DNA of 64,000 nucleotides from Porphyridium purpureum. Taxonomy: Eukaryota > Rhodophyta > Bangiophyceae > Porphyridiales > Porphyridiaceae. The translations under genes were made by a program, and so were the position numbers. Positions 1 to 64,000 of this stretch are shown piece after piece. Under the pieces are notes generated by a model. It ran no database searches and was not told the DNA's origin. It saw only the letters and a list, made by a program, of their open reading frames with translations. The stretch is from assembly GCA_008690995.1 (NCBI GenBank), contig VRMN01000004.1, positions 620,001 through 684,000 on the forward strand, read 5' to 3'. Numbering within the stretch: position 1 is the first letter of the stretch; every line of letters starts with the position of its first letter.

Positions 1-31
1 GCACGTGGACGTATTCGCGCGTCTTGAGTAG

Positions 32-943
32 CGCCGTGCGCATCCAGCCCACTGGTGTTACACAAGCCCACGCGTCAGAAATCCGCGCGCGCCATCCAGG
101 CTCGCCCATCGCTTGCCCCGCACTTTCGCTCATACATCCACACGCCTTGCCGTGTGCACATGCATGCGCTTTCTGTCACTTCAGAGACTGGAACATGAAC
201 GAGTGCTCGCAAGCGCGTGGGCGTCGGTGGATCGCGAGGCGCCGGCCTTTGAAATGATGAAGAGTGGGTTCGACGAGGGCCTCCTGGAAGAACGGCTGGC
301 GGAGGCAATGGTGCAGCTGATTGAGGATAGTGCGAACCCGGCATTTGGTAGGTGAATGTTGAATTTGACATGAGAAGTACCCCACGTGCGTGCCCGTTCC
401 ATGCTCACGTAGATGACTCGCCCGTCGAAGGGCGATCGCGTTTACGATAAGCATGCTGCATGGCTCGCGAGGACTATTGACGCTGATCGAAACTGGTGCA
501 TGCTTCGCTTTGATTGTTGCTGCTTTTGATTCCAAACGCGTGCAGTGAGCAAAGTTTGTCATCTTGCGGGAACGAACGATCCCCGTGAGCTGCGCGCACG
601 TATTCTAGCAGTTTTGAGGTCGCATCACCTGGAGGGGGCGACTCCTGCTCACGTGACGACGTGGTCTGGAATTCAAGACGCAACCGTTGCTGAAGTTGGA
701 CGGGGCGAGACGACTGGTCTATGTGACCATGCTAATATTGCAAACCATATGCAGAATGATGCGGGCCTCAAGCATAAACAAGATTCATTTTTGGCAGACG
801 CCGAAACAGAACGTGTAGCATGCACGTCAAATGGTAGAGAGCCAGCTATCTGTACTAGCGTGATTCCGGACACAAGCGTGACTTCCGTGCTTGTCTTTAC
901 GGCAGAGCCTGTGGACTCGACTTTTGCTCACAAGCCGGTGTGA
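32..943 (+). CDS. 3' part of an unidentified gene, probably spliced (partial at window edge)
   Basis: I do not recognise the product. An open frame runs from 32 and is interrupted after base 347 by GTAGGTGAATG, a good splice donor. A pyrimidine-bearing acceptor ending in GCAG lies at 542-545. Removing 348-545 (phase 1) joins the frame ending ...DSANPAFG to one starting VSKVCHLAG and continuing to a TGA at 941-943. The first part is helical and charged (EERLAEAMVQLIEDS). The second part has no domain I can name. A second possible acceptor (TTCAG at 180-184) suggests that the visible upstream exon may begin at 185, with the true start outside the window. The intron is inferred from splice signals and frame continuity only. 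Confidence 0.42.
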
Positions 944-1407
944 TATTATCTACCACGAAGTTTGGCGCGCGTTTCCCTTCAGCTAAAACGTGTCCCTATC
1001 CTGAGAAAGCATCTAGGAAACTTGAAACCAATGCGCTACGTCTGCCGATAAGCGTTCGAGGCGTGTGGAGAGCTACGGAAGAGGCGGTTTTTGTGTGAAG
1101 ATGATATGGTCTCGATTCATAAGAACTGACGTCAAAGAAGTAAAAGGACGATTGAATATTTGTACAACACAGGCAACAAAGCACTCATGATTAGATCTGA
1201 CTTGGATGGAACAAGACACTCTCGACTTTGAACGCAACACAACAAGACGAACAGCGGGAGGAGGAATGAGACACACATAGCAAGGAATGGTCATACTGCA
1301 GGAACCGGAAAAATCAAAAGCTTGGGCACGTGTGGAGCCAGGTCTGCCAGCAACACCCTCCAATGGTGAACATGCTACTAGAAACGCAAAGCATGCACAA
1401 CATAGGC
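944..1407. other. Intergenic, 3' ends of convergent genes
   Basis: This 464-bp stretch separates two convergent genes. It holds only short overlapping frames without codon-like character. I see no repeat, RNA gene or clear regulatory element in it. Confidence 0.5.
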
Positions 1408-2190
1408 TCACTTGCCATGCTTTGGCATGACCTGACAAGCGCCGAGTAATTCCTCAAGATCTTTCGCTTGTTCATTGAGGACCTTGAGTTTTTTCTCGTA
1501 GCTCTGCTTGAGCCTAGCTTTTTCAGCAGGATCCATTTTGCCTATCTTCTTGAGCTGCTTCTCCTTCTTTGCGGGTCCGCCGACACCGGGAATAAGCGCC
1601 ATCAGTTTGTGACTAAATGTTTCGTGCTCCTTCTCTTCCTCTTCTCCTTTCTTCTCGGCACTAACACCCGTCGTGGCCGCTGCCGCCGCCGCAGCAGCAG
1701 GCTTTTCCGGTGTTTGAGCCGGTGTATCCGCCGGAGTCACCATCTCCACAGGAGAGCCCTTCTCTGCTTCGTCGCCAAATTTAACCCCTTCATCCATATC
1801 TACTGGCGCCTGGTGTATTCCCGGTTTCTGTTCTTCGACGGACTCCTGCTCTTCGGCCGACTCTTCGACGGGGTCGTGCTCCTCGCTCCCCTGTTCGGCG
1901 TGTTCCTCCTCCTCGGACGGCTGCTCTGGCTCCTGCACGTCTGGCACAGGTTCGGTCTCTTCCTCTACGCAAACCCTCGGCTCAGGTCCTTCCTCGAGCC
2001 CGACGCGCTCCTCAGCCTCCGGCTTGTCAGCGCGCAGCTCTGCCTGCTCTTCCACCCCCACTTGCGCTTCCTCGACGCTGCCCAGCTCCGCGTCGCTCTT
2101 ATTCTCCACGGTGGACAAACTCTGCTGCACCGGCTGCTCCTGCGCTAGCTCTGGTTCCTGCGGCTGCTGCACGCCCGCGCTGCCCTCCAT
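1408..2190 (-). CDS. Acidic, low-complexity protein with basic coiled-coil C-terminus, function unknown
   Basis: A 260-residue protein that I cannot assign. Residues 1-130 are almost entirely E, V, P, Q and A with repeats of the type VEEQ/VEESAEEQE, so they are probably disordered. A short poly-alanine run lies near residue 165. The last 70 residues change character: HKLMALIPGVGGPAKKEKQ is followed by a lysine-rich helix with heptad-like spacing (KLKVLNEQAKDLEELLG). An acidic tail joined to a basic helical module is typical of scaffold or membrane-surface binding proteins, but no family is recognised. It is transcribed away from CDC23 and shares its 580-bp upstream region. No signal peptide or membrane span is visible. 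Confidence 0.75.
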   Translation of the reverse strand: MEGSAGVQQPQEPELAQEQPVQQSLSTVENKSDAELGSVEEAQVGVEEQAELRADKPEAEERVGLEEGPEPRVCVEEETEPVPDVQEPEQPSEEEEHAEQGSEEHDPVEESAEEQESVEEQKPGIHQAPVDMDEGVKFGDEAEKGSPVEMVTPADTPAQTPEKPAAAAAAAATTGVSAEKKGEEEEKEHETFSHKLMALIPGVGGPAKKEKQLKKIGKMDPAEKARLKQSYEKKLKVLNEQAKDLEELLGACQVMPKHGK

Positions 2191-2530
2191 ACTTCCCTAC
2201 ACGCTCCGCGCCCGCTGCTCCACTTGCCCTCAGCCTTCTCTCCACGCGACGAACACAACACCCCCACACACGCTCACATGTGCCCCATGCCGCAGGGCCA
2301 CGCTTTCCCATGCCATTCCAAAGTGTCGCTGGTCCAGCGCATGCACGTGCGTTTCGTGCGACTCGCGTGTCACATCACGTCTTCGCCCTCCGTGCCTCCA
2401 GCGCCCAACGCGCGCATCACGCATCTCCTCCCGTCCTCCTTCCCCCTTCTTCAACACGCCCCTGCAACACGCGTCCGCACTCGCCAACTCGAAACGCACC
2501 AACCCGCCACCGCTCCAAACCACTTCACAC

Positions 2531-2561
2531 ACTGTACCTCGCGTGCAGCAGGAGGTACAGT
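2531..2561. promoter_or_regulatory. Inverted pair of the recurrent ACTGTACCTC word
   Basis: ACTGTACCTC (2531-2540) and its exact reverse complement GAGGTACAGT (2552-2561) are separated by 11 bases. The same word recurs in several other upstream regions of this window, which suggests a regulatory or core-promoter element and not a chance hairpin. Confidence 0.5.
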
Positions 2562-2614
2562 GGATCCACTAGGTACAGCTAACTTCTCACTGTACTTTCT
2601 GCTGCGCGCGTTTC

Positions 2615-2698
2615 AAATGATGACATTGGCATGCGGTTTGTGGAAAGATGACACCGTCATGCTGTTTCTAGAAAGATGACATTGTCATCGCACTTTGT
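2615..2698. repeat. Three tandem 28-bp repeats, each with a GATGACA-type palindrome
   Basis: Units at 2615-2642, 2643-2670 and 2671-2698 keep an exact 28-bp period. GATGACA begins at 2619, 2647 and 2675. The third unit contains a perfect 15-bp palindrome, GATGACATTGTCATC; the other two contain imperfect versions. The array ends about 75 bp before the CDC23 start codon, so it could be a set of operator-like binding sites for a dimeric transcription factor. Confidence 0.65.
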
Positions 2699-2772
2699 GC
2701 GGGCTGTTGGTGGTGGGTTGTGGGGGAGAGAGAGTGAGAGAGAGGGAGAAGGATTGTGTGAGGCAGTGTGAG

Positions 2773-4542
2773 ATGAAGATGGAGGAGAGTGAGCCGATCC
2801 GCCGTGAGTTGCGGCATGCCGTGCGAGCTTTGAGTGCACGAGGACTGGCAGCAAGCGCGAGGTTCTGCGCAGAGCTGCTGGCTTCGTTGCGATCCGAGAC
2901 GCGCGCGGCAGTCTCGGCATCTGCTGTAGCCACAGCGACGTCGTCGATGTCGTCATGCGTGTGCGGCGATGAACAGAGCCTGAGTGAGCTGGAGCAGGAC
3001 GTGTACTTGGTGGCAAAGGCGTACCTCGATTGTCGCGAGTATGAGCAGTGCGTGCACGCCATTTCAGACGAGGATGATCGCACGCACGACCTCCTGTTCT
3101 TCATGCGGTATTACGCGCTGTACTTGCTCGGCGAGAAGCGCCGCGCGGACGAAATGCAACCTCAATTTAATGAATTTGTCTCTTCTCCTCTCAGAGATGA
3201 CACGTATCGCAATCGCATGGTGCCCGAAATCCTCGCATCGATGCAGGCGCGGCGCAGCGCACGAGATCTCGACCCGTTCGCAAACTACTTACTGGGCGTG
3301 GTTCTCAAGCGCGAACGGCGCTGGGCAGAGTCGCGCAAGGCGCTTCTGCGGAGTCTTTCTGGCTTCCCGCTCAATTGGAGTGCGTGGCTCGAGCTTTCCG
3401 TCGTATCTGCAGAGATGGCGACTTCCGGCCGAGCTGGTGCCGCGCACAACGTCAGGGCAAGCCTGGATGCTATCTTGGACCCGATAAGTGTGGCGGCCAA
3501 GTCGTGGCAGAGTACTTCTAGAAGACGCTGCTGGGAACTTATGCGAGAGCTCGGCGAGGCGCGCACATATGCTCAGAACGCGCTTCACGAGGACGCTCTT
3601 GCCAAGTACGAGGCGCTGTCGGACGCACTTCCATCTTCAGCCTACGTGGCCACTTGTCTTGCGGTGGTGTATTATGAGATGCGAGACTTTGACCAAGCGG
3701 AGAGCCGCTTTCGCGACGTCTTTCATGCCGAACCGTACCGTCTAGAAGCAGCAGATATGTACAGCAATGTCTTATTTGTCAAGGAGGATGGCGCTGAGCT
3801 CAGCATGTTGGCGCAGCGCTGCTTGCGCCTCGATAAATATCGTCCAGAGACATGCTGCGTCATCGGCAATTATTACGCGCTTCGGCAGCAGCATGAAAGC
3901 GCGATCGCGTGCTTTGAGCGTGCGCTCAAGCTCAATCCCATGTATTCGCACGCCTGGACACTCATTGGCCATGAGTACGTGGAGCTCAAGAACACAGCCG
4001 CCGCAATTGAAGCGTATCGCCGAGCGGTTGATCTGAACCCAACCGATTTTCGTGCCTGGTACTCGCTTGGCCAGGCGTACGAGCTGTTGAGCATGCCTTT
4101 GTTTGCCTTGTTCTACTTCAAAAAGGGCGCCACGCTTTGTCCGCGCGATCCTCGCATGTGGTGTGCAGTGGGACACGTGTATGAAGAACTAGACCGCTCG
4201 CAGGACGCGATCCGATGCTACACGCGTGCCATGGACTGCAGCGAAGAGGGCGGCGACGCCGTGCATCGTCTTGCGCGATTATATCATGCACAGAACAGGA
4301 TGGAACTCGCAGCGCACTACTATGCGCTGGAGTTTGGGCGCCTAGAAGAGGACGGCGATGAAGGACCCGAAATGGCGGAAGCTCTCCTCTTTCTCGCGGA
4401 GTACGAATGCAACCTGGCAGAAGACGCCGACTTGGCTGAGAGGTATTGCTTTCGTGTGCTTGACCTTCCGGCCGGACCTGCAGAAAAAAATCGCGCCAAG
4501 CAGTTACTGCGTATAATTCAGGCACGAAACGCCAACGTTTAG
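2773..4542 (+). CDS. CDC23: Anaphase-promoting complex subunit 8 (Cdc23)
   Basis: A 589-residue TPR protein of the APC8/Cdc23 family, a scaffold subunit of the anaphase-promoting complex (the ubiquitin ligase that drives mitotic exit). Residues 1-240 match the family's N-terminal helical region, including AESRKALLRSLSGFPLNWSA followed by WLEL. Canonical TPRs follow from about residue 255 to 530, with the characteristic FERALKLNPMYSHAWTLIGH and YRRAVDLNPTDFRAWYSLGQ. Length fits the family (about 550-600). The frame is open upstream to 2695, but the first ATG is at 2773; the upstream part is GA-rich promoter. A second ATG lies two codons later. No intron is needed. Confidence 0.93.
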   Translation: MKMEESEPIRRELRHAVRALSARGLAASARFCAELLASLRSETRAAVSASAVATATSSMSSCVCGDEQSLSELEQDVYLVAKAYLDCREYEQCVHAISDEDDRTHDLLFFMRYYALYLLGEKRRADEMQPQFNEFVSSPLRDDTYRNRMVPEILASMQARRSARDLDPFANYLLGVVLKRERRWAESRKALLRSLSGFPLNWSAWLELSVVSAEMATSGRAGAAHNVRASLDAILDPISVAAKSWQSTSRRRCWELMRELGEARTYAQNALHEDALAKYEALSDALPSSAYVATCLAVVYYEMRDFDQAESRFRDVFHAEPYRLEAADMYSNVLFVKEDGAELSMLAQRCLRLDKYRPETCCVIGNYYALRQQHESAIACFERALKLNPMYSHAWTLIGHEYVELKNTAAAIEAYRRAVDLNPTDFRAWYSLGQAYELLSMPLFALFYFKKGATLCPRDPRMWCAVGHVYEELDRSQDAIRCYTRAMDCSEEGGDAVHRLARLYHAQNRMELAAHYYALEFGRLEEDGDEGPEMAEALLFLAEYECNLAEDADLAERYCFRVLDLPAGPAEKNRAKQLLRIIQARNANV

Positions 4543-4841
4543 CTCGTCATTTAGATAAGGGCTGATGTACAAGAGCTAATAATAATGCACATACTTCAGT
4601 TTTCACATGCAGTGCGATCACTCTCGTAGCGCATCGATTCCATGTGATATTTCTCAATCCGTGTGCCGGCTGGTAGATTCACTCACGACACTGCAGGGAA
4701 TTTTTGAAAAAGCTTAAATAGAGAGCAAGCGCAGATGTGGATCATTGCCGGATCTTTCGATCAATGCCTAGTTCATCTCAGCCAGAAATCGTCGATACTC
4801 AGCCGGGTGGTTAAGCATCTTTGAAGCTTCATCACCACCTC

Positions 4842-5324
4842 CTAGGAGTGGCAGTCGATGAGGAATTTTGCACGCAACTCCCCGAGTTCCTGCAATGCAC
4901 CAAGAGCTGCATTTTCGACGCTCGATTCGAAGATGATTGCGCTTAAGAGGTATCGCTTAACCGCTTTGCCCAGCTTTGCCGCCATCCAGATGCTGCAGTA
5001 AGCAAACGGATACGGTGACACGTCTGCTTCGGGGTCCATCAAGGCGCGCTGCGTAAGTGAAGTGCCGAGCTCGGTGAAGTAGCGAAGCTCAAGCAAACCA
5101 AGCAGCCCTGCGCCATGGGAAGTGGTGGCTGGGTGCTTCCCATGGAAGCCTATGCGACTCCAAGCCAAGCTCAGCCAACCATTGTACCACTCCTGGCCGT
5201 GCACGAGCAAGCTCCACACCTGCCCAACGCTGTGCTCGAGCCCTGCGTGAACAGATTCAAATGGATGCTTTGCCAACCTCTGAAGGTGACGGGTAGTATG
5301 AGCAAGCTTTTGTACCATTGTCAA
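4842..5324 (-). CDS. ELMO/CED-12 domain protein (C-terminus uncertain)
   Basis: A 160-residue protein carrying the ELMO-domain signature. It shows SRIGFHGKHPATTSHGAGLL followed by GLLELRYF, and then SPYPFAYCSIWMAAKLGKAV. ELMO-domain proteins act as regulators or GAPs for small GTPases of the Arf/Arl and Rac kinds. The frame stops at 4842. A different frame on the same strand looks coding from about 4865 down to a stop at 4768-4770 (RLPLLGGGDEASKMLNHPAE, then YRRFLAEMN). The real C-terminus may therefore be reached by a frameshift or a very short intron (a GT...AG of 34 bases would fit in phase), or there may be a base error in the run of A at 4870. The N-terminal end could also lie in an upstream exon. 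The 299 bp before CDC23's stop hold nothing else. Confidence 0.75.
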   Translation of the reverse strand: MTMVQKLAHTTRHLQRLAKHPFESVHAGLEHSVGQVWSLLVHGQEWYNGWLSLAWSRIGFHGKHPATTSHGAGLLGLLELRYFTELGTSLTQRALMDPEADVSPYPFAYCSIWMAAKLGKAVKRYLLSAIIFESSVENAALGALQELGELRAKFLIDCHS

Positions 5325-5609
5325 TGAAAGAGTCGCAGCTTTTCAGAAAATGGCGCCAGCGAGACCAGACGCGTGGGTGCTTTTGCCCAATGAGGATACC
5401 CATCGTCACGCTGCTCTATTTCCTTTTCTTCCTTCGAAAGCCCGGCCCAAAGCCTCAATGAATGCGAAGCTTCCTCGCATTACCGTGCCTAAGCAGGTAT
5501 TTTTCGCAACTTGCGTGGTGACCCATGCTTTCAAACCGCGATGCACCTTTCAGGACAGGAATAGAGCCACATTTACATACTTTTTCCGAACTGTGCCCCA
5601 TTCAGTAAA

Positions 5610-6581
5610 TCAAGCGCCGTGCCGGAAAACCCACATGGCGCCGGGAAGCAGCTGGTAATGATCAAATATTCGACGATCTTCCATGTGGGCTACTAGCGCG
5701 TGCGACTCAACACCCGCTTCAGTCGCCTCGCGGTACGGAATGACCACAGATTGGATTAGTTCGAGCAAGTCGGGCTCGAATGTATAATCCCTGCCCGGTA
5801 AATGGGTACGAACTTCAAGGACGCAAAATTCGTGAACGTTCAGGAAACATGTACTTTCGTCAACTCCGTAAGCCGCGTGGGATCTTGGCGAGGTATTTCG
5901 ATGAACCAGCACCGGGCGGACGGAAAGCAGCGCCACGTCAGAGTCGCACTTGATGATACCGTGCTCGCGACACTGCAGAAGGAGATCGCGGTGCAAAAGA
6001 CAGATTTGTCGACATGATACGTTCTGAACCACAACTCTCATGCAAATACCCATGCGCTGCAGACGACAATCTTCACTAGGATGCACAGTGAGCCACATTG
6101 CAACGCTACGTGAAAAGCTTTTTCCAAAGACGGCATGTCTCTGCCCGCTGAGCGGCGAGCTTGGCATACGTATGGAGGCGTGCCAGCTCGAATAAATGGT
6201 CTTCCAATCCCTGACCTGGTGATTCAACGTATCTGCATTCAGGTTGACAGGCACGTGCTTGCCATCGCTCTCTTTCAAACGAGCAACTACAGTTCCGTGC
6301 TTTCCGGCAGCGCTGTTTCTCTCGCGCCAGAACGCACGCTCTCGCTCTCGCTGACTCCTTGGCAACACATTCCAGCGCTCAATGACGAGCTGTCGCCATA
6401 GGAGCGGATCGCCATCCGTTATTGCCTTTATCGAGCGCGACACGAGCATCAGCTGCACGAGATCGACGCCTCGCAGTTGCACAAAGATTCTCCATCGCAC
6501 GTCGTCCGGTAATAGGTCAAACAGATGCTCTCCACTACCACGCTTCGCCGCCATTCTTCCTGCGACTTTGGTCTCCTTCAT
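5610..6581 (-). CDS. F-box protein
   Basis: A 323-residue protein. Residues about 18-66 form an F-box: LLPDDVRWRIFVQLRGVDLV, then LMLVSRSIKAITDGDPLLWR. This motif binds Skp1 in SCF ubiquitin ligases, with the rest of the protein choosing the substrate. The C-terminal 200 residues match no repeat class I recognise (no LRR, Kelch or WD40), so the substrate is unknown. The start codon is only 71 bp from the start of the aminopeptidase gene on the other strand, implying a shared promoter. Confidence 0.82.
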   Translation of the reverse strand: MKETKVAGRMAAKRGSGEHLFDLLPDDVRWRIFVQLRGVDLVQLMLVSRSIKAITDGDPLLWRQLVIERWNVLPRSQRERERAFWRERNSAAGKHGTVVARLKESDGKHVPVNLNADTLNHQVRDWKTIYSSWHASIRMPSSPLSGQRHAVFGKSFSRSVAMWLTVHPSEDCRLQRMGICMRVVVQNVSCRQICLLHRDLLLQCREHGIIKCDSDVALLSVRPVLVHRNTSPRSHAAYGVDESTCFLNVHEFCVLEVRTHLPGRDYTFEPDLLELIQSVVIPYREATEAGVESHALVAHMEDRRIFDHYQLLPGAMWVFRHGA

Positions 6582-6652
6582 CTTCCACCTGCCGCTTCTT
6601 GCAGACGATCACCTTCATCGAGCACGAGCAAGCGAAAGAACGGGAACAAGAC

Positions 6653-8293
6653 ATGCCGCTCCTGGCGTTTGGACTAGCAACTGGGGCATTGAAAGGTGTG
6701 TCTGCAGGCAGGCGCCCAACGATCTGCGAGCCGAGGATCAAGCGTGGACTGCACGTTGCCCCGCATTCCGACAAGAGAGGCGTGACTGGAGGACGCAAAG
6801 GCGCCGTGAGGTGTATAGTACAAACCAGCGCTGCGACGATCATGAGTCAAGATCCGTCCAAGGGGCTCGCGCAGCCGCTTGCTGAAGAGTTTTGTGCGTT
6901 TGTAAACCGCGCGGTTTCGCCGTACCACGCAGTGCATCTACTGCAGAATCAGCTGGACGCGGGCGGCTTTGTGCGGCTGAGCGAGAAGCGGGCGTGGAGC
7001 AAGGACTTGAAACCTGGAGGCAAGTACTATTTTGTGCGCAACGGATCAACTCTTTGTGCTTTCACAGTAGGCGGCAAGTGGGACCCGAGCAACGATTCGT
7101 CTGGTGTAGCCGTCTTTGGCGCCCACACAGATTCACCCTGTTTCAAAGTCAAGCCCAACAGCGATATCCAGAGCCATGGGTATGTCTCGCTGGGGGTCGA
7201 GTGCTACGGAGGTGGCCTGTGGTACACATGGTTTGACCGCGACCTTACGCTTGCAGGGCGGGTCTTGCTTTCAGACGGCAAGTTTCACTTGGTTCACATT
7301 AATCGCCCGGTGCTCAGGATTCCGTCACTTGCCATTCACCTGAACCGTGAAGTGAATACCGCTGGATTCCAGGTAAACAAGGAGAAGCACACGGTGCCGA
7401 TCCTCGCCATGGTAAAGAAGGAGCTCGAAACAGCGCCAACGGACGAAAAGAAGGAAAAGCAAGAGCAAGTTACAGGGATTAAAAGCCGCGCGAGTCCTCT
7501 GTTTCTGCAGCTGATCTGCTCCGAGCTGGGAGTTGAGCTCGACGAGATTCGAGACTTTGAGTTTGTGCTGTCCGATACGCAGCCCGCGAGCACTGGCGGC
7601 GCATCAAACGATTTCATTTTTTCTCCGCGGCTAGATAATCTGGCATCGACCTTCGCGTCGTTCAAAGCGTTCATGGAGCCAGATCACCTGAGCGGACTCG
7701 CCGAAAGCGAGGATGTGCACATGGTCACGTACTTTGACCACGAAGAGGTAGGGTCGGACTCGGCGCACGGCGCGGGATCCCCGCTGGTCTCTGAGGTCAT
7801 GCGCCGCATCTGCAGAGACCTAGACAACGACGCGTACGCAGCCGTTCTGCATCGCAGCTTTTTTGTGTCTGCCGACATGGCTCATGCCATCCACCCGAAT
7901 TACGCAGACAAGCACGAGCCTCGCAACAGGCCAGAGATTGGTAAAGGGTTGGTGATCAAGACAAACCAGAACCAGCGCTACGCGACAACTGCATATTCCG
8001 GATATGTCATGCGAGAGTGCGGACGCCGAGCTGCAGCGCGCTGCGAGATCGGATTTGTGCCGATTCAGGAATTTGTGGTCCCCAACGATGTCGGCTGCGG
8101 CAGCACGATTGGACCGATCATTGCGGCTAACTGTGGTATCCGCACAGTCGACGTCGGGCAGCCACAATTGGCTATGCACTCAATTCGAGAAATGTGCGGA
8201 GTCTGCGACTTGTGGCTCTGCAAGGAAGTTTACAAGCAGTTCTTTCTGTCGTATGCGGACCTGAAGGAGCTTGACGACGACGTGCAGGTCTGA
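6653..8293 (+). CDS. DNPEP: Aspartyl aminopeptidase (M18 family), probably organelle-targeted
   Basis: A zinc exopeptidase that removes N-terminal Asp/Glu. Family signatures are clear: VAVFGAHTDSPCFKVKPNS (first metal-binding His and Asp), YFDHEEVGSDSAHGAGSPL (catalytic Glu pair), DMAHAIHPNY, and NDVGCGSTIGPI near the end. Starting at the ATG at 6653 gives 546 residues. An internal ATG at 6842 (MSQDPSKG) would give 483, the usual cytosolic length. The extra 63 residues are rich in R, G, A, T and poor in acidic residues, like a plastid or mitochondrial transit peptide. The frame is open back to 6422, but that part overlaps the divergent F-box gene and is rejected. Two isoforms from the two starts are possible. 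Confidence 0.92.
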   Translation: MPLLAFGLATGALKGVSAGRRPTICEPRIKRGLHVAPHSDKRGVTGGRKGAVRCIVQTSAATIMSQDPSKGLAQPLAEEFCAFVNRAVSPYHAVHLLQNQLDAGGFVRLSEKRAWSKDLKPGGKYYFVRNGSTLCAFTVGGKWDPSNDSSGVAVFGAHTDSPCFKVKPNSDIQSHGYVSLGVECYGGGLWYTWFDRDLTLAGRVLLSDGKFHLVHINRPVLRIPSLAIHLNREVNTAGFQVNKEKHTVPILAMVKKELETAPTDEKKEKQEQVTGIKSRASPLFLQLICSELGVELDEIRDFEFVLSDTQPASTGGASNDFIFSPRLDNLASTFASFKAFMEPDHLSGLAESEDVHMVTYFDHEEVGSDSAHGAGSPLVSEVMRRICRDLDNDAYAAVLHRSFFVSADMAHAIHPNYADKHEPRNRPEIGKGLVIKTNQNQRYATTAYSGYVMRECGRRAAARCEIGFVPIQEFVVPNDVGCGSTIGPIIAANCGIRTVDVGQPQLAMHSIREMCGVCDLWLCKEVYKQFFLSYADLKELDDDVQV

Positions 8294-8703
8294 ATGTTGT
8301 CGGACTTGGAACATGAAAAAGCGTGACGTCGAGCCATGTAAGGAGTAGCCACTTGCACGAAGTTCTGGAACTGGAATGGAGATGGGTTTAGGGGTTGGAG
8401 TCGATGAGAGACGTCTGCATTCAGGCAGAGACTGAGAGAGAAAGAGAAGAAGAAGTAGTAGAAGTTTGTGCGAGAAGAGTACATGCAAGCACAGCTAAAA
8501 TAAACCCACGCAGTACTTTGCGCTGAATCCTTCCTCTTCTCGGCAACGTACTGCGCGAAATCAAGGCCAACAAACCTTTAATTCTTGAGAATTCACTTTA
8601 ATGTGGCTCCACAGGTACCAGACCCGTTGTCGGCCATACCGCCGGCGCTTACGGCCTTCATCGAGAGGATCCGAGCGCGCTTTCCGCACGGAAATGTCAC
8701 GCG
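8294..8703. other. Intergenic, GA-rich tract
   Basis: This 410-bp gap holds the 3' flank of the aminopeptidase gene, a purine-rich run (about 8428-8470, GAGAGAAAGAGAAGAAGAAG) and an AATAAA at about 8500. No gene is supported here. Confidence 0.5.
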
Positions 8704-9432
8704 ATGGCGGTGTGTTTGCGGGTTTTGATGTTGCATGGCTTTCGCCAGAATGCGGCGGTGTTTCGACGACGCACGGGCGCTTTTCGCAAAGCGGTCGCAA
8801 AGCAATTGAAGGAAAAAGACATGTCGATTGAGTTTGTGTTCCTGGACGCACCGCTGGTGGTGACGAGCGACCACGAGGCCGTGGCGGAGGAATCCAAGCA
8901 AAGAAGCTGGTGGGACGCAAACGCTCTGTCGGTTGACAGCGACAGCAGTAATGGTGACGAAACCCAGGCGTTTCGTTATGCACACTGGGAGGAGACCGTC
9001 AAGTACATCAAAGTCTTTTGCTCCTCGCAAAGCGCGGCGTTCGACGGCGTCGTCGGGTTCTCGCAGGGCGCGTGCGTGACCGCTTTGCTTTCAGCCTTGG
9101 CGGCACAGCGATCCGAAGGGGAGCTTCAGTGGCTCAAGTTCGGTATTCTGATTTCGGCGTTTCCGCCTCGAGATCCTGTGCTGCGCATGGCATTATATGA
9201 CCAAGCCCAGCCCATTCCAATACCGTGCCTGCATATTTGGGGTGAGCAGGATGAAATCATTCGGCCGTCGTACTCAAGACTCGTTATGGGAGCCTTTGAG
9301 CCACAAATGCAAGCCTCCTATACACATCCAGGCGGCCACGTCGTGCCAAGTTCAAAAGAGGTCGGCGCTGCGGTCGAAGAATTTTTGTCTGCTATCCGAT
9401 TTCGTTCAAGAAATGATCCGGCTCGAATGTAG
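8704..9432 (+). CDS. FSH-type serine hydrolase (alpha/beta hydrolase)
   Basis: A 242-residue protein of the FSH1/OVCA2-like serine hydrolase family. It opens with the beta-strand and oxyanion segment LRVLMLHGFRQNA. The nucleophile elbow is GVVGFSQGACV, the acid is in WGEQDEIIRPSYS, and the catalytic His is in HPGGHVVPSS. The family's conserved pair of Trp residues after the second strand (RSWWDANA) is present. Length matches the yeast and human members (220-270). Substrates are probably short acyl esters, but they are poorly known in the family. No targeting signal is visible; the ATG at 8704 directly precedes the first strand. Confidence 0.88.
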   Translation: MAVCLRVLMLHGFRQNAAVFRRRTGAFRKAVAKQLKEKDMSIEFVFLDAPLVVTSDHEAVAEESKQRSWWDANALSVDSDSSNGDETQAFRYAHWEETVKYIKVFCSSQSAAFDGVVGFSQGACVTALLSALAAQRSEGELQWLKFGILISAFPPRDPVLRMALYDQAQPIPIPCLHIWGEQDEIIRPSYSRLVMGAFEPQMQASYTHPGGHVVPSSKEVGAAVEEFLSAIRFRSRNDPARM

Positions 9433-9667
9433 TGGAATCTCGTTTGCTATGTCGCTTACGCGCTACGCATTTATTCACGATGTCGAGCTTGATCCTGAGC
9501 ACTAGGGTTTGACTGCGTCATGTCTTTCTTTTGTTCATGCTCGATAGCAGATCACGTGCTTTGACAGGCGAAGAAAAAGAAAAGATGAGAAAAAACTGGC
9601 TTCTGAGCCGAATACCAAAAAATGGCGACGCTGCGTTTGACGCGCGCACATGCCGTCATTGTCGGAC

Positions 9668-11323
9668 TTAATCATCACCGCTCTTGGCGCCTTTCGCCAA
9701 ATTGCATTCCGCGTGAACCAACTGAGCGTTCTCGGCGTTCGTTGGCCCACCCTTGCTATGTGGTATAATGTGGTCGATATGCACATAGCCGGGCTCATTG
9801 AAGCGCGCCTCGTCCATGAATTGCTTGCATATTCCGCACAATCCGTTCTGGCTCTCAGAGAGCTTCCGAACGAATACCGGCCGGTTTGCGGAGGTGTCGG
9901 AGATGCTGGAAAAAGACCGGATGGGATCCAATGGCGGGGTAGAATTGGAAATCGCATCATTGACGATTCGCTTGAACTCATCGCGTCGAGCGATGAAGAA
10001 CGCAGTCCTCCTTTTTCCGTCGAGATCTCCTAAGGCCTCATTCTCGTAACTCTTCTGGATGCCCTGAATCATAGAACTCTTTGCCGCCGTGAACTGAGCC
10101 GATTTGTACAACCTAATGAGATCGATCATTGCAGCCACGCCCGCATCCCACAGCAAAAGATTGACAGAAGTCTCCCACTCATATTCTCCACCTCGGAGCT
10201 TCTTCCACCTCCTGAAGGCGTGTCGTCCAAACACGTTGCGCGAGATTTCCATCACTTTTTCAAAATCAGATCGCTTTCTGATCAGCTGGTCTGCCTTTTG
10301 CTTGTCGTTCTTTCCCTCCAGTTCTTCGTCCGTAAATCCTATGAGCTCTTCGTTCATCAGCTGATGCAGCCTCATGTCCCGTTTCTGAGTCCCGCTCTCC
10401 GTGAACGCAAGGGCACGAAGAATGAGCTGGCGATCTGCCTCCTTTCGACACGGCTTGTACGTTCGGTTTTCTACTGCTGTCGGGTCGCGAATCGCGTGAA
10501 AGTCCGTGCAAGTGTTTGCCACCTCATCAAGCATTCTGATGTATGGCCCATAGAAGAACGCGCGGCGCACCTGCTGCTCGTTCATTTTTTCTCCGCCGCT
10601 GTTGATGTCATTGTAAACATCAAACACTTCCTGCATCGGGGTACCGTACGGAATAATGGAGACGGTGATCTGGAAATTCTTGAACATGCGTCTTCGATCT
10701 TCACTCAAACCTAGGAAGGATATGCCGTTCAGGTTCTCGTAGTCATCGGAAAGCTTCTGAAGATACTCAAGCCGCGGCAGCACCGCATCGAATCTTTCGC
10801 GCCATTTGGGCGGCCGGCCGGGACCAATGTAGCGCTTCTGACCGTTCAACATGAACCCAAGCAAGGTGCACAGGCGCTGCTTACCATCCACACAGTCGTA
10901 TTTGCCCCTGGCTCTTTCGTGCAGCAACACTTGCGGAATCATCCGATTGCACAACGCCGTCACAATCAGGCGCGACGCCGTTTGCTCTTTCCACACATAG
11001 TCGCGTTGGTAGTCTGGAAAGAGATTCAGCTCATTTTCTTTCACTTTCTCCAAAAACATTCCCAGTTGCCAATTCTGAGCGCCTTGCCCTGAGCGCAGAC
11101 GATCCCCGCTGTCCAGTTTGACCAGTTCGCCCTCCCACAGATCTTCATCTGTCGCCACGCAACACATTGGGATTCCTCTGGCCCGCGATGACGCCCGCGA
11201 GGTCGGCGTCATCTGTTTCAGCGGGACACATTTCTGAACCCCATCTCGCCTCACGACCTGCACATGAGTGTTGGCCACAGCCCACCCGCACGCTGAATCG
11301 AGGCTTGCGGTCTTGACCAGCAT
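9668..11323 (-). CDS. DUF262 (GmrSD-like) plus HNH endonuclease protein
   Basis: A 551-residue protein with two domains best known from bacterial defence. The N-terminal DUF262/GmrSD-N region shows FPDYQRDYVWKEQTASRLI and then DCVDGKQRLCTLLGFML; the DGQQR-like motif is the family's catalytic or nucleotide-related signature. Near the C-terminus is a complete HNH motif: CGIC, then HIDHIIPHSKGGPTNAENAQ, LVHAECNLAKG. In bacteria such proteins cleave modified DNA (type IV restriction, GmrSD/BrxU relatives). Here the gene sits between ordinary nuclear genes, so it appears fixed in a eukaryotic genome. The frame extends upstream into a CA/GT microsatellite (MCECVCVCV...), which is unlikely to be translated, so I take the ATG at 11323. 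The role in the host is unknown. Confidence 0.86.
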   Translation of the reverse strand: MLVKTASLDSACGWAVANTHVQVVRRDGVQKCVPLKQMTPTSRASSRARGIPMCCVATDEDLWEGELVKLDSGDRLRSGQGAQNWQLGMFLEKVKENELNLFPDYQRDYVWKEQTASRLIVTALCNRMIPQVLLHERARGKYDCVDGKQRLCTLLGFMLNGQKRYIGPGRPPKWRERFDAVLPRLEYLQKLSDDYENLNGISFLGLSEDRRRMFKNFQITVSIIPYGTPMQEVFDVYNDINSGGEKMNEQQVRRAFFYGPYIRMLDEVANTCTDFHAIRDPTAVENRTYKPCRKEADRQLILRALAFTESGTQKRDMRLHQLMNEELIGFTDEELEGKNDKQKADQLIRKRSDFEKVMEISRNVFGRHAFRRWKKLRGGEYEWETSVNLLLWDAGVAAMIDLIRLYKSAQFTAAKSSMIQGIQKSYENEALGDLDGKRRTAFFIARRDEFKRIVNDAISNSTPPLDPIRSFSSISDTSANRPVFVRKLSESQNGLCGICKQFMDEARFNEPGYVHIDHIIPHSKGGPTNAENAQLVHAECNLAKGAKSGDD

Positions 11324-11338
11324 GTCAACGTCGTCGGT

Positions 11339-11369
<31 letters not shown>

Positions 11370-11412
11370 ACTCACACACTCACACACTCACACACACTCA
11401 CACACACACACG
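11339..11412. repeat. (CA)n microsatellite with TCACAC variants
   Basis: A run of CA dinucleotides interrupted by regularly spaced T (CACACTCACACT...), immediately upstream of the DUF262-HNH start. Alternating purine-pyrimidine sequence of this length can adopt Z-form. Confidence 0.95.
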
Positions 11413-12166
11413 GACTGTTCGAGCTTGCGGGAACCCGTCGCGTTCGTAAATGGATCCGCTCGTCACCGCGTTGTGTCCTCCTGTAAGCCACATTCTTCTC
11501 TGCGATGTGTCAGCGTGACGGCGTCAGCTGCCGCGCATCGGCTGACAGACACCGTGACTGAACGAGCTGGTTCTGCTTTCTTGCGGCGAACCGAAAAAGG
11601 TATCAATGCGACACAGGCATGTGCGCGGAAGGGGCGATGATATCAAACAGAGTAAAGAAACCACACGCCAGTTTTCTGTGTACTTCGTTCCCGACCCGCG
11701 ACGCAGCATATGGCGCAGGGTGTTTGATGCGCACGACTGAGCGGAAGCGTGATGAGCTTGTAAAAGGCATCTCGACCTCTTCGCTAGTGCAGCCAGCCGC
11801 GGCCGCGATCACGTGGCGTTGATTCAAGTGCACACTGCGCCGGCCAGTATCTTATTGCTCTTTACACGTGCTAAATCTTGTGCAGAACCTTCTTCAGGCA
11901 CTTTACTCTCTGCGTGTCTTGCACGACGTGACTCTCCGTTCCAGAGGTCGCGCGTTGCTTTGGATGTGCAACCAGGAGAGAGCGGTTCGGTGAGGAGAAG
12001 CGGCTTCGTACAGCGTGGCAGCTCTCCCAGACGCGCCGTCGTCGATCTCAGCGCCTGGCGCAAGGCGTGTCAACACTGCAAACACACGCCGTCCCCGGCG
12101 TCTTCTACGCGCTTACGTTTTCTCAAGTCGTAAGCCATCAAAGATCATTTGGACGCGGATCGCGAC
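11413..12166. other. Intergenic between divergent genes
   Basis: About 750 bp between the divergent DUF262-HNH and lumenal-protein genes. It contains several short frames without recognisable similarity, and I see no repeat or RNA gene. It is probably promoter and 5' leader sequence, possibly with a small unrecognised exon. Confidence 0.4.
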
Positions 12167-13210
12167 ATGCGCACGCGAACGAACGGCATGAAGAGAAGCG
12201 CTGCACCTTGCTTCTCTTGGACAGCAGTGCCGGGAAGGCTCCAGGACCCGCAGCAAGCTGGGCTGGCCAGGCCGCGCGTGTGCAGCAGTCGTTGCCGAGG
12301 TGCCGTTTTTCGGCTAGCGCTGAAGTGCGAAGACGAAGCATGCCAGGGCCCAGATCCACGAGATCTCTCGCGCAGGGCTCTCGTTAAGGCTGCCTTGGCA
12401 AGTGCGGGCTTGTGCAATGTTTATTTTCTGCGATCGGACCGCGCGGCGGCTGAGGGACTGACATCAACGACAACGCCCGCCCTCTCGAAAAAGTACCAAC
12501 AGTTGAGAAGGCGATTGGATGACGAGGCGGCAATTAAGCAGGCGGGAGTGGCGCCTTTTGCCGAGGAGCAGTACTTTCCGGCCTGGATGAATGGTGAGTG
12601 GAATGTGCACAGTACAATCTGGCGGGTTCTCACGCCGCAGGGCGACCAGCTGGCCAACGCAGACGCCGCCCGCGTCGCTTTCGCCGATATCGGCCGCACG
12701 GTCGACTACTCTTTGAGGTTCAAACCCGTGCAACGAGAGGGCGACGCACAGCCCCGGTACGTTCCAGATCGGGTTTTCAACACCATCTCGTCGACCAACG
12801 CATTTGCGGGGCGTCCCGTGATTGCGTCTGTGTCCATTGAAAACTCGCGACCAAAGCGACTGATCGCCCTTTACAGAGGTGCAACAGGGGCACGCAGTTT
12901 GCAGTTCGTGAACAATCGAAGCGCTGAGATCATAACCAATCCGGACGGAAAACCTGAGTTTATCTGCTCGGAGTCATATCGTCAGGTTTTTTACAATCCT
13001 AGCAGTGATCGCGGCCCTGTCACCACGGACTACGAGATAATCCAGCGGTTTGTCCAGGTCAATGAGAAGCGTCTTGAGGGAACACTGCGTGTCGCTGTAT
13101 ACTTGCAGCCGCTCGACCAGAAGTATTTTGACGCAGGCAATAAGGCTGTCTTAATGACGGACTCGACAATCGTTCTGGACAAGCTCCAGCCCGGGGAAGG
13201 ATCGGTCTGA
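12167..13210 (+). CDS. Thylakoid-lumen-type protein, DUF6816-like
   Basis: A 347-residue protein. The N-terminal 65 residues are basic and rich in S, R and A, like a plastid transit peptide. A twin-arginine signal follows: SRRALVKAALASAGLCNVYF, ending in a DRAAA|EG-type cleavage site. This bipartite arrangement predicts Tat-dependent delivery to the thylakoid lumen. The mature part contains FPAWMNGEWNVHSTIWRVLT and resembles a conserved cyanobacterial/plastid family of unknown function (DUF6816-like, from memory). A run of beta-strand-like segments suggests a lipocalin-like barrel. The ATG at 12167 is the first in frame; another at 12188 is possible. Confidence 0.72.
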   Translation: MRTRTNGMKRSAAPCFSWTAVPGRLQDPQQAGLARPRVCSSRCRGAVFRLALKCEDEACQGPDPRDLSRRALVKAALASAGLCNVYFLRSDRAAAEGLTSTTTPALSKKYQQLRRRLDDEAAIKQAGVAPFAEEQYFPAWMNGEWNVHSTIWRVLTPQGDQLANADAARVAFADIGRTVDYSLRFKPVQREGDAQPRYVPDRVFNTISSTNAFAGRPVIASVSIENSRPKRLIALYRGATGARSLQFVNNRSAEIITNPDGKPEFICSESYRQVFYNPSSDRGPVTTDYEIIQRFVQVNEKRLEGTLRVAVYLQPLDQKYFDAGNKAVLMTDSTIVLDKLQPGEGSV

Positions 13211-13256
13211 AGCCATTCCATCCACCGTGCTCAGAACGGCACAATCTGCCAATACG

Positions 13257-14270
13257 TCAGTCACGCTGGAGCCCAGAGGACATGTTACTCTGCGATCTGT
13301 ACTTCTGGTTGTACAGTTCCGATTCCTCGTGCGTTAAAAGCCCGTCACGGTCGAGATCTCTCTGATCAAAGGCACGTAACAGATCATCGACATCTCCCCT
13401 TTCGATCTTTTGCAAATGAAGCAGCATGCTGACCACAAACTCAAATCGACGAAGTGCGTTATCTTGGTCCAAATCCATCATTTTGAATCCTTGCCGAGTG
13501 AACGCCTTGCTTAGGAGCGCCTTGCGCGCCTTGCGCTCAGAGCGCGCCGCAAAGGCAGATGTGTAGTCACCAACGAGCTTACCCAGGCTGATTGTCATGA
13601 ACACAATCCAAAAAACAGAAACTGTCTGCATGACCGCATGTCTCGGGTGAAAGTCGCCCAAACCCACGGTGCTCGCGGTGATTATAACAAAGTAGATCGC
13701 GTCCACGAAGCCCATGCCGTCGCCAAAGTGAAACATGATGACAGACAGGAAAATCAGCCCCACAAAGAACGCCGTGGATGCTACTAAATGGTGCTGCTCG
13801 GCCTTGGTCAATCGATCAGTGGCTGTTGCGTCACTTATATCCTGCGAGTTATGATCTGCCACATTCTGCACAAGCTTGCCTAAATTGGAGTCGATCAAGT
13901 TCTCGACCAGAAGCGATAAAAAGCTGAACACAAAGCCAACGGAAAGGCAGATGTACAAGCATGTGAACAGTTTTGACAGGTCGGATGAAGGTGTGATGTC
14001 GCCATATCCCACGGTGGTCAGCACGACCACGCAGAAATACGCGCTTGCCTCGAGGGACCAATTCTCATAAAAGTGGAAAAAGCACGTTCCAACCACAAAA
14101 TGCGCGCACACCAGGACTACCAGCAGCCAATTCTTACCCAAAGTGCTCACCCACACCGGCGTCGTTCGCATCTGCTCCAACTTTGCCGACGACTTCTCGC
14201 CGTCATCCTCCATTCCCGCTGCGCTGGCCGCCGGCGCCAGCAGCGGCGCGGACTCTTCCACAAATGCCAT
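13257..14270 (-). CDS. Two-pore potassium channel with EF-hands (TPK type)
   Basis: A 337-residue K+ channel with two pore loops, TTVGYGD (85-91) and STVGLGD (200-206), each flanked by membrane helices (about 45-66 and 98-124; 161-182 and 211-233). The C-terminal cytosolic part holds two EF-hands: DLDQDNALRRFE (about 266-277, weak) and DLDRDGLLTHEE (about 305-316, canonical). This matches plant TPK vacuolar channels, which are opened by cytosolic Ca2+. The second filter has GLGD instead of GYGD, as in some two-pore channels. The plant 14-3-3 binding site is not evident in the short N-terminus. Confidence 0.92.
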   Translation of the reverse strand: MAFVEESAPLLAPAASAAGMEDDGEKSSAKLEQMRTTPVWVSTLGKNWLLVVLVCAHFVVGTCFFHFYENWSLEASAYFCVVVLTTVGYGDITPSSDLSKLFTCLYICLSVGFVFSFLSLLVENLIDSNLGKLVQNVADHNSQDISDATATDRLTKAEQHHLVASTAFFVGLIFLSVIMFHFGDGMGFVDAIYFVIITASTVGLGDFHPRHAVMQTVSVFWIVFMTISLGKLVGDYTSAFAARSERKARKALLSKAFTRQGFKMMDLDQDNALRRFEFVVSMLLHLQKIERGDVDDLLRAFDQRDLDRDGLLTHEESELYNQKYRSQSNMSSGLQRD

Positions 14271-14588
14271 GCCAACAGCGCTCTGAAAGGCTGCAGTGGA
14301 GTTCGTTGAGCGCTGCGCTCCCGACCGTCGCCGACGTTGGCGCCCTACTGCCGCGTCTTTGACGACACCTTGTCCGCAGCACCTCGGCTTACCGCGTCAC
14401 CTTGTTCGTTCCAGGAAGCCGACACGGTCAAAATGTGAAGGCTCGCGCGTTTTCTATAATAAAATGGTGCAGTTTCCTATGAAACCGGACGGACCGGTGT
14501 GAGGACGATTTGGAGGAGCAGCAGAGACTCCCGGGGAAGAAGGGATAGCGCTTGTTCAGACGTGTGGTATGAGTCGTGAGGACAAAGA
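14271..14588. promoter_or_regulatory. Divergent promoter region of TPK and Elongin-A-like genes
   Basis: A 318-bp gap between two divergent starts. An A/T-rich TATA-like segment (TTTTCTATAATAAAATGG) lies at about 14451-14468, roughly 120 bp before the Elongin-A-like start. Nothing else is recognisable. Confidence 0.45.
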
Positions 14589-15461
14589 ATGGCGCGAATA
14601 CTGCGAGACGCCGAGCTCTTTGGGCCGTCGTCCAAGGGCTCTACGCTGGGCTCGAAACAGGAGGTAATGACAGAGTCGGTTCCGCCGCTGAAGGAAAGGC
14701 TGCATGTGCACGGGAAACGGCGTATGGAGCCTGCGTCTGACATGCAGTCGAGGCCGGCAAAAGCGATGATGAGGGGCACGTCATCGAGCAGAAGGCTTCC
14801 ATGTGCTTCGGAGACTCCGGAGAAAAGATCATCCGAGCGTGTGCCGAGGGCGGTGATTCGGTCTCCGCGTACCTTGGACGAGACCATCAATCAGTTCACA
14901 ACCGCACAGTCGATGCTCCTGACTATCAGGCGGAACAGGTCAGCACCGCGTCCCAGCTCGAGCAGAAATACGCAACGGCACCCCGTGCCCACTTTGAGCG
15001 AATTTGCCCTCCGGGCGATTCGGCAGAACCTGTCACAACTCGACCGCCTGGGCGATCTCCCAGATGAGTTTGTGTTGCCCGCTTTGAGCGGTGTGAACAT
15101 GCTGAATTTGAGCAGAATTCATGCGCGAAACCCGGGACGCGACCGTCTCTTCGACGTCTTTTGGGCGAGAATATGTGTTTCTGAGTTTGGCAAACTGAAC
15201 TGCCCATCCCTTCCGGAGCGCTTCAACACGTGGCGCGAGTTCTACGAGTATCGCACACAAGAGCTCAAGGATAAGGAGGAACACGCGCGCAAAGTATTAC
15301 GTGCTGCCCAGGAGCGCGAGACCGCTCAGCGAGAAAGACGCTGCGTGCAGCGAATTTCGCATCAGGACCAGTTCCGCCAGATTTCCAGTTTTCGGCCGCG
15401 ATTCGAAAACACGCTCCGCAGCATTCGTAAGCAGATAGGGAAACGCCCAAATCTGTTCTGA
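14589..15461 (+). CDS. Elongin-A-like transcription factor subunit
   Basis: A 290-residue protein with an Elongin-A (TCEB3-type) domain. It has a BC-box/F-box-like segment, LPDEFVLPALSGVNMLNLSR, then RDRLFDVFWARICVSEFG, and the following WREFYEYRTQELKDKEE helix seen in the family. Elongin A helps RNA polymerase II elongation and can recruit a Cullin ligase through Elongin B/C. The first 130 residues are basic, S/R-rich and probably disordered. The animal N-terminal TFIIS-like domain is absent, as in plant and fungal homologues. It starts at the first ATG after the divergent promoter. Confidence 0.72.
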   Translation: MARILRDAELFGPSSKGSTLGSKQEVMTESVPPLKERLHVHGKRRMEPASDMQSRPAKAMMRGTSSSRRLPCASETPEKRSSERVPRAVIRSPRTLDETINQFTTAQSMLLTIRRNRSAPRPSSSRNTQRHPVPTLSEFALRAIRQNLSQLDRLGDLPDEFVLPALSGVNMLNLSRIHARNPGRDRLFDVFWARICVSEFGKLNCPSLPERFNTWREFYEYRTQELKDKEEHARKVLRAAQERETAQRERRCVQRISHQDQFRQISSFRPRFENTLRSIRKQIGKRPNLF

Positions 15462-15566
15462 TTGTTCCGCGACAAAAGGATATGTCTCTTCTCAACGGCG
15501 TACGAGGAGAAAGCTACTTTATTTTTTTATGACACATTAAACGGCGGATTAACCGTTCATACTAGG

Positions 15567-17357
15567 CTACTGCTTGAAGCTCATCGAGTACGATCCTGTC
15601 GTGGGATCCTGTTGTAAATTGAAGTTGTCCAGGCTGAGTCCAAACTTACCCAACAATGAGTTGCCTAGATCTTTCAGCTGGCTCATGGCCTGCGCCATAT
15701 CCTTTTCGTCCTTATCCTTACAGAGCTGTGCTAGTCTTGCCACCTCAGAGGCCGATATGGATGTCGCATCTAGCTCTCGCATCTTGCGAGCGGCTTCCAA
15801 TGCCTGGCCAAGCTGACCGTCAAGCTCACAGGCCATCTTCAGTCGCGCATAGCCCTTGACGTACGTGGCTTCAAGATGCACTGAACGTTTGGCATCCTGA
15901 AGGGCCTCCTTTGGGCGCAAGTTCGGACTGTCTTTACCCTCCTCTGTACGCAGCAGCGTTGCAGCACGATTTGCGTATAAGACGGCTCGTGTAGTGCTTG
16001 TCAAGCACGTGCATCGCAGTGCCATTGAATATTTTCTGCGAGCATCACTGAACGCATTGCGCGTAAACGACTCGTTGCCTTGTTTCTTAAGTTCCATGGC
16101 TGCATCCTCATCCACTTCGCCAGCAAGGATTAAAGGTACAAACCTTACTTCGGTCACAGAGCTTCCAAAAGCCTTGTCCAAAAGTCGTTTGAGAGACTGG
16201 CTCACTTGGCGTGTAGAAAACATAACGTAGGGCCGTTGCATGTTTTCATTCACGACCAAGCCAAGCAAGTTGTCCAGAACTTGCACGGCATCATCTCGGT
16301 ACGGATTCCGGGCATCGTCATCGTCATCCTCGGGCACGCGTCCGGGAGCCGGGACGTGAGGACTTGCCTGTCGAGCGAGAATTTCGTCCACGTTCGAGAA
16401 TGCAATCGAAAAGATTGCCTGAGGAAAGATCTTTCCATATTCAAGGAGTCGCAACAGGACAATTGGAGCAGTCACCAGCACATCTGGAAGCACCAGGTCG
16501 TCATCATCATCCAGGAATACTTCTGCGTCTTCTTCTCCCATCTTTGCAACATGAAGGCCTTCTGTGTCCGCCAGTAGGTGCCGCAACGTTTGAGCGCTCG
16601 CATTAATGTCTTGGTACGTGTTTGTGAGGAGCACGGAGCACTTGTGTTCAGAGCATCCTTTTGCGTCCCTCTGACGTTCTGATACTCGCTGCCAGAGCAA
16701 CGTAAACAGCAGACAGCCGATAGACTTGCCCGAACCTGTCGGAGCACATACGACCAGGGTTTTCAACAAACTCGGCAACGAAAAGGTGCCACTCTCTCCT
16801 TTTTCAGTCGATGGTGCGGGTTCGCTGGCACTGAGCTTGACAAAGTTGAGCACCAGCTTTTGCACCGGATTGAGGTCAGTGATATCTAGATCTATCCATG
16901 GAGCCACACGTACATTCGCTAATCCCGACATCTCTGCAAATACCGTTTCGAGTGATATCCTGTCCGACACACCAGCCAACAATTCCTTCGTGAGTGTTGT
17001 CCTCTGTTGAACACTTTGCCGCAAGGCAGTATCGTTATTGAAGATGACATCCATTAGCTGCTGCTGCGACACTGGAAGCGCTTCGACAGAAGGCTGCAGA
17101 TCATACAAAAGCTCATCCGGCTCCAAATCATGCTGCAACCAGTCATCCTGATCAGCCTCGTCCATCTCACTCGCGCCGGCGTCATTCATTGTCGCGCCGT
17201 GGCCTTCGTCCGGAGCCTGACTGCCAGGCGCCTCCAACTCCTCGTCCGACGACCACGAATCGGATTGGGCTCCAAGTGAGTCCGAGGACGACGACTGGGC
17301 CTTTTCATCGAGGTCCTCGACAAACGCCTTTGCGTGCGGAGCGGGCGCATTCTCCAT
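15567..17357 (-). CDS. DEAD-type ATPase half-domain fused to a TTC1-like TPR domain
   Basis: A 596-residue protein combining two modules. Residues about 1-100 are acidic and disordered. Residues about 160-400 look like the first RecA lobe of a DEAD-box helicase: a Q-motif-like LNPVQKLVLNF, Walker A APTGSGKS (205-212), LVTAP (motif Ib region), a weak DEAD box (NVDEIL, about 322-327) and MFSTR in place of the SAT motif. No second RecA lobe follows. Instead residues 420-540 are TPRs (LKKQGNESFTRNAFSDARRK), and the tail LKDLGNSLLGKFGLSLDNFN then QDPTTGSYSMSF is the diagnostic C-terminus of TTC1/TPR1, an Hsp90/Ras-binding co-chaperone. The ATG at 17357 is chosen because the 33 residues upstream are poly-valine and glycine. 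Confidence 0.8.
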   Translation of the reverse strand: MENAPAPHAKAFVEDLDEKAQSSSSDSLGAQSDSWSSDEELEAPGSQAPDEGHGATMNDAGASEMDEADQDDWLQHDLEPDELLYDLQPSVEALPVSQQQLMDVIFNNDTALRQSVQQRTTLTKELLAGVSDRISLETVFAEMSGLANVRVAPWIDLDITDLNPVQKLVLNFVKLSASEPAPSTEKGESGTFSLPSLLKTLVVCAPTGSGKSIGCLLFTLLWQRVSERQRDAKGCSEHKCSVLLTNTYQDINASAQTLRHLLADTEGLHVAKMGEEDAEVFLDDDDDLVLPDVLVTAPIVLLRLLEYGKIFPQAIFSIAFSNVDEILARQASPHVPAPGRVPEDDDDDARNPYRDDAVQVLDNLLGLVVNENMQRPYVMFSTRQVSQSLKRLLDKAFGSSVTEVRFVPLILAGEVDEDAAMELKKQGNESFTRNAFSDARRKYSMALRCTCLTSTTRAVLYANRAATLLRTEEGKDSPNLRPKEALQDAKRSVHLEATYVKGYARLKMACELDGQLGQALEAARKMRELDATSISASEVARLAQLCKDKDEKDMAQAMSQLKDLGNSLLGKFGLSLDNFNLQQDPTTGSYSMSFKQ

Positions 17358-17539
17358 GGCGATTTTTTGTTGTGAACACACAGAATTCAAGCCGCTGTCA
17401 TCACCGCCGCCGCCAACCACCACCACCACGACGACAGTCGCAGGAGCACGGCGCAAGGAACCGCGACGTCAACTTCCAACGACGACGCCGAGCCGCCTCC
17501 GCACACGTCTCGCGCACGCGAGAAAAGTCCGCTGAGAAA

Positions 17540-17580
17540 AGTACCGCACGGTACAGTGAATGTTGCTCACACTGTACTTT
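17540..17580. promoter_or_regulatory. Inverted GTACAGT / ACTGTAC pair in a divergent promoter
   Basis: GTACAGTG (17551-17558) and CACTGTAC (17570-17577) form an inverted pair; a related GTAC lies at 17541. The pair sits about 195 bp upstream of the helicase-TPR start and 135 bp before the small basic gene. Confidence 0.45.
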
Positions 17581-17711
17581 AGGGTTGACGCGGGATGCCC
17601 TGCCGTTTACAGCGCTCCGGAGGTAGCACGTGCGGCCGCTCTCTCTGTCTCTCGCTCTCTTCATGCGCAATCGGTGTTCGTTGGAGACGGTATGAGCTGA
17701 ACCATCGTGTC

Positions 17712-18005
17712 ATGAAAGAGATAGCACGCAAAAGCTTGCCAAAGTCGGTTATCATGACCCGCTTGGCAGACAGAACAGGGCAGGAGAAAAAAAATTTAAA
17801 AAAAATTATCAATAAAATGGGCATGCTCGCAGGAAAACTGAGAAAAGTCGCGCTGTGGAAAAAAAAAGGTTTCACTTCGATGACTAAAGTTAAGTCGGCG
17901 AAAACAAAGTTGCGTGCCAAGACGATCTTCAAATTGCACACACAACAAACCCACTGCCTTCACACGACTGTCGATTGTACAATGACGGAGGCTATCAATT
18001 CATGA
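17712..18005 (+). CDS. Small lysine-rich protein, possibly HU/HLP-like DNA-binding
   Basis: A 97-residue, very basic protein. The order of features resembles the HU-type histone-like proteins of dinoflagellates and bacteria: a helix with KSLPKSVIMTRLADRTG, then KKNLKKIINKMGMLAGKLRK, a GF turn and a basic arm (KVKSAKTKLRAKT). The length (about 90-100) fits. The similarity is by eye and weak: the conserved arm proline and glycines are not clear. Local sequence is much more A-rich than its neighbours (runs of 7-9 A), which could mark transfer or a different selection regime. The frame is open back to 17595, but the ATG at 17712 gives the compact product. Its end overlaps the 3' end of the large membrane-protein gene by 11 bp. 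It could also be a non-coding 3' region. Confidence 0.4.
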   Translation: MKEIARKSLPKSVIMTRLADRTGQEKKNLKKIINKMGMLAGKLRKVALWKKKGFTSMTKVKSAKTKLRAKTIFKLHTQQTHCLHTTVDCTMTEAINS

Positions 18006-21000
18006 CCCTGCTCAACGCGTCAAACGCGAAGAAGGCGGCGCCTACTTTGTATGATTCGTGTTCGGACGCCCGCGTAGGAAGGCGGCGCAAGGTTGCTCCT
18101 CGCGCAAGAGTGCCTTGCGGGCCAAACGTACCAATCCGGTGGCTGGCCAGTCGAGAGCCGTGCGACGCTTCCAAATCAACGACCGTATGTTCGCTGGACC
18201 CGCCACTTTGCCAGGTGCTGGAACCTGAGACACTCTGAACTTCTCCAGCAAGACCCGAGCTGCGGCCAGCACCAGCCCCTGTTCCCGCGCCTCCTTTCGA
18301 GCGGGCGCTGACTTGGCCCTTGTCCAAGGCCTTTGTCTCGGCGAAGCTGTCCAACAGCACTGCGCGCTCTTCAATGTTCGTGCCGTGTATGCCTGCATAA
18401 ACCAGTGCCACCGTGAGATACAAGAGATTAAAGACAAACAAGCCTACAAAGAAGCCAGCGTACCCAGTCAAGTCCCCGATAAACTTGAGAGCGCTGTAGC
18501 TGGGAATCGTATTGAGCTCAACGGTATTATTGGCGCCAAAGTTGCCGCTCGTCGACCCGAACTTCAGGCGCGCACGCATGTATGCTTGCTGCGTGCTCTG
18601 TTCGAACACCCCCAGATCATGTGACGTGACACGATACCCGTAACGTGTGTTGTTATCAATGCTGCTTATGCCGAGCAGGATTTCAACCTGCGTATTGGGC
18701 GACTCGGTGGCTACCTGTTCCAAACGCTGAATACCAGTCCAAACGCCTGTACCTGACGGTTGCTCCATCAAGATACTCACCGAGTTGGAGAACGATTGAT
18801 TTGCAACACGATACGCGTCCCATGGATTGCTGCCTTCAATGGTGTAATTCCCGGCACCATTTTTGACAACCACAAAGTCTGCCTCAGAATCGGTCGGATA
18901 AATCACGCCACTGAAATATACCAATGAACAGAGCGCGTCGTCGTTGAATCCTTCAAACTCGCTCAAAGGCGAGCCGTCATCGATGCGAATTTTACCCGCA
19001 TCTAGTAGCTGATTCCGGCGCTGCATCAGAATCTGCTCCTGGTATGGATGTGAGTCTGCCAGAATCCTACCAAAGCCGGCGCCGTTCATGCAAGGCGTGT
19101 AGAGCGCGTCCGTAAAAAAATCAACAAAGATATCCGGCACTGGCTCGTCCTCAGCGACCGTTTCGTTGAACCACACACGGTAGCACACTCTGCAATCGTT
19201 TTGCGCATTTGCCGGGTCGATCGCAATGGTTGCCGCCGCCGCAGAACCGTCGCCGGCACAGCTGCTACCATTTGCCACGCGAGACACCTTATTGGCACCC
19301 CAGATCGGTCCAAAGATGACTTGGTCTGCGGTGGGCGCGAGAGAGTAACTGAACTCTCCGCGCCCGGCACGCGCAAACCCGAACATGGGCGTGCCGTCAT
19401 CAAGAATCTGAACGCCATTGTTTGTCCCATTGCGGTCTTGGCAAACCATAAGAGGAGGCAACGGCAGCGGGGCGCGCGGCAGTGTGTTGAAATTATACGC
19501 AAGTAGGTTGGGACTGTTGATGTAGAATGCGATAAGAAAGCCTGACGCAACCGCGGCACCTATGAACAAAATCAGAAGCAGTGTCAAGAGACCAATAAAA
19601 GCCCACTTGGATACCTGCTTGGCCAGCACTTGCTCCTCTTCCTCGACATTCGCAGTCGCAGATGCATCGATATTGGCACTGTTTCTCTTTCTCAGGCTCA
19701 GCCAAGCCACCAAAGGCGGAAGCAAGTAAAAGAAAATCCCAAAGACGCTCAAACCTGACAGGTTGCCGAGGACTGCGGCAACATCTTGCGTAAACTCCAG
19801 GTTTGAATATCTGTACACCATCGAAACCATTTCAAACAGCTGCGAATTGAAGGAAAACCCGATTTGGACTGAGAGGGCGCTATTCGTTCCCGACCAGCCG
19901 TCCAAGAACCGATCCCGCACACTTTCTCGAGTTTCAATTTGCGTCACCAGATCGGGAGCAAGCACAATGGAGGACGCCCCATTCTCCTGCTTGATATCCA
20001 CATCCGTTGTTTGAGCAAAGGAGACGTGCAGATCGCTGCTCATGGGCACGATGCCGCTAAGCTGAACATCTGATAAGTTGGCAGACAGTGCAGTGAACAT
20101 CTCAACCTGCTGGAAAACATCCACACGTGGAAGCGGAAAATGGCGCGGCGTTTGCGCGGACCCATACTCGAGTTTCAGGTTACTCTCATTCACAAAGGAA
20201 AACAACGGCGGCCCTAGTCCCGGCTCTGGCAATACATTAGCACTTCCTTCGACAGGGAAAACGGCCCCCGAAGTGAAGATGAGATCGCACAGCGCAAAAG
20301 CATTTGAGACCATATCTGCCTGGACCCTGAACTGTTCCGAAAATGGAGGCCTTGCCTGAGAGCTCGAACTTGAACTGCTGCTTCCGATAATGCCGCCTTC
20401 TGCCAGGGCGTCCCAATTGTCCACTACCCACTCCCAGGTTGGCGCCGCGGAGCAGCATAGCTCGCACGACGCAAAGCAGCAAGCGAATACATTATTCCAG
20501 AGGAAGCTGACAGTCAATTTGTCTCCTAGGCTGGCCGCCGAGACGTTGTTCGCAGCGCGCTCAAACATGTAGCACGTCTGGCATACCGTGTTTCCGGCTG
20601 ATAAGTCCAGCGCTGCTGTCAGATCACTCGGAAAGCTGGGCGCGCCAAGAGAGCCGCAGCCAAGCGATTCACCAAGCTGCTCATACTCATCATCCCCTCC
20701 TCCAAGTTCCAGAAAATGAAATTCCTCTACGTTCACAAAGAAGCCTCGCCGCAGAACACTTTTGGCCTCCTGGCCACACCGCGCCTGGCCCCCGAAAGTC
20801 ACACAATCTACATCATACGGCACAGACGGCGCATTCGTGGCAAGCGGCGAGAGCGGTGCGCCAGTGTTGGGCAATGCTTTGAGCTGCTCAGTGCCCCAAG
20901 CAGGCATACCCGGGCGCGTACAGAAAATGACTGTCGGCATGACGAATTCTTCAGCAGGAATGGTTTGATACTCTACAGCAAGCACAGGTTCCTGCGAAAA

Positions 21001-22800
21001 ATATTGCACAAACAGTATGACCAGAAGCACCACCGACGTAACGAGCAACGAAATAAAGACGAAAAGGTACCAAACCGCAACCTTTTCGTCCCTTGATATA
21101 TCTCCACTTCCATCTCGGTCCACATAACGCATAATCCACTCTTTTGCCGGATGGCCTTGGATCTGCTGGGTGACAACGGTCTGGTCGTCCGAAGGCTTTT
21201 TGCTCCATTTGGCGCACTGATCATGTAGCCAAACACAAGCCTCTGTGGCAAATATGATCATGGCGAAAATCGTCGTCCCGCTGAAAAGCGAGATCCAGCC
21301 GAATGCGTCCAGGAACCAGTTCAGTGCGGTGTCCGGGTATACCAAGGACACGGAAAAAATCACATCACCTATGTACGCAAATTCTGTCTTGGCTGTAAAC
21401 CAGTTGAACGTGTTGACAGTCGAGAGTTCATGCCGCACAATGCGACCCTCGCGAATTGGCGGGTCTCCAGGCTCCGTGGCTTCCCTTTCCTGCCTGAAAC
21501 GGAAGACAGCGATCTGCCCGACGGATGCCGTGCCGCGAAGATCCAGCTGGGGCATAAAAGATCCGTTCGCGAACGTCTCGCGAGCAACAAACACTTGCAT
21601 ATGATCCACTCGCTGACTCGCGCTTTCGATATATTTGTACAGGTTCTGGTCTTGTGCTCCCGACCGTGACCATTCAAACGTGTCTGCATCGACAAGTGTA
21701 AACCTTGCCGGAGTAAAAGGCTCCGTTACCGGATAAAGTTTGCCGCTGTACAAGACAAGCTCGCACAGAAAGTCCTTGGGCATAACAGTAAGAAACGGGG
21801 CGAATTGGCCCGAGCTGTCGGCATCCAGCGTACGCAGGAAATCGCGTGGCGCATTTACGATGATCCCATCGTCCACCAACTCTCCCCACAGCGCGTCAAC
21901 AAAGGCAAACGCAAGCGCGTTCGACATGAGGTCAGGAATCCCGCTAGCGCTTTGGTTTGCCTCCTCGGAAAGGAAACATTGACTGAGGGGGTTGATCTCC
22001 ATGTGGATTTGGAAAGCGTCTTCCAAGTCGTCCGACTTGGGTGCGCCTTCAAAAGAAGCACAAAACCGACACGCATCCAGTTCGGCGCGGTAAGTGGCCA
22101 TGTCAAACGGCAGGCTCTTGCTGAACAGCTCGGCACAGCGTTCCGCGCTCACAGAGTCTGGCAAGGTAGATTTCCAGTATTGCCGCAAGAATTTGTTGCA
22201 TTGGTTGTCACAGTTGTCTCCGCAGACGTCATCCTTGCGCTGAACGCATTTGAACAAACCTCCCGACGCTGTGGAAGGAAGTTCTGACGTAGGATAATTG
22301 CTACTCCTGAGCGGTTCAATGCGCTCAATGGGCGGAACGTTGGAGAGGGCATAAGGCATACACAGCTCCGAAGTGGGCATAACAAACTCTTCCAATGTCG
22401 GATACGGCGCAACCTCGACCTCGAAAACCGGTTCCTGGTGAATATATTGGTGTGTGATGAAAGTGAACGGGACGAGTGCGCCAAGAAATGCGACGAGCTT
22501 GAGCAGAGCTAATGTTCGTCTCAATCCAAACGCGCGCTTCTCCTTCGTACGAAATGTGCGGGAGCGCAACGCGGGACCCTCATCGCGCAGGTTCTGCTGC
22601 ACAAAATCTGGCTGCTGAGCGGACCGCAGGCTGTCTCCCGTGGGAAGAGTCGCACGTGAATCGGGCGCGGCCTGCAGCGCGGCTCTTAGTTTGTCGGCAC
22701 TGTCCGACGCCTCTGCAAACGCGACGCCCTTGGCTGTTCGGGATCCATCTGTTTTCGACGCCTTTGCCAACCCATCTTTTTCTTGCACTACCTGACCCAT
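17995..22800 (-). CDS. Giant membrane protein of three tandem DEG/ENaC-like units with an EF-hand
   Basis: A 1601-residue uninterrupted frame. Three homologous units each contain a membrane span, an ectodomain and a second span: TM at about 96-118 and 494-524; 576-600 and 1008-1034; 1066-1092 and 1439-1470. After each first span comes a short strand ending in a Pro/Cys motif (EEFVMPTSELC, EEFVMPTVIFC, LPLPPLMVC). Each ectodomain repeats a CxxC-aromatic motif (CRFC, CQTC, CRVC) and [FA]LCxLVxxSGxxYP (FLCELVLYSGKLYP, ALCDLIFTSGAVFP, ALCSLVYFSGVIYP). Each second span has a Gly/Ser-rich start (GWISLFSG, LSGLSVFG, TGYAGFFVG). Topology, the FPxxxxC-like motif and the Gly/Ser second span recall DEG/ENaC cation-channel subunits, which assemble as trimers. 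An EF-hand, DRDGSGDISRDE (561-572), lies between units 1 and 2. Termini are hydrophilic and probably cytosolic. The channel assignment is inference. Confidence 0.75.
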   Translation of the reverse strand: MGQVVQEKDGLAKASKTDGSRTAKGVAFAEASDSADKLRAALQAAPDSRATLPTGDSLRSAQQPDFVQQNLRDEGPALRSRTFRTKEKRAFGLRRTLALLKLVAFLGALVPFTFITHQYIHQEPVFEVEVAPYPTLEEFVMPTSELCMPYALSNVPPIERIEPLRSSNYPTSELPSTASGGLFKCVQRKDDVCGDNCDNQCNKFLRQYWKSTLPDSVSAERCAELFSKSLPFDMATYRAELDACRFCASFEGAPKSDDLEDAFQIHMEINPLSQCFLSEEANQSASGIPDLMSNALAFAFVDALWGELVDDGIIVNAPRDFLRTLDADSSGQFAPFLTVMPKDFLCELVLYSGKLYPVTEPFTPARFTLVDADTFEWSRSGAQDQNLYKYIESASQRVDHMQVFVARETFANGSFMPQLDLRGTASVGQIAVFRFRQEREATEPGDPPIREGRIVRHELSTVNTFNWFTAKTEFAYIGDVIFSVSLVYPDTALNWFLDAFGWISLFSGTTIFAMIIFATEACVWLHDQCAKWSKKPSDDQTVVTQQIQGHPAKEWIMRYVDRDGSGDISRDEKVAVWYLFVFISLLVTSVVLLVILFVQYFSQEPVLAVEYQTIPAEEFVMPTVIFCTRPGMPAWGTEQLKALPNTGAPLSPLATNAPSVPYDVDCVTFGGQARCGQEAKSVLRRGFFVNVEEFHFLELGGGDDEYEQLGESLGCGSLGAPSFPSDLTAALDLSAGNTVCQTCYMFERAANNVSAASLGDKLTVSFLWNNVFACCFASCELCCSAAPTWEWVVDNWDALAEGGIIGSSSSSSSSQARPPFSEQFRVQADMVSNAFALCDLIFTSGAVFPVEGSANVLPEPGLGPPLFSFVNESNLKLEYGSAQTPRHFPLPRVDVFQQVEMFTALSANLSDVQLSGIVPMSSDLHVSFAQTTDVDIKQENGASSIVLAPDLVTQIETRESVRDRFLDGWSGTNSALSVQIGFSFNSQLFEMVSMVYRYSNLEFTQDVAAVLGNLSGLSVFGIFFYLLPPLVAWLSLRKRNSANIDASATANVEEEEQVLAKQVSKWAFIGLLTLLLILFIGAAVASGFLIAFYINSPNLLAYNFNTLPRAPLPLPPLMVCQDRNGTNNGVQILDDGTPMFGFARAGRGEFSYSLAPTADQVIFGPIWGANKVSRVANGSSCAGDGSAAAATIAIDPANAQNDCRVCYRVWFNETVAEDEPVPDIFVDFFTDALYTPCMNGAGFGRILADSHPYQEQILMQRRNQLLDAGKIRIDDGSPLSEFEGFNDDALCSLVYFSGVIYPTDSEADFVVVKNGAGNYTIEGSNPWDAYRVANQSFSNSVSILMEQPSGTGVWTGIQRLEQVATESPNTQVEILLGISSIDNNTRYGYRVTSHDLGVFEQSTQQAYMRARLKFGSTSGNFGANNTVELNTIPSYSALKFIGDLTGYAGFFVGLFVFNLLYLTVALVYAGIHGTNIEERAVLLDSFAETKALDKGQVSARSKGGAGTGAGAGRSSGLAGEVQSVSGSSTWQSGGSSEHTVVDLEASHGSRLASHRIGTFGPQGTLARGATLRRLPTRASEHESYKVGAAFFAFDALSRVMN

Positions 22801-23474
22801 CGCGGCGGTGCTGCTCCTTGAGCTGCGCGTGGTTCCCGAGCTACTTTTTCATGTCACCCAACCCTCAGACCCAATAGCCGCTCCTGCGCGTCGAGACCTT
22901 TCCCCTTTCAACGCGGCGCGTACTTGGGCGATTGTCACCTCAAATCTCGGTTACCACCCGCCAACCCACGCACCACTTGTGCGCGGCGCAGTCACGACCT
23001 GCTCCCTCTGAATTCACGCGCAAATCGGCCAACACCCAGCGCACATCTGTAGCGTCGCTCCACATAGCCACCGCTGTGCAAGTGCGAGCGTGTCTGTCTG
23101 TCTGTGTGTGTGTGTGTGTTTGCGTGTGTGTGCGATCCGACACGTGTCGCCATGATCGAAGCTCTGTGGCCTGTTCACGGCGCTTTCAATCACTCCGAAT
23201 GACCGCTCCGCACTCACAACACGCTTCGTTCAGCCGCGCGCCTCTCCGGCAACAAAACACGCTTCGAAAATATCCACGCGTGGCACAAAACGCTCCATAT
23301 CAAAATAACACAAAGTAATGATATTTTGAGCGAGCGCGCGCAACACGGCGCGGCGCTTTGGACCGAATCCAAAACGGTTCAGTGGCGAGTTTTGTCCATG
23401 CCACACAAGAACAGCTGCGCGCGCACACTGTGGAAGGCACGCGCGCGCGCCGCAGGGAAGAATGCGCATGGTAG
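22801..23474. other. Upstream region with a GT-rich microsatellite
   Basis: This is the 5' flank of the large membrane-protein gene. A TCTG/GT run (about 23092-23133, TGTGTGTGTGTGTGTTTGCG) is the only structured feature. Short frames here show no recognisable protein. Confidence 0.5.
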
Positions 23475-24195
23475 TGGACGCTCTGGGAAAGCGCACGGAC
23501 GGGTGGCGCCACTGGAGCAGTGCGGCCTGTACGTGGCTTGCGTGCGGTCGGGTTTGCTGTCTGGAATTGGAATCTGGTCGCGAGATCGTTGCAAAAGAGC
23601 GTGCTGGCCAACTACTGTGTAGGAATCTCCGCAGCGGAAGCGTTAAAAGACAAAAGAGAATTGGGTGTGGGCGCTTGCGGCAGAGCACGGCCTTCGCTGT
23701 GCGTGCGTGCTGGAGTGCCCCGGTCTGACGCCCGCGTTCGCGAGGCTAGAAGGGACGTGGTTCTGTTCCACTCAGCCGCATCGGCAGCTGGTATGGAAGC
23801 GAGTCTACACGGTTTGCCGAGAGGCCAAAGTAAAAGCCTGCTGAGGAATAAATTCCTTCAGCTCATGGCGCTCAAACGATCTGGCCGCTCAGAGAAAGCT
23901 TTCACTGTCACAATCCCACCACTCTTTTCCAGATATATACAGTGCACGGGCACGGAAAAGCCTGTGGCTCGAGACGGCATGGGCGAACGGGCTCAATGTA
24001 GACCACTCCCTGCTGCAATACGAGCCGAGCAGGGTGCCACCCGTCATGGCCATCATGTACATGGACTGCTTGAAAGACCGCTGTCGTAACGAGTATGATA
24101 AAGCCAGTCACAAGCGTTTCCTCTTGCGAATCGGTGAGGAAGCGTGCGTCTCCTCGCAGTCACGCCATCTCGGAGTCCTTCTATTTGCAGACTAA
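23475..24195 (+). CDS. Putative spliced gene, product unknown
   Basis: A tentative two-exon model. A frame open from 23475 (VWNWNLVARSLQKSVLANYC and onward) reaches a donor at 23791 (CTG|GTATGG). An acceptor with a pyrimidine tract (CTCTTTTCCAG) ends at 23932. Splicing (phase 1, 142-base intron) continues into a frame that looks well conserved: ARKSLWLETAWANGLNVDHS, then PPVMAIMYMDCLKDRCRNEY and KASHKRFLLRI. It ends at TAA 24193-24195. A further optional intron (24134-24190, 57 bases, in frame) is possible. No ATG lies in the first exon, so an upstream exon is expected. I do not recognise the protein. The second exon is more convincing than the first. Confidence 0.33.
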
Positions 24196-24609
24196 AGGCT
24201 CAGAGCTTGCCAATCGGTGGAGCGTTCGACTGAGCAGCGCTGCAGCTCTACCCGACACTTCCGAGTCCAACCTTGATGCCGTGAACGCCTCCGCGCCTCG
24301 TCACGCGCGCGCGTGCTCATGGGCACAAGTACAGTGCGTGCGCTGCGGAGGTTGCGAAAATGGGCTCCACGCGCGCGCGCGAGGTTGAAGGCGACGAGCG
24401 CGTGGTATCTCGGGCGTCTGCGTGGACGAGGACAGCGTGCGTGCGTGCGTGCGTGCGTGCAAGCGCGCGCGCGCGTGTGTCTCCAAGTCGAAGCGATGAT
24501 CTCGCGGTCCGTTAGCTGTTGTTGGGTTTGCGCAGGACCAGTCAAGGTATGCGATGGTGCGGTGTGGTGGCTGCGGCGCAGGAGACGGCGGCGCTTCGTG
24601 CGTGTGTGC
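24196..24609. other. Upstream region of ABC1K with GC/GT alternating tracts
   Basis: This stretch holds CGCGCGCG runs (about 24365-24381), a (GTGC)n tract (about 24437-24460) followed by GCGCGCGCGTGTG, and a GTACAGT at 24329-24335. The kinase frame is open through it, but the implied protein (runs of R and C) looks like translated repeat. I treat it as promoter and leader. Confidence 0.45.
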
Positions 24610-27600
24610 ATGGCGCGGAGCACGGAGAGGTCCGCGTGGGCATCGACGCAGCGGTTGAAGATCGATGCTGCGTGCTCCGGGTCGGTGAGCGTGTTTAGGC
24701 TGCAGCATTGCCGTGCAGGACAGTTCAGGGTGACGGCGTGTGCAAGGGAAGCGGTAGTTCGCTCCGCTCGTGTGCGCGCGATGAGCATGGCAAAGCACGC
24801 ACCGGAGCGTCGTGAGCACGGCAATAGACCGTCACGAAGCGCAGACAGCAAGACGCGGCGCGAATTTGTGCTACATTCATTCGCAGCGGTACTGGGACTG
24901 ATCGCGTACACGCCGGTGCTGGACCGGCCTGATCCTAGTGAGACTATGAGGAGACCTCCACTCGGCTTGCGCACGAAGGACTTGAAAGAAGATATTCTGG
25001 AAGACATGGACACGGAAACGGAACGCCAATTGAATGGTGATAAATCTGGTGATGACGCGCCTCCAATCGGCAGCGAGGTCGACAAGGCAGACAAACCATC
25101 GTCAAGCGAGGGCAACTTTTCCGCAGGATCATCATCCGGTGCACCACCGTCCACCCGCACGCAGGAACTGCGGCGTGGGCCCTCGCGAAAAGACGAGCTG
25201 GACGAACTTGTGGAGATGGCAGGTAAGCCGTTTGTGCTGAATCCGCGGTGGATGGAGGATGATTTGGAAGACGCCAAGGCTGTGTTTCGGCGACTCGCAG
25301 TGCTGGGCTTTGTCGCGCTGTACAGTCTTACTGCGATTCTGATCTCCGAGCGGTCCGAAGGCCGCATCACGCTGCCTCGGCAGTATGACGTGGAGCAAAT
25401 TCGCAACTACTTTCGGCCACGACCGGAACTTGTGCTTGTGCGCACGTGCCAGATTCTGTGGGAGGCAGTCGGCTTCGGCACAGGTTTTGTGAGTGACAAG
25501 CTGTGGTATGAGCTACGACGCAGATTTGATGAATTTTTCATCGAGAACCTAGAAACGCGGCTCAAGCGGCTCGAGGCGGAGGACCAGAAGCTTAATGTAC
25601 GCGCCTTTGCGTGGAATACAATGCAGGTGAGCCTGATATCCGGAGCGCGAAAGGTATTTCGCGTGAAGCAGCCAAGTGTAGGTCAATATTGGGACTGGCG
25701 TTGGAGTCGCCGCGCCGCACTGAATAGGCAGGCAATTACACGACTTGGTCCGGCGTTCATCAAGCTTGGCCAGGCAATTTCGAGTCGGCCAGACGTTGTG
25801 GGCTCGCGCATGAGCCGCGAGCTGCAACGGTTGCAGGACGACATGCCATTTTTCTCGAACGAGGAAGCATTTGAATTTATTCGACGCGAAGTCGGGGCCC
25901 ACCCGCGCCGCCTCTTCGAGTCGATCTCGCAGCAGCCTGTCGCAGCAGCGTCGATCGGGCAGGTGTACAAGGCGAAATTGGACGGTATTGATGTTGCCGT
26001 CAAAATCCAGCGCCCGGGCATTGTCGAAGTCGTCGCTCTAGACTTCCATGTCATTCGCAACGTGGCCGAATTTGCCACCAGTGTGTTTCCGTTTTCTACG
26101 TTGGTGCCGCCGGATCTGTGTGATATTGTAGACGACTATGCATCGCGCCTATTCGAGGAACTCGACTACGTGCAAGAAGGAAGGAATGTGGAGCGTTTTC
26201 GTGAATTGTATGGAAATTATCCAGGCTTCAAGGTGCCCATGCTCTTTCAACAATACTCGTCTGAGCACGTACTAATCATGGAGTGGATTGACGGAACTCC
26301 ATTGATCAGTGAAGATTACAATTATGGATTGTCCGCATCAGGATCCGTGTCGACGGAAAGCAAAGCCCTAGATTCATATTCGAAACTTGTGTCGGTGGCC
26401 GATAATGATCTCGTCAGAATTGAGAACGGAATTCGATGTTGTCTCGCACAATTGCTTGACGTGGGCTTCGTGCATGGTGACCCGTCTGAGAATCTCATCC
26501 GAACGCGAGATGGCAAGCTTGCACTGGTTGATTATGGTGTTGTGGTTTCCATGGCACCGGCAAGCAGGTATGCCATCGTTTCTTCGCTTCTGCATCTGCT
26601 GAATCGGCAGTATGACTTATTGGCGGAGGATGTCTCCAGTGTGAGCATCATGAAAGACTCCGCACTTGACATGCGCTACGATGAACTCGCCAAAGCGCTG
26701 CGCACCGTGTTTGAGCCTTACGTAGGCGACGGCATTTCGGGCTTTTCCTTCATTGGGCTTGCGGATCAGTTCTTGACGCTAGCGTCTCGATTCCCTTTTG
26801 CGTTCCCGCCATTCTTTATCAACAACATTCGCGCTCTTGGTAATATGGAAGACATGGCGTTGCAGGTCGACCCCAACTTCAAGATGGCCAAGCTGGTATT
26901 TCCGCTTGTGATCGAAAAGGTGTTTAATGACCCGGCGCCAGAAATGCGTGAGACCCTGGAGGAAATTCTGTTGGCCGATTACACCTTCATTAATTGGAAA
27001 GACCTCCAGCGTATTATCACCCAAATGGCGTACATACGCTTAAATAATACCGTGCTCTTGAGCGACACCGCCAATGCTAGACTTGTGTCTGCAATGTCCG
27101 GGGCGCCTTCGCCGGCGCCGTCGACGGGCGGCGCTAGTGTTGGAAGTGGCGCAGATGTGTCCGCCGATGTGGTGGGTGGTGCTGGAAGGCGCAGACAAGA
27201 GAGGAGAAAGAGAAAGCGAAACAGCCGAGCAGGTTCGCTATCCGCCAGCGACAAGATGCTGGACGCGGCCTCAAAGAAGGCCGAAATGTTCGAGTTTCAG
27301 ACCTTCACGGAGCTAGTTTGTTCCCGCAACGGGAGCATGCTCACCACCGTGTACGCGCGCCAGGTGGTAGACATATTCGAGAACCAACTGGAGGCCAAGG
27401 TGAATGCAATTGAATCGTTCTTGCTTCCGCGCAATCTCCAGCCAGTCAAGGCACGCGCGCACAGCCTAGACAGAAGCCCCGCTGACGGCGCAAAGGGAGT
27501 CCGTCGCAAGATAAACTCAGCACCGAGCAGCGTTCCCGAAGGTGACCGCACTTCTCCTTTAGAGGACTCGAGCGCTTTGCCAACGACGGAGCACTCTCTT

Positions 27601-27843
27601 GCTGCAGTGCGGAGGAACCGCCGCGAGGCTCGCGTGCTAATCCGACGCATGGCGTCTTTGAAGTCGCGCAAACGCGATCGTCTGCGACTGCTGCCCCTCA
27701 TTCTGAGCATCGGCTTCCAGGTCTTCATGGCGGTGATTCTGCGCCTCGCTGTCCGCGTTACATCTGACGTTTTTCAGATCCTTGACCGTGTCAGCTCCAT
27801 GGTGCGACGTCCCAGACGCCGCGTCTCTTTGAAACAACTCTAG
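24610..27843 (+). CDS. ABC1/UbiB-family atypical kinase, probably plastid
   Basis: An ABC1K (ADCK/UbiB) protein of 1077 residues from the ATG at 24610. Core motifs are present: the KxGQ motif (PAFIKLGQAISSRPDVV), the alanine-rich loop replacing the glycine loop (PVAAASIGQVYKAKL), the VAVKIQRPG lysine, the catalytic segment VHGDPSENLIRTRDGKLALV and the metal motif DYG. Plant and algal ABC1Ks regulate prenylquinone and photosynthetic metabolism in plastoglobules and thylakoids. The first 100-170 residues are R/S/A-rich, transit-peptide-like, followed by an acidic linker. A long C-terminal extension, partly low complexity, ends in a hydrophobic segment (LLPLILSIGFQVFMAVILRL). Alternative starts at 24319 or 24496 would add poly-R/C sequence encoded by repeats, so I prefer 24610; the exact start is uncertain. 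Confidence 0.85.
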   Translation: MARSTERSAWASTQRLKIDAACSGSVSVFRLQHCRAGQFRVTACAREAVVRSARVRAMSMAKHAPERREHGNRPSRSADSKTRREFVLHSFAAVLGLIAYTPVLDRPDPSETMRRPPLGLRTKDLKEDILEDMDTETERQLNGDKSGDDAPPIGSEVDKADKPSSSEGNFSAGSSSGAPPSTRTQELRRGPSRKDELDELVEMAGKPFVLNPRWMEDDLEDAKAVFRRLAVLGFVALYSLTAILISERSEGRITLPRQYDVEQIRNYFRPRPELVLVRTCQILWEAVGFGTGFVSDKLWYELRRRFDEFFIENLETRLKRLEAEDQKLNVRAFAWNTMQVSLISGARKVFRVKQPSVGQYWDWRWSRRAALNRQAITRLGPAFIKLGQAISSRPDVVGSRMSRELQRLQDDMPFFSNEEAFEFIRREVGAHPRRLFESISQQPVAAASIGQVYKAKLDGIDVAVKIQRPGIVEVVALDFHVIRNVAEFATSVFPFSTLVPPDLCDIVDDYASRLFEELDYVQEGRNVERFRELYGNYPGFKVPMLFQQYSSEHVLIMEWIDGTPLISEDYNYGLSASGSVSTESKALDSYSKLVSVADNDLVRIENGIRCCLAQLLDVGFVHGDPSENLIRTRDGKLALVDYGVVVSMAPASRYAIVSSLLHLLNRQYDLLAEDVSSVSIMKDSALDMRYDELAKALRTVFEPYVGDGISGFSFIGLADQFLTLASRFPFAFPPFFINNIRALGNMEDMALQVDPNFKMAKLVFPLVIEKVFNDPAPEMRETLEEILLADYTFINWKDLQRIITQMAYIRLNNTVLLSDTANARLVSAMSGAPSPAPSTGGASVGSGADVSADVVGGAGRRRQERRKRKRNSRAGSLSASDKMLDAASKKAEMFEFQTFTELVCSRNGSMLTTVYARQVVDIFENQLEAKVNAIESFLLPRNLQPVKARAHSLDRSPADGAKGVRRKINSAPSSVPEGDRTSPLEDSSALPTTEHSLAAVRRNRREARVLIRRMASLKSRKRDRLRLLPLILSIGFQVFMAVILRLAVRVTSDVFQILDRVSSMVRRPRRRVSLKQL

Positions 27844-27855
27844 GTTGCCTAACAA

Positions 27856-28135
27856 TCAGACCATGTCGTCACTAGGCACGCTTGTGGGTTCGATTTTGAT
27901 AAGCTCCAACGCCCCCATGAGGACAAAAAAAATTGCAAAGACGAGAGCATACGCAAGGCGACACAGTTCTATCGCAGAGATATAGCAAGGCATTGGCAAT
28001 TGGCTCGAGGCTGTCGTTGCTCAAAAACCAGGCGATACCCGGAATAAACATTTTTCCATTCACGCGCGCAGTAGGAGGCTTGGCGAGCAAGCTTGGATCA
28101 CTCCATGCCCCACCGACGAATCTAGGCCCAGCCTC
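27856..28135 (-). CDS. 3' end of a small spliced membrane protein, function unknown
   Basis: Read on the minus strand, a frame (GPRFVGGAWSDPSLLAKPPT then ARVNGKMFIP) reaches a donor CCG|GTATCG. An acceptor ending GCGATAG lies 70 bases on (intron 27969-28038, phase 1). The next exon reads ELCRLAYALVFAIFFVLMGA then LELIKIEPTSVPSDDMV and stops at 27856-27858. The hydrophobic run is a single membrane span near the C-terminus. The upstream exon boundary is near 28135; the start lies further up, possibly in the frame at 28169-28585. The unspliced frame (27872-28090) is a less likely product. A single C-terminal span with a short acidic tail would suit a plastid or mitochondrial membrane subunit, but I recognise no family. 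Confidence 0.38.
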
Positions 28136-28168
28136 TCAGTAGCTCATTTTGTAGGAAGCAACCCAGTC

Positions 28169-28585
28169 TCAACGTCGCAAAGCTTTGAGAACATGCTGAT
28201 GTGGATTCGAAGCATGTGTCTCGGTCCGAGCTCTTGTATCGTGGCTCATGGGCACGCCTAGACGCTCAGCAGCTTCGCGTTGCCTCGTGATGTCCCCGAA
28301 CACACGCGCTTTTCGAAAGCAACTTGATCGATTCAAGAACTCTGACGACTCAAAACGGCAAGTCTTCTGTGTAGCCGCTCTCGGTGCATCCGCGGACGCA
28401 CACTTTTGTCGCACCACTTTCCCCAGGACATTCGCATCTTCCTCTGCGGCAAGCGCAGAACCTCGCTCAATCGCCCTGCCGGTTGCTGCCAGTGGCGCCG
28501 TGGACGCCTCAATAGACACCACACGTCGACACCTAGCCGGGTCGCTGGCGGCGCATTGTAGCCGCGGGTGCCGTTGCCGCAGCAT
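28169..28585 (-). CDS. Hypothetical ORF, perhaps the 5' exon of the neighbouring spliced gene
   Basis: A 138-residue frame starting MLRQRHPRLQCAASDPAR, with an R/S/A-rich opening that resembles an organelle transit peptide. The rest has no recognised domain. It ends just upstream of the small membrane-protein exons in the same direction, so it may supply their N-terminus after splicing. A competing frame on the other strand (28248-28607) is equally unremarkable. The remainder of 28136-28745 shows nothing else. Confidence 0.25.
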   Translation of the reverse strand: MLRQRHPRLQCAASDPARCRRVVSIEASTAPLAATGRAIERGSALAAEEDANVLGKVVRQKCASADAPRAATQKTCRFESSEFLNRSSCFRKARVFGDITRQREAAERLGVPMSHDTRARTETHASNPHQHVLKALRR

Positions 28586-28745
28586 TGCTCCTTGGCTTCC
28601 TCCGTGACAATGCTACGAATGGCTCAAGACCCGCATGATGCATTTGCGTTGAGACACGCCGGTCTGTCTAAGGCGATGTGGGAAGAGGTCGTCCCAGGCA
28701 GGTTGTAGTGTGCCAAGGTGAGCGGGTGGCGTGCGCGACAGCACG

Positions 28746-29774
28746 ATGAAGGCGGAGATCGGACGCGCACGTATCCTGCTCATTGCTTGTGCTGCTGTAC
28801 ATTTCGCGCTCGAGACGGATTTGTGCCATGCGCAGGACGCGCCGCATCGGAGCGTGCCGCTTCACTTTGATCACTCCAAAGTGATGATGGCACGGCCAGA
28901 GGTGGATCTGATCGTTTCCTACTTGGCTGAATCGATCAATGCCAGCGGCACGAGTGATGCGGTCTACCTGGAGTACGGCTCTGGCGGAAGCACCGTGGCT
29001 TTCACACGGTTTGTCAAGCAGGCGTTCAGCATTGAGCACAATTGCGCGTTTGCACGCATGATGAAGGAAACGCTGGCTGAAGAAGGGCTCGGCGATCGCG
29101 TTGATATGCGCTGTGCGGCCGTACCTCCAGGGACAGGCGGGTGGGGTCGCATTCATGGCTTTGAACACGGCAGCTACCGCCAGTTCCAGAACTATGTCGA
29201 CGCCGTGGACCAACTTGGCGTGGCCGCGTTCGATTTCGTTCTCGTGGATGGACGAGCGAGGCTAGCTTGCGCATTGAAAGTCCTGCCTTATCTCAAGGAC
29301 AGGTCCATTGTCTTCTTGCATGATTTTTATGGAGATCGTGTGCAGCTCTACGGTGGGGTTCTCAAGTACTACGACGAAGTCGCTCGCGTGCTTGCTCGAG
29401 CCAACACGATGCCAACCATGGGCCCGGTCCACGAGCCGCAGGGTTTGCTTGTGCTGCGCAGGAAGCAAAATATTGAGCACCTGCTGCCGCTCAGTGCGGA
29501 ACAGATCCATGCAGAATACGACGCCATTAACTGGCACGGGAATGACCCAAAAGCTCCTGATACCGCCTTGGAAAGCGTTCTCTTTGTTCTGGGGGGTTAT
29601 TTGGATATTCGGAACTGGAAGCTGCTGCGAAATAGAAAAATGCTGCTTTCGACGATCCGGCACGACACCCAAATCGTGGTATTTGCGTTTGTTTGTGCGG
29701 TCTTTGTCGTGCGTCTCGTGAGGCCCGTTTTCGCCGGCCTCGGGTCCCGGGCTCGAGCAGATAAGCAGCGCTGA
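28746..29774 (+). CDS. Methyltransferase-like protein with signal sequence and C-terminal anchor
   Basis: A 342-residue protein starting at the ATG at 28746. It begins with a hydrophobic signal (ARILLIACAAVHFALETDLC, then HAQDA). A class I SAM-methyltransferase-like fold follows: the motif I-like strand and glycine loop DAVYLEYGSGGSTVAF, the acidic strand end AFSIEHN, and motif IV-like FDFVLVDGRARLACA. A C-terminal hydrophobic segment (TQIVVFAFVCAVFVVRLVRP) with basic tail predicts a membrane anchor. It is probably a lumenal enzyme of the secretory pathway acting on glycans or lipids; similar domains occur in algal and plant secretory proteins. The exact substrate is unknown. Confidence 0.7.
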   Translation: MKAEIGRARILLIACAAVHFALETDLCHAQDAPHRSVPLHFDHSKVMMARPEVDLIVSYLAESINASGTSDAVYLEYGSGGSTVAFTRFVKQAFSIEHNCAFARMMKETLAEEGLGDRVDMRCAAVPPGTGGWGRIHGFEHGSYRQFQNYVDAVDQLGVAAFDFVLVDGRARLACALKVLPYLKDRSIVFLHDFYGDRVQLYGGVLKYYDEVARVLARANTMPTMGPVHEPQGLLVLRRKQNIEHLLPLSAEQIHAEYDAINWHGNDPKAPDTALESVLFVLGGYLDIRNWKLLRNRKMLLSTIRHDTQIVVFAFVCAVFVVRLVRPVFAGLGSRARADKQR

Positions 29775-29858
29775 AGTAAATCGAGATCATTCATCTATTA
29801 ACTGAACAAGAGAAAATGAGCTCGATCAAAATGCGTTGTGTATCTTTCCAAATGTTGT

Positions 29859-29897
29859 TTCTTTTTTTCCTTTTTCTTTTTTTTTTTTTTTTTTTTT
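29859..29897. repeat. T-rich tract (A-rich on the minus strand) just 3' of MCCA
   Basis: A 39-bp, almost pure T run, which on the minus strand is an A-rich tract beginning 27 bases after the stop codon of the biotin carboxylase gene. It could be an expanded homopolymer, a polyadenylation-related element or the relic tail of a retrocopy. Confidence 0.8.
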
Positions 29898-29924
29898 GCT
29901 TTGCTTTCGGGTTCTTTCCTGGGA

Positions 29925-32132
29925 TTATGCAGCCGGTTCTTGCTCGAGCTCGACAATGACGCTTCCGTGATTGACAAATGCACCCACGGTGTGATTCACA
30001 ATGAGCACGGTGGCATCCCTTGGTGCAAGCACATTGTACGACATTTTCATAGCCTCAACGACAAACAGCGTATCTCCCTTGCGGACTGCGGCGCCTGGCT
30101 CGCAAAGTATACGTACGACCTTGCCAGACATTGGCGTCAGGATCTTGCTGGAATTCTCGCCAGGACCAGCACGACTGTCGTCCTTAAGCAAGCCAGCATG
30201 CTCTCGACTCCGTACGCGTACGAACACGCTACGAGTCGTGTTCATATGCGTATAACGCACCCATGCAAGATCTTGGGCATCTACAAAGTCAATGCGCGCT
30301 TGCGGCACGTTATGCCGCTCACTCAAAGCAGTGTCCTCCGTCCAAGACAGAGCGAGCCGAACGCATTCATCTGAAATGTTTGAATGATCGACTTGGACAA
30401 AGTTGCGACGGGGATCCTGTCCCTCCGTGGAAGATTCGACGAAGAATTGGTTGACTTCGTCTTCGGGAAAAAGTCGAGTCGTTATGCATGCGCTGGTGCT
30501 GTCACTCGCGTCGCTGTCATTGGCCGGCAGTACCTGCAATGTGATTGCCTCGTGTTCATTCACTCGAAAGTTCGCGAGCGACGGATGCGCCCATACGCTC
30601 GAGGGCATGCGAGCATGCTGAGCATACCGTTCCCGAAGAAAACTGGCGACAGATAAAATGCACACTGCGAGCGTATCAACTTCAGGATACGCGGTAAACT
30701 CTGTCGCTCGGCGGATGGCGAGCGAGGTGTCGAATCCTCCAGCGATAAACTCGGCGTCCTCTAGGACATTGCAAATGTAGTTCAAATTGGTCTGGATGCC
30801 CAGCACTGCACTGTTTTGCAGGGCACTCAGCAATTTGCGCCGCGCCTGTTCGCGAGTACCGCCGTGTGAAATTAACTTTCCAATCATGGGATCAAAAAAG
30901 ACTGTGACCTGGTCGCCACTTTCGAGGCCGCAGTCGACGCGGACGCGATCACTTAAATTTCCAGCGGTATCTTCACCTCGGTCATCAAGCACAAGCCGCT
31001 CGATGCGACCGGACTGAGGCAAAAAGTCGTGGCGCGGGTCCTCAGCGTAGAGCCTCGCCTCCATGGCATGCCCAAGTGGAAGCGCGGGGCGCTCTAAAAT
31101 GTCTTCAAGTTTTGCGCCCGCCGCTACCGCAAATTGCAACTCGACGAGGTCCACGCCGGTAACAAGCTCTGTTACGGGATGCTCAACCTGAAGTCGCGTG
31201 TTCATTTCCAGAAAATACATCTTGCCGTGGTCCGCGTCCAGATCATAAATTAACTCGACTGTGCCGGCATTCTGATAGCCGACCGCGCGTGCCGCATTCT
31301 CTGCAATGTCATAGATTTCGTTGCGCTGCGTCTCAGACAGATGAGGCGCAGGGGCCTCCTCAATGACTTTTTGGTGCCTCCTTTGCAGCGAGCAGTCCCG
31401 ATCAAAAAGATGGCTCACCTTTCCGTGCTGGTCCGCAATGATCTGCACTTCGATGTGCCGTGAGCGGGGAATGTACTTTTCCAAAATCAGCGTGTCTGCG
31501 CCGAACGCGTTTCGCGCTTCCGACTTGGCCGAAAGCACGGCATCTTCAAACTGCTTTTCAGAGCGTACCACACGCATGCCCTTGCCACCACCGCCATGCA
31601 CGGCTTTGATCATGATCGGAAAGCCAATGTTTCGGCACGCCTCATACTTGAGCCGCTCCACGGACTGGTCCGCAAGATCTTCGTATCCGGGCACGACGGG
31701 CACCCCGGCGCCTATCATGATGCGTCGCGCCTCCGCTTTACTACCCATTGCCCGTATTGCGTGCGCTGGCGGCCCGACAAACACCGACGACCGCATTGAA
31801 TTGCATGCGTCCGCGAAGGCCGCATTCTCACTGAGAAAGCCGTACCCCGGGTGTACGCAACGCGCGCCGCTCTTTTCCACCAGCTCCAGAATTCGCGCCG
31901 CGTTCAAATACGCCCTACCGTCCTCCTCACGCAGCGCATAACTCTCATCTGCCAAGCGCACGTGCTTCGCGTACCGGTCGGCTGGACTATACACGGCCAC
32001 AGTCCGCATGCCAAGCTTGCGCGCGGTGCGAATCACGCGCACTGCGATTTCGCCGCGGTTGGCCACCAGCACGGACTCTAGCACCACCATGGTCGATTCA
32101 GCCGCCGTGCTCTCTGTGACCCACACTGTCAC
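29925..32132 (-). CDS. MCCA: Methylcrotonoyl-CoA carboxylase alpha subunit (biotin carboxylase + carrier)
   Basis: A 735-residue biotin-dependent carboxylase subunit, by length and layout most like MCC alpha (leucine breakdown in mitochondria); propionyl-CoA carboxylase alpha is the alternative. The biotin carboxylase domain starts at VLVANRGEIAVRVIRTARKL, with the ATP-grasp glycine loop MIKAVHGGGGKGMRVV, EAPAPHLS and FLEMNTRLQVEHPVTELVTG. The middle domain is followed by the carrier domain with biotinyl lysine in VVEAMKMSYNVL (Lys696). The N-terminus has only about 20 residues before the first strand, a short and weak mitochondrial presequence, so an upstream exon or internal targeting is possible. 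Confidence 0.9.
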   Translation of the reverse strand: MTVWVTESTAAESTMVVLESVLVANRGEIAVRVIRTARKLGMRTVAVYSPADRYAKHVRLADESYALREEDGRAYLNAARILELVEKSGARCVHPGYGFLSENAAFADACNSMRSSVFVGPPAHAIRAMGSKAEARRIMIGAGVPVVPGYEDLADQSVERLKYEACRNIGFPIMIKAVHGGGGKGMRVVRSEKQFEDAVLSAKSEARNAFGADTLILEKYIPRSRHIEVQIIADQHGKVSHLFDRDCSLQRRHQKVIEEAPAPHLSETQRNEIYDIAENAARAVGYQNAGTVELIYDLDADHGKMYFLEMNTRLQVEHPVTELVTGVDLVELQFAVAAGAKLEDILERPALPLGHAMEARLYAEDPRHDFLPQSGRIERLVLDDRGEDTAGNLSDRVRVDCGLESGDQVTVFFDPMIGKLISHGGTREQARRKLLSALQNSAVLGIQTNLNYICNVLEDAEFIAGGFDTSLAIRRATEFTAYPEVDTLAVCILSVASFLRERYAQHARMPSSVWAHPSLANFRVNEHEAITLQVLPANDSDASDSTSACITTRLFPEDEVNQFFVESSTEGQDPRRNFVQVDHSNISDECVRLALSWTEDTALSERHNVPQARIDFVDAQDLAWVRYTHMNTTRSVFVRVRSREHAGLLKDDSRAGPGENSSKILTPMSGKVVRILCEPGAAVRKGDTLFVVEAMKMSYNVLAPRDATVLIVNHTVGAFVNHGSVIVELEQEPAA

Positions 32133-32422
32133 CGTCGCTTCTTCTCAACACGCCCATCCCTTACAACCCACCTACTCTTCCCCCTCACTTCACATGTCGC
32201 AGCTGCCTTCCAACCACCATCAACCTCCCAGATTTTTTGGTTTCATCTCCAAACGGACAAAACGGTTTCCGGTTTATCGAATCGGTTCATGGTGAGCCAA
32301 ACCGGTAAACCGAATTCGGACGGGAAGTGGCTGCTGAGCCGGCGTGAAGGGGGGAAAGTTCTTGGGTCTGCGCAGCGACACACGGTCTTGGCAACAAAGA
32401 CCTGGGAAGGCGAATAGGAAAG
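32133..32422. promoter_or_regulatory. Divergent promoter with an AAACCGG-type inverted repeat
   Basis: Between the MCCA and helicase starts, AACGGTTTCCGGTTTATCGA (from 32261, continuing ATCGGTT) faces AAACCGGTAAACCGAATTCG (32299-32318), giving an imperfect inverted repeat of CGGTTT/AAACCG words with a 12-base spacer. Nothing else is recognisable. Confidence 0.5.
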
Positions 32423-35068
32423 ATGCGGATGCGCGTGCGCGCAAATGCGCTACGTCAGCCTATTCGATTCGGGCGGTACAGGTATGCTGTGTGGAGCGAT
32501 GGTGCCAGAGGCTATAACGTGTCGAGAGCCGCGAGCACATCGACGTATGCGTCGTCCTCGCAGCTGGCAGCGTCGTCGCCTTCGTTGCGGGCGCGAAAAG
32601 CGCCGCGGCCAGCTCCCAAGATCCAGAGTGCGGCAAAGATGGCAGCTTTCAACGGATGGGGCTTTACCGCGAATCTCATTCGCTCCAGAATGCTCGCGCG
32701 AATGGAACTGGACGTGGAAGCTCAGGTGGAATTGTCGAAAAGGCTCCGCGTGCAAGGGAGCCCGTCATGCGACGTTGTGACGCCTCTGGCAGATGTAGAG
32801 CAACCTCGAACGATTCCGGAAACGAAGGATCTGACGCTCGATGAAATCAGAACTCGTGATCGCACCGATTTTCTCCCTGAGAAAGACACACAAACAGGAG
32901 GAATGGAACGAGAGATGCACATCGCAGACAATGCGATAGACAGTGTCATCCTAGATCCAGAGATGCGCAGTCAGCGTGTGCTGGCGCAGAACCACTCATG
33001 CTTGCCGGACCTTACCAGCCAATCTCAGAAGCCGACGCCGTCGCCGCCGGTGCATCCTCAGCCGCAGCAACAAACCTTCGCCGACACCGACGGGTCCCAG
33101 CAGTCGAGGAAAACACTGTATGATTACAGAAAAGAGCAGGACGATGCCTGGGATCAGGAACGGCAGAAACTGCGCAGAGCCATGCCCTCGCTTCATAAGC
33201 TTGGCGTGCATGACATTACCTTGAGCTACATGGCGTCCCTTCGAATCAGCGAACCAAATCAGTTGCAGATGGATGCATTTGACCCAATTGCAAAGGGTAG
33301 AAACGTGTTGATTTCCTCTGAGACAGGTAGCGGTAAAACATTCGCGGCTTCTTTCCCAGTTATATCATCGCTGCTTGGTCGACAGGCAAAGCGAGGCGCG
33401 CTGCTGGATCCGCCTCGCCGGCCGATTGTGGTAGTGTTGGTTCCCACAAAGGAACTTGGAGCCCAGCACGCATTCGTGATGCGAAGTATGTCACGAGCAG
33501 GACATATCAACCCTTTGAACATAATCAGCCTGGTGGGCGTGCTTCATCAACAAACCCGCTTTAGTACGAAACGCTTCCGGACCATGCCGACGCACGTGCT
33601 CGTAACGACGCCAGATTTGCTCCTGAACTTTTACCACAATAAGGAAGTGTTCTTTTCGCGAACTTCCACCCTGATCATCGACGAGGCTGATATCATGTTT
33701 ACGCGAGAAGGCTTTCGGGAAGCAGTTGAGGAATTGCTTTCTATCATGCGCAAGACACCTACCGATCGACCAGCTGCGCAGAGCAGTGATAGCAGGAGTG
33801 TTGGCAGTCGCCGTCTTCAAGTGCTTCTACTATCGGCGATCGCCACTCGCGGAGTACAGCAATCGATTCGCAAGCTTGTGCCGGACTTTGAATTGATCCA
33901 GTCCGCACAGTTACATCACGTGAAGAATATGGAGAAATTGAAACTACGCTTCATCCAGCTGCACGGTACGGGGGCAAAGGAAAAGGCTTTCAAATCCATT
34001 CTTGAGGAGGACTCTTTGCAACTGGAAAAGAGTGAAAAGTCGATACCAAAGACGATGATCTTTTGCGCAAGTGTTCCTAGTTGCCGATTTGTCATGACCC
34101 TTCTGCATAATCACGTGTCGCAAAGCAGCTTTGTGGGGCTGCACAGTCAGCTGAGTCCGACAGTCCGCCGAAACCAGTGGAATACTTACGTGGATCCGGG
34201 CATGGATGTGCCGTACCTCGTGACAACTGATCTCGGCTCTAGAGGTCTTGACCATCTAGGCACACGACGCGTCATTTTATTCGACTTTCCAGGCAGCATG
34301 ACAGACTACATGCACCGCGTGGGCCGCATTCGTGGCCCGGGTCAAGTGGTAGCACTGATTGGCAAATCGGACCTCAAGGCAGCGACCATGGCAAATGCCG
34401 CGCACAAGCAGAGGAAAGGCTTCGAAGAAATTGGCTGGTTCGGCTCGAACAAGCGCACCATCAAGGTCAGTGCGGAAATGAAAGCGCACCACGCGAAATG
34501 GGAGCATGTTTACGCGGACGGGTTTGAATCATCACAAGACGGTGGTGAGAAGGAAGTTGCTATTGAAGACATATCACAGAATGAGGGACAGGCCGAAAAT
34601 TTTGCGAGTGACGGAGACTGGTGGCGCGCAGATGGATACAAGGCTCCTCGCTTCTTCAGTGCAGACGGGCAGGAGACTGATCGAACAGGTCGCACACTCC
34701 GCGCGAGAAAGTTGGCGTCTAATGAGCTCAAGGGAGAAGAACAGCCATCGGGTGCTACTCCTGTGGCCCAGAATGAAGTTGCGCGCGCGCGCAAACGTTC
34801 CACAAAGGAACAGGGGGCTCTTCATGCAGCACAGGAGACAGTCTCGCGTCGGCCACAACGCAATGAGAAGGAGCGGCGTGGGCCTACCATTTTGAAGATT
34901 TCCAAGAGACGTTTGCGACGAAAGGCCGAAGCGATGAAAAGGCTGAATGCAGCGGCGCGAATTGATCAAGCGCGGGTGCCCAGATCATCAAACCGGAAAA
35001 GATCTGTGCCAGCGAAGCGCAGCGACAGCCGACGAGCTCCAAAGGGGCAAAGTCGTGGTCGGAAATGA
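32423..35068 (+). CDS. DEAD-box RNA helicase, probably mitochondrial or plastid
   Basis: An 881-residue helicase. The N-terminus (MRMRVRANALRQPIRFGRYR) is arginine-rich without acids, like an organelle presequence. A long variable region precedes the core: motif I SSETGSGKT (about 298-306), Ia VPTKELGAQ, Ib TTPDLL, motif II IDEAD (419-423), and motif III as SAIATR instead of plain SAT. The second lobe has IFCAS, the TTDLGSRGLD motif V and HRVGRIRGPG for motif VI, where HRIGRTAR is usual. The C-terminal 200 residues are strongly basic (KRRLRRKAEAMKRLNAAARI), typical of organelle ribosome-assembly or splicing helicases. An AATAAA lies about 15 bp past the stop. Confidence 0.88.
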   Translation: MRMRVRANALRQPIRFGRYRYAVWSDGARGYNVSRAASTSTYASSSQLAASSPSLRARKAPRPAPKIQSAAKMAAFNGWGFTANLIRSRMLARMELDVEAQVELSKRLRVQGSPSCDVVTPLADVEQPRTIPETKDLTLDEIRTRDRTDFLPEKDTQTGGMEREMHIADNAIDSVILDPEMRSQRVLAQNHSCLPDLTSQSQKPTPSPPVHPQPQQQTFADTDGSQQSRKTLYDYRKEQDDAWDQERQKLRRAMPSLHKLGVHDITLSYMASLRISEPNQLQMDAFDPIAKGRNVLISSETGSGKTFAASFPVISSLLGRQAKRGALLDPPRRPIVVVLVPTKELGAQHAFVMRSMSRAGHINPLNIISLVGVLHQQTRFSTKRFRTMPTHVLVTTPDLLLNFYHNKEVFFSRTSTLIIDEADIMFTREGFREAVEELLSIMRKTPTDRPAAQSSDSRSVGSRRLQVLLLSAIATRGVQQSIRKLVPDFELIQSAQLHHVKNMEKLKLRFIQLHGTGAKEKAFKSILEEDSLQLEKSEKSIPKTMIFCASVPSCRFVMTLLHNHVSQSSFVGLHSQLSPTVRRNQWNTYVDPGMDVPYLVTTDLGSRGLDHLGTRRVILFDFPGSMTDYMHRVGRIRGPGQVVALIGKSDLKAATMANAAHKQRKGFEEIGWFGSNKRTIKVSAEMKAHHAKWEHVYADGFESSQDGGEKEVAIEDISQNEGQAENFASDGDWWRADGYKAPRFFSADGQETDRTGRTLRARKLASNELKGEEQPSGATPVAQNEVARARKRSTKEQGALHAAQETVSRRPQRNEKERRGPTILKISKRRLRRKAEAMKRLNAAARIDQARVPRSSNRKRSVPAKRSDSRRAPKGQSRGRK

Positions 35069-35182
35069 TCGGAATTGGGCACAAAATAAATGCACCTGAA
35101 GACCATGTACACTGCCCTTATAACGGATATGCTCAGCAGGACTCTAAGCATGACCGTCGAGTTCGGCTATGAGTCTTTCAAT

Positions 35183-36496
35183 CTACTGCTTCTTCTTTGC
35201 TACGGTGTCGGCTCGCTTCTCAGTGACGAGGCGCTTTGGACGGAACGGGAAAAATAGAACAAATGCACACCACAATATGCAAGCGCTGAGCCACGAAAAC
35301 TTCACGGTTGGTGTGAAGTAATCAAGAAAGCGATGCGGGAAAATGTCCGGTCCAAACTTGAGAATGATGCAAATCTCAGTAAGAATGATAGCGGAGAGGA
35401 TCCACGCCTGTGAGCCAAAGCGATGACATGATGGGTCTGACACGTACTGGTACATTTCTCGCACAGCCGGAAACGCAGCACACGCGTTTATAACTAAGCG
35501 GAAGAAGTTGAGCTTTGACTCCACGCGAACGTCAAGCACGGCTTTGAGAAAAAACGCGTTCAAGTCGGCCATCATGAGAAAGAAAAGTAGCGCTGACGAC
35601 GCGAGAAACTGAAACCTGCTCTCAAACACGTGCCATCGAAAGCTGTCGAATTTCTGTGGGGTGAAGAGACTGAAGAACGCCGCCGTCATGCGAACCGACA
35701 GCGGCGGCTGCTTATTAGACACGTACGTCCAGTGAAAGCGGCTGGCCCCGAGATACCGGCAGAACCACAAGCCAGCCTCAATTCCAATCCAGTTACACAA
35801 TAGCACGTCCAGCACCCAGCTGTCCCACCAACACTCTCTGAAATTCAGCAGCATATTTCGAAAGGTGAGCTCTAGCAGCTCAAATACAACAGACGCGACC
35901 AGCAGCAGAGCACGATCACGAATCATCATTGCCTTGACAAACCATCCCGCGGCATGGCTAATGACAAAGACGTCTATCTTGGCGCCCACGTTCGTCCAGG
36001 TCAGTGAGCAATCGTCTGCATGTGTGACGGAGTCCACAAAGTTAGTGCCTGTGTACAAAGGATCCAGATACGCCAGCACAGAAATGGCTGTCGTGCGTGT
36101 TTGCATGAGAAGAAAAACTAAGAACATGAGATACAGCAGCGACACGCCCATCACCAGCCTCCAGAATACAGGAAACGGGCGCCGATAAAGCCCGTCCTGA
36201 AATTGCAGACAGCCATACACCAGCAGCGGAATGCACGCCATCCACACGCCCAGCGCGACGGCATCTTCCTGCGACGCAGCTCTGTGAGTCCCGCCAAACG
36301 CGGCATATATGAACACACTCACCACGGACACCAGCAAGGTTGCGGTATGCGGGCGCTGGTAGACATCTTCCACCACGCGCGTCAGGCGCGATGAGATTGC
36401 CACCTCCGCGATAGCATCCACTGGATACGGTGGCTCGTTGCCCGCACGTGCTGCTCGCCGTCCCGCCTCTCCCGGCATGACGCCATGCCCATTCAT
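35183..36496 (-). CDS. PSS: Phosphatidylserine synthase, base-exchange type
   Basis: A 437-residue polytopic membrane enzyme of the animal/plant PSS1 type, which swaps the head group of PE or PC for serine in the ER. Diagnostic segments: VFVISHAAGWFVKAMMIRDR, FELLELTFRNMLLNFRECWW then DSWVLDVLLCNWIGI. At least eight hydrophobic spans are visible (for example LLVSVVSVFIYAAF, LVMGVSLLYLMFLVFLL, AWILSAIILTEICIIL). Length fits the family (420-480). The C-terminus ends in a lysine-rich tail (DTVAKKKQ), consistent with ER retention. Confidence 0.93.
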   Translation of the reverse strand: MNGHGVMPGEAGRRAARAGNEPPYPVDAIAEVAISSRLTRVVEDVYQRPHTATLLVSVVSVFIYAAFGGTHRAASQEDAVALGVWMACIPLLVYGCLQFQDGLYRRPFPVFWRLVMGVSLLYLMFLVFLLMQTRTTAISVLAYLDPLYTGTNFVDSVTHADDCSLTWTNVGAKIDVFVISHAAGWFVKAMMIRDRALLLVASVVFELLELTFRNMLLNFRECWWDSWVLDVLLCNWIGIEAGLWFCRYLGASRFHWTYVSNKQPPLSVRMTAAFFSLFTPQKFDSFRWHVFESRFQFLASSALLFFLMMADLNAFFLKAVLDVRVESKLNFFRLVINACAAFPAVREMYQYVSDPSCHRFGSQAWILSAIILTEICIILKFGPDIFPHRFLDYFTPTVKFSWLSACILWCAFVLFFPFRPKRLVTEKRADTVAKKKQ

Positions 36497-36649
36497 TCAC
36501 AATCTCCGGCTCGTCTGGCGCGCGCTGTCGTGTGGCTCCTTCCCTGCTTCGTCATGCGGCAAAATGTGTCGACAACGACGTGCGGCATTTGAATGTAGGG
36601 ACCCACGAAGACCAAATACATGGGCGGATGTGCTAGGCTTTACGTAGAT

Positions 36650-38089
36650 TCAAGGGCGGTCGATGAGACCGCGACGGTCTTCTGAGCGCAGGCAGCGCGC
36701 AACAATGGTTGCAGTTGCGACTACAGATAGAGCAACTAGAGAGACTTTAAGTATGCGCATCCAGTGCCATGCGCGCTGTGCTGCGATGGCTCCGGTCGAT
36801 GCGTTCACCCACACTTGGTACGTCTTTCCTGTCCGGTCCTGGTACTGCGCGGACCAGAATGGAAGCAAGACGCGCTCCACATTCAGAAAAGCGTACGACT
36901 CTTCTTCCACACTCAGCTTGAAAGCGCTTCGATCTTCCGGCCCGTCTAGAGGAAGCAAGCAGTCTTCTTGCCCGCGCCTTGGCCGCGGCGCTCGACGCTG
37001 GTTTTGTCTATATTCCCGCTGCTCCTGCTGCTGCATCAGCGAATGCTTCAGTTCCGCGCGACTCACTTTGCTCGCTTTGGCCTCCATCCGGCGCTCCAGC
37101 TCCCACGGCGAATTGATCGAAGTCATGTCCACCGGCACAGTGTGAACAGAAACCCCGTGACTTTGTTCGTCTTCCTGCATATCCAAGCCTAAGGCCTGGT
37201 GCGTGAGCGAGATCAGCCAATGGCCCGCCGAGGCCCCGCCGTGAATACGACTGACATGGTTCAGGTCGACGTGCTCAAACGCTTCGGACCAGCCATGGGG
37301 ACTCCTTCCGCGTTCTACCGGAAGCGACGTGAAACACGCACCGAGCACTGAAAGCTTGGCGTGGTGTTCAAAAATACCGCGCTGAATTCGCGTGTTTGAT
37401 GCCGAGACTCCACTGGATGACAGCTCTTGCAGGACCGCGTCTAGAACCGTCAGCGGATCCGACAGCGACGAAGAAGATAAGGATGGCGGCAATGTCTCCG
37501 TCATCATACAATAAGAGAGCGTGGCGTGACACTCCGCGAAATAGTACGGTACAAGGTACACGGTCATTCCAAGCAACCGCGGTGCCCGTCCTTGGGCATC
37601 CACTACGTTCTCATACGGAAGAAACCACTGGTGTTCAAACCACGCGTCAAATCGTTCTTGGAGCTGGACGGTGTTGCATACCACCCTCAACGGCACTACG
37701 CTATCTGCCCAACTTAACGTCATGGCTTCATCATGCACGAAATGTATGTCATAGCTTGGTTCGGGCACGCGCTCGGACGTGACACGCGGCTCTGAGTAGC
37801 TACCACGCACTTCCCGAACGTCTGGGTCTCTAGAACCTTGACTACGATGCACAAGGTCGACCAAGCGCACGGCGCGTCGGTCTACTGGTAGTGCCGCCAC
37901 GCCAGACGCATGCAGCACAAAGCTCGCTCGGCACTGCGGACATGAAACAGCGCCGCCTCCTGCCGCGTGTTGCACGAGCTGTAGAATGCAACCGCGGCAG
38001 AAAGTGTGGTGGCATGGTAAGAAGCGCGGGTCGCGCAGCTCGCCGAGGCAAATCCCACAGCTAATTTCCTCGCTCAAGGCTTCGTCCAT
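36650..38089 (-). CDS. RING-finger ubiquitin ligase with C-terminal membrane anchor
   Basis: A 479-residue protein. Residues 11-53 are a C3HC4 RING: CGICLGELRDPRFLPCHHTF, CRGC, then CPQC, with the standard spacing. The long middle region has no recognised domain; it contains several Trp-rich segments (WFEHQWFLPY, WSEAFEHVDLNHV) and a basic R/Q stretch. A single membrane span, KVSLVALSVVATATIVARCL, lies 12 residues from the end, so the protein is probably tail-anchored with the RING in the cytosol. Substrates are unknown. Confidence 0.83.
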   Translation of the reverse strand: MDEALSEEISCGICLGELRDPRFLPCHHTFCRGCILQLVQHAAGGGAVSCPQCRASFVLHASGVAALPVDRRAVRLVDLVHRSQGSRDPDVREVRGSYSEPRVTSERVPEPSYDIHFVHDEAMTLSWADSVVPLRVVCNTVQLQERFDAWFEHQWFLPYENVVDAQGRAPRLLGMTVYLVPYYFAECHATLSYCMMTETLPPSLSSSSLSDPLTVLDAVLQELSSSGVSASNTRIQRGIFEHHAKLSVLGACFTSLPVERGRSPHGWSEAFEHVDLNHVSRIHGGASAGHWLISLTHQALGLDMQEDEQSHGVSVHTVPVDMTSINSPWELERRMEAKASKVSRAELKHSLMQQQEQREYRQNQRRAPRPRRGQEDCLLPLDGPEDRSAFKLSVEEESYAFLNVERVLLPFWSAQYQDRTGKTYQVWVNASTGAIAAQRAWHWMRILKVSLVALSVVATATIVARCLRSEDRRGLIDRP

Positions 38090-38130
38090 GCTTTCGCGGA
38101 TTTCTCGCGCCGTACAAGTGTTTAAGCGTT

Positions 38131-38892
38131 TTACTTTGGGGCGTCAGTGGTCTCCATCGGCTTCTCAGGGAGCAGAATGGTCTCTGTGGTGAAATTGAAG
38201 TTGGTGTAGCAGCACATTTGGGCGGCTATGCGCATCGACTTTGTCGCGATTTGTTCGGCATTCATCCCTTCCATGTCCATCAGCGCACGGGCGGCGGCTA
38301 TGGCAAACTGTCCGCCGCTCCCGATGCCCACAATACCGTCTTCGGTGTCAAGCACGTCGCCATTGCCAGTCAGTGTCAGGGAGAGATCATCGTCACACAC
38401 CAGCATGAGCGCATCCAGTTTGCGGAGGTACTTGTCCATGCGCCAGTCCTTTGCAAGCTCGACGCACGCACGCAGCAGCTGGCCCGGGTGCTCGTCGATC
38501 TTGAGCTCTAGGCGCTCAAGCAGGGTGAGTGCATCTGAAGTTGTGCCCGCAAAGCCGGCAATGACCTTCTTGTCGGGCCCAATACGGCGCACCTTGCGCG
38601 CGTTCCCCTTGACCACAATGGAGCCCATGGAGACCTGGCCATCGCCGACAACGCTGACCATATTTCCCTTGCGCACGGACAAGATTGTGGTTCCATGCCA
38701 CGTCACGCCGCCAGACAAGGTCCGTCTGGGCGGCATTGACCACGGCGCCATGTGCGCGCTCATGCCAGATCCCGGTGTGGCCATTGGCGCGCGGGACGAG
38801 CTTCTGATCGCGACGTCGGCACTGGGCCGCGATGCGGCCGACGCGGCCCATGCGCGCGATCCTTGCAGAAACCTAGACATACAGTGACGCAT
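38131..38892 (-). CDS. HSLV: ATP-dependent protease subunit HslV, mitochondrial
   Basis: A bacterial-type proteasome-like peptidase that forms a dodecamer capped by the HslU ATPase. The mature enzyme should begin at the threonine in [20 protein letters not shown]; the first T of TTI is the nucleophile. [38 protein letters not shown] and [19 protein letters not shown] are all family hallmarks. The 60 residues ahead ([20 protein letters not shown]) form an R/S/A-rich mitochondrial presequence. The frame is open to 38970, but I take the ATG at 38892; 38880 is nearly as good. No HslU gene is in the window. HslV of this kind occurs in scattered protists and algae. Confidence 0.93.
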
Positions 38893-39041
38893 GCTATCCC
38901 AGCAGTGTTCTTTATCCTGTTCTACGCATCGATCCACCACACCACCACCAGCACCAGCTCTTGTCTCCACTATCCACCACCTGCTGCTTCTCGTAGTGCC
39001 AGCAAGGGGGAGACCAACCCGGCAACCAACGAGAAAAGAGG

Positions 39042-39068
39042 AACCCTAGAAACCCTAGAAACCCTACG
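39042..39068. repeat. Three 9-bp AACCCTAGA repeats (telo-box-like)
   Basis: AACCCTAGA, AACCCTAGA and AACCCTACG stand in tandem about 150 bp upstream of the HslV start. In plants AAACCCTA words near transcription starts act as telo-box promoter elements. The array is short and the unit is not a known telomere repeat. Confidence 0.6.
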
Positions 39069-39108
39069 GCCAACAGAGGAGGGGGAGCGTGCACGTGCTT
39101 GCTGCTGC

Positions 39109-41880
39109 TCACGCCGGATTGGCAAGCTCGACCGTGGGATAAACGTCAATGGTCGGACTGATAAAGTTGCCCTCGCCAAGGATGTCCAGGCCAGACTTGC
39201 TCAGCGCGTTCGCGCAGCCTTGCTTCCGGTTTTCCGAGAAGAAGCCCTTGAAGTCGGCCAGATCGACGGCGTCAAAGCAAGACGCCGGGAGGAAAAAGCC
39301 GCTGTAGCCGGGCATGTTCAGCGGGATCGACTTGCGCGACTTTTGGCCGAGCGGCTCGCGGCAGACCTTGGACACGTCCGCTGGACCAGTTTCAGTGTGA
39401 CTTCTGCGACACGCCGCAGACGACGCGCTGCCGTCCGAAATGTACGTCACGCCGCCCGGCAGGAGCGGATTCGGACCGGCCTCGATCGACATGCCGGCCG
39501 ACGTGATCAAATGCACTTGGACGTCCGTACCATTATAGTCGCTTTCGAGTGCGGAATGCAGCGCGCCTTCAGCGTGGTCGAGGCAAATCTCAATGCCAAT
39601 CCGGATTCCGTCCACTTCGAGCACGTTGTTCTCCACGAGCGTCATGTTGCGCTTCTTAAATTCTTTCCGCGCCCAATCTGAGAACACTCCATATTCCGTG
39701 ATGCCTAATCGTCTTGGGTTCGGCAGCTTCACGCGATCAAGAAAGTCGATGCCAGAGACGTATTGCTTCGTTACTAGGTATCGCTCTTGCCATCGGGAAC
39801 CGCCCTTGACAATTGGGGCAAAGTTGAAAAAGGCAACGCCGCCGTGCTCCTTAGCATATGTGCTTGTGTCGTTGTAGATAAGCACGGTGCCAAAGACAAA
39901 CAACCAGTCCTCAAACTCGTCGCGCTCCGCGATGGAACTAAGTGCCGAGTTCAGACTCACGAGCGCTCCCGTGTCGTTGAACATGGTGTCCGATCGGTAG
40001 GCGCCTTCGGGACCTCTCCAGTAAAACTCTGGCAGCGACATGATCTTCAGCGTGCGCGGCGATGGATCGATAACGTCATGCGAGTCCTCTTCCATGTGCC
40101 GCTTGATCGATCCCAGCGCTTTCTCAAGGATTTGGTACCGTGCTAGCACGTCTTCCGTATGATTCTTTGCTCCTAAATAGCACGTGCCTATGTCCGAGAC
40201 CACCGACTGTGACGAGCACTCTCCCTCGCTCGCGACTCCGCCAAACGTGTTCAGAGTAAACGCAATGAACTGCGTCGCATTGTATCGTCCCGTTGTCTGC
40301 TCACTCCTGTGCTTGATTCGCCGTTCTTCCTTGCCAAACGGTGGATTGAGCATGTCGCCAATTTCGGCGGCAGGTAGTTTCACGGACGGGTAAAAGTCTA
40401 AACTGGGCAAAACCTTATCTTCCGGATCATAAGCGTCGTGCAAGCCGTAGTGATGGAGCGTCCAGCCACAGCCTTGCTTGCGATACCGACTGAAGACGCC
40501 TTGCAAAGATGCCGAAGACACGGCCGTAAAACAGCTGGCAGCAGGAAAGAAGCCCGAGTACTGATCGAGACCCCAAGGGATCGACTTGAGGTCATCACGA
40601 TCGTTTTTGCGACACGATGTGTCTGGATTGAACTTGTTCAGGTTTCCAAAACGCCTGCACGCGGCCGATGTAGCACTCGCACCGTCTACCATATAAGTCA
40701 CGCCATAGGGAGAAACAGGATTCACACCATCCTCAATTTCGACACCTGCAGACACGATAACGTGCACGTGGACGGCCTTGTCCTTTCCTTCGGCCTCGAG
40801 TTCTGTCAGGAGTACATTCTGTGAATGCTCGTGTGAAATTTCGATCCCTACTCGGATCCCCTCAACTACGATGACCTTTTCGTGGCGCAGCACGGTGATG
40901 TTGTTCTCCTTGAGACGTCTGTGCGCCTCAGACCCAGCGGTCAGCTGCACGATGGCACCCGGGGCATCGCGCGTGTCATGGTGAAAATGATGATGATGAT
41001 GAGACTCAGGATGGTGGTGATCGTGTGCTGAACTATTCGCAAGCACCTGATTAGAGATGAACTCCTTTTTCATGAGAATTTTTTTCCCTCCAGGTCCCCC
41101 GCGAATAATCGGCGCCACGGTCGCAAACGCCACCTCACCCTTGCGCAACTTGTGGCTGCCTGCCGAAGTATCATTGTAGAAGAGCATGGTGCCGAGAATG
41201 AAGAGCCAGTCCTTGTACCGCGGATGCTGCAGCACTTCGAGCGTGCTCCGCAACATGAGATTGATAGGCGAGTTCTGATCCATGAGCGAATGGCTTTTGT
41301 AGGCACCATACTGTCCTCCACCATGCCAGTACAAGTCAGGCATGGCAAAAATCTTGAGGACGTTCTCCGCCGGATCGACGAGTGAGTGACCCACCTTGTG
41401 GTTCTCCAACTCATCCTCGAGCATATGCTCATTCATTGCAAAGAGCGCTTCCGCCATCACAGAGAACCTTCGTCCGATGTCCACAAATGGGTCCTCGTAA
41501 CCAAGCAAGCAGTGCCCATCGCGTTTCTGGAATCCTGCTTCGCATTCGATGCCTTTCTCCAAGCCTCCCATTGTGTTGATCGTGAAGCTAATGAACTGGG
41601 TGAAGTCATACTTGCCCGAGACGGAAGAACCCGGCGTCTTGCTCTGCCGCAATTCCATATGCACTGTACGAGTGTCGGTGCTCGCGTCGGCGCCCACATG
41701 CTGCGTACCCTTCACGTCCGATCGAAGCCGATCTGGCGCCACGGCAATCCACGCGAACGCGCAGCACAGCAGCACGCTGACGCCTACCCCCCACGGCACG
41801 AGCTGTGCGCGCGTCAGACGTGCCGGCGTCCATCGCGCATGACGATCCACGCGCTCCCCGCTCAACAACCCGTGCTCCAT
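39109..41880 (-). CDS. Membrane-anchored protein with two nitrilase-superfamily domains, first copy apparently inactive
   Basis: A 923-residue protein. A signal anchor (about 28-48, VPWGVGVSVLLCCAFAWIAV) puts the rest in the lumen or outside; many N-x-S/T sites (YNDTS, RYNATQF) agree. Two homologous halves (about 90-500 and 530-923) share QFI[SA]FT, WLF[IV][LF]GT, YNDTS, API[IV][RK]GG, GI[RE].GIEI and YSGFF.[PA]ASCF. They look like carbon-nitrogen hydrolase (nitrilase) domains with a Glu-Lys-Cys triad. The second half keeps the triad: LPEFYW (Glu618), VTKQYVS (Lys705), GIEICLDH (Cys766). In the first half the matching positions are Asp182 (MPDLYW), Lys272 (MKKEFIS) and Ser349 (GIEISHEH), so it is probably catalytically dead. 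It also carries a histidine-rich insert (286-301, HDHHHPESHHHHHFHH) that could bind metal. The nearest known relatives in function would be vanin/biotinidase-like secreted amidases, by topology only. Confidence 0.78.
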   Translation of the reverse strand: MEHGLLSGERVDRHARWTPARLTRAQLVPWGVGVSVLLCCAFAWIAVAPDRLRSDVKGTQHVGADASTDTRTVHMELRQSKTPGSSVSGKYDFTQFISFTINTMGGLEKGIECEAGFQKRDGHCLLGYEDPFVDIGRRFSVMAEALFAMNEHMLEDELENHKVGHSLVDPAENVLKIFAMPDLYWHGGGQYGAYKSHSLMDQNSPINLMLRSTLEVLQHPRYKDWLFILGTMLFYNDTSAGSHKLRKGEVAFATVAPIIRGGPGGKKILMKKEFISNQVLANSSAHDHHHPESHHHHHFHHDTRDAPGAIVQLTAGSEAHRRLKENNITVLRHEKVIVVEGIRVGIEISHEHSQNVLLTELEAEGKDKAVHVHVIVSAGVEIEDGVNPVSPYGVTYMVDGASATSAACRRFGNLNKFNPDTSCRKNDRDDLKSIPWGLDQYSGFFPAASCFTAVSSASLQGVFSRYRKQGCGWTLHHYGLHDAYDPEDKVLPSLDFYPSVKLPAAEIGDMLNPPFGKEERRIKHRSEQTTGRYNATQFIAFTLNTFGGVASEGECSSQSVVSDIGTCYLGAKNHTEDVLARYQILEKALGSIKRHMEEDSHDVIDPSPRTLKIMSLPEFYWRGPEGAYRSDTMFNDTGALVSLNSALSSIAERDEFEDWLFVFGTVLIYNDTSTYAKEHGGVAFFNFAPIVKGGSRWQERYLVTKQYVSGIDFLDRVKLPNPRRLGITEYGVFSDWARKEFKKRNMTLVENNVLEVDGIRIGIEICLDHAEGALHSALESDYNGTDVQVHLITSAGMSIEAGPNPLLPGGVTYISDGSASSAACRRSHTETGPADVSKVCREPLGQKSRKSIPLNMPGYSGFFLPASCFDAVDLADFKGFFSENRKQGCANALSKSGLDILGEGNFISPTIDVYPTVELANPA

Positions 41881-43955
41881 CCCTTCTCCAAAGCCCTACC
41901 GCCCGAGCTTCTGTCCAGTGTCGCTGCGTATGCCATAGTCACGACTCCGTTGCAACTCACCATGTCAATTCCAAATCGCATCTTTGCGCAAAAGGTATCG
42001 GAATCCTTTTTGTCCTCCACGTACAGTTAGACATGACCGATCTTCATGGCAGAGTTTACTCGTGCGTCGCAAAGTTGGTAAAAAGCAAGTGTCGATGTGA
42101 TGACACCTTCTGGGTCGTCCATAACAAAAGACTTACCCGGCCGCTCAAAGCCATGGATGGTGACAACCTCTCAGCGCCAGCAGGAAGGCACAAACGAGTG
42201 AGATCGGAGAAAGATCCACAGAGTTTGCCTGAAAAGAAAAATAAAAAATAGAAGGCCGTCTTGCTTTCCCGGCGGCATAGCCAACTGAATTATCCTGTTT
42301 GGCATGCTATCAAAAACATAGTCAACGCGAGAATTTTCCTGCTTGCTTCCTCAACTGCCTTGGGATACCTTTTCACAATGGATGTGCTGCTTGAATGGCC
42401 TGGAAAAACCTGCCGTATCTAACAGTCACAGACATTATCTTTTGGATTTGGGTAGTGCAAAAGCGCAGTCCTATCCAGCACTGCCATCATAATACCATTC
42501 AAGCAGTCGAACACCAACTGGGCCACGTGAAAAGCAGCTTCGTCTTCTAGACATTTGGTGTTGAAGAGCTTCTTTTCACTCTTCGCAATGACCCAAGGCT
42601 TGTTCAACATTTTCACATGTCTTACGTCGATTTAACCACCTGGAAAATAGTCATTGGCAAACAAAAGAGCAACGTTCCAGTTGCCAATTATTGCTTTGAT
42701 GACTGTCAATTACTTTCCTCCACAAATGCAACTGGAACATGCAGCTGACACACTCTCGGGGTCCGGTCAATAGAGTTTGAAGCCATAATTATCGTCAAGA
42801 TTTCTCATTTTCCCGTCCAGTAATACAAGATCCTGCAAGTCCGCTTGTTTCCAGTAGTGACGAAGCTTATATCGGACAAGGACCTACCTAGGACGACATT
42901 GCAAGCGCACCTTTCTCGTGTGCATCTTCCGCATGTGCCCATCTTCGATGGCAGCTCTGTCCCTTTGCACTGGAGCCGCTTTAGCCCGAACTGACTGGAC
43001 GCCTGCATCAAGCTCGCCTGCCCAACCTAACAGCCATTTCCGAACAAGTGACGAAGCGAGTCAGGTGTCAATATTGTAAAATTCTGCTTGGGTCCTCCGT
43101 TGTCGTTCATACTGAGGCGTCACAGAGGGTTTCTCGCTCGCAGATGATTGGACGGTGAATCCGACAAGGGCAAACGCGCGTGCTACACTGCAGTATTGAC
43201 ATGAAACCAAACGTGGCTTCCTTTCTCAAATGGCTGCGTCGAGCGCAAAGGCCTTCGAAATGTCCATTTGCAGTCATGAGTATCGAGTGAAGCTCCCGTG
43301 TCGTTCAATCGAACCATGCTGCGCACTTCATGCGAGCGGTTCTTCGAATCCACCTGCTCGCTTCACGAATACTGTACCTCCTTCTCGCATTACAGATCTT
43401 CCACAAATAACGCCATTTTGCCAGAAATTGCCGGGATTGTAAAGCAATGTCTGTGCAAAACGGTTGCCCGCGATAGGGCCTGTCGCATTGCGGTTGAGAC
43501 GTGTCGACACCATAACAAAACGCCTGCGTTTTGATGATTCCGCACATTCCACGTCTCCCGAAACATCCAATAACATGCAACGTCTTTTCACATTCCTTTG
43601 TAATGCAATGAACGCACAAATCTGTCCGATAAAAACGAGCTTTGCACGATAAAGAAACATTCTCAGAAATTTGTGTGGAATTTGTGAGGAATTTGGCGAG
43701 AAACCCAAAAAGGGAGAAAACGGAGAAAACGGCTCGCTCGCTGGCGGGCAAGTTGGCTGGCTGGGAGGCGGGGTTGGGGAGAAATGGGACGCGCCGAACT
43801 GACATTTGGTGATCGCGAAGGCTTTGCGAGCGATGTGTGCGACGTTCTCCCGCATTCCAGGTGTTAAGCGATAGTCGTTCGGCTGCGTGGCGAAGTGGAC
43901 CAAAGGTCAAAGTCGGTGTCGGCGGTGTATAAAAAAACGAGTGGACGCGGCAACG
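41881..43955. other. 2-kb intergenic region, origin unclear
   Basis: This is the longest gap without a convincing gene outside the mobile elements. It is richer in A/T than its surroundings. A GTACAGT lies at 42021-42027 near the nitrilase-like start. A short frame at 42033-42251 (MTDLHGRVYSCVAKLVKSKC, basic C-terminus) and minus-strand frames at 42419-42616 (KCLEDEAAFHVAQLVFDCLN) and 42805-43011 (Cys-rich, GTCGRCTRERCAC) look like remnants of coding sequence. Two overlapping minus frames at 43305-43910 compete and neither is recognisable. ACTGTACCTC occurs at 43371-43380. It may be a decayed transposon or gene remnant; I cannot name it. Confidence 0.35.
43927..43936 (+). promoter_or_regulatory. 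TATA-like box of the hydroquinone reductase gene
   Basis: GTATAAAAAAA lies 29 bp ahead of the ATG at 43956. If it is a TATA box, the transcript would have a leader of only a few bases, or the start codon used is further in. Confidence 0.4.
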
Positions 43956-45128
43956 ATGGCTGCGTTTGGTGTGCGAGTGAGTGTGGTGGAGTGGGGTAGA
44001 CTACAGGACGCAAGCCGTGTCACAAAGATTGGGAGCGTGTGGGTTGCGGCAAGGACGAGTCAGCGGGCGAGTCTTTCTACAGGAAGGATAAGCGTGAAGG
44101 CACAAGCCGGGGCTGAAGCGGGGGTAGAGGCAGGCCAGGTGAAGCAGCAGAAAGCAGACAAGATGGTTGCCGGAACGCATTTGGCCGCGATGGACGATGT
44201 TTCCCAGAAGGGTGAGTTCAAGCGTAAGGATGCCGCGTTCCGAGATTGGATTTCGGCAGATCCGAGCGCCAAGTACCCAGCGGAGGCCGGGCGTTATCGG
44301 CTTTACGTCTCGTACGCGTGCCCCTGGGCGCACCGTACGCTTATTACGCGCAAGCTCAAGGGCCTCGAGGACGTGATTGATGTGCGCGTGGTCAACCACT
44401 ACATGGGTGACATGGGATGGACTTTTCCTGACCAGGAGAATGACGGTGCGACACCGGAAGACCTCTTCGGGTTCAAGAGCATTCGCGAGTTGTATTTCAA
44501 GGCGTGCCCCGAGTATGGCGGCCGCTTCACGGTACCGGTGCTGTGGGACAAGAAGACCAACTCGATTGTGAGCAACGAATCCAAGGAAATCATTGTGATG
44601 CTCAACAGGGAGTTCCAGGAATTTGCGGCCAACTCAAAGGTGGACCTGTTGCCCGCGGAACATGCGCAAAAGATAGAGGCGCTCGCGGAGCACTTGTACA
44701 CCATTAACAATGGCGTGTACCGCTGCGGGTTTGCTCGCTCGCAAGAGGCATACGACGAGGCTCTGCGCGAACTGTTCGCATGTCTGGACGAGGCAGAGGA
44801 AATACTGTCCAAGTCGCGCTATATTTACGGCAATATGTTGACTCTGGCCGATGTGCGTTTGTGGACGACACTCATTCGCTTCGATATGGTATACGTTGGC
44901 CATTTCAAAACGAACTTAAGGCGGATCCAGGACTACCCAAACCTGTATAACTATATGCTGGAGCTGTACCAGATGGACGCATTCAGGAGCACGACAAATT
45001 TCACGCATATCAAGCACCATTACTATGGAAGTCACCCCTCGATCAACCCGTTTGGAGTTATTCCAGGGGGTCCGCTTCTCGATTTCGACGTGCCACATGA
45101 TCGCAACGAGAAGTTCCCAATCGCCTAG
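43956..45128 (+). CDS. Glutathionyl-hydroquinone reductase (Xi-class GST)
   Basis: A 390-residue GST of the Xi class (ECM4/YqjG type), which removes glutathione from glutathionyl-hydroquinones. The active-site Cys is in YVSYACPWAHRTLITRKLKG. Other family segments are the GRFTVPVLWD then SKEIIVMLN thioredoxin-fold end, YRCGFARSQEAYDEAL, LADVRLWTTLIRFDMVYVGH, FKTNLRRIQDYPNLYNYMLE and HYYGSHPSINPFGVIP. The first 60 residues (VRVSVVEWGRLQDASRVTKI onward) are basic and S/A-rich, a probable plastid transit peptide. The ATG at 43956 is preferred over the open frame back to 43887. It ends 36 bp from the convergent TAF5 stop. Confidence 0.93.
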   Translation: MAAFGVRVSVVEWGRLQDASRVTKIGSVWVAARTSQRASLSTGRISVKAQAGAEAGVEAGQVKQQKADKMVAGTHLAAMDDVSQKGEFKRKDAAFRDWISADPSAKYPAEAGRYRLYVSYACPWAHRTLITRKLKGLEDVIDVRVVNHYMGDMGWTFPDQENDGATPEDLFGFKSIRELYFKACPEYGGRFTVPVLWDKKTNSIVSNESKEIIVMLNREFQEFAANSKVDLLPAEHAQKIEALAEHLYTINNGVYRCGFARSQEAYDEALRELFACLDEAEEILSKSRYIYGNMLTLADVRLWTTLIRFDMVYVGHFKTNLRRIQDYPNLYNYMLELYQMDAFRSTTNFTHIKHHYYGSHPSINPFGVIPGGPLLDFDVPHDRNEKFPIA

Positions 45129-45164
45129 CGCAGTCCAGTGATAGATTGGACAGCATGTTCACAA

Positions 45165-47288
45165 TTAGTCTCGCGGCGGAGCGTACGCACCGGCGCCGAA
45201 AAGTAGATTTTTCCGTGTGAAACGAACAAATTGCACGGGCGTGTTTTTGGTCCTCATTGTGCGCAGCGGCGACGAGGTTTTTGTGTTCTTCATGTGCTTT
45301 GTCGCATGTACGGTGCTTGCTGCCGTGCCAGCTGCCGACGCGGATACCATGGAACCTGTGTGTGCTTCCCAAATGCGCACAGTGCAATCAGCGCTGCCAG
45401 ACGCAAGGAGTGATCCGTCCATGGAATACGCCAGCGACCATATGCTGTCCTCGTGGCCTTTCAGGGTCTGGATCTTGCGCCCCGATGAAATATCCCATTC
45501 CTCAATCACTTGACCTTCTCCGGCCATGGCCAATTTGGACCCATCCGGAGAGGTGGCGAGGGCGCCCACCGCACCGTCCTGTAGCCCAAACAGGCGAACG
45601 GCATCACCCGTACGGACGTCCCACATGCGTGCCGACCGATCCGAGGAACCCGAGAACACATAATTGCAGTTGACGTGCCACGCCACGCAGTCGACATCGG
45701 CCAAGTGGCCCGCGAAGATGCGCAGCGGAGAGATGTGATCCGTAGACCACAGCCTCGCGCTTCTGTCGTGCCCACCCGATACAAAGTAGTAGCCAAGCGG
45801 ACTGAACGAAACACACCACACCGGATAATTGTGTCCACGATAAGCTACAAGGTCAGTCTTCAACGCATTACTCCACAAGCGAATTGAGCCGTCCTCTGAA
45901 GAGCTGAGTGAGTATCGATTATCCGGCGACACCGAAACGTCATAAACTGGACCTTGGTGTCCAATGCATGTGCTGCAGGTGCCTGCCTTGACGTCCCACA
46001 TGCGCACAGTCGAGTCCTCAAAACCCGCGACCAACATGGACGCGTCTGGGGCTGCGTCCACGCAGTGCACCCCGCAACCCGCGGTATTCGTGAATGTATA
46101 GAACAGTGCTGAAGGTAGACATGTCCGGGAAAGGGCATGACGGTTTTTGATGTCGTCCGGCGTTTCCAAACCCTGCGCGCCCAAGCGAAATTTGGGCAGA
46201 GGAACTGGTGAGCTGGAGATGGTTCCGTCCGCCTCCGTGACAGCCGGTTTTTCCTCCTCGCCCTGATCACCGTCTGGAGCGGCGGCGGCGGCCGCCGCTT
46301 CGGTTGTCGCGGCTGGGTCGTCAGGCACAATGTACTGAGTAGGTTTGAGGCGACCCCACAGCACCGTCTTGGAGGCGATCAGATCCTCTTGTTCGCTTCC
46401 GCGTACGAAGCCGCTGGGCCTGCCCGACGCCGCTGCGGTTCTGGCAGCGCCCTTGTTTGCAATTGCACTGGCGATGACTGCGCCTGGCGCGCGAGGCACC
46501 TCGAATTTCACGCGGCAGCGTTGATTAAGGATACGTAGTAAAATAGTGCGGCTCGGATCGTCCGTCAAAAAGCCAATCAGCAGCTCAAACGCAAATGGCG
46601 TGAGGTAAATTTCGTACCGCTCCTTCAGGAAGCGACTGGATACCTCATTCTCCTCCATGTGCTGGATGGATGCGACGCCGGCCAGATGCAAGAGCTCATC
46701 CAGGTTGGATGCATTGAGCGTGCCGGACATTTTGAGCTCGGCACCTGCACGTTCGAGAAAGGTCTTACCCTCTGTGACGTAGCCGCGGCGTACGAGCTCC
46801 AAGAAGCAGTGCACAAGCATCGGGTAGAGCACACTGTGAAGCTCGCCTTTGTACAATTCCAGCGAGCTGTCGACCCACTTTTGCAGAACAAAGTAAGCGT
46901 GCTCAATGACCTGCGGGTCGAGCTCGGCCGCTGCATTTGCGCTCCTCTGCGTCATGAGCAAAATCACGTTGCGCAGCTCCTCATCTGTCCCTTGCGGCTC
47001 TGCCGTCCACTTGACCGGCGCCGGCGCGCGGTGGGCTGCGTCACCAGCCGCCGCTGCGGCCAGTACGATTTCCTGCGCCCCAGCTCCATCGCCATCACTC
47101 CCACTAGCCGCCGGCAACCGGGACGCCAGCGTCTCCTGCAGCAGCGCGTACTCTGCCTTCTTATAATTTCGTGCGCGCAAGTATGCGATCAGCGCGCTTG
47201 ATCCGTCGAGACCCGACCCAAGTCCCGGACCCATGGCATCACCACCCGTACCATCATAACTCCCCGCCATCCAAACCTTGCTCGGCAC
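45165..47288 (-). CDS. TAF5: TFIID subunit 5 (TAF5), WD40 protein
   Basis: A 707-residue TFIID/SAGA scaffold subunit. Residues about 30-60 form a LisH-like motif (LIAYLRARNYKKAEYALLQE). The TAF5-specific N-terminal domain follows (HAYFVLQKWVDSSLELYKGE, LYPMLVHCFLELVRRGY, FLKERYEIYLTPFAFELLIG). From about residue 400 there are WD40 repeats, for example VSPDNRYSLSSSEDGSIRLW, SARLWSTDHISPLRIFAGHL, NYVFSGSSDRSARMWDVRTG and LLASGSADCTVRIWEAHTG. Two acidic and poly-alanine insertions lie between the halves. It starts at MPSKVWMAG; a second ATG six codons in is possible. Confidence 0.95.
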   Translation of the reverse strand: MPSKVWMAGSYDGTGGDAMGPGLGSGLDGSSALIAYLRARNYKKAEYALLQETLASRLPAASGSDGDGAGAQEIVLAAAAAGDAAHRAPAPVKWTAEPQGTDEELRNVILLMTQRSANAAAELDPQVIEHAYFVLQKWVDSSLELYKGELHSVLYPMLVHCFLELVRRGYVTEGKTFLERAGAELKMSGTLNASNLDELLHLAGVASIQHMEENEVSSRFLKERYEIYLTPFAFELLIGFLTDDPSRTILLRILNQRCRVKFEVPRAPGAVIASAIANKGAARTAAASGRPSGFVRGSEQEDLIASKTVLWGRLKPTQYIVPDDPAATTEAAAAAAAPDGDQGEEEKPAVTEADGTISSSPVPLPKFRLGAQGLETPDDIKNRHALSRTCLPSALFYTFTNTAGCGVHCVDAAPDASMLVAGFEDSTVRMWDVKAGTCSTCIGHQGPVYDVSVSPDNRYSLSSSEDGSIRLWSNALKTDLVAYRGHNYPVWCVSFSPLGYYFVSGGHDRSARLWSTDHISPLRIFAGHLADVDCVAWHVNCNYVFSGSSDRSARMWDVRTGDAVRLFGLQDGAVGALATSPDGSKLAMAGEGQVIEEWDISSGRKIQTLKGHEDSIWSLAYSMDGSLLASGSADCTVRIWEAHTGSMVSASAAGTAASTVHATKHMKNTKTSSPLRTMRTKNTPVQFVRFTRKNLLFGAGAYAPPRD

Positions 47289-47836
47289 AGAGGCTTCACG
47301 AACCTTCGTAGCCGCGCTCCACCGCCACGCTCGCCCGCACCCTATCTACACTCCATGCATCCACCGATCGACGCCGCCACCCACTGCGCGCTGCTCCCGG
47401 GTTCCGTCTCTGCACGCGCGCTCGGTGTTGCCTCTTCTCCCAGCAGAACCGCGAAGTACAGCGACGCTTCTCGCGACGAATGTTGACGGCTGGCACAGAT
47501 GAACGCGTTGCGTCTCACTTGGAGAGACGTGTACGGTGGAAAAGTGCGCGCCGTGTGAAGCCACGTGCGTGCGTTTACGCATGCGACAAATCATCTCGAA
47601 CGAAGATGCGTCGAACGTATCCTGAGGCGACAGCTTTCGCGGTGACGAAGCGTCACAGGCCGGCTGGACGGCTGGCGTGCAGAAACGTGCCCGCATCGTT
47701 CGGCATGACCCACAGTGAAGATGATCCGACGCAGACCTGTTGCACGTGTTGCGTGCGCAGTTTGGCGGTCAATGCGCTGGATCGGCTGCAGACTCTTGAG
47801 CACATCTGCATCGCAACTTCGACCCGAAACATGATC
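47289..47836. other. Upstream region of TAF5, up to the retroelement insertion
   Basis: About 550 bp of non-coding flank. Short frames on both strands show no recognised protein. Before the insertions this region and 56295-56484 would have formed one divergent promoter between TAF5 and SIL1. Confidence 0.5.
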
Positions 47837-47841
47837 CCACT
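47837..47841. repeat. Target-site duplication CCACT (left copy)
   Basis: CCACT directly abuts the 3' LTR and is repeated at 56290-56294, just outside the 5' LTR. Five bases is the normal duplication size for Ty1/copia integrases. Confidence 0.8.
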
Positions 47842-48119
47842 AGTAGAGGAATACGTCCTCCTCGATGGCCAACGGAGTGGTGCGGCGATCGAGCTCACGC
47901 GTACGCGCTGTTCGTGTGCGCGTGAAGGGTGTGGCAGTGCCGCAGTAACCAACAAACACAGCTTTACTGGTAGTCGACGAGCACGCTCCAAGAAAACACT
48001 CCTTACCCGAAAGAGCGGGCTAGTGAGACCGTCCACGCTCTCCGGCCGCTTACAATCGCGGCGCGCTCCTCTACCCATACTGTACAGACCAACAAGGTGT
48101 ACACCCAGTGTACACTACA
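47842..48119 (-). repeat. 3' LTR of the copia element
   Basis: This 278-bp sequence matches 54662-54932 plus 56283-56289. In element orientation it opens with TGTAGTGTACAC. It contains ACTGTAC at 48079-48085. Confidence 0.88.
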
Positions 48120-48205
48120 CACTCCTTCGCCGCGATGGAAGCTACCACCCGCTCCACACAAGCCACCCGACGGCGAAGCGAGTCACACGAGACGATGCGT
48201 ACGCC

Positions 48206-49370
48206 CTACGGTTCTTGCGCTGTCGGCGCACGCCCGAGGATCATATCACGGAGGTGTGCGAACCTCTTTCCCTGCAGCGGTTTGGTCAGCAGGTCCGCGA
48301 TCATGACCTCGGTGCTACAATGTACCATCGTCGCGACTCGCCTCTTCAGCAGATCGTGCGTGAAGAAGTGTTTGATCGCGATGTGGCGCGACCTACGCGA
48401 GGTCGCCCGACCGTGTGCAAGGAGAGACATGGTCGCCTCGTTGTCCTGGTGTAGGCGTACGCCAGCTGTGCGGATGCCCTGCGCCTCGAGGAAGTTCCGC
48501 GTCCATATCGCTTGCCCGATCACATCGCTCACGCCCACCAGTTCCGCTTCGGTGGAGCTCTTTGTGTTGAGCTTCTGCTTGACACTGGTGGCGTACGCCG
48601 CGCCGCGGCCCAGGCTCACAACGCCACCCGTGTGGCTCCTCATGTTCGCATGTGTCGCGAATGAGGCGTCGACATAGCACTCTACGTGCGGCTCCGCATG
48701 GCTCGCGCAATCGGGCTCGCGCTCGTCTGCAACCCAACCCGTGCCCAGCTCCAGCCTCATGTCTCGCGTCTTGTTGAGGTACCTCAGCAGGCGGGTCAGC
48801 TTCGCGCGGTCATTCTCGCCCGGGGCCTGTACTCGCGTAGCCAGAAACGCTACCGCAGTGAGCAGGTCCGGGCGTATGCGCTTCGCGAGGTATAGTACCT
48901 TTGCGGTGGCGCTGTGGAACGCCTCCTTGTCGTGCGACGTCAGTAACTGCGACTCGTCATCCACGAACAACCCGGCTTGAGCGGGCGTGTCTGCGGTACC
49001 GCGTACGTCATTCTCTCGCAGTAAAGAGTCTACAAACCCGCCCATCCCGATGCGCACCACCCCCGGGGAGGTATAGTCAAACTCCATCCCCAGGTAGCTG
49101 TGTGTGCGCCCTCGGTGCTCCTGCAGCGACGGAAACCTTTCGCGTACGCGCGCCACCACTTCATCAATCGCTTGCTCGCTTTCTGCGATCAGCTCCACGT
49201 CGTCCACGTGCACAAGCGCTGTGACGGAAGGCTCGCCCGTACGGGAGACTTTCCGCAAGACACAAGCGTCGTAAGCATTCTGTTCGAATCCGAGCTCGCT
49301 CAACATTTCGCAGAGGTGGTCATACCAACGCTTGGACGCATCGATGCATCCATACAACGGGCGCTTCAAC
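48206..49370 (-). CDS. copia pol, C-terminal portion (late RT, RNase H) - fossil
   Basis: A retroelement-derived coding stretch. It shows LYGCIDASKRWYDHL, the reverse-transcriptase catalytic box as LVHVDDVEL (VDD type, usual for copia), and the RNase H domain (CYVDASFATHANMRSHTGGV, LNTKSSTEAELVGVSDVIGQ, LHQDNEATMSL, HIAIKHFFTHDLL). It borders the Merlin-like transposon at 49371. It is treated as a fossil part of the element at 47842-56289. Confidence 0.88.
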
Positions 49371-49408
49371 GGCTGACGGAGCGCGTGGGTGCGACCTGTA
49401 CATTCTCC
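49371..49408. repeat. Left terminal inverted repeat of the Merlin-like element
   Basis: GGCTGACGGAGCGC (49371-49384) and GTGCGACCTGTAC (49389-49401) match the reverse complement of 50563-50600. A four-base block between the two words and a few bases at the inner end differ. Confidence 0.88.
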
Positions 49409-49467
49409 ATGAACTGTACTCAAGGAGGTAGAGTGAAATGATAAACCGATAAACCGAATCTGACGTT

Positions 49468-50427
49468 ATGGAGCATGAATGCATGCTGACGAAGGGGCAA
49501 GGGAGGAGGAGCATGGAGGACGCCGGTATTCCTACGCTCAAGGAAGTCTATGCACTGCTCTCCGATGAGCATGCATGCATACAGTTCCTTATGAGTATCG
49601 GTGTGCTTGCGGCAAAAGTGCGTTGTCCTGCGGTGGGTTGCTCGGCGGAGATGCGCGAGATTCAGGTAAAGTGTGCATTCAGGTGCAAGAGAAAGGCTTG
49701 CCAGCAGTTTGTATCACTTCGATCTACAAATTCGTTCTTCTCTGCCCATAAAAATCTTGCTTTTCACGATGTCTTGTTTTGTGTTTTTCTTTGGCTCCAC
49801 TGTCTTTGTGCCACGCAGATTTCAGAGTTGACTGGACTCGCGAGGAGCTCAGTGCGCAGCATTCTCGTGCATGTACGCCAGTGCATGGTCGAGTACAATG
49901 CTATGCATGAGGCTCCCATTGGTGGCCAGGATGTTATAGTCGAAATCGACGAAAGCAAGTTTGGGAAGCGCAAGTACCATCGAGGACATCGCGTTGATGG
50001 GGTATGGGTGCTTGCCGGAGTGGAACGAACTGAAGAACGCCGTCTCTTCATGACAGTGGTGCCCAACCGGACAACGCGCACTTTAATTCCCATCATACAG
50101 CAGCGTGTGCACCCGGGCTCCATTATACATACGGATTGCTGGAAGTCGTACTTCATTTTGAAGTACCATCCGACACTCAGACACTATACCGTAAACCATG
50201 AAATGCACTTCAAGGATCCGGTTACGGGAGTGCACACGAATACAGTGGAAGGAACTTGGCGGGCCGTGAAAGCAACCATGCCTGATTCTGCTTATGATGG
50301 AAATCGTGTGAACCTTTATTTGGAGGAGTTCATATGGCGGCGTATCAACCACGGACGCGTTTGGGAAGCATTCATGCGTGTGCTTAAGTGGTGGCGCACC
50401 GAAAACCGCCAATTCAAATCGGTTTGA
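49468..50427 (+). CDS. IS1595/ISXO2-like (Merlin) transposase
   Basis: A 319-residue transposase. The N-terminal zinc-binding module has CPAVGC then CAFRCKRKAC (Cys53, 58, 69, 73, 78). A helix-turn-helix-like segment follows (ATQISELTGLARSSVRSILV). The catalytic core shows IVEIDESKFGKRKYHRG (Asp161), IIHTDCWKSY (Asp223) and GVHTNTVEGTWRAVK (Asn258 and Glu261), the DDE/N arrangement of the IS1595 group. The frame is complete. It starts at an ATG 97 bp inside the left end and stops 173 bp before the right end. AAACCGATAAACCGAAT lies just ahead of the start and an inverted AAATCGGTTT overlaps the stop codon. Confidence 0.93.
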   Translation: MEHECMLTKGQGRRSMEDAGIPTLKEVYALLSDEHACIQFLMSIGVLAAKVRCPAVGCSAEMREIQVKCAFRCKRKACQQFVSLRSTNSFFSAHKNLAFHDVLFCVFLWLHCLCATQISELTGLARSSVRSILVHVRQCMVEYNAMHEAPIGGQDVIVEIDESKFGKRKYHRGHRVDGVWVLAGVERTEERRLFMTVVPNRTTRTLIPIIQQRVHPGSIIHTDCWKSYFILKYHPTLRHYTVNHEMHFKDPVTGVHTNTVEGTWRAVKATMPDSAYDGNRVNLYLEEFIWRRINHGRVWEAFMRVLKWWRTENRQFKSV

Positions 50428-50562
50428 CTCAGAGGTACAGTACGTTCCGTTGCTTGCTACAAAATAATCTAATTTTGTTGGACAGTTCCATTCTACTATA
50501 AAAGAATGTGTTCTATATATAAGCGTGATTCTATCACATTTGCGCTTTTTGATAGGATTCGA

Positions 50563-50600
50563 GGAGGAGGTACAGGTCGCACTCCGGCGCTCCGTCAGCC
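50563..50600. repeat. Right terminal inverted repeat of the Merlin-like element
   Basis: This is the reverse complement of the left TIR, with differences limited to the four-base block and a few inner bases. It is followed by the second CGCTTCAAC target copy. Confidence 0.88.
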
Positions 50601-53461
50601 CGCTTCAACCTGCAGACCAGAACACCGTTCTTGACGAACTGCTTCATGCGCTTGTCTACGGCGGCGAGCAGCCCGGTCAGGTTTCTGTTGATCCTTACGT
50701 ACGTGTGTGGGTCGCTGTCGGGGATGCTTGCGTTGAGAAATGCCCCGGGGAAATCAATCGTGGCGACTGCGGCACCGCTTCTCGCTGCCTCGGCTGCCAG
50801 TAAGAAAATAGCCTCGGTCGCCACCGTGGGGGACGAACAGTCGGAGTACTCCGATCGATCTTGCTCGTTCCCGCCGGCCACCATTCGTGCTTTGATTTTC
50901 TCCAAGGCGCCTGAAGCATCGTGCTTCTCCTTCACGAACATGAACGACGGTATGATCCCGTCTCGTTGTTTCTTCGTGAGCGTGTGCACGTGGACCGGCT
51001 CCAGCACGTCCAGACCGTGCTTGGACAGCTGCAACAGCTCAGCGACAATCGCCTTGAGTCCTTCCATACCGTATTGGCGTATCGCCTGGCGTACGCCGAT
51101 CCTCAGCGTTTTGTGTCTGCGCTTTCCCGGCATCGCAGAAGATAGCAAGTCCTCCGCCTCTCGTTTCAGGGCGACCACGACCTCCGGCGCGCGCCGTACA
51201 CGCAGGCGTTCCTTCTCGCGGCGCGATAGCCGCTCATTCTTTTCGCGCTCGACGTCCGGGAATGTCCCTTCTGCTTTCCGCTTCCGTGTCCGACGCGGAG
51301 AGCTGACGGCGCGGGCATGCTCGGCTTCGCTCGTGCGCGGTACCGCATTTCGGACGGCGTCCGCGTACGATGGCTCCGTGGTCATCTGACTCAGCAGACG
51401 CGCCTCACGTTCCTCCAGCGCTCGCAGCTTCTCTTCAATTGCTTCCACCCGCGCTTTGGCCTGTTCCATTGTCACCTCGGCGACCGAGGGGGTCAAGGCC
51501 GCTTCGCCGTCTGAAGCGTCCGGACTGGTGATTGTGGCGTCGCCGTGCGGCCGTGCGGCAGTAGCGGGTGGATCAGTCGACGCCTCTTCCTCGGGCACAT
51601 GGGTTTCCACAGATTCTGCCACGATAAGCGGCTCCGGCAGTACTGCGTCCGTGCTTGGCAGACCCTCGCCGGTCGCTTCCGCAATCGCTGGCGTCATTGC
51701 TCGCCCCGCCTCGAAGAGTGAATCCGCTGCACGTCGCATCTCTTCCATGCGCAACTGCGTGGGAGTGGACGGTGACTCATCCTTACTCAGCACGTCGGCG
51801 CCCGCCGGTGCGGGGTGATCGGTGTCGGCGTGTGTCGGAGTCTGCGCCTGTTCACGCAGTACCGCGTCTTCTGGCTGGTCCAGATACGTGTGCCCCTCCG
51901 CCGCTGGCTCGTCGACCGGCCCGCCGTTTTTCAGCGCCGCCTCGACCTCCGCCGTCTCTTTGTCTTCCTCCTGCGAGAGTTCCACCTCCGTGCGGCCGAG
52001 GTCCTGATCGCCATCGTCGATGCCTGCCACGGTTGGGAGCGCATTTACGTACGTGATCAGGTGGTCCGGTACCGGGAGCTCTGTCCACACCTGTCTGACG
52101 ATGGGCTTCAGTGTGTTCAGATTCATGAGCACCCAGCTTCCCGCAGCATTCTCGGCGGAATGCAGGGTGAGGCAGCCCAACGTTCTGGGCCTCATCGTGC
52201 TGTCCACGGACGCTGTATGTGCCTGGACATACGCCCCGAATGGAGCACGTAGGTCCGTCTTCGCGTCTACTTTACGACCAAAGTAGATGGCGTGCGCCGG
52301 TTCGCCCGCGTCGGAGGCCTCGCTCGTCACCATGTTCAGTCTCTGTCGAGAGAACTCCACGGCTCCCGGCAGCATGCATAATGGCATGGTGTACGGCAGG
52401 TCGTACGACAATGTGCGGACCCTTTCCTTTAGAAGGCGAATCGCTCGCTCAGCGGCGGGCACCACCTCGTCTGCCGCGGTTAGCTCGGGCAGGATGCCGG
52501 CCTCCATCAACTCGATCCAGAGCGACAGGACTGCGCTTTCACGGTCGAACCGAATCTCAGGTATCTGCACTCCATGCCCGCGGGCCTCGTTCAACCGCCG
52601 CTGCACCGCCGCGCGCACCGAAGGCACGTCCTTCCGCTTCAGCTCGGTGGCCAGGATGTATTGACTCGGTTTCAAGACCGACACGAGGAAAGGCACCTTC
52701 GAGATGAACATCAGGTCGGAGTGCATCACCTGGCGCGCTTTGGGACCAGTGGCGACCGCTTCAGACAGCCTCGGTGTCGCGTGTCCCGTTGTCTTTCCCT
52801 TCACACACGGCAGTGGAGTACCCCAGATTGCATTCGCACGCTCGAGGTCCGCCGACGTGACGTCACAGTTGCTTATGTCCCCGCGCTGAAGCATGCGCTT
52901 CAGCACACCAAAGGATGGGAATCCCAGCCTCGCCTGCAGAGAGCGAGCGGCGCGTGCGCGTTCAACCTCGCGTACCGTGCATCGGGCAAGGTTGCTGGCG
53001 ACCGTCGTGATTGTGCTTGAGGTCCAAGCCTTGGCAGACGATGGACCGGCCCGGCAGCTGTTCCGGTTGTCCTTATTCGTGGCTGCCTTCTTGTATGCTG
53101 GGCCCGTCGTGTGCACGAGATCTGCACGCCGTATCATCGCAGTGTACATTCCGTGTGCATCGGGCGCGAAGACCAGCCAGCGCTTGGAGTTCGGCACGCG
53201 TACGCGGAAGCGGTTCTCATCCGCGTCGAAGCGTACATCATGCCCTTCCGCGACCAGCTTGGTCATAGACAGCACGTTGCCTGCAAGGTTCTCGTTGACG
53301 TACGCCATGCCGAAGGCCGTCTCACCGCCGTGCCCGATGGCCAGCTCGCTCGCCCGCGCGTCAATTCCGGACAGCAGCAAATACTCGTCAATTTTCTTTA
53401 CCCGATGGACTAACCCCTTATCCTTCATGACGTGAACACCCGAGCAGGTGTCGAGACCCAA
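50601..53461 (-). CDS. copia pol, N-terminal portion (protease, integrase, early RT) - fossil
   Basis: A retroelement-derived coding stretch. It begins with an aspartic-protease-like motif (LDTCSGVHV), passes through the gag-pre-integrase region (RLGFPSFGVLKRMLQRGDIS) and an integrase-like region (QVMHSDLMFIS, IRFDRESAVLS). A long, low-complexity acidic and alanine-rich linker follows. It enters reverse transcriptase (KIKARMVAGGNEQDRS, AVATIDFPGAFLNASI) and borders the Merlin-like transposon. It is treated as a fossil part of the element at 47842-56289. Confidence 0.88.
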
Positions 53462-53503
53462 AGGTATCTCGTCACCGAAGCCCGTGGGCCACGTCGCACA
53501 CCG

Positions 53504-54613
53504 TCATGCATCGGCGTTCCTTTTCAACGCGTCAAGTGCGGCCCGCAGCTGTTGCTCCGTCGCCCCGGCCAGCACCGGCCCGCGTCCGCGCGTGTCGCGC
53601 CTCGCCATGCGCGCCTGCCTCTCCTTCGCCGCGCGCATCCTATCGGCCATTCCGCTGTCCAGCGGTCGCGCGTGGCAGTCGCGAAGGAGATGATCATCCG
53701 CGCCGCAGTTGTAGCATTCGCGTACGCGTGGTGCTGCTGCGAGCTCCACATCATCTGTGTCCTCGTCTTCTGGGTGTTCGGTGTCCGTCCGCCAAGTGCG
53801 ACCCTGTACCGGTTGTTTCGCGTACGCGAACTGCGCCATGAAAGACATTGCCTGGTCGACCGTGTCGAACCGTCGGTGCTCGTTGTTGCACTTGCGTACG
53901 GCTTCGTCCCAGCGCGTACCTTCAAGCTTTAGGATAAAGTCAGCCGCGCAGCGCTCGGAAGACGGCACTGGTTCGCCCACGGCTTCAAGGGCCATCACCG
54001 CTGCCTTGAAGCGCGTCTTGAACGAAACAAGTGATTCGTCTGCTCCAACTCTCAGTTGATCGTACGACATGCGAGCATACTGCTGGTTACGCAGCGGGTC
54101 GTCGTAGCCACGGGTCAGGTGCGCCTCGATCACGCGCTCGAGAAGCTGCAGCGGATCGTCCGATTCTCGTACGAGTTGACTCCAGCCGGGCTTTACGGCC
54201 AGCGCTTCCTTAGATGCGCGGCTCAGTTGGCCCATGATGAGTCCAAACACGCGCACGCGAGTTTCCTTGTCCTTGCGTATCGCGTCCGAGCGCGCCGCAA
54301 GCGCCAGCTTGAGCTCTTCCTTGGCGACGGTGGCGCTGTACCAATCCTCCCGTCCCGCCTCCCCGAGCCCTGGGGTTGCTTGCGGGATCGTCGGCAAGGT
54401 GGGGTACACGCGTCCTTGGCGCTCTATCGCAAACGCTGTGCCGATAGCGCCGTATTCCTTCTTGCAGTAGTTGCCGAGCTCCTCGACCCAAACTACCACC
54501 GCGGCCGGCACCACACGCGTGCTGTCGTAAGTGAGCAGCGGAAGTGTCTCTACAAGACCGGCTTCGCGTGGGTGCGGCGAACGGCCTGCGCCGCTTTGTC
54601 CGACACGTGACAT
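53504..54613 (-). CDS. copia gag - fossil
   Basis: A retroelement-derived frame of about 369 residues with a helical capsid-like region and a CCHC zinc knuckle, CYNCGADDHLLRDC, near the C-terminus, followed by a basic tail. It is in a different frame from the pol part. It lies just inside the 5' LTR. Confidence 0.88.
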   Translation of the reverse strand: MSRVGQSGAGRSPHPREAGLVETLPLLTYDSTRVVPAAVVVWVEELGNYCKKEYGAIGTAFAIERQGRVYPTLPTIPQATPGLGEAGREDWYSATVAKEELKLALAARSDAIRKDKETRVRVFGLIMGQLSRASKEALAVKPGWSQLVRESDDPLQLLERVIEAHLTRGYDDPLRNQQYARMSYDQLRVGADESLVSFKTRFKAAVMALEAVGEPVPSSERCAADFILKLEGTRWDEAVRKCNNEHRRFDTVDQAMSFMAQFAYAKQPVQGRTWRTDTEHPEDEDTDDVELAAAPRVRECYNCGADDHLLRDCHARPLDSGMADRMRAAKERQARMARRDTRGRGPVLAGATEQQLRAALDALKRNADA

Positions 54614-54932
54614 TCTCGTTTGTCACCGGTGTCGCAGACTCTCAGATTTTCTTGGAGCGTGAGTAGAGGAATACGTCCTCCTCGATGGCCAACGGAGTGG
54701 TGCGGCGATCGAGCTCACGCGTACGCGCTGTTCGTGTGCGCGTGAAGGGTGTGGCAGTGCCGCAGTAACCAACAAACACAGCTTTACTGGTAGTCGACGA
54801 GCACGCTCCAAGAAAACACTCCTTACCCGAAAGAGCGGGCTAGTGAGACCGTCCACGCTCTCCGGCCGCTTACAATCGCGGCGCGCTCCTCTACCCATAC
54901 TGTACACAGCCACGAGGTGTACACCCAGTGTA

Positions 54933-55052
54933 AAGTGCGTCTCAAACAAATAGGACACTGCAAAATTTGTCCATTTTCATAGTAAATTATGAAAGTTTAC
55001 TATGAAGACGTGTTTTAGAGGGGGAAACAGGATGCTCAAACAAATAGGACAC
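54933..55052. repeat. Left IR/DR of the Tc1 element
   Basis: Outer direct repeat at 54941-54958 and inner one at 55035-55052. Between them TTCATAGTAAA and TTTACTATGAA form a hairpin-capable inverted repeat (about 54978-55008). Confidence 0.88.
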
Positions 55053-55085
55053 TTGACAAAGAGAGACTATATGGAGCTCTAGGGA

Positions 55086-56153
55086 CTAAAAGTTCTGGAC
55101 GTTTGCGCCCTCCTTGTTCACGCACCGGTGTAGACGTGCATTCCACCCCGTCAGAAGGCTCCGAACCTCTGCGTTCGTGATCGACGCCCAGACTTCTATG
55201 ATTTCAGCCTCCAGCTCCGAGAGAGACTCATACTGCCTGTTTCCGGCGTAAATTCGGCGCGACATAATGCTCCACACGTTCTCCACCGGATTCAGGTCTG
55301 GCGAGTACGCTGGCCAATCCATTGCATGCCATCCTTCGCGCGCAAAGAAGGACTTTGTATTCCGCGCCGCATGAGCAGGGGCATTGTCCTGCATGAATGT
55401 CCATCCTTCTGGATGGGTTTCACCGAAGATGGTCGCCACTCGAGAGGACTCCAGCATGGCCACATAGTTTTCTGAAGTGATCCTTGCTGGGGTCTTCAGG
55501 AGCGCCATCTTCCCGGCGGAAGAAATTGCCATCCAAAACATCACACTTCCGCCGCCCGTATGACGGCGGACTCGATCCGGGAGCTCTCCTGTCCGGACCC
55601 ACTGACCAGGATACCCATCAGGGCCATCTAAATTGAACTTCTTTTCATCCGTAAAGATGACTTTTCTATGCTCTTCAATTTTATTCAGATTTTGCATGGC
55701 AAATGCCACGCGACGCAGCCGATTCTCACGGGAAAGAGGCTGCCTCACGATGGCACGCCGAAAGGACAGATCATCGGCCATATTGCGCCTCACTGTCTCA
55801 CGGCTTACCGGCTTCCTTTGGGACCTGCCAGTATTGACCTGCATTGTGAGAGCCTTTAGAGGGCTCCTAGGAGCTGCTCTAAGTTTATTAAAAACACGCG
55901 TTTGAGCGGGTCCTGTGAATTTACGGGCATTCTGATTGCCGACGTAGCCTGGGGTCGCGTCGGGCTGGTCCAGAAAGCGTTTTACGGCATTTCTGGACCG
56001 ATCCGCGCGTTTGGCTATATCGGACAGCTTGAGCCCCTCCGCGCGCCATCCCCAGATGGCACGCTTCTCCGCCTCGGTCAACGCACCCGCGCGCCCCATT
56101 TCCCGCCCGAAATCGCCCTCTTCTTGTCGACTGGCCGCCGCCGGGCGCGCCAA
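55086..56153 (-). CDS. Tc1-family transposase (DD34E)
   Basis: A 355-residue transposase. The N-terminal DNA-binding part has a helix-turn-helix (LTEAEKRAIWGWRAEGLKLS, then DIAKRADRSRNAVKRFL). The catalytic motifs are IFTDEKKFNLDGPDGYPGQW, FMQDNAPAHAA and YSPDLNPVENVW, with 34 residues between the second Asp and the Glu, which defines the Tc1 DD34E group. The frame is complete and begins just inside the right inverted repeat. MGRAGALTEAEKR is an alternative start 18 codons in. Confidence 0.95.
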   Translation of the reverse strand: MARPAAASRQEEGDFGREMGRAGALTEAEKRAIWGWRAEGLKLSDIAKRADRSRNAVKRFLDQPDATPGYVGNQNARKFTGPAQTRVFNKLRAAPRSPLKALTMQVNTGRSQRKPVSRETVRRNMADDLSFRRAIVRQPLSRENRLRRVAFAMQNLNKIEEHRKVIFTDEKKFNLDGPDGYPGQWVRTGELPDRVRRHTGGGSVMFWMAISSAGKMALLKTPARITSENYVAMLESSRVATIFGETHPEGWTFMQDNAPAHAARNTKSFFAREGWHAMDWPAYSPDLNPVENVWSIMSRRIYAGNRQYESLSELEAEIIEVWASITNAEVRSLLTGWNARLHRCVNKEGANVQNF

Positions 56154-56159
56154 AACGCT

Positions 56160-56280
56160 TGTGTCCTATTTGTTTGAGTATCCTGTTTCCCCCTCCGAAA
56201 CACGTCTTCATAGTAAAATTTCATAATTTACTATGAAAATGGACAAATTTTGCAGTGTCCTATTTGTTTGAGACGCACTT
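56160..56280. repeat. Right IR/DR of the Tc1 element
   Basis: Inverse of the left end, with the inner direct repeat at 56160-56177 and the outer one at 56255-56272. The two ends are nearly identical, with only a few differences seen by eye. Confidence 0.88.
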
Positions 56281-56304
56281 TACACTACACCACTCATGTG
56301 CATC

Positions 56305-56394
56305 ACTGTACACGCCGTACACACTGTACTTAACGCTGTCACTGTACCTGTGAAATTGATTGACGGCGCGCCGTTTTCGTGAAGTGTACCTCCG
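56305..56394 (+). promoter_or_regulatory. ACTGTAC cluster upstream of SIL1, 18-bp periodicity
   Basis: ACTGTAC occurs at 56305, 56323 and 56341, exactly 18 bp apart, with a further GTGTACCTCC at 56385-56394. The cluster is 90-180 bp ahead of the SIL1 start codon. It is part of the recurrent GGAGGTACAGT/ACTGTACC word seen elsewhere in the window. Confidence 0.5.
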
Positions 56395-56484
56395 TGCATG
56401 GACTTTCTATAAGAAGGCGCTGAGAGGCGGTGCGAGGAAGGTGAGACGTCTGGCAATTGGAATAGCGATAGATGGAGAGTTGTC

Positions 56485-57597
56485 ATGATGGTGCGGTTGG
56501 TGCTGGCTGTGTGGGTTGCGCTGGTTGCTGGGCTGTACGGACGCGCCGTATGTGCGCAGAAGGATGCAGGCACTGCGGTTCCTGCGGTGGTGGCGGTGTC
56601 TGACGCAGTCGGGAACGGCTATGGCTTTGGTGCCGGACCGGCCGCGGCCCAGTCGGAAGAGGCGCTGAGCGTGATGCGCGAGGTGCAAAGTGCCGAGGCA
56701 GAGGCCGTGCGCGAAGTTCGGCAGGAGGGCGAGCGTAACGAGCTCGAGCTCGCTGCTCATGAGCTGTACGACGACGAGCCGCGCATTCGGTCCATGAATG
56801 ACCTCCTGAATTGGGCGCTCAGCCACAATAGCCCGCCGCGCGAGTTGGAGGCAGATGCTGCCTTACACGAGCATGGGCATGAACACTTGCGCACAAACGC
56901 GACCGGAGCCGCATACCAAGCAAGCCCGTCGAAAGTTGAGGCGTTCTACGAAGCGCTGGATAGCCTCGAGTCGGAGACGCAGATTATGAAGGAGGCGATT
57001 CGGACACTTAGAGACGCCCCGGAGAAGGACGCTCTGGTCACGCTGGACGTATTGGAGGACCTATGTCATCAAATTGACAACGCTGTCTTTCTTTCATCCA
57101 CCGGTGGCTTCAGAACACTCCAGAGCTACTTGCAGCGCCCAGAATCGGAAAAGCTGAGCGCAAGTGTTGCGCTGACGCTTGCCTCCTGCGCGCAGAACAA
57201 TCCGCAAGTCATTACAGAGCTCGTGGACCTCGACGTGCTTTCGGACCTGGTTACGCTTCTTTTGCGCGGTACGCTGCAAGTCAAGGCCCGCATGCTCTTG
57301 CTGTGCGCCGCCATCCTGGACTTCCCTTATGCTCACGAGCAGGTTCCACACACGGTGCGCAGGCTCATTCCCATGTCGATACAGCTCGTTGAGACGTTTG
57401 GCGCACGCAGCAATGATATCGCCGCCGAGCGCGTCGTGCGGCGAAGCCTGGACGTCGTGCGCTTGATTCTCCAGCATCAGCCCGAGATGCAGCTTGAGAG
57501 CCGCGATCAGGGTGTTGTAAAAGAATTGCTTACTTTGTCCACAAGCAAGGCCGTGCAGGAGAGCGCAGCGGAGCTAGCGCTTATTTTTGCACAATAG
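56485..57597 (+). CDS. SIL1: SIL1/Fes1-like nucleotide exchange factor for ER Hsp70
   Basis: A 370-residue protein with a signal peptide (RLVLAVWVALVAGLYGRAVC then AQ). It resembles the Fes1/HspBP1/SIL1 armadillo-type exchange factors that release ADP from Hsp70; the signal peptide points to the ER form acting on BiP. The Fes1-like MNDLLNWALSHNSPP helix opens the core. Armadillo-like repeats follow (ALVTLDVLEDLCHQIDNAVF, ASVALTLASCAQNNPQVITE, DLVTLLLRGTLQVKARMLLL). No C-terminal KDEL/HDEL is present (ends ALIFAQ). Confidence 0.82.
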   Translation: MMVRLVLAVWVALVAGLYGRAVCAQKDAGTAVPAVVAVSDAVGNGYGFGAGPAAAQSEEALSVMREVQSAEAEAVREVRQEGERNELELAAHELYDDEPRIRSMNDLLNWALSHNSPPRELEADAALHEHGHEHLRTNATGAAYQASPSKVEAFYEALDSLESETQIMKEAIRTLRDAPEKDALVTLDVLEDLCHQIDNAVFLSSTGGFRTLQSYLQRPESEKLSASVALTLASCAQNNPQVITELVDLDVLSDLVTLLLRGTLQVKARMLLLCAAILDFPYAHEQVPHTVRRLIPMSIQLVETFGARSNDIAAERVVRRSLDVVRLILQHQPEMQLESRDQGVVKELLTLSTSKAVQESAAELALIFAQ

Positions 57598-57670
57598 GGG
57601 GAGACTGAACTCAACATGTTGTCACAAGAAATGCACATAAAGGAAGTTTACAAGGCTCCGACCGATTACC

Positions 57671-59770
57671 TTATCCCTGCTTGGCCATGCTTGTTTGCGC
57701 AGCCTCATCACCGCTATTCGATGTTGCGGAAACAGCGGCATCGCCACTCGCCGCTTCGGCCATCGTGGCAGCACCGTCACTCTCAGCTTTTGCGCCTACG
57801 ACAGCATCGCTTGCTTCCGCTTCCGCTGCTACGGCAGCATCACTTGCCTCAGCCTTGGCTGCTGCTGCGGCATCGCCAGCCTCGGCCTCGGCTGCTGCAG
57901 CGGTATCGCTTGCCTCAGCCTCGGCAGCTGCGACTGGATCACTGGTCTCAGCTTGAGTGGCAGATTCAGAATCTTTACCCTCTGCCTGGGAAGAATTGAC
58001 AGAGCTCCCATCCCCTGCTTTCTCCGAGGTCCCAGCAGTCTCGCCGCTATCCGCGCCAGCGACAGCCTCACCGGACTCGCCGCTTCCCGCTACGGGGCCG
58101 GTACCAGAGAGACCATGAATCATCTCTTCAACCGCACCTTCGGCTTGCTCTTCTCGCACTGACTGCACAGCAACTTCAGCAGCATTGCCAGTCATGTTGC
58201 CAGATGCTGTGTCGGTCTTGGCACTCGTTTCCGCGTCAGTCTTGGCACTCGTCTCCGTGTCAGTCTTGGCACTCGGTTGCGTGCCACTCATGTCTGGTGT
58301 CATGAGAGCAGTGGCTTCAGCTGACGCAGCCGCAGAGTCCTCTCCGGCAAGGCTTGTTTTGCTGTTGTCATCGCCGAATGCGCGACGAAACATGCCTCTT
58401 GCCAGACTTGTGCTCGAACCTCTTTCATTCATCATTCTCATCACTTCCTTTGCTCGTGCTCGATCGTCCATGTTGCAATATAATTCGAGAAGGCGGTGTG
58501 CCTCCTCCTGACGAATAGTATACTTCATGGTTCGGTCAGAAAGCACGATTGCAATTGGATAGAGCTCTGGCCGGTCCAAAAGAGCCGACAAAATGTCTCC
58601 CAGGTGAAGAAAGTGGGGCTGCACATCCTTGCGCGCCAAACTCTTCATGAACTCGATTGCGGCCTCTTTTCTGCCCGTGCGGGCCGCCACCAGAAGGCCT
58701 TGTGTGTACAACTCTCGCACCATTTCTTTGTCTGTTTTCACTTCCTCGAACGCGAGAAGCTCGTCAATGTATTTGCATGCCTCGTCGTAATGTGAGCCTG
58801 CAACGACTAAATCAAGAACGCAACGGCGGTGCGCCATGGTCCTCTCCGATTCGGGAATATCGTCATAGATACGGATACCACCGCTCCAGTTTTCCCGCAG
58901 TTTCTCACATTCGATCAAATAAGGTGCAAAGGAATGGCCCGGATCAATCTTGTCCTCAACCATCGCGTCCCACAATGGTTTTACCCGGCCCTGGTGGTCG
59001 AGCGATCGGCAAGCGCCCTGAATGAGAATTTCGTACGTTTTCAGGTCGCGCGGTACACCAAGCATACGCATCTTCTGGTACAGGCTGAACGCGCCGTTGA
59101 CGTCGTCCACTTGAACATGCTGTCCCATGAGAAGGTTGTACGAGGTGGTGTCAAGTTGCACACCATACATCAATGCCTGGTCGATGACAAAGCGCATGTC
59201 GAAAGCGGTTCTGGCCATGTCCGTATCCCCGGTGGTGTTCTTTCTCACGGCATACTGCAATAACTCATTGAACACGCGCACATCAGGCATGATTCCAAGC
59301 GCCAGGCCACTCAAGTACACCTGTCTGGCGCAGGCAAACCTTGACTGATCCACGTATTGCTTAGGAAGAGTCTGCAGTTCCTCGATCAGCGTATTTACGG
59401 AAAGCACTGGCGAAGTAAGAGAGGTGCCCAATGCGTATTCGCGAAATCTTTGCTCTACCTTTTCATGGTCTCTAAAATGATAATCGACGAAGTACTGTGA
59501 GCCTTCGGACCCATTCACACGATCAGTCGCCAGCCCGCGCACGAGCATGCTTGATCCTCGTATGTCATCCACCGCAAACTCTCGTAAGTACGGCATTATC
59601 CGACGGAACCCGCATCTCCAGAAGGTGCCGCTTGTTCTCGCGACACCGGCGAATGATCTGTGCGCGCGGCGCCCACCCATCAACTCCTTCAGCAAGGACA
59701 CATGCCGCGCATTCCCCGCCGCAATCCGGCCCACTCGCGGTCCTCGCCGCCCCCAAACTGCTGACCACAT
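57671..59770 (-). CDS. Pentatricopeptide repeat (PPR) protein with low-complexity tail, organellar
   Basis: A 699-residue protein. The N-terminus (MWSAVWGRRGPRVGRIAAGN) is arginine-rich, a probable mitochondrial or plastid presequence. PPR units are visible at TTSYNLLMGQHVQVDDVNGA then FSLYQKMRMLGVPRDLKTYE, in the following ILIQGACRSLDHQGRVKPLW, and more weakly at VRELYTQGLLVAARTGRKEA. PPR proteins bind organelle RNA for processing or translation. The last 140 residues are repeats rich in A, E, S, D and T (units like AAAEAEASDA, about 11 residues), probably disordered. The frame is open to 60274, but that part overlaps OTC and translates a tandem repeat, so the ATG at 59770 is chosen. Confidence 0.8.
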   Translation of the reverse strand: MWSAVWGRRGPRVGRIAAGNARHVSLLKELMGGRRAHRSFAGVARTSGTFWRCGFRRIMPYLREFAVDDIRGSSMLVRGLATDRVNGSEGSQYFVDYHFRDHEKVEQRFREYALGTSLTSPVLSVNTLIEELQTLPKQYVDQSRFACARQVYLSGLALGIMPDVRVFNELLQYAVRKNTTGDTDMARTAFDMRFVIDQALMYGVQLDTTSYNLLMGQHVQVDDVNGAFSLYQKMRMLGVPRDLKTYEILIQGACRSLDHQGRVKPLWDAMVEDKIDPGHSFAPYLIECEKLRENWSGGIRIYDDIPESERTMAHRRCVLDLVVAGSHYDEACKYIDELLAFEEVKTDKEMVRELYTQGLLVAARTGRKEAAIEFMKSLARKDVQPHFLHLGDILSALLDRPELYPIAIVLSDRTMKYTIRQEEAHRLLELYCNMDDRARAKEVMRMMNERGSSTSLARGMFRRAFGDDNSKTSLAGEDSAAASAEATALMTPDMSGTQPSAKTDTETSAKTDAETSAKTDTASGNMTGNAAEVAVQSVREEQAEGAVEEMIHGLSGTGPVAGSGESGEAVAGADSGETAGTSEKAGDGSSVNSSQAEGKDSESATQAETSDPVAAAEAEASDTAAAAEAEAGDAAAAAKAEASDAAVAAEAEASDAVVGAKAESDGAATMAEAASGDAAVSATSNSGDEAAQTSMAKQG

Positions 59771-61292
<1,522 letters not shown>

Positions 61293-61467
61293 AGCGTTTT
61301 AGACAGGCGAGACTATCAAGTTGCTTTTGTAAAGGCCCTTGCTTTGAAACTCGAGAGAAGATTCTTCAGGTTTTCTGCGTCCACGTCCTGCAACCCTTTA
61401 CTTGTCTTGGGTTTTCATTTTTGCCGATACAGACAGTGCTTGAGAAGAAGCGTGATCGGCCTCTGTT

Positions 61468-62229
61468 TCAGGCTCCCATATCGTCTAAGAACGAGTCAAA
61501 ATCATCAGGTGCGCGGTTGTGCGCGCTATCGCCAACTTCGTTGAGCGTCTCTGCGGGAGCACTGAGATCAGGAATGGCAGCTCTGAAAACGTCGTCCCCA
61601 TTGTCCGCAGGGTGCTGGCGATCCTGTGCATGCCGACTTTCCTCAGCATCAGCATTCACGGTCACGCTTTCTGAATCCGCTTGTCTTTCAGCATTCTTTT
61701 GACGCGTCCACTTACGCAATGGTGCCTCGACGTTGCGTTCAGCAAGCTCATCTGCGGTCAAACCAAAAATATGGCACTGCTCGAATGGAACGTCCAGCAG
61801 CTCATTTATCGGCGCACGCGCGAGCAGCGACTCAAGTCCGCAGAACTCTGCGGTCCACCATTGCTGCTGCTCGTCTTGCAGCTCTTGCACCTCCGAGTCC
61901 TGCATGCTGTGCTGCCGGAGCTTGCCTCCTTTGGGCTCGAATTCTTCGTGTTCATCCCATACAGGCAAGTTCAGGCGCTGAAGCAGCTCCTCCATATCAA
62001 TCCCTGAACCGTCACTACTCGTAGAACCGCCTCCCTCATCCATCCACGCGGCGTGACGTTCCGTCTGTTGCGCAGGCACTTGCGGCGCGGCGCCCCGCAC
62101 AGCCGTGGGTCTCGCGGCGCTCTGAGCCACCGCACTTGACCCAGACTTTCGCGGGCGGTCTCGCGGGTGCTTCCGCGGCCGCCCACGGGATGACGGGGCC
62201 CCCAACCCGATTCGATCGTCTCTCTCCAT
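61468..62229 (-). CDS. AT-hook-containing acidic protein, function unknown
   Basis: A 253-residue protein. Near the N-terminus RGRPRKHPRDRPRK carries two AT-hook-like cores (GRP/DRP), which bind the minor groove of A/T-rich DNA. The centre (MEELLQRLNLPVWDEHEEFE, WWTAEFCGLESLLARAPI) is helical and aromatic without a known domain. The C-terminus is acidic and ends in FDSFLDDMGA, resembling an activation domain. It may be a small transcription cofactor, by inference only. Confidence 0.65.
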   Translation of the reverse strand: MERDDRIGLGAPSSRGRPRKHPRDRPRKSGSSAVAQSAARPTAVRGAAPQVPAQQTERHAAWMDEGGGSTSSDGSGIDMEELLQRLNLPVWDEHEEFEPKGGKLRQHSMQDSEVQELQDEQQQWWTAEFCGLESLLARAPINELLDVPFEQCHIFGLTADELAERNVEAPLRKWTRQKNAERQADSESVTVNADAEESRHAQDRQHPADNGDDVFRAAIPDLSAPAETLNEVGDSAHNRAPDDFDSFLDDMGA

Positions 62230-62733
62230 ACTCCTTGGCCCTGCTCCCTCTACCCCTCCTCAGTTCCGACTGTGTGAACTTCGTGCAAATGGGTCGAGCC
62301 GAACGCACGCGAATGAACCTGCTGATGAGGAACAGGGCGCGCCAGAGCTTGCTGACGTGAAAGAGGGCGCACAGTAGTGTCGTGGCCCACAATGATTCGG
62401 TTGTGCGACCGTCCAGGGGGTCGTGACGGGAACGGACGCAGAGTTTTTTGCGCCTGAGGGGGCGTTTTCTCGAGCGGACCGTTTTGGACAGAAAGGTATA
62501 TAAAGTACGTTCGACAGGTGTTAGATTAGAGTGAGCCAAAATAAAGAGGGCACCGTTGACGAAGAAATAAGAGCCTACAAGGTGTTGAGAAGCTGCACAA
62601 CGGTCCTTTGGCAGCAAAGAAGAACAGGAGGTGAGCACCGTGTGTGTACAGTCGACGGACTGTGACACGCGGTGCACACAGAGTGGGAAGGCGTTTCCTA
62701 CAACAATCGCGATTTAAAGGGAAACGGAAGGAC
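62230..62733 (+). other. Probable LTR/leader region of the second retroelement
   Basis: About 500 bp between the AT-hook gene and the gag frame. A TATA-like GGTATATAAAGTA lies at about 62495-62507 and an AATAAA at about 62540. That promoter-then-polyadenylation order over 40 bp is typical of an LTR. No second copy is in the window, so its limits cannot be set. A GTACAGT occurs at 62646-62652. Confidence 0.4.
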
Positions 62734-64000
62734 ATGACGCAGACGCGCGGTGCTTTGCAACGTCGGAGGGATCAGCCGAGACAGAGCGGAATGCCAGATA
62801 CGTCGTCGTCCGAGGAAGCAGAAGCAATGGGGTCGGGAACAGGAAGCCCACCAGGGTCTGTGGCGCAAGACGCTGGTGCGAGTGGTGCTGCAAGCATTGG
62901 ACTTGCCTCGCAGACCGCCACACCAAGTGACGAGCACGCGCTTGCGGAATGGGAAGAACTGAAACGGTCGGTACTGGACTTGATGAGCGGACCAAGCTTG
63001 CTGGATGAATTTGCGTTGTCGGCGTCAAGGAAAATGATTGATGGCCTTTCGTGTGCAAAGCAGCGTGAAGTCGCTCTCTTCCTGAAACGTCAGGGAGGCT
63101 TGGACTTCGACAGCAACGAGCGGTACATTAACGTCTTGAAAAGAATGATACCTGATGATGACAGTGTGGCAAGTGGACGACTGGTTCGTGGGGTAGACCG
63201 TGGAGCGGCAACATTGGCGCGGTATCTGGAGAAAGCAACAAAGTTTGATGGGTCTGAGCACTGTGACATTCAGCTGTGTGAGCAAGACTTTCGAATGAAT
63301 TGCGACCTGGCGGGTGTGAATGCAGCGACCGCTTTGAGCGCGGTGCACATGGTCCTGGGAGGTGCCGCGCGCCAGTTATTTATAAAGGAGAGGAATCAGT
63401 TTGCGAGCATTGGCGACGTGTGGAAAAGGTTGCGTGAACGTTTTGTGGGTGAGGATCAGAAGGACAGTCTGGAGACTGCGTGGACAAACCTTTCGTTGGA
63501 CTCCTTCCGACGTGAGCACCCCGACGAGCCCGATACCAAGCTGCTGGAACGACTGATGGCCACCGCTACGACATTGCAGAATCAGCTGGACCGTGATTTG
63601 CAGAGCGATAAGAATCTGTTGATAACGTTGAAGCGGGCGGTCAAAGGAGAAAGCTTCAGCAGAGCGCTATGGTATAATCCGCCCAAGACAAGTCAGGAAG
63701 CGATCACGCGTCTCAAATTGGCGGCATCGGCGGAGCGGGTCGATAAAAGTGACACCTTCTGGACGGCGAATCGTTACGAGCGGAAGAAAAATCGGACAGG
63801 GCGAGACGGTAAGACCCTGAAATGCAACATTTGCTCGTCGGAGTGGCATCTCATGAGGGCGTGCCCGAAGGCCACAGTGGAGGACGATGTGAGACTGGCG
63901 GAGCTCTTGCGCGATACCACAGTAGACGAGGCCGAGAATGACGAGATGAGCGCGGACGCATCGGAGCGTGAAAAGGAGGCCAAAGCCTTTGACACTCATT
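62734..64000 (+). CDS. gag-like gene of a second retroelement, continuing past the window - fossil
   Basis: A frame open from the ATG at 62734 to the window end (over 420 residues). The first 70 residues are low complexity (S, G, E). A helical capsid-like region follows (KATKFDGSEHCDIQLCEQDF, VWKRLRERFVGEDQKDSLE). A CCHC zinc knuckle, CNICSSEWHLMRAC, lies near the visible end, then an acidic stretch. It differs throughout from the gag at 53504-54613, so it is a different family. The copia or gypsy class cannot be decided because pol lies outside. Confidence 0.78.
   Translation, partial: MTQTRGALQRRRDQPRQSGMPDTSSSEEAEAMGSGTGSPPGSVAQDAGASGAASIGLASQTATPSDEHALAEWEELKRSVLDLMSGPSLLDEFALSASRKMIDGLSCAKQREVALFLKRQGGLDFDSNERYINVLKRMIPDDDSVASGRLVRGVDRGAATLARYLEKATKFDGSEHCDIQLCEQDFRMNCDLAGVNAATALSAVHMVLGGAARQLFIKERNQFASIGDVWKRLRERFVGEDQKDSLETAWTNLSLDSFRREHPDEPDTKLLERLMATATTLQNQLDRDLQSDKNLLITLKRAVKGESFSRALWYNPPKTSQEAITRLKLAASAERVDKSDTFWTANRYERKKNRTGRDGKTLKCNICSSEWHLMRACPKATVEDDVRLAELLRDTTVDEAENDEMSADASEREKEAKAFDTH

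Follow-up and report, generated by a model that had tools for sequence, protein, structure and literature searches.

Three homologous two-span units in one protein

The window that we analysed, a 64,000-nt stretch of the Porphyridium purpureum genome (22.16 Mb in 46 contigs), carries on its minus strand an uninterrupted open reading frame that runs from an ATG at 22800 to a stop at 17995 and encodes 1601 aa (Table 1). All 1601 residues are contained, at 100% identity, in the public P. purpureum protein FVE85_2888 (1644 aa), which consists of the frame's product plus 43 N-terminal residues; part of this extension is encoded in another frame, at about 23066-23042, implying an upstream exon. Hydropathy places six membrane spans in the protein, in three pairs, with one pair in each of three units: residues 97-115 and 499-517, 580-598 and 1014-1032, and 1067-1085 and 1449-1467. 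A lesser peak at residues 830-848 overlaps the LC motif found in unit 2.

We compared the units with one another by Smith-Waterman local alignment, and set the score of each pair against 300 full shuffles and as many block shuffles. Units 1 and 2 score 131 (shuffle maxima of 60 for full and 67 for block shuffles), units 2 and 3 score 72 (63 and 64), and units 1 and 3 score 59 (59 and 59, the score being equalled by 1/300 shuffles in each set). Residues 86-545, 569-1060 and 1056-1490 are three homologous copies of one unit, and the triplication is above chance, with the homology of units 1 and 3 by itself marginal and carried by unit 2; identity to unit 1 is 27% for unit 2 and 15% for unit 3. 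An earlier, sequence-only reading had described three such units in a single 1601-residue chain and had named alignment of the units as a check; both the scores and the paired spans bear it out, units 1 and 3 marginally so.

That reading also had each unit repeat the same order of elements. The order holds, with Pro-x4-Cys and the block LCxL[VI]xxSGxx[YF]P present in 3/3 units, but the block of unit 2 (LCDLIFTSGAVFP) deviates, having Ile for Val and Phe for Tyr, and the aromatic residue expected directly after CxxC is found in only 2/3 units (CRFCA, CQTCY, CRVCY). CxxC itself occurs in all three, and a fourth lies at 779, in unit 2. Of the 30 Cys residues, 28 are in the three loops between paired spans (binomial P 0.003), with 10, 12 and 6 in units 1, 2 and 3, and 12/13 glycosylation sequons are also in loops (P 0.07, not significant). 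Lys and Arg residues no more than 15 residues from a span lie mostly on the predicted cytosolic side (16/18), where the net charge is not always positive. These distributions fit a disulphide-bonded ectodomain with both unit ends in the cytosol, and we predict that each unit has two spans, a large Cys-bearing ectodomain and two cytosolic ends.

The internal EF-hand loop proposed between units 1 and 2 is present as DRDGSGDISRDE, which matches the canonical 12-residue loop (D1, D3, G6, a hydrophobic residue at 8, and E12). Pfam EF-hand scores it at 18.9 bits on a 41-aa fragment, under the cut-off of 25.4, and the hand is single rather than paired. With the final residue of the loop about six residues upstream of the first span in unit 2, its exiting helix probably continues into the membrane helix. 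A second EF-hand look-alike, DADSSGQFAPFL, at residues 326-337 in the unit 1 ectodomain, is without Glu at position 12.

Table 1. Features of the 1601-residue protein and their positions in the 64,000-nt window
Feature	Residues	Position in window	Strand	Basis
1601-codon ORF, three concatenated two-span units		17995..22800	-	frame, protein match, hydropathy
Unit 1	86-545	21166..22545	-	unit-to-unit alignment
Span 1 of unit 1	about 97-117	22450..22512	-	hydropathy
Pro-x4-Cys of unit 1, PTSELC	142-147	22360..22377	-	motif
CxxC of unit 1	244-247	22060..22071	-	motif
LCxLVxxSGxxYP of unit 1	345-357	21730..21768	-	motif
Span 2 of unit 1, filter-like G508-T-T510	from Asp498 (hydropathy 499-517)	21250..21309	-	TM2 profile, alignment
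EF-hand loop DRDGSGDISRDE, directly before span 1 of unit 2	561-572	21085..21120	-	motif; cytosolic by predicted topology
Unit 2	569-1060	19621..21096	-	unit-to-unit alignment
Span 1 of unit 2; with Pro-x4-Cys, the Pfam ASC match site	about 578-600	21001..21069	-	hydropathy, Pfam
Pro-x4-Cys of unit 2, PTVIFC	622-627	20920..20937	-	motif, Pfam, HHalign
CxxC of unit 2	740-743	20572..20583	-	motif
LCxLIxxSGxxFP of unit 2	837-849	20254..20292	-	motif
Span 2 of unit 2, filter-like G1016-L-S1018	from Asp1006 (hydropathy 1014-1032)	19699..19785	-	TM2 profile, alignment
Unit 3	1056-1490	18331..19635	-	unit-to-unit alignment
Span 1 of unit 3	about 1067-1088	19537..19602	-	hydropathy
Pro-x4-Cys of unit 3, PPLMVC	1115-1120	19441..19458	-	motif
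CxxC of unit 3	1203-1206	19183..19194	-	motif
LCxLVxxSGxxYP of unit 3	1290-1302	18895..18933	-	motif
Span 2 of unit 3, filter-like G1453-L-F1455	from Asp1443 (hydropathy 1449-1467)	18394..18474	-	TM2 profile
C-terminal tail, Gly/Ser-rich	about 1470-1601	17998..18393	-	sequence; cytosolic by predicted topology

Resemblance to DEG/ENaC channels

Four lines of comparison, individually weak, are concordant in likening the units to DEG/ENaC channels: Pfam, a TM2 profile, HHalign and look-ups with structure models. Of the Pfam families, that of DEG/ENaC (ASC, PF00858) gives the best match to the complete protein (E 0.0036, 16.8 bits; residues 575-629 on model positions 22-75) and to unit 2 alone (E 0.0051). 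The match strengthens to E 0.00072 with a 132-aa fragment and to E 8.9e-5 with a 93-aa fragment, whose 22.1 bits are the best of several fragments, hence flattered, and like the whole-protein score miss the gathering cut-off of 23.6 bits. Neither unit 1 nor unit 3 searched alone has an ASC match in Pfam, and nor do six other fragments, two of which match Ig_7 and DUF4870 below cut-off. A TM1 consensus in which ambiguous letters were chosen by hand matched ASC at E 0.0089. When the unit alignment was compared by HHalign with chicken ASIC1 as the sole target, span 1 plus Pro-x4-Cys aligned best locally, in register, at a score of 21.15 (60 block shuffles reached at most 21.05 and on average 15.3; HHalign probability only 0.8%); a global alignment gave no sensible full-length result. 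DEG/ENaC models are absent among the NCBIfam matches, the best of which is UrtC (E 0.0022, far under its cut-off), and DEG/ENaC entries were not found in PDB searches with the whole protein or the unit profile; searches of the PDB with a three-unit TM1 or TM2 profile each gave one chance match, to small photosynthetic subunits.

A MAFFT alignment of the units, made without ENaC sequences, has an invariant Asp (D498, D1006, D1443), Gly (G508, G1016, G1453) and Phe (F512, F1020, F1457). We scored the protein with an ungapped BLOSUM62 TM2 profile of six PDB-derived segments (ASIC1, ASIC2, FaNaC1, and alpha-, beta- and gamma-ENaC). Among 1575 positions, the common register ranks 1st for unit 3, 3rd for unit 1 and 10th for unit 2, and of 53,770 positions in other translations of the window, 0, 6 and 53 reach the scores of units 3, 1 and 2, respectively. 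In 20,000 permutations of the profile columns the joint fraction is 0.00015, or 0.001 when only units 1 and 2 are counted. Shuffles of each unit's own 42-residue segment give fractions of 0.019 (unit 1), 0.11 (unit 2) and 0.0002 (unit 3), so the fit of unit 2 is not significant on its own. Since the ranks drop to 68, 161 and 8 (units 1, 2 and 3) once the Asp433, Gly436, Gly439 and Gly443 columns are removed, a large share of the signal resides in the Asp and Gly columns. An HMM built from the six TM2 sequences gave negative scores, with shuffles scoring above, and the native TM2 segment of unit 1 has zero Pfam matches. Random unbiased TM2 chimeras matched ASC in 0/10 cases (3/10 matched other families, below cut-off), as did register-shifted controls (0/10; 2/10 matched other families). 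A hand-filled TM2 consensus that matched ASC positions 414-448 (E 0.61) was dropped, its ambiguous letters having been chosen by hand and the chimeras being negative.

At the level of residues the likeness is partial. With the register taken from the unit-to-unit alignment, equivalents of Asp433 and Gly443 stand at the start of TM2 in 3/3 units; the third filter position, Ser in GAS/GxS, is Thr510, Ser1018 and Phe1455. The FPxxTxC-like motif after TM1 is present as Pro-x4-Cys, without its Phe and Thr. DEG/ENaC channels have a thumb disulphide ladder shortly before TM2, partly within the pre-TM2 stretch. No such Cys ladder is found here, there being zero Cys from residues 346, 838 and 1291 to the next second span (roughly 150-170 residues). 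Upstream of all three first spans there is no His-Gly motif, which for ASIC/ENaC is described as highly conserved (PMC7308080); HG occurs only at 1472 and 1547, past the last span. Glu451 and Asp454, likewise described as highly conserved (PMC10148893), are not kept, their places being taken by Ile516/Thr519, Phe1024/Leu1027 and Tyr1461/Val1464.

The DEG/ENaC fold is hand-like, with palm, thumb, finger, knuckle and beta-ball. Structure models of units 1 and 2 were built from three-row alignments without DEG/ENaC sequences and have mean pLDDT of 34-35. A structure look-up with the low-confidence unit 2 model gives 21 DEG/ENaC and 2 P2X7 rows among the best 50, and one with the similarly low-confidence unit 1 model gives 2 DEG/ENaC rows among the best 50; both look-ups also return unrelated structures. 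Foldseek yields zero matches at E 0.001 for either model; among its best 50 rows, one model has 5 DEG/ENaC entries, at E of at least 3.2, and the other has none. Because the hallmarks above are absent and the gathering score is missed, we call the units DEG/ENaC-like and assign no membership. The sequence-only reading's DEG/ENaC subunits thus survive as a likeness along four concordant lines, and not as subunits with a His-Gly motif, thumb Cys, Glu451/Asp454 or a score above the Pfam cut-off.

Relatives and alternative explanations

Searches for homologues, run with the complete protein, the unit alignment and 54 residues of unit 2, returned the protein itself or nothing among the candidates scored (the 7999 sharing most words, the top 8000, and 2, respectively). 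Such searches miss distant relatives, making orphan status a weak conclusion. Viral and prokaryote contigs scanned with the unit alignment gave 0 confirmed of 59 and 101 pattern stretches. In six-frame translations of its own genome there is no PF00858 match, a weak negative since the same search overlooks this gene too; searches there with the whole protein and each unit found nothing outside this gene, the one second place being unit 1 itself (E 0.12). The genome does hold four frames that each match Ion_trans four times (one on C11, two on C45 and one on C46), such that single-chain multi-domain channels are not strange in P. purpureum.

We consider it slightly better than an even bet that the protein is a pseudo-heterotrimeric cation channel formed by a single chain, with a DEG/ENaC-like build. 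The units could instead belong to a two-span, Cys-rich family unrelated to DEG/ENaC, such as a three-repeat surface receptor or extracellular-matrix anchor, with convergent TM motifs. The sub-threshold family searches, the four missing DEG/ENaC hallmarks, the lack of homologues in the searches and a conserved LCxLVxxSGxxYP block for which we can name no DEG/ENaC counterpart would all suit such a family; however, the TM1 and TM2 tests indicate DEG/ENaC, at the correct unit ends and in a common register, and the look-ups with the two predicted unit models appear to agree on it, and we regard this alternative as unlikely. Somewhat less likely again is that the units are DEG/ENaC-like without forming one pseudotrimer, either because pores mix units of several chains or because unit 3 or unit 1 is a non-conducting, structural element. 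The strong divergence of the units (unit 1 shares 27% identity with unit 2 and 15% with unit 3) and the Phe at the filter Ser position of unit 3 could be read in this way. Nevertheless, channels of the family have three subunits (ASIC and ENaC, with PDPNaC1 described likewise), and all three units retain the Asp433 and Gly443 equivalents.

P2X receptors are trimeric too, each subunit having two spans and a Cys-rich ectodomain, and a P2X-like fold would account for the two P2X7 rows in the unit 2 look-up and for the ten ectodomain Cys of unit 1, the number that P2X receptors have. The same 50 rows hold 21 DEG/ENaC entries, though, and Pro-x4-Cys and the Asp/Gly spacing suit DEG/ENaC; Pfam P2X_receptor is unmatched in the protein, in its units (E up to 10) and in the genome, albeit in a type of search that missed PF00858 as well. 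We therefore find a P2X-like channel very improbable. Finally, relatives were not found in the searches run, as would be expected of a gene-prediction artefact or a pseudogene, yet 1601 unbroken codons, three aligned repeats and the concentration of Cys in the loops make this barely credible.

A putative single-chain channel and its known counterparts

We propose that each unit would run from the cytosol through span 1, a disulphide-bonded ectodomain and span 2 back to the cytosol, and that the three second spans would converge on a central pore. In chicken ASIC1, Asp433 is described as part of the upper gate (PMC10148893); Asp498, Asp1006 and Asp1443 would take its place, completing an Asp ring if the units form one trimer. 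G-T-T, G-L-S and G-L-F would stand in place of the GAS filter, giving an asymmetric filter with Phe at one position, again if there is one trimer, and without Glu451/Asp454 poor Na+ selectivity would be expected. The GAS belt is described as a constriction that the re-entrant loop before TM1 supports (PMC7308080). The EF-hand of unit 2 would take the place of the pore-lining pre-TM1 (His-Gly) loop of ASIC1, which might let Ca2+ affect the lower pore directly: Ca2+ binding would shift the span 1 helix of unit 2 and change open probability. The covalent links would fix the identity and order of the subunits, as in four-domain voltage-gated channels. Of the single-chain pseudotrimer gated or tuned by Ca2+ that had been suggested from the sequence, the three homologous units with two predicted spans each, their motif register and the EF-hand loop are seen, and we infer the pore, trimer geometry, cation selectivity and Ca2+ control.

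We give an even chance to the broader idea that in a red alga three diverged subunits were fused into an obligate pseudo-heterotrimer, one of whose subunits carries a Ca2+ sensor; this would be a trimeric counterpart of Nav/Cav channels on a deep non-animal branch of DEG/ENaC. The DEG/ENaC family is regarded as all but exclusive to animals. A published BLASTp survey, which used animal queries and covered Rhodophyta, describes candidates in holozoans and beyond them only in a single alveolate and a single stramenopile species (PMC10507113). We found no natural concatenated DEG/ENaC channel in the titles and abstract openings among the literature matches listed, a scope that leaves aside most subscription journals and all preprints. 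A true red algal relative would imply either that the origin of the fold is pushed back or that there was transfer followed by extreme divergence, and a channel that in animals takes three separate proteins would here be made as one chain. Such a natural concatemer would be a ready-made tool with fixed subunit order and stoichiometry, in which each filter position and the one-subunit Ca2+ sensor could be tested unit by unit.

Among known systems, DEG/ENaC/ASIC channels likewise have two spans around a Cys-bearing ectodomain, which is comparable in length, Pro-x4-Cys after TM1 and, as in all three algal units, the Asp433/Gly443 pair. The distance from the motif Pro to the gate Asp is 356, 384 and 328 residues in units 1-3, compared with 344 in chicken ASIC1 (to Asp433, from the HHalign alignment). 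The algal protein differs in having three units per chain, an EF-hand loop and a red algal host. Near to the units in size are the short DEG/ENaC chains of the myriapod channels BRTNaC1 and PDPNaC1 (431 and 421 aa in their PDB entries), both of which appear in the look-up with the unit 2 model; these are, however, animal proteins, and PDPNaC1 is described as a homotrimer of separate chains. P2X receptors share the two-span plan, with the two look-up rows noted above and no Pfam sequence match. Four-domain voltage-gated channels (Ion_trans) also link non-identical pore domains covalently, but their domains have six spans, their pore is four-fold and their fold is unrelated.

N-terminus and a second EF-hand-like loop

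The public model of the main gene (FVE85_2888) has 43 more N-terminal residues than the 1601-codon frame; part of this extension is read in another frame (window about 23066-23042, minus strand), and the frame change therefore implies an upstream exon and an intron. The EF-hand-like DADSSGQFAPFL, which has no Glu at position 12, sits within the predicted extracellular loop of unit 1, the first DEG/ENaC-like repeat.

Features located in the window and on P. purpureum contigs C11, C45 and C46
Feature	Position	Strand	Basis
Upstream N-terminal extension	22800-23070	-	public gene model
EF-hand-like DADSSGQFAPFL, unit 1 ectodomain	21790-21825 (residues 326-337)	-	loop pattern
Neighbouring frame	15567-17456	-	DEAD-helicase-like, then TPR-like part
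567-aa frame	9668-11371	-	GmrSD_N and HNH domain matches
Ion_trans frames	C11:1516151-1520734; C45 (two frames); C46:195852-199838		four Ion_trans matches each

Channels in the own and control genomes

With its four Ion_trans frames (open frames of 2442, 2019, 1906 and 1730 aa), P. purpureum encodes several four-domain channels, each as a single chain. The control search with PF00858 gave a match over the cut-off in Thermotoga maritima, which is surprising, PF00858 being an animal channel family.

Neighbouring frames

The neighbouring frame combines, oddly, a sub-threshold DEAD-helicase-like part (E 0.0016) with a weak TPR-like one (E 0.14). Both a GmrSD_N (E 9e-22) and an HNH domain (E 1.8e-9) lie in the 567-aa frame, which also matches NsnA in PADLOC (7e-46). 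It resembles an anti-phage nuclease of bacteria and possibly reached the red alga by transfer.
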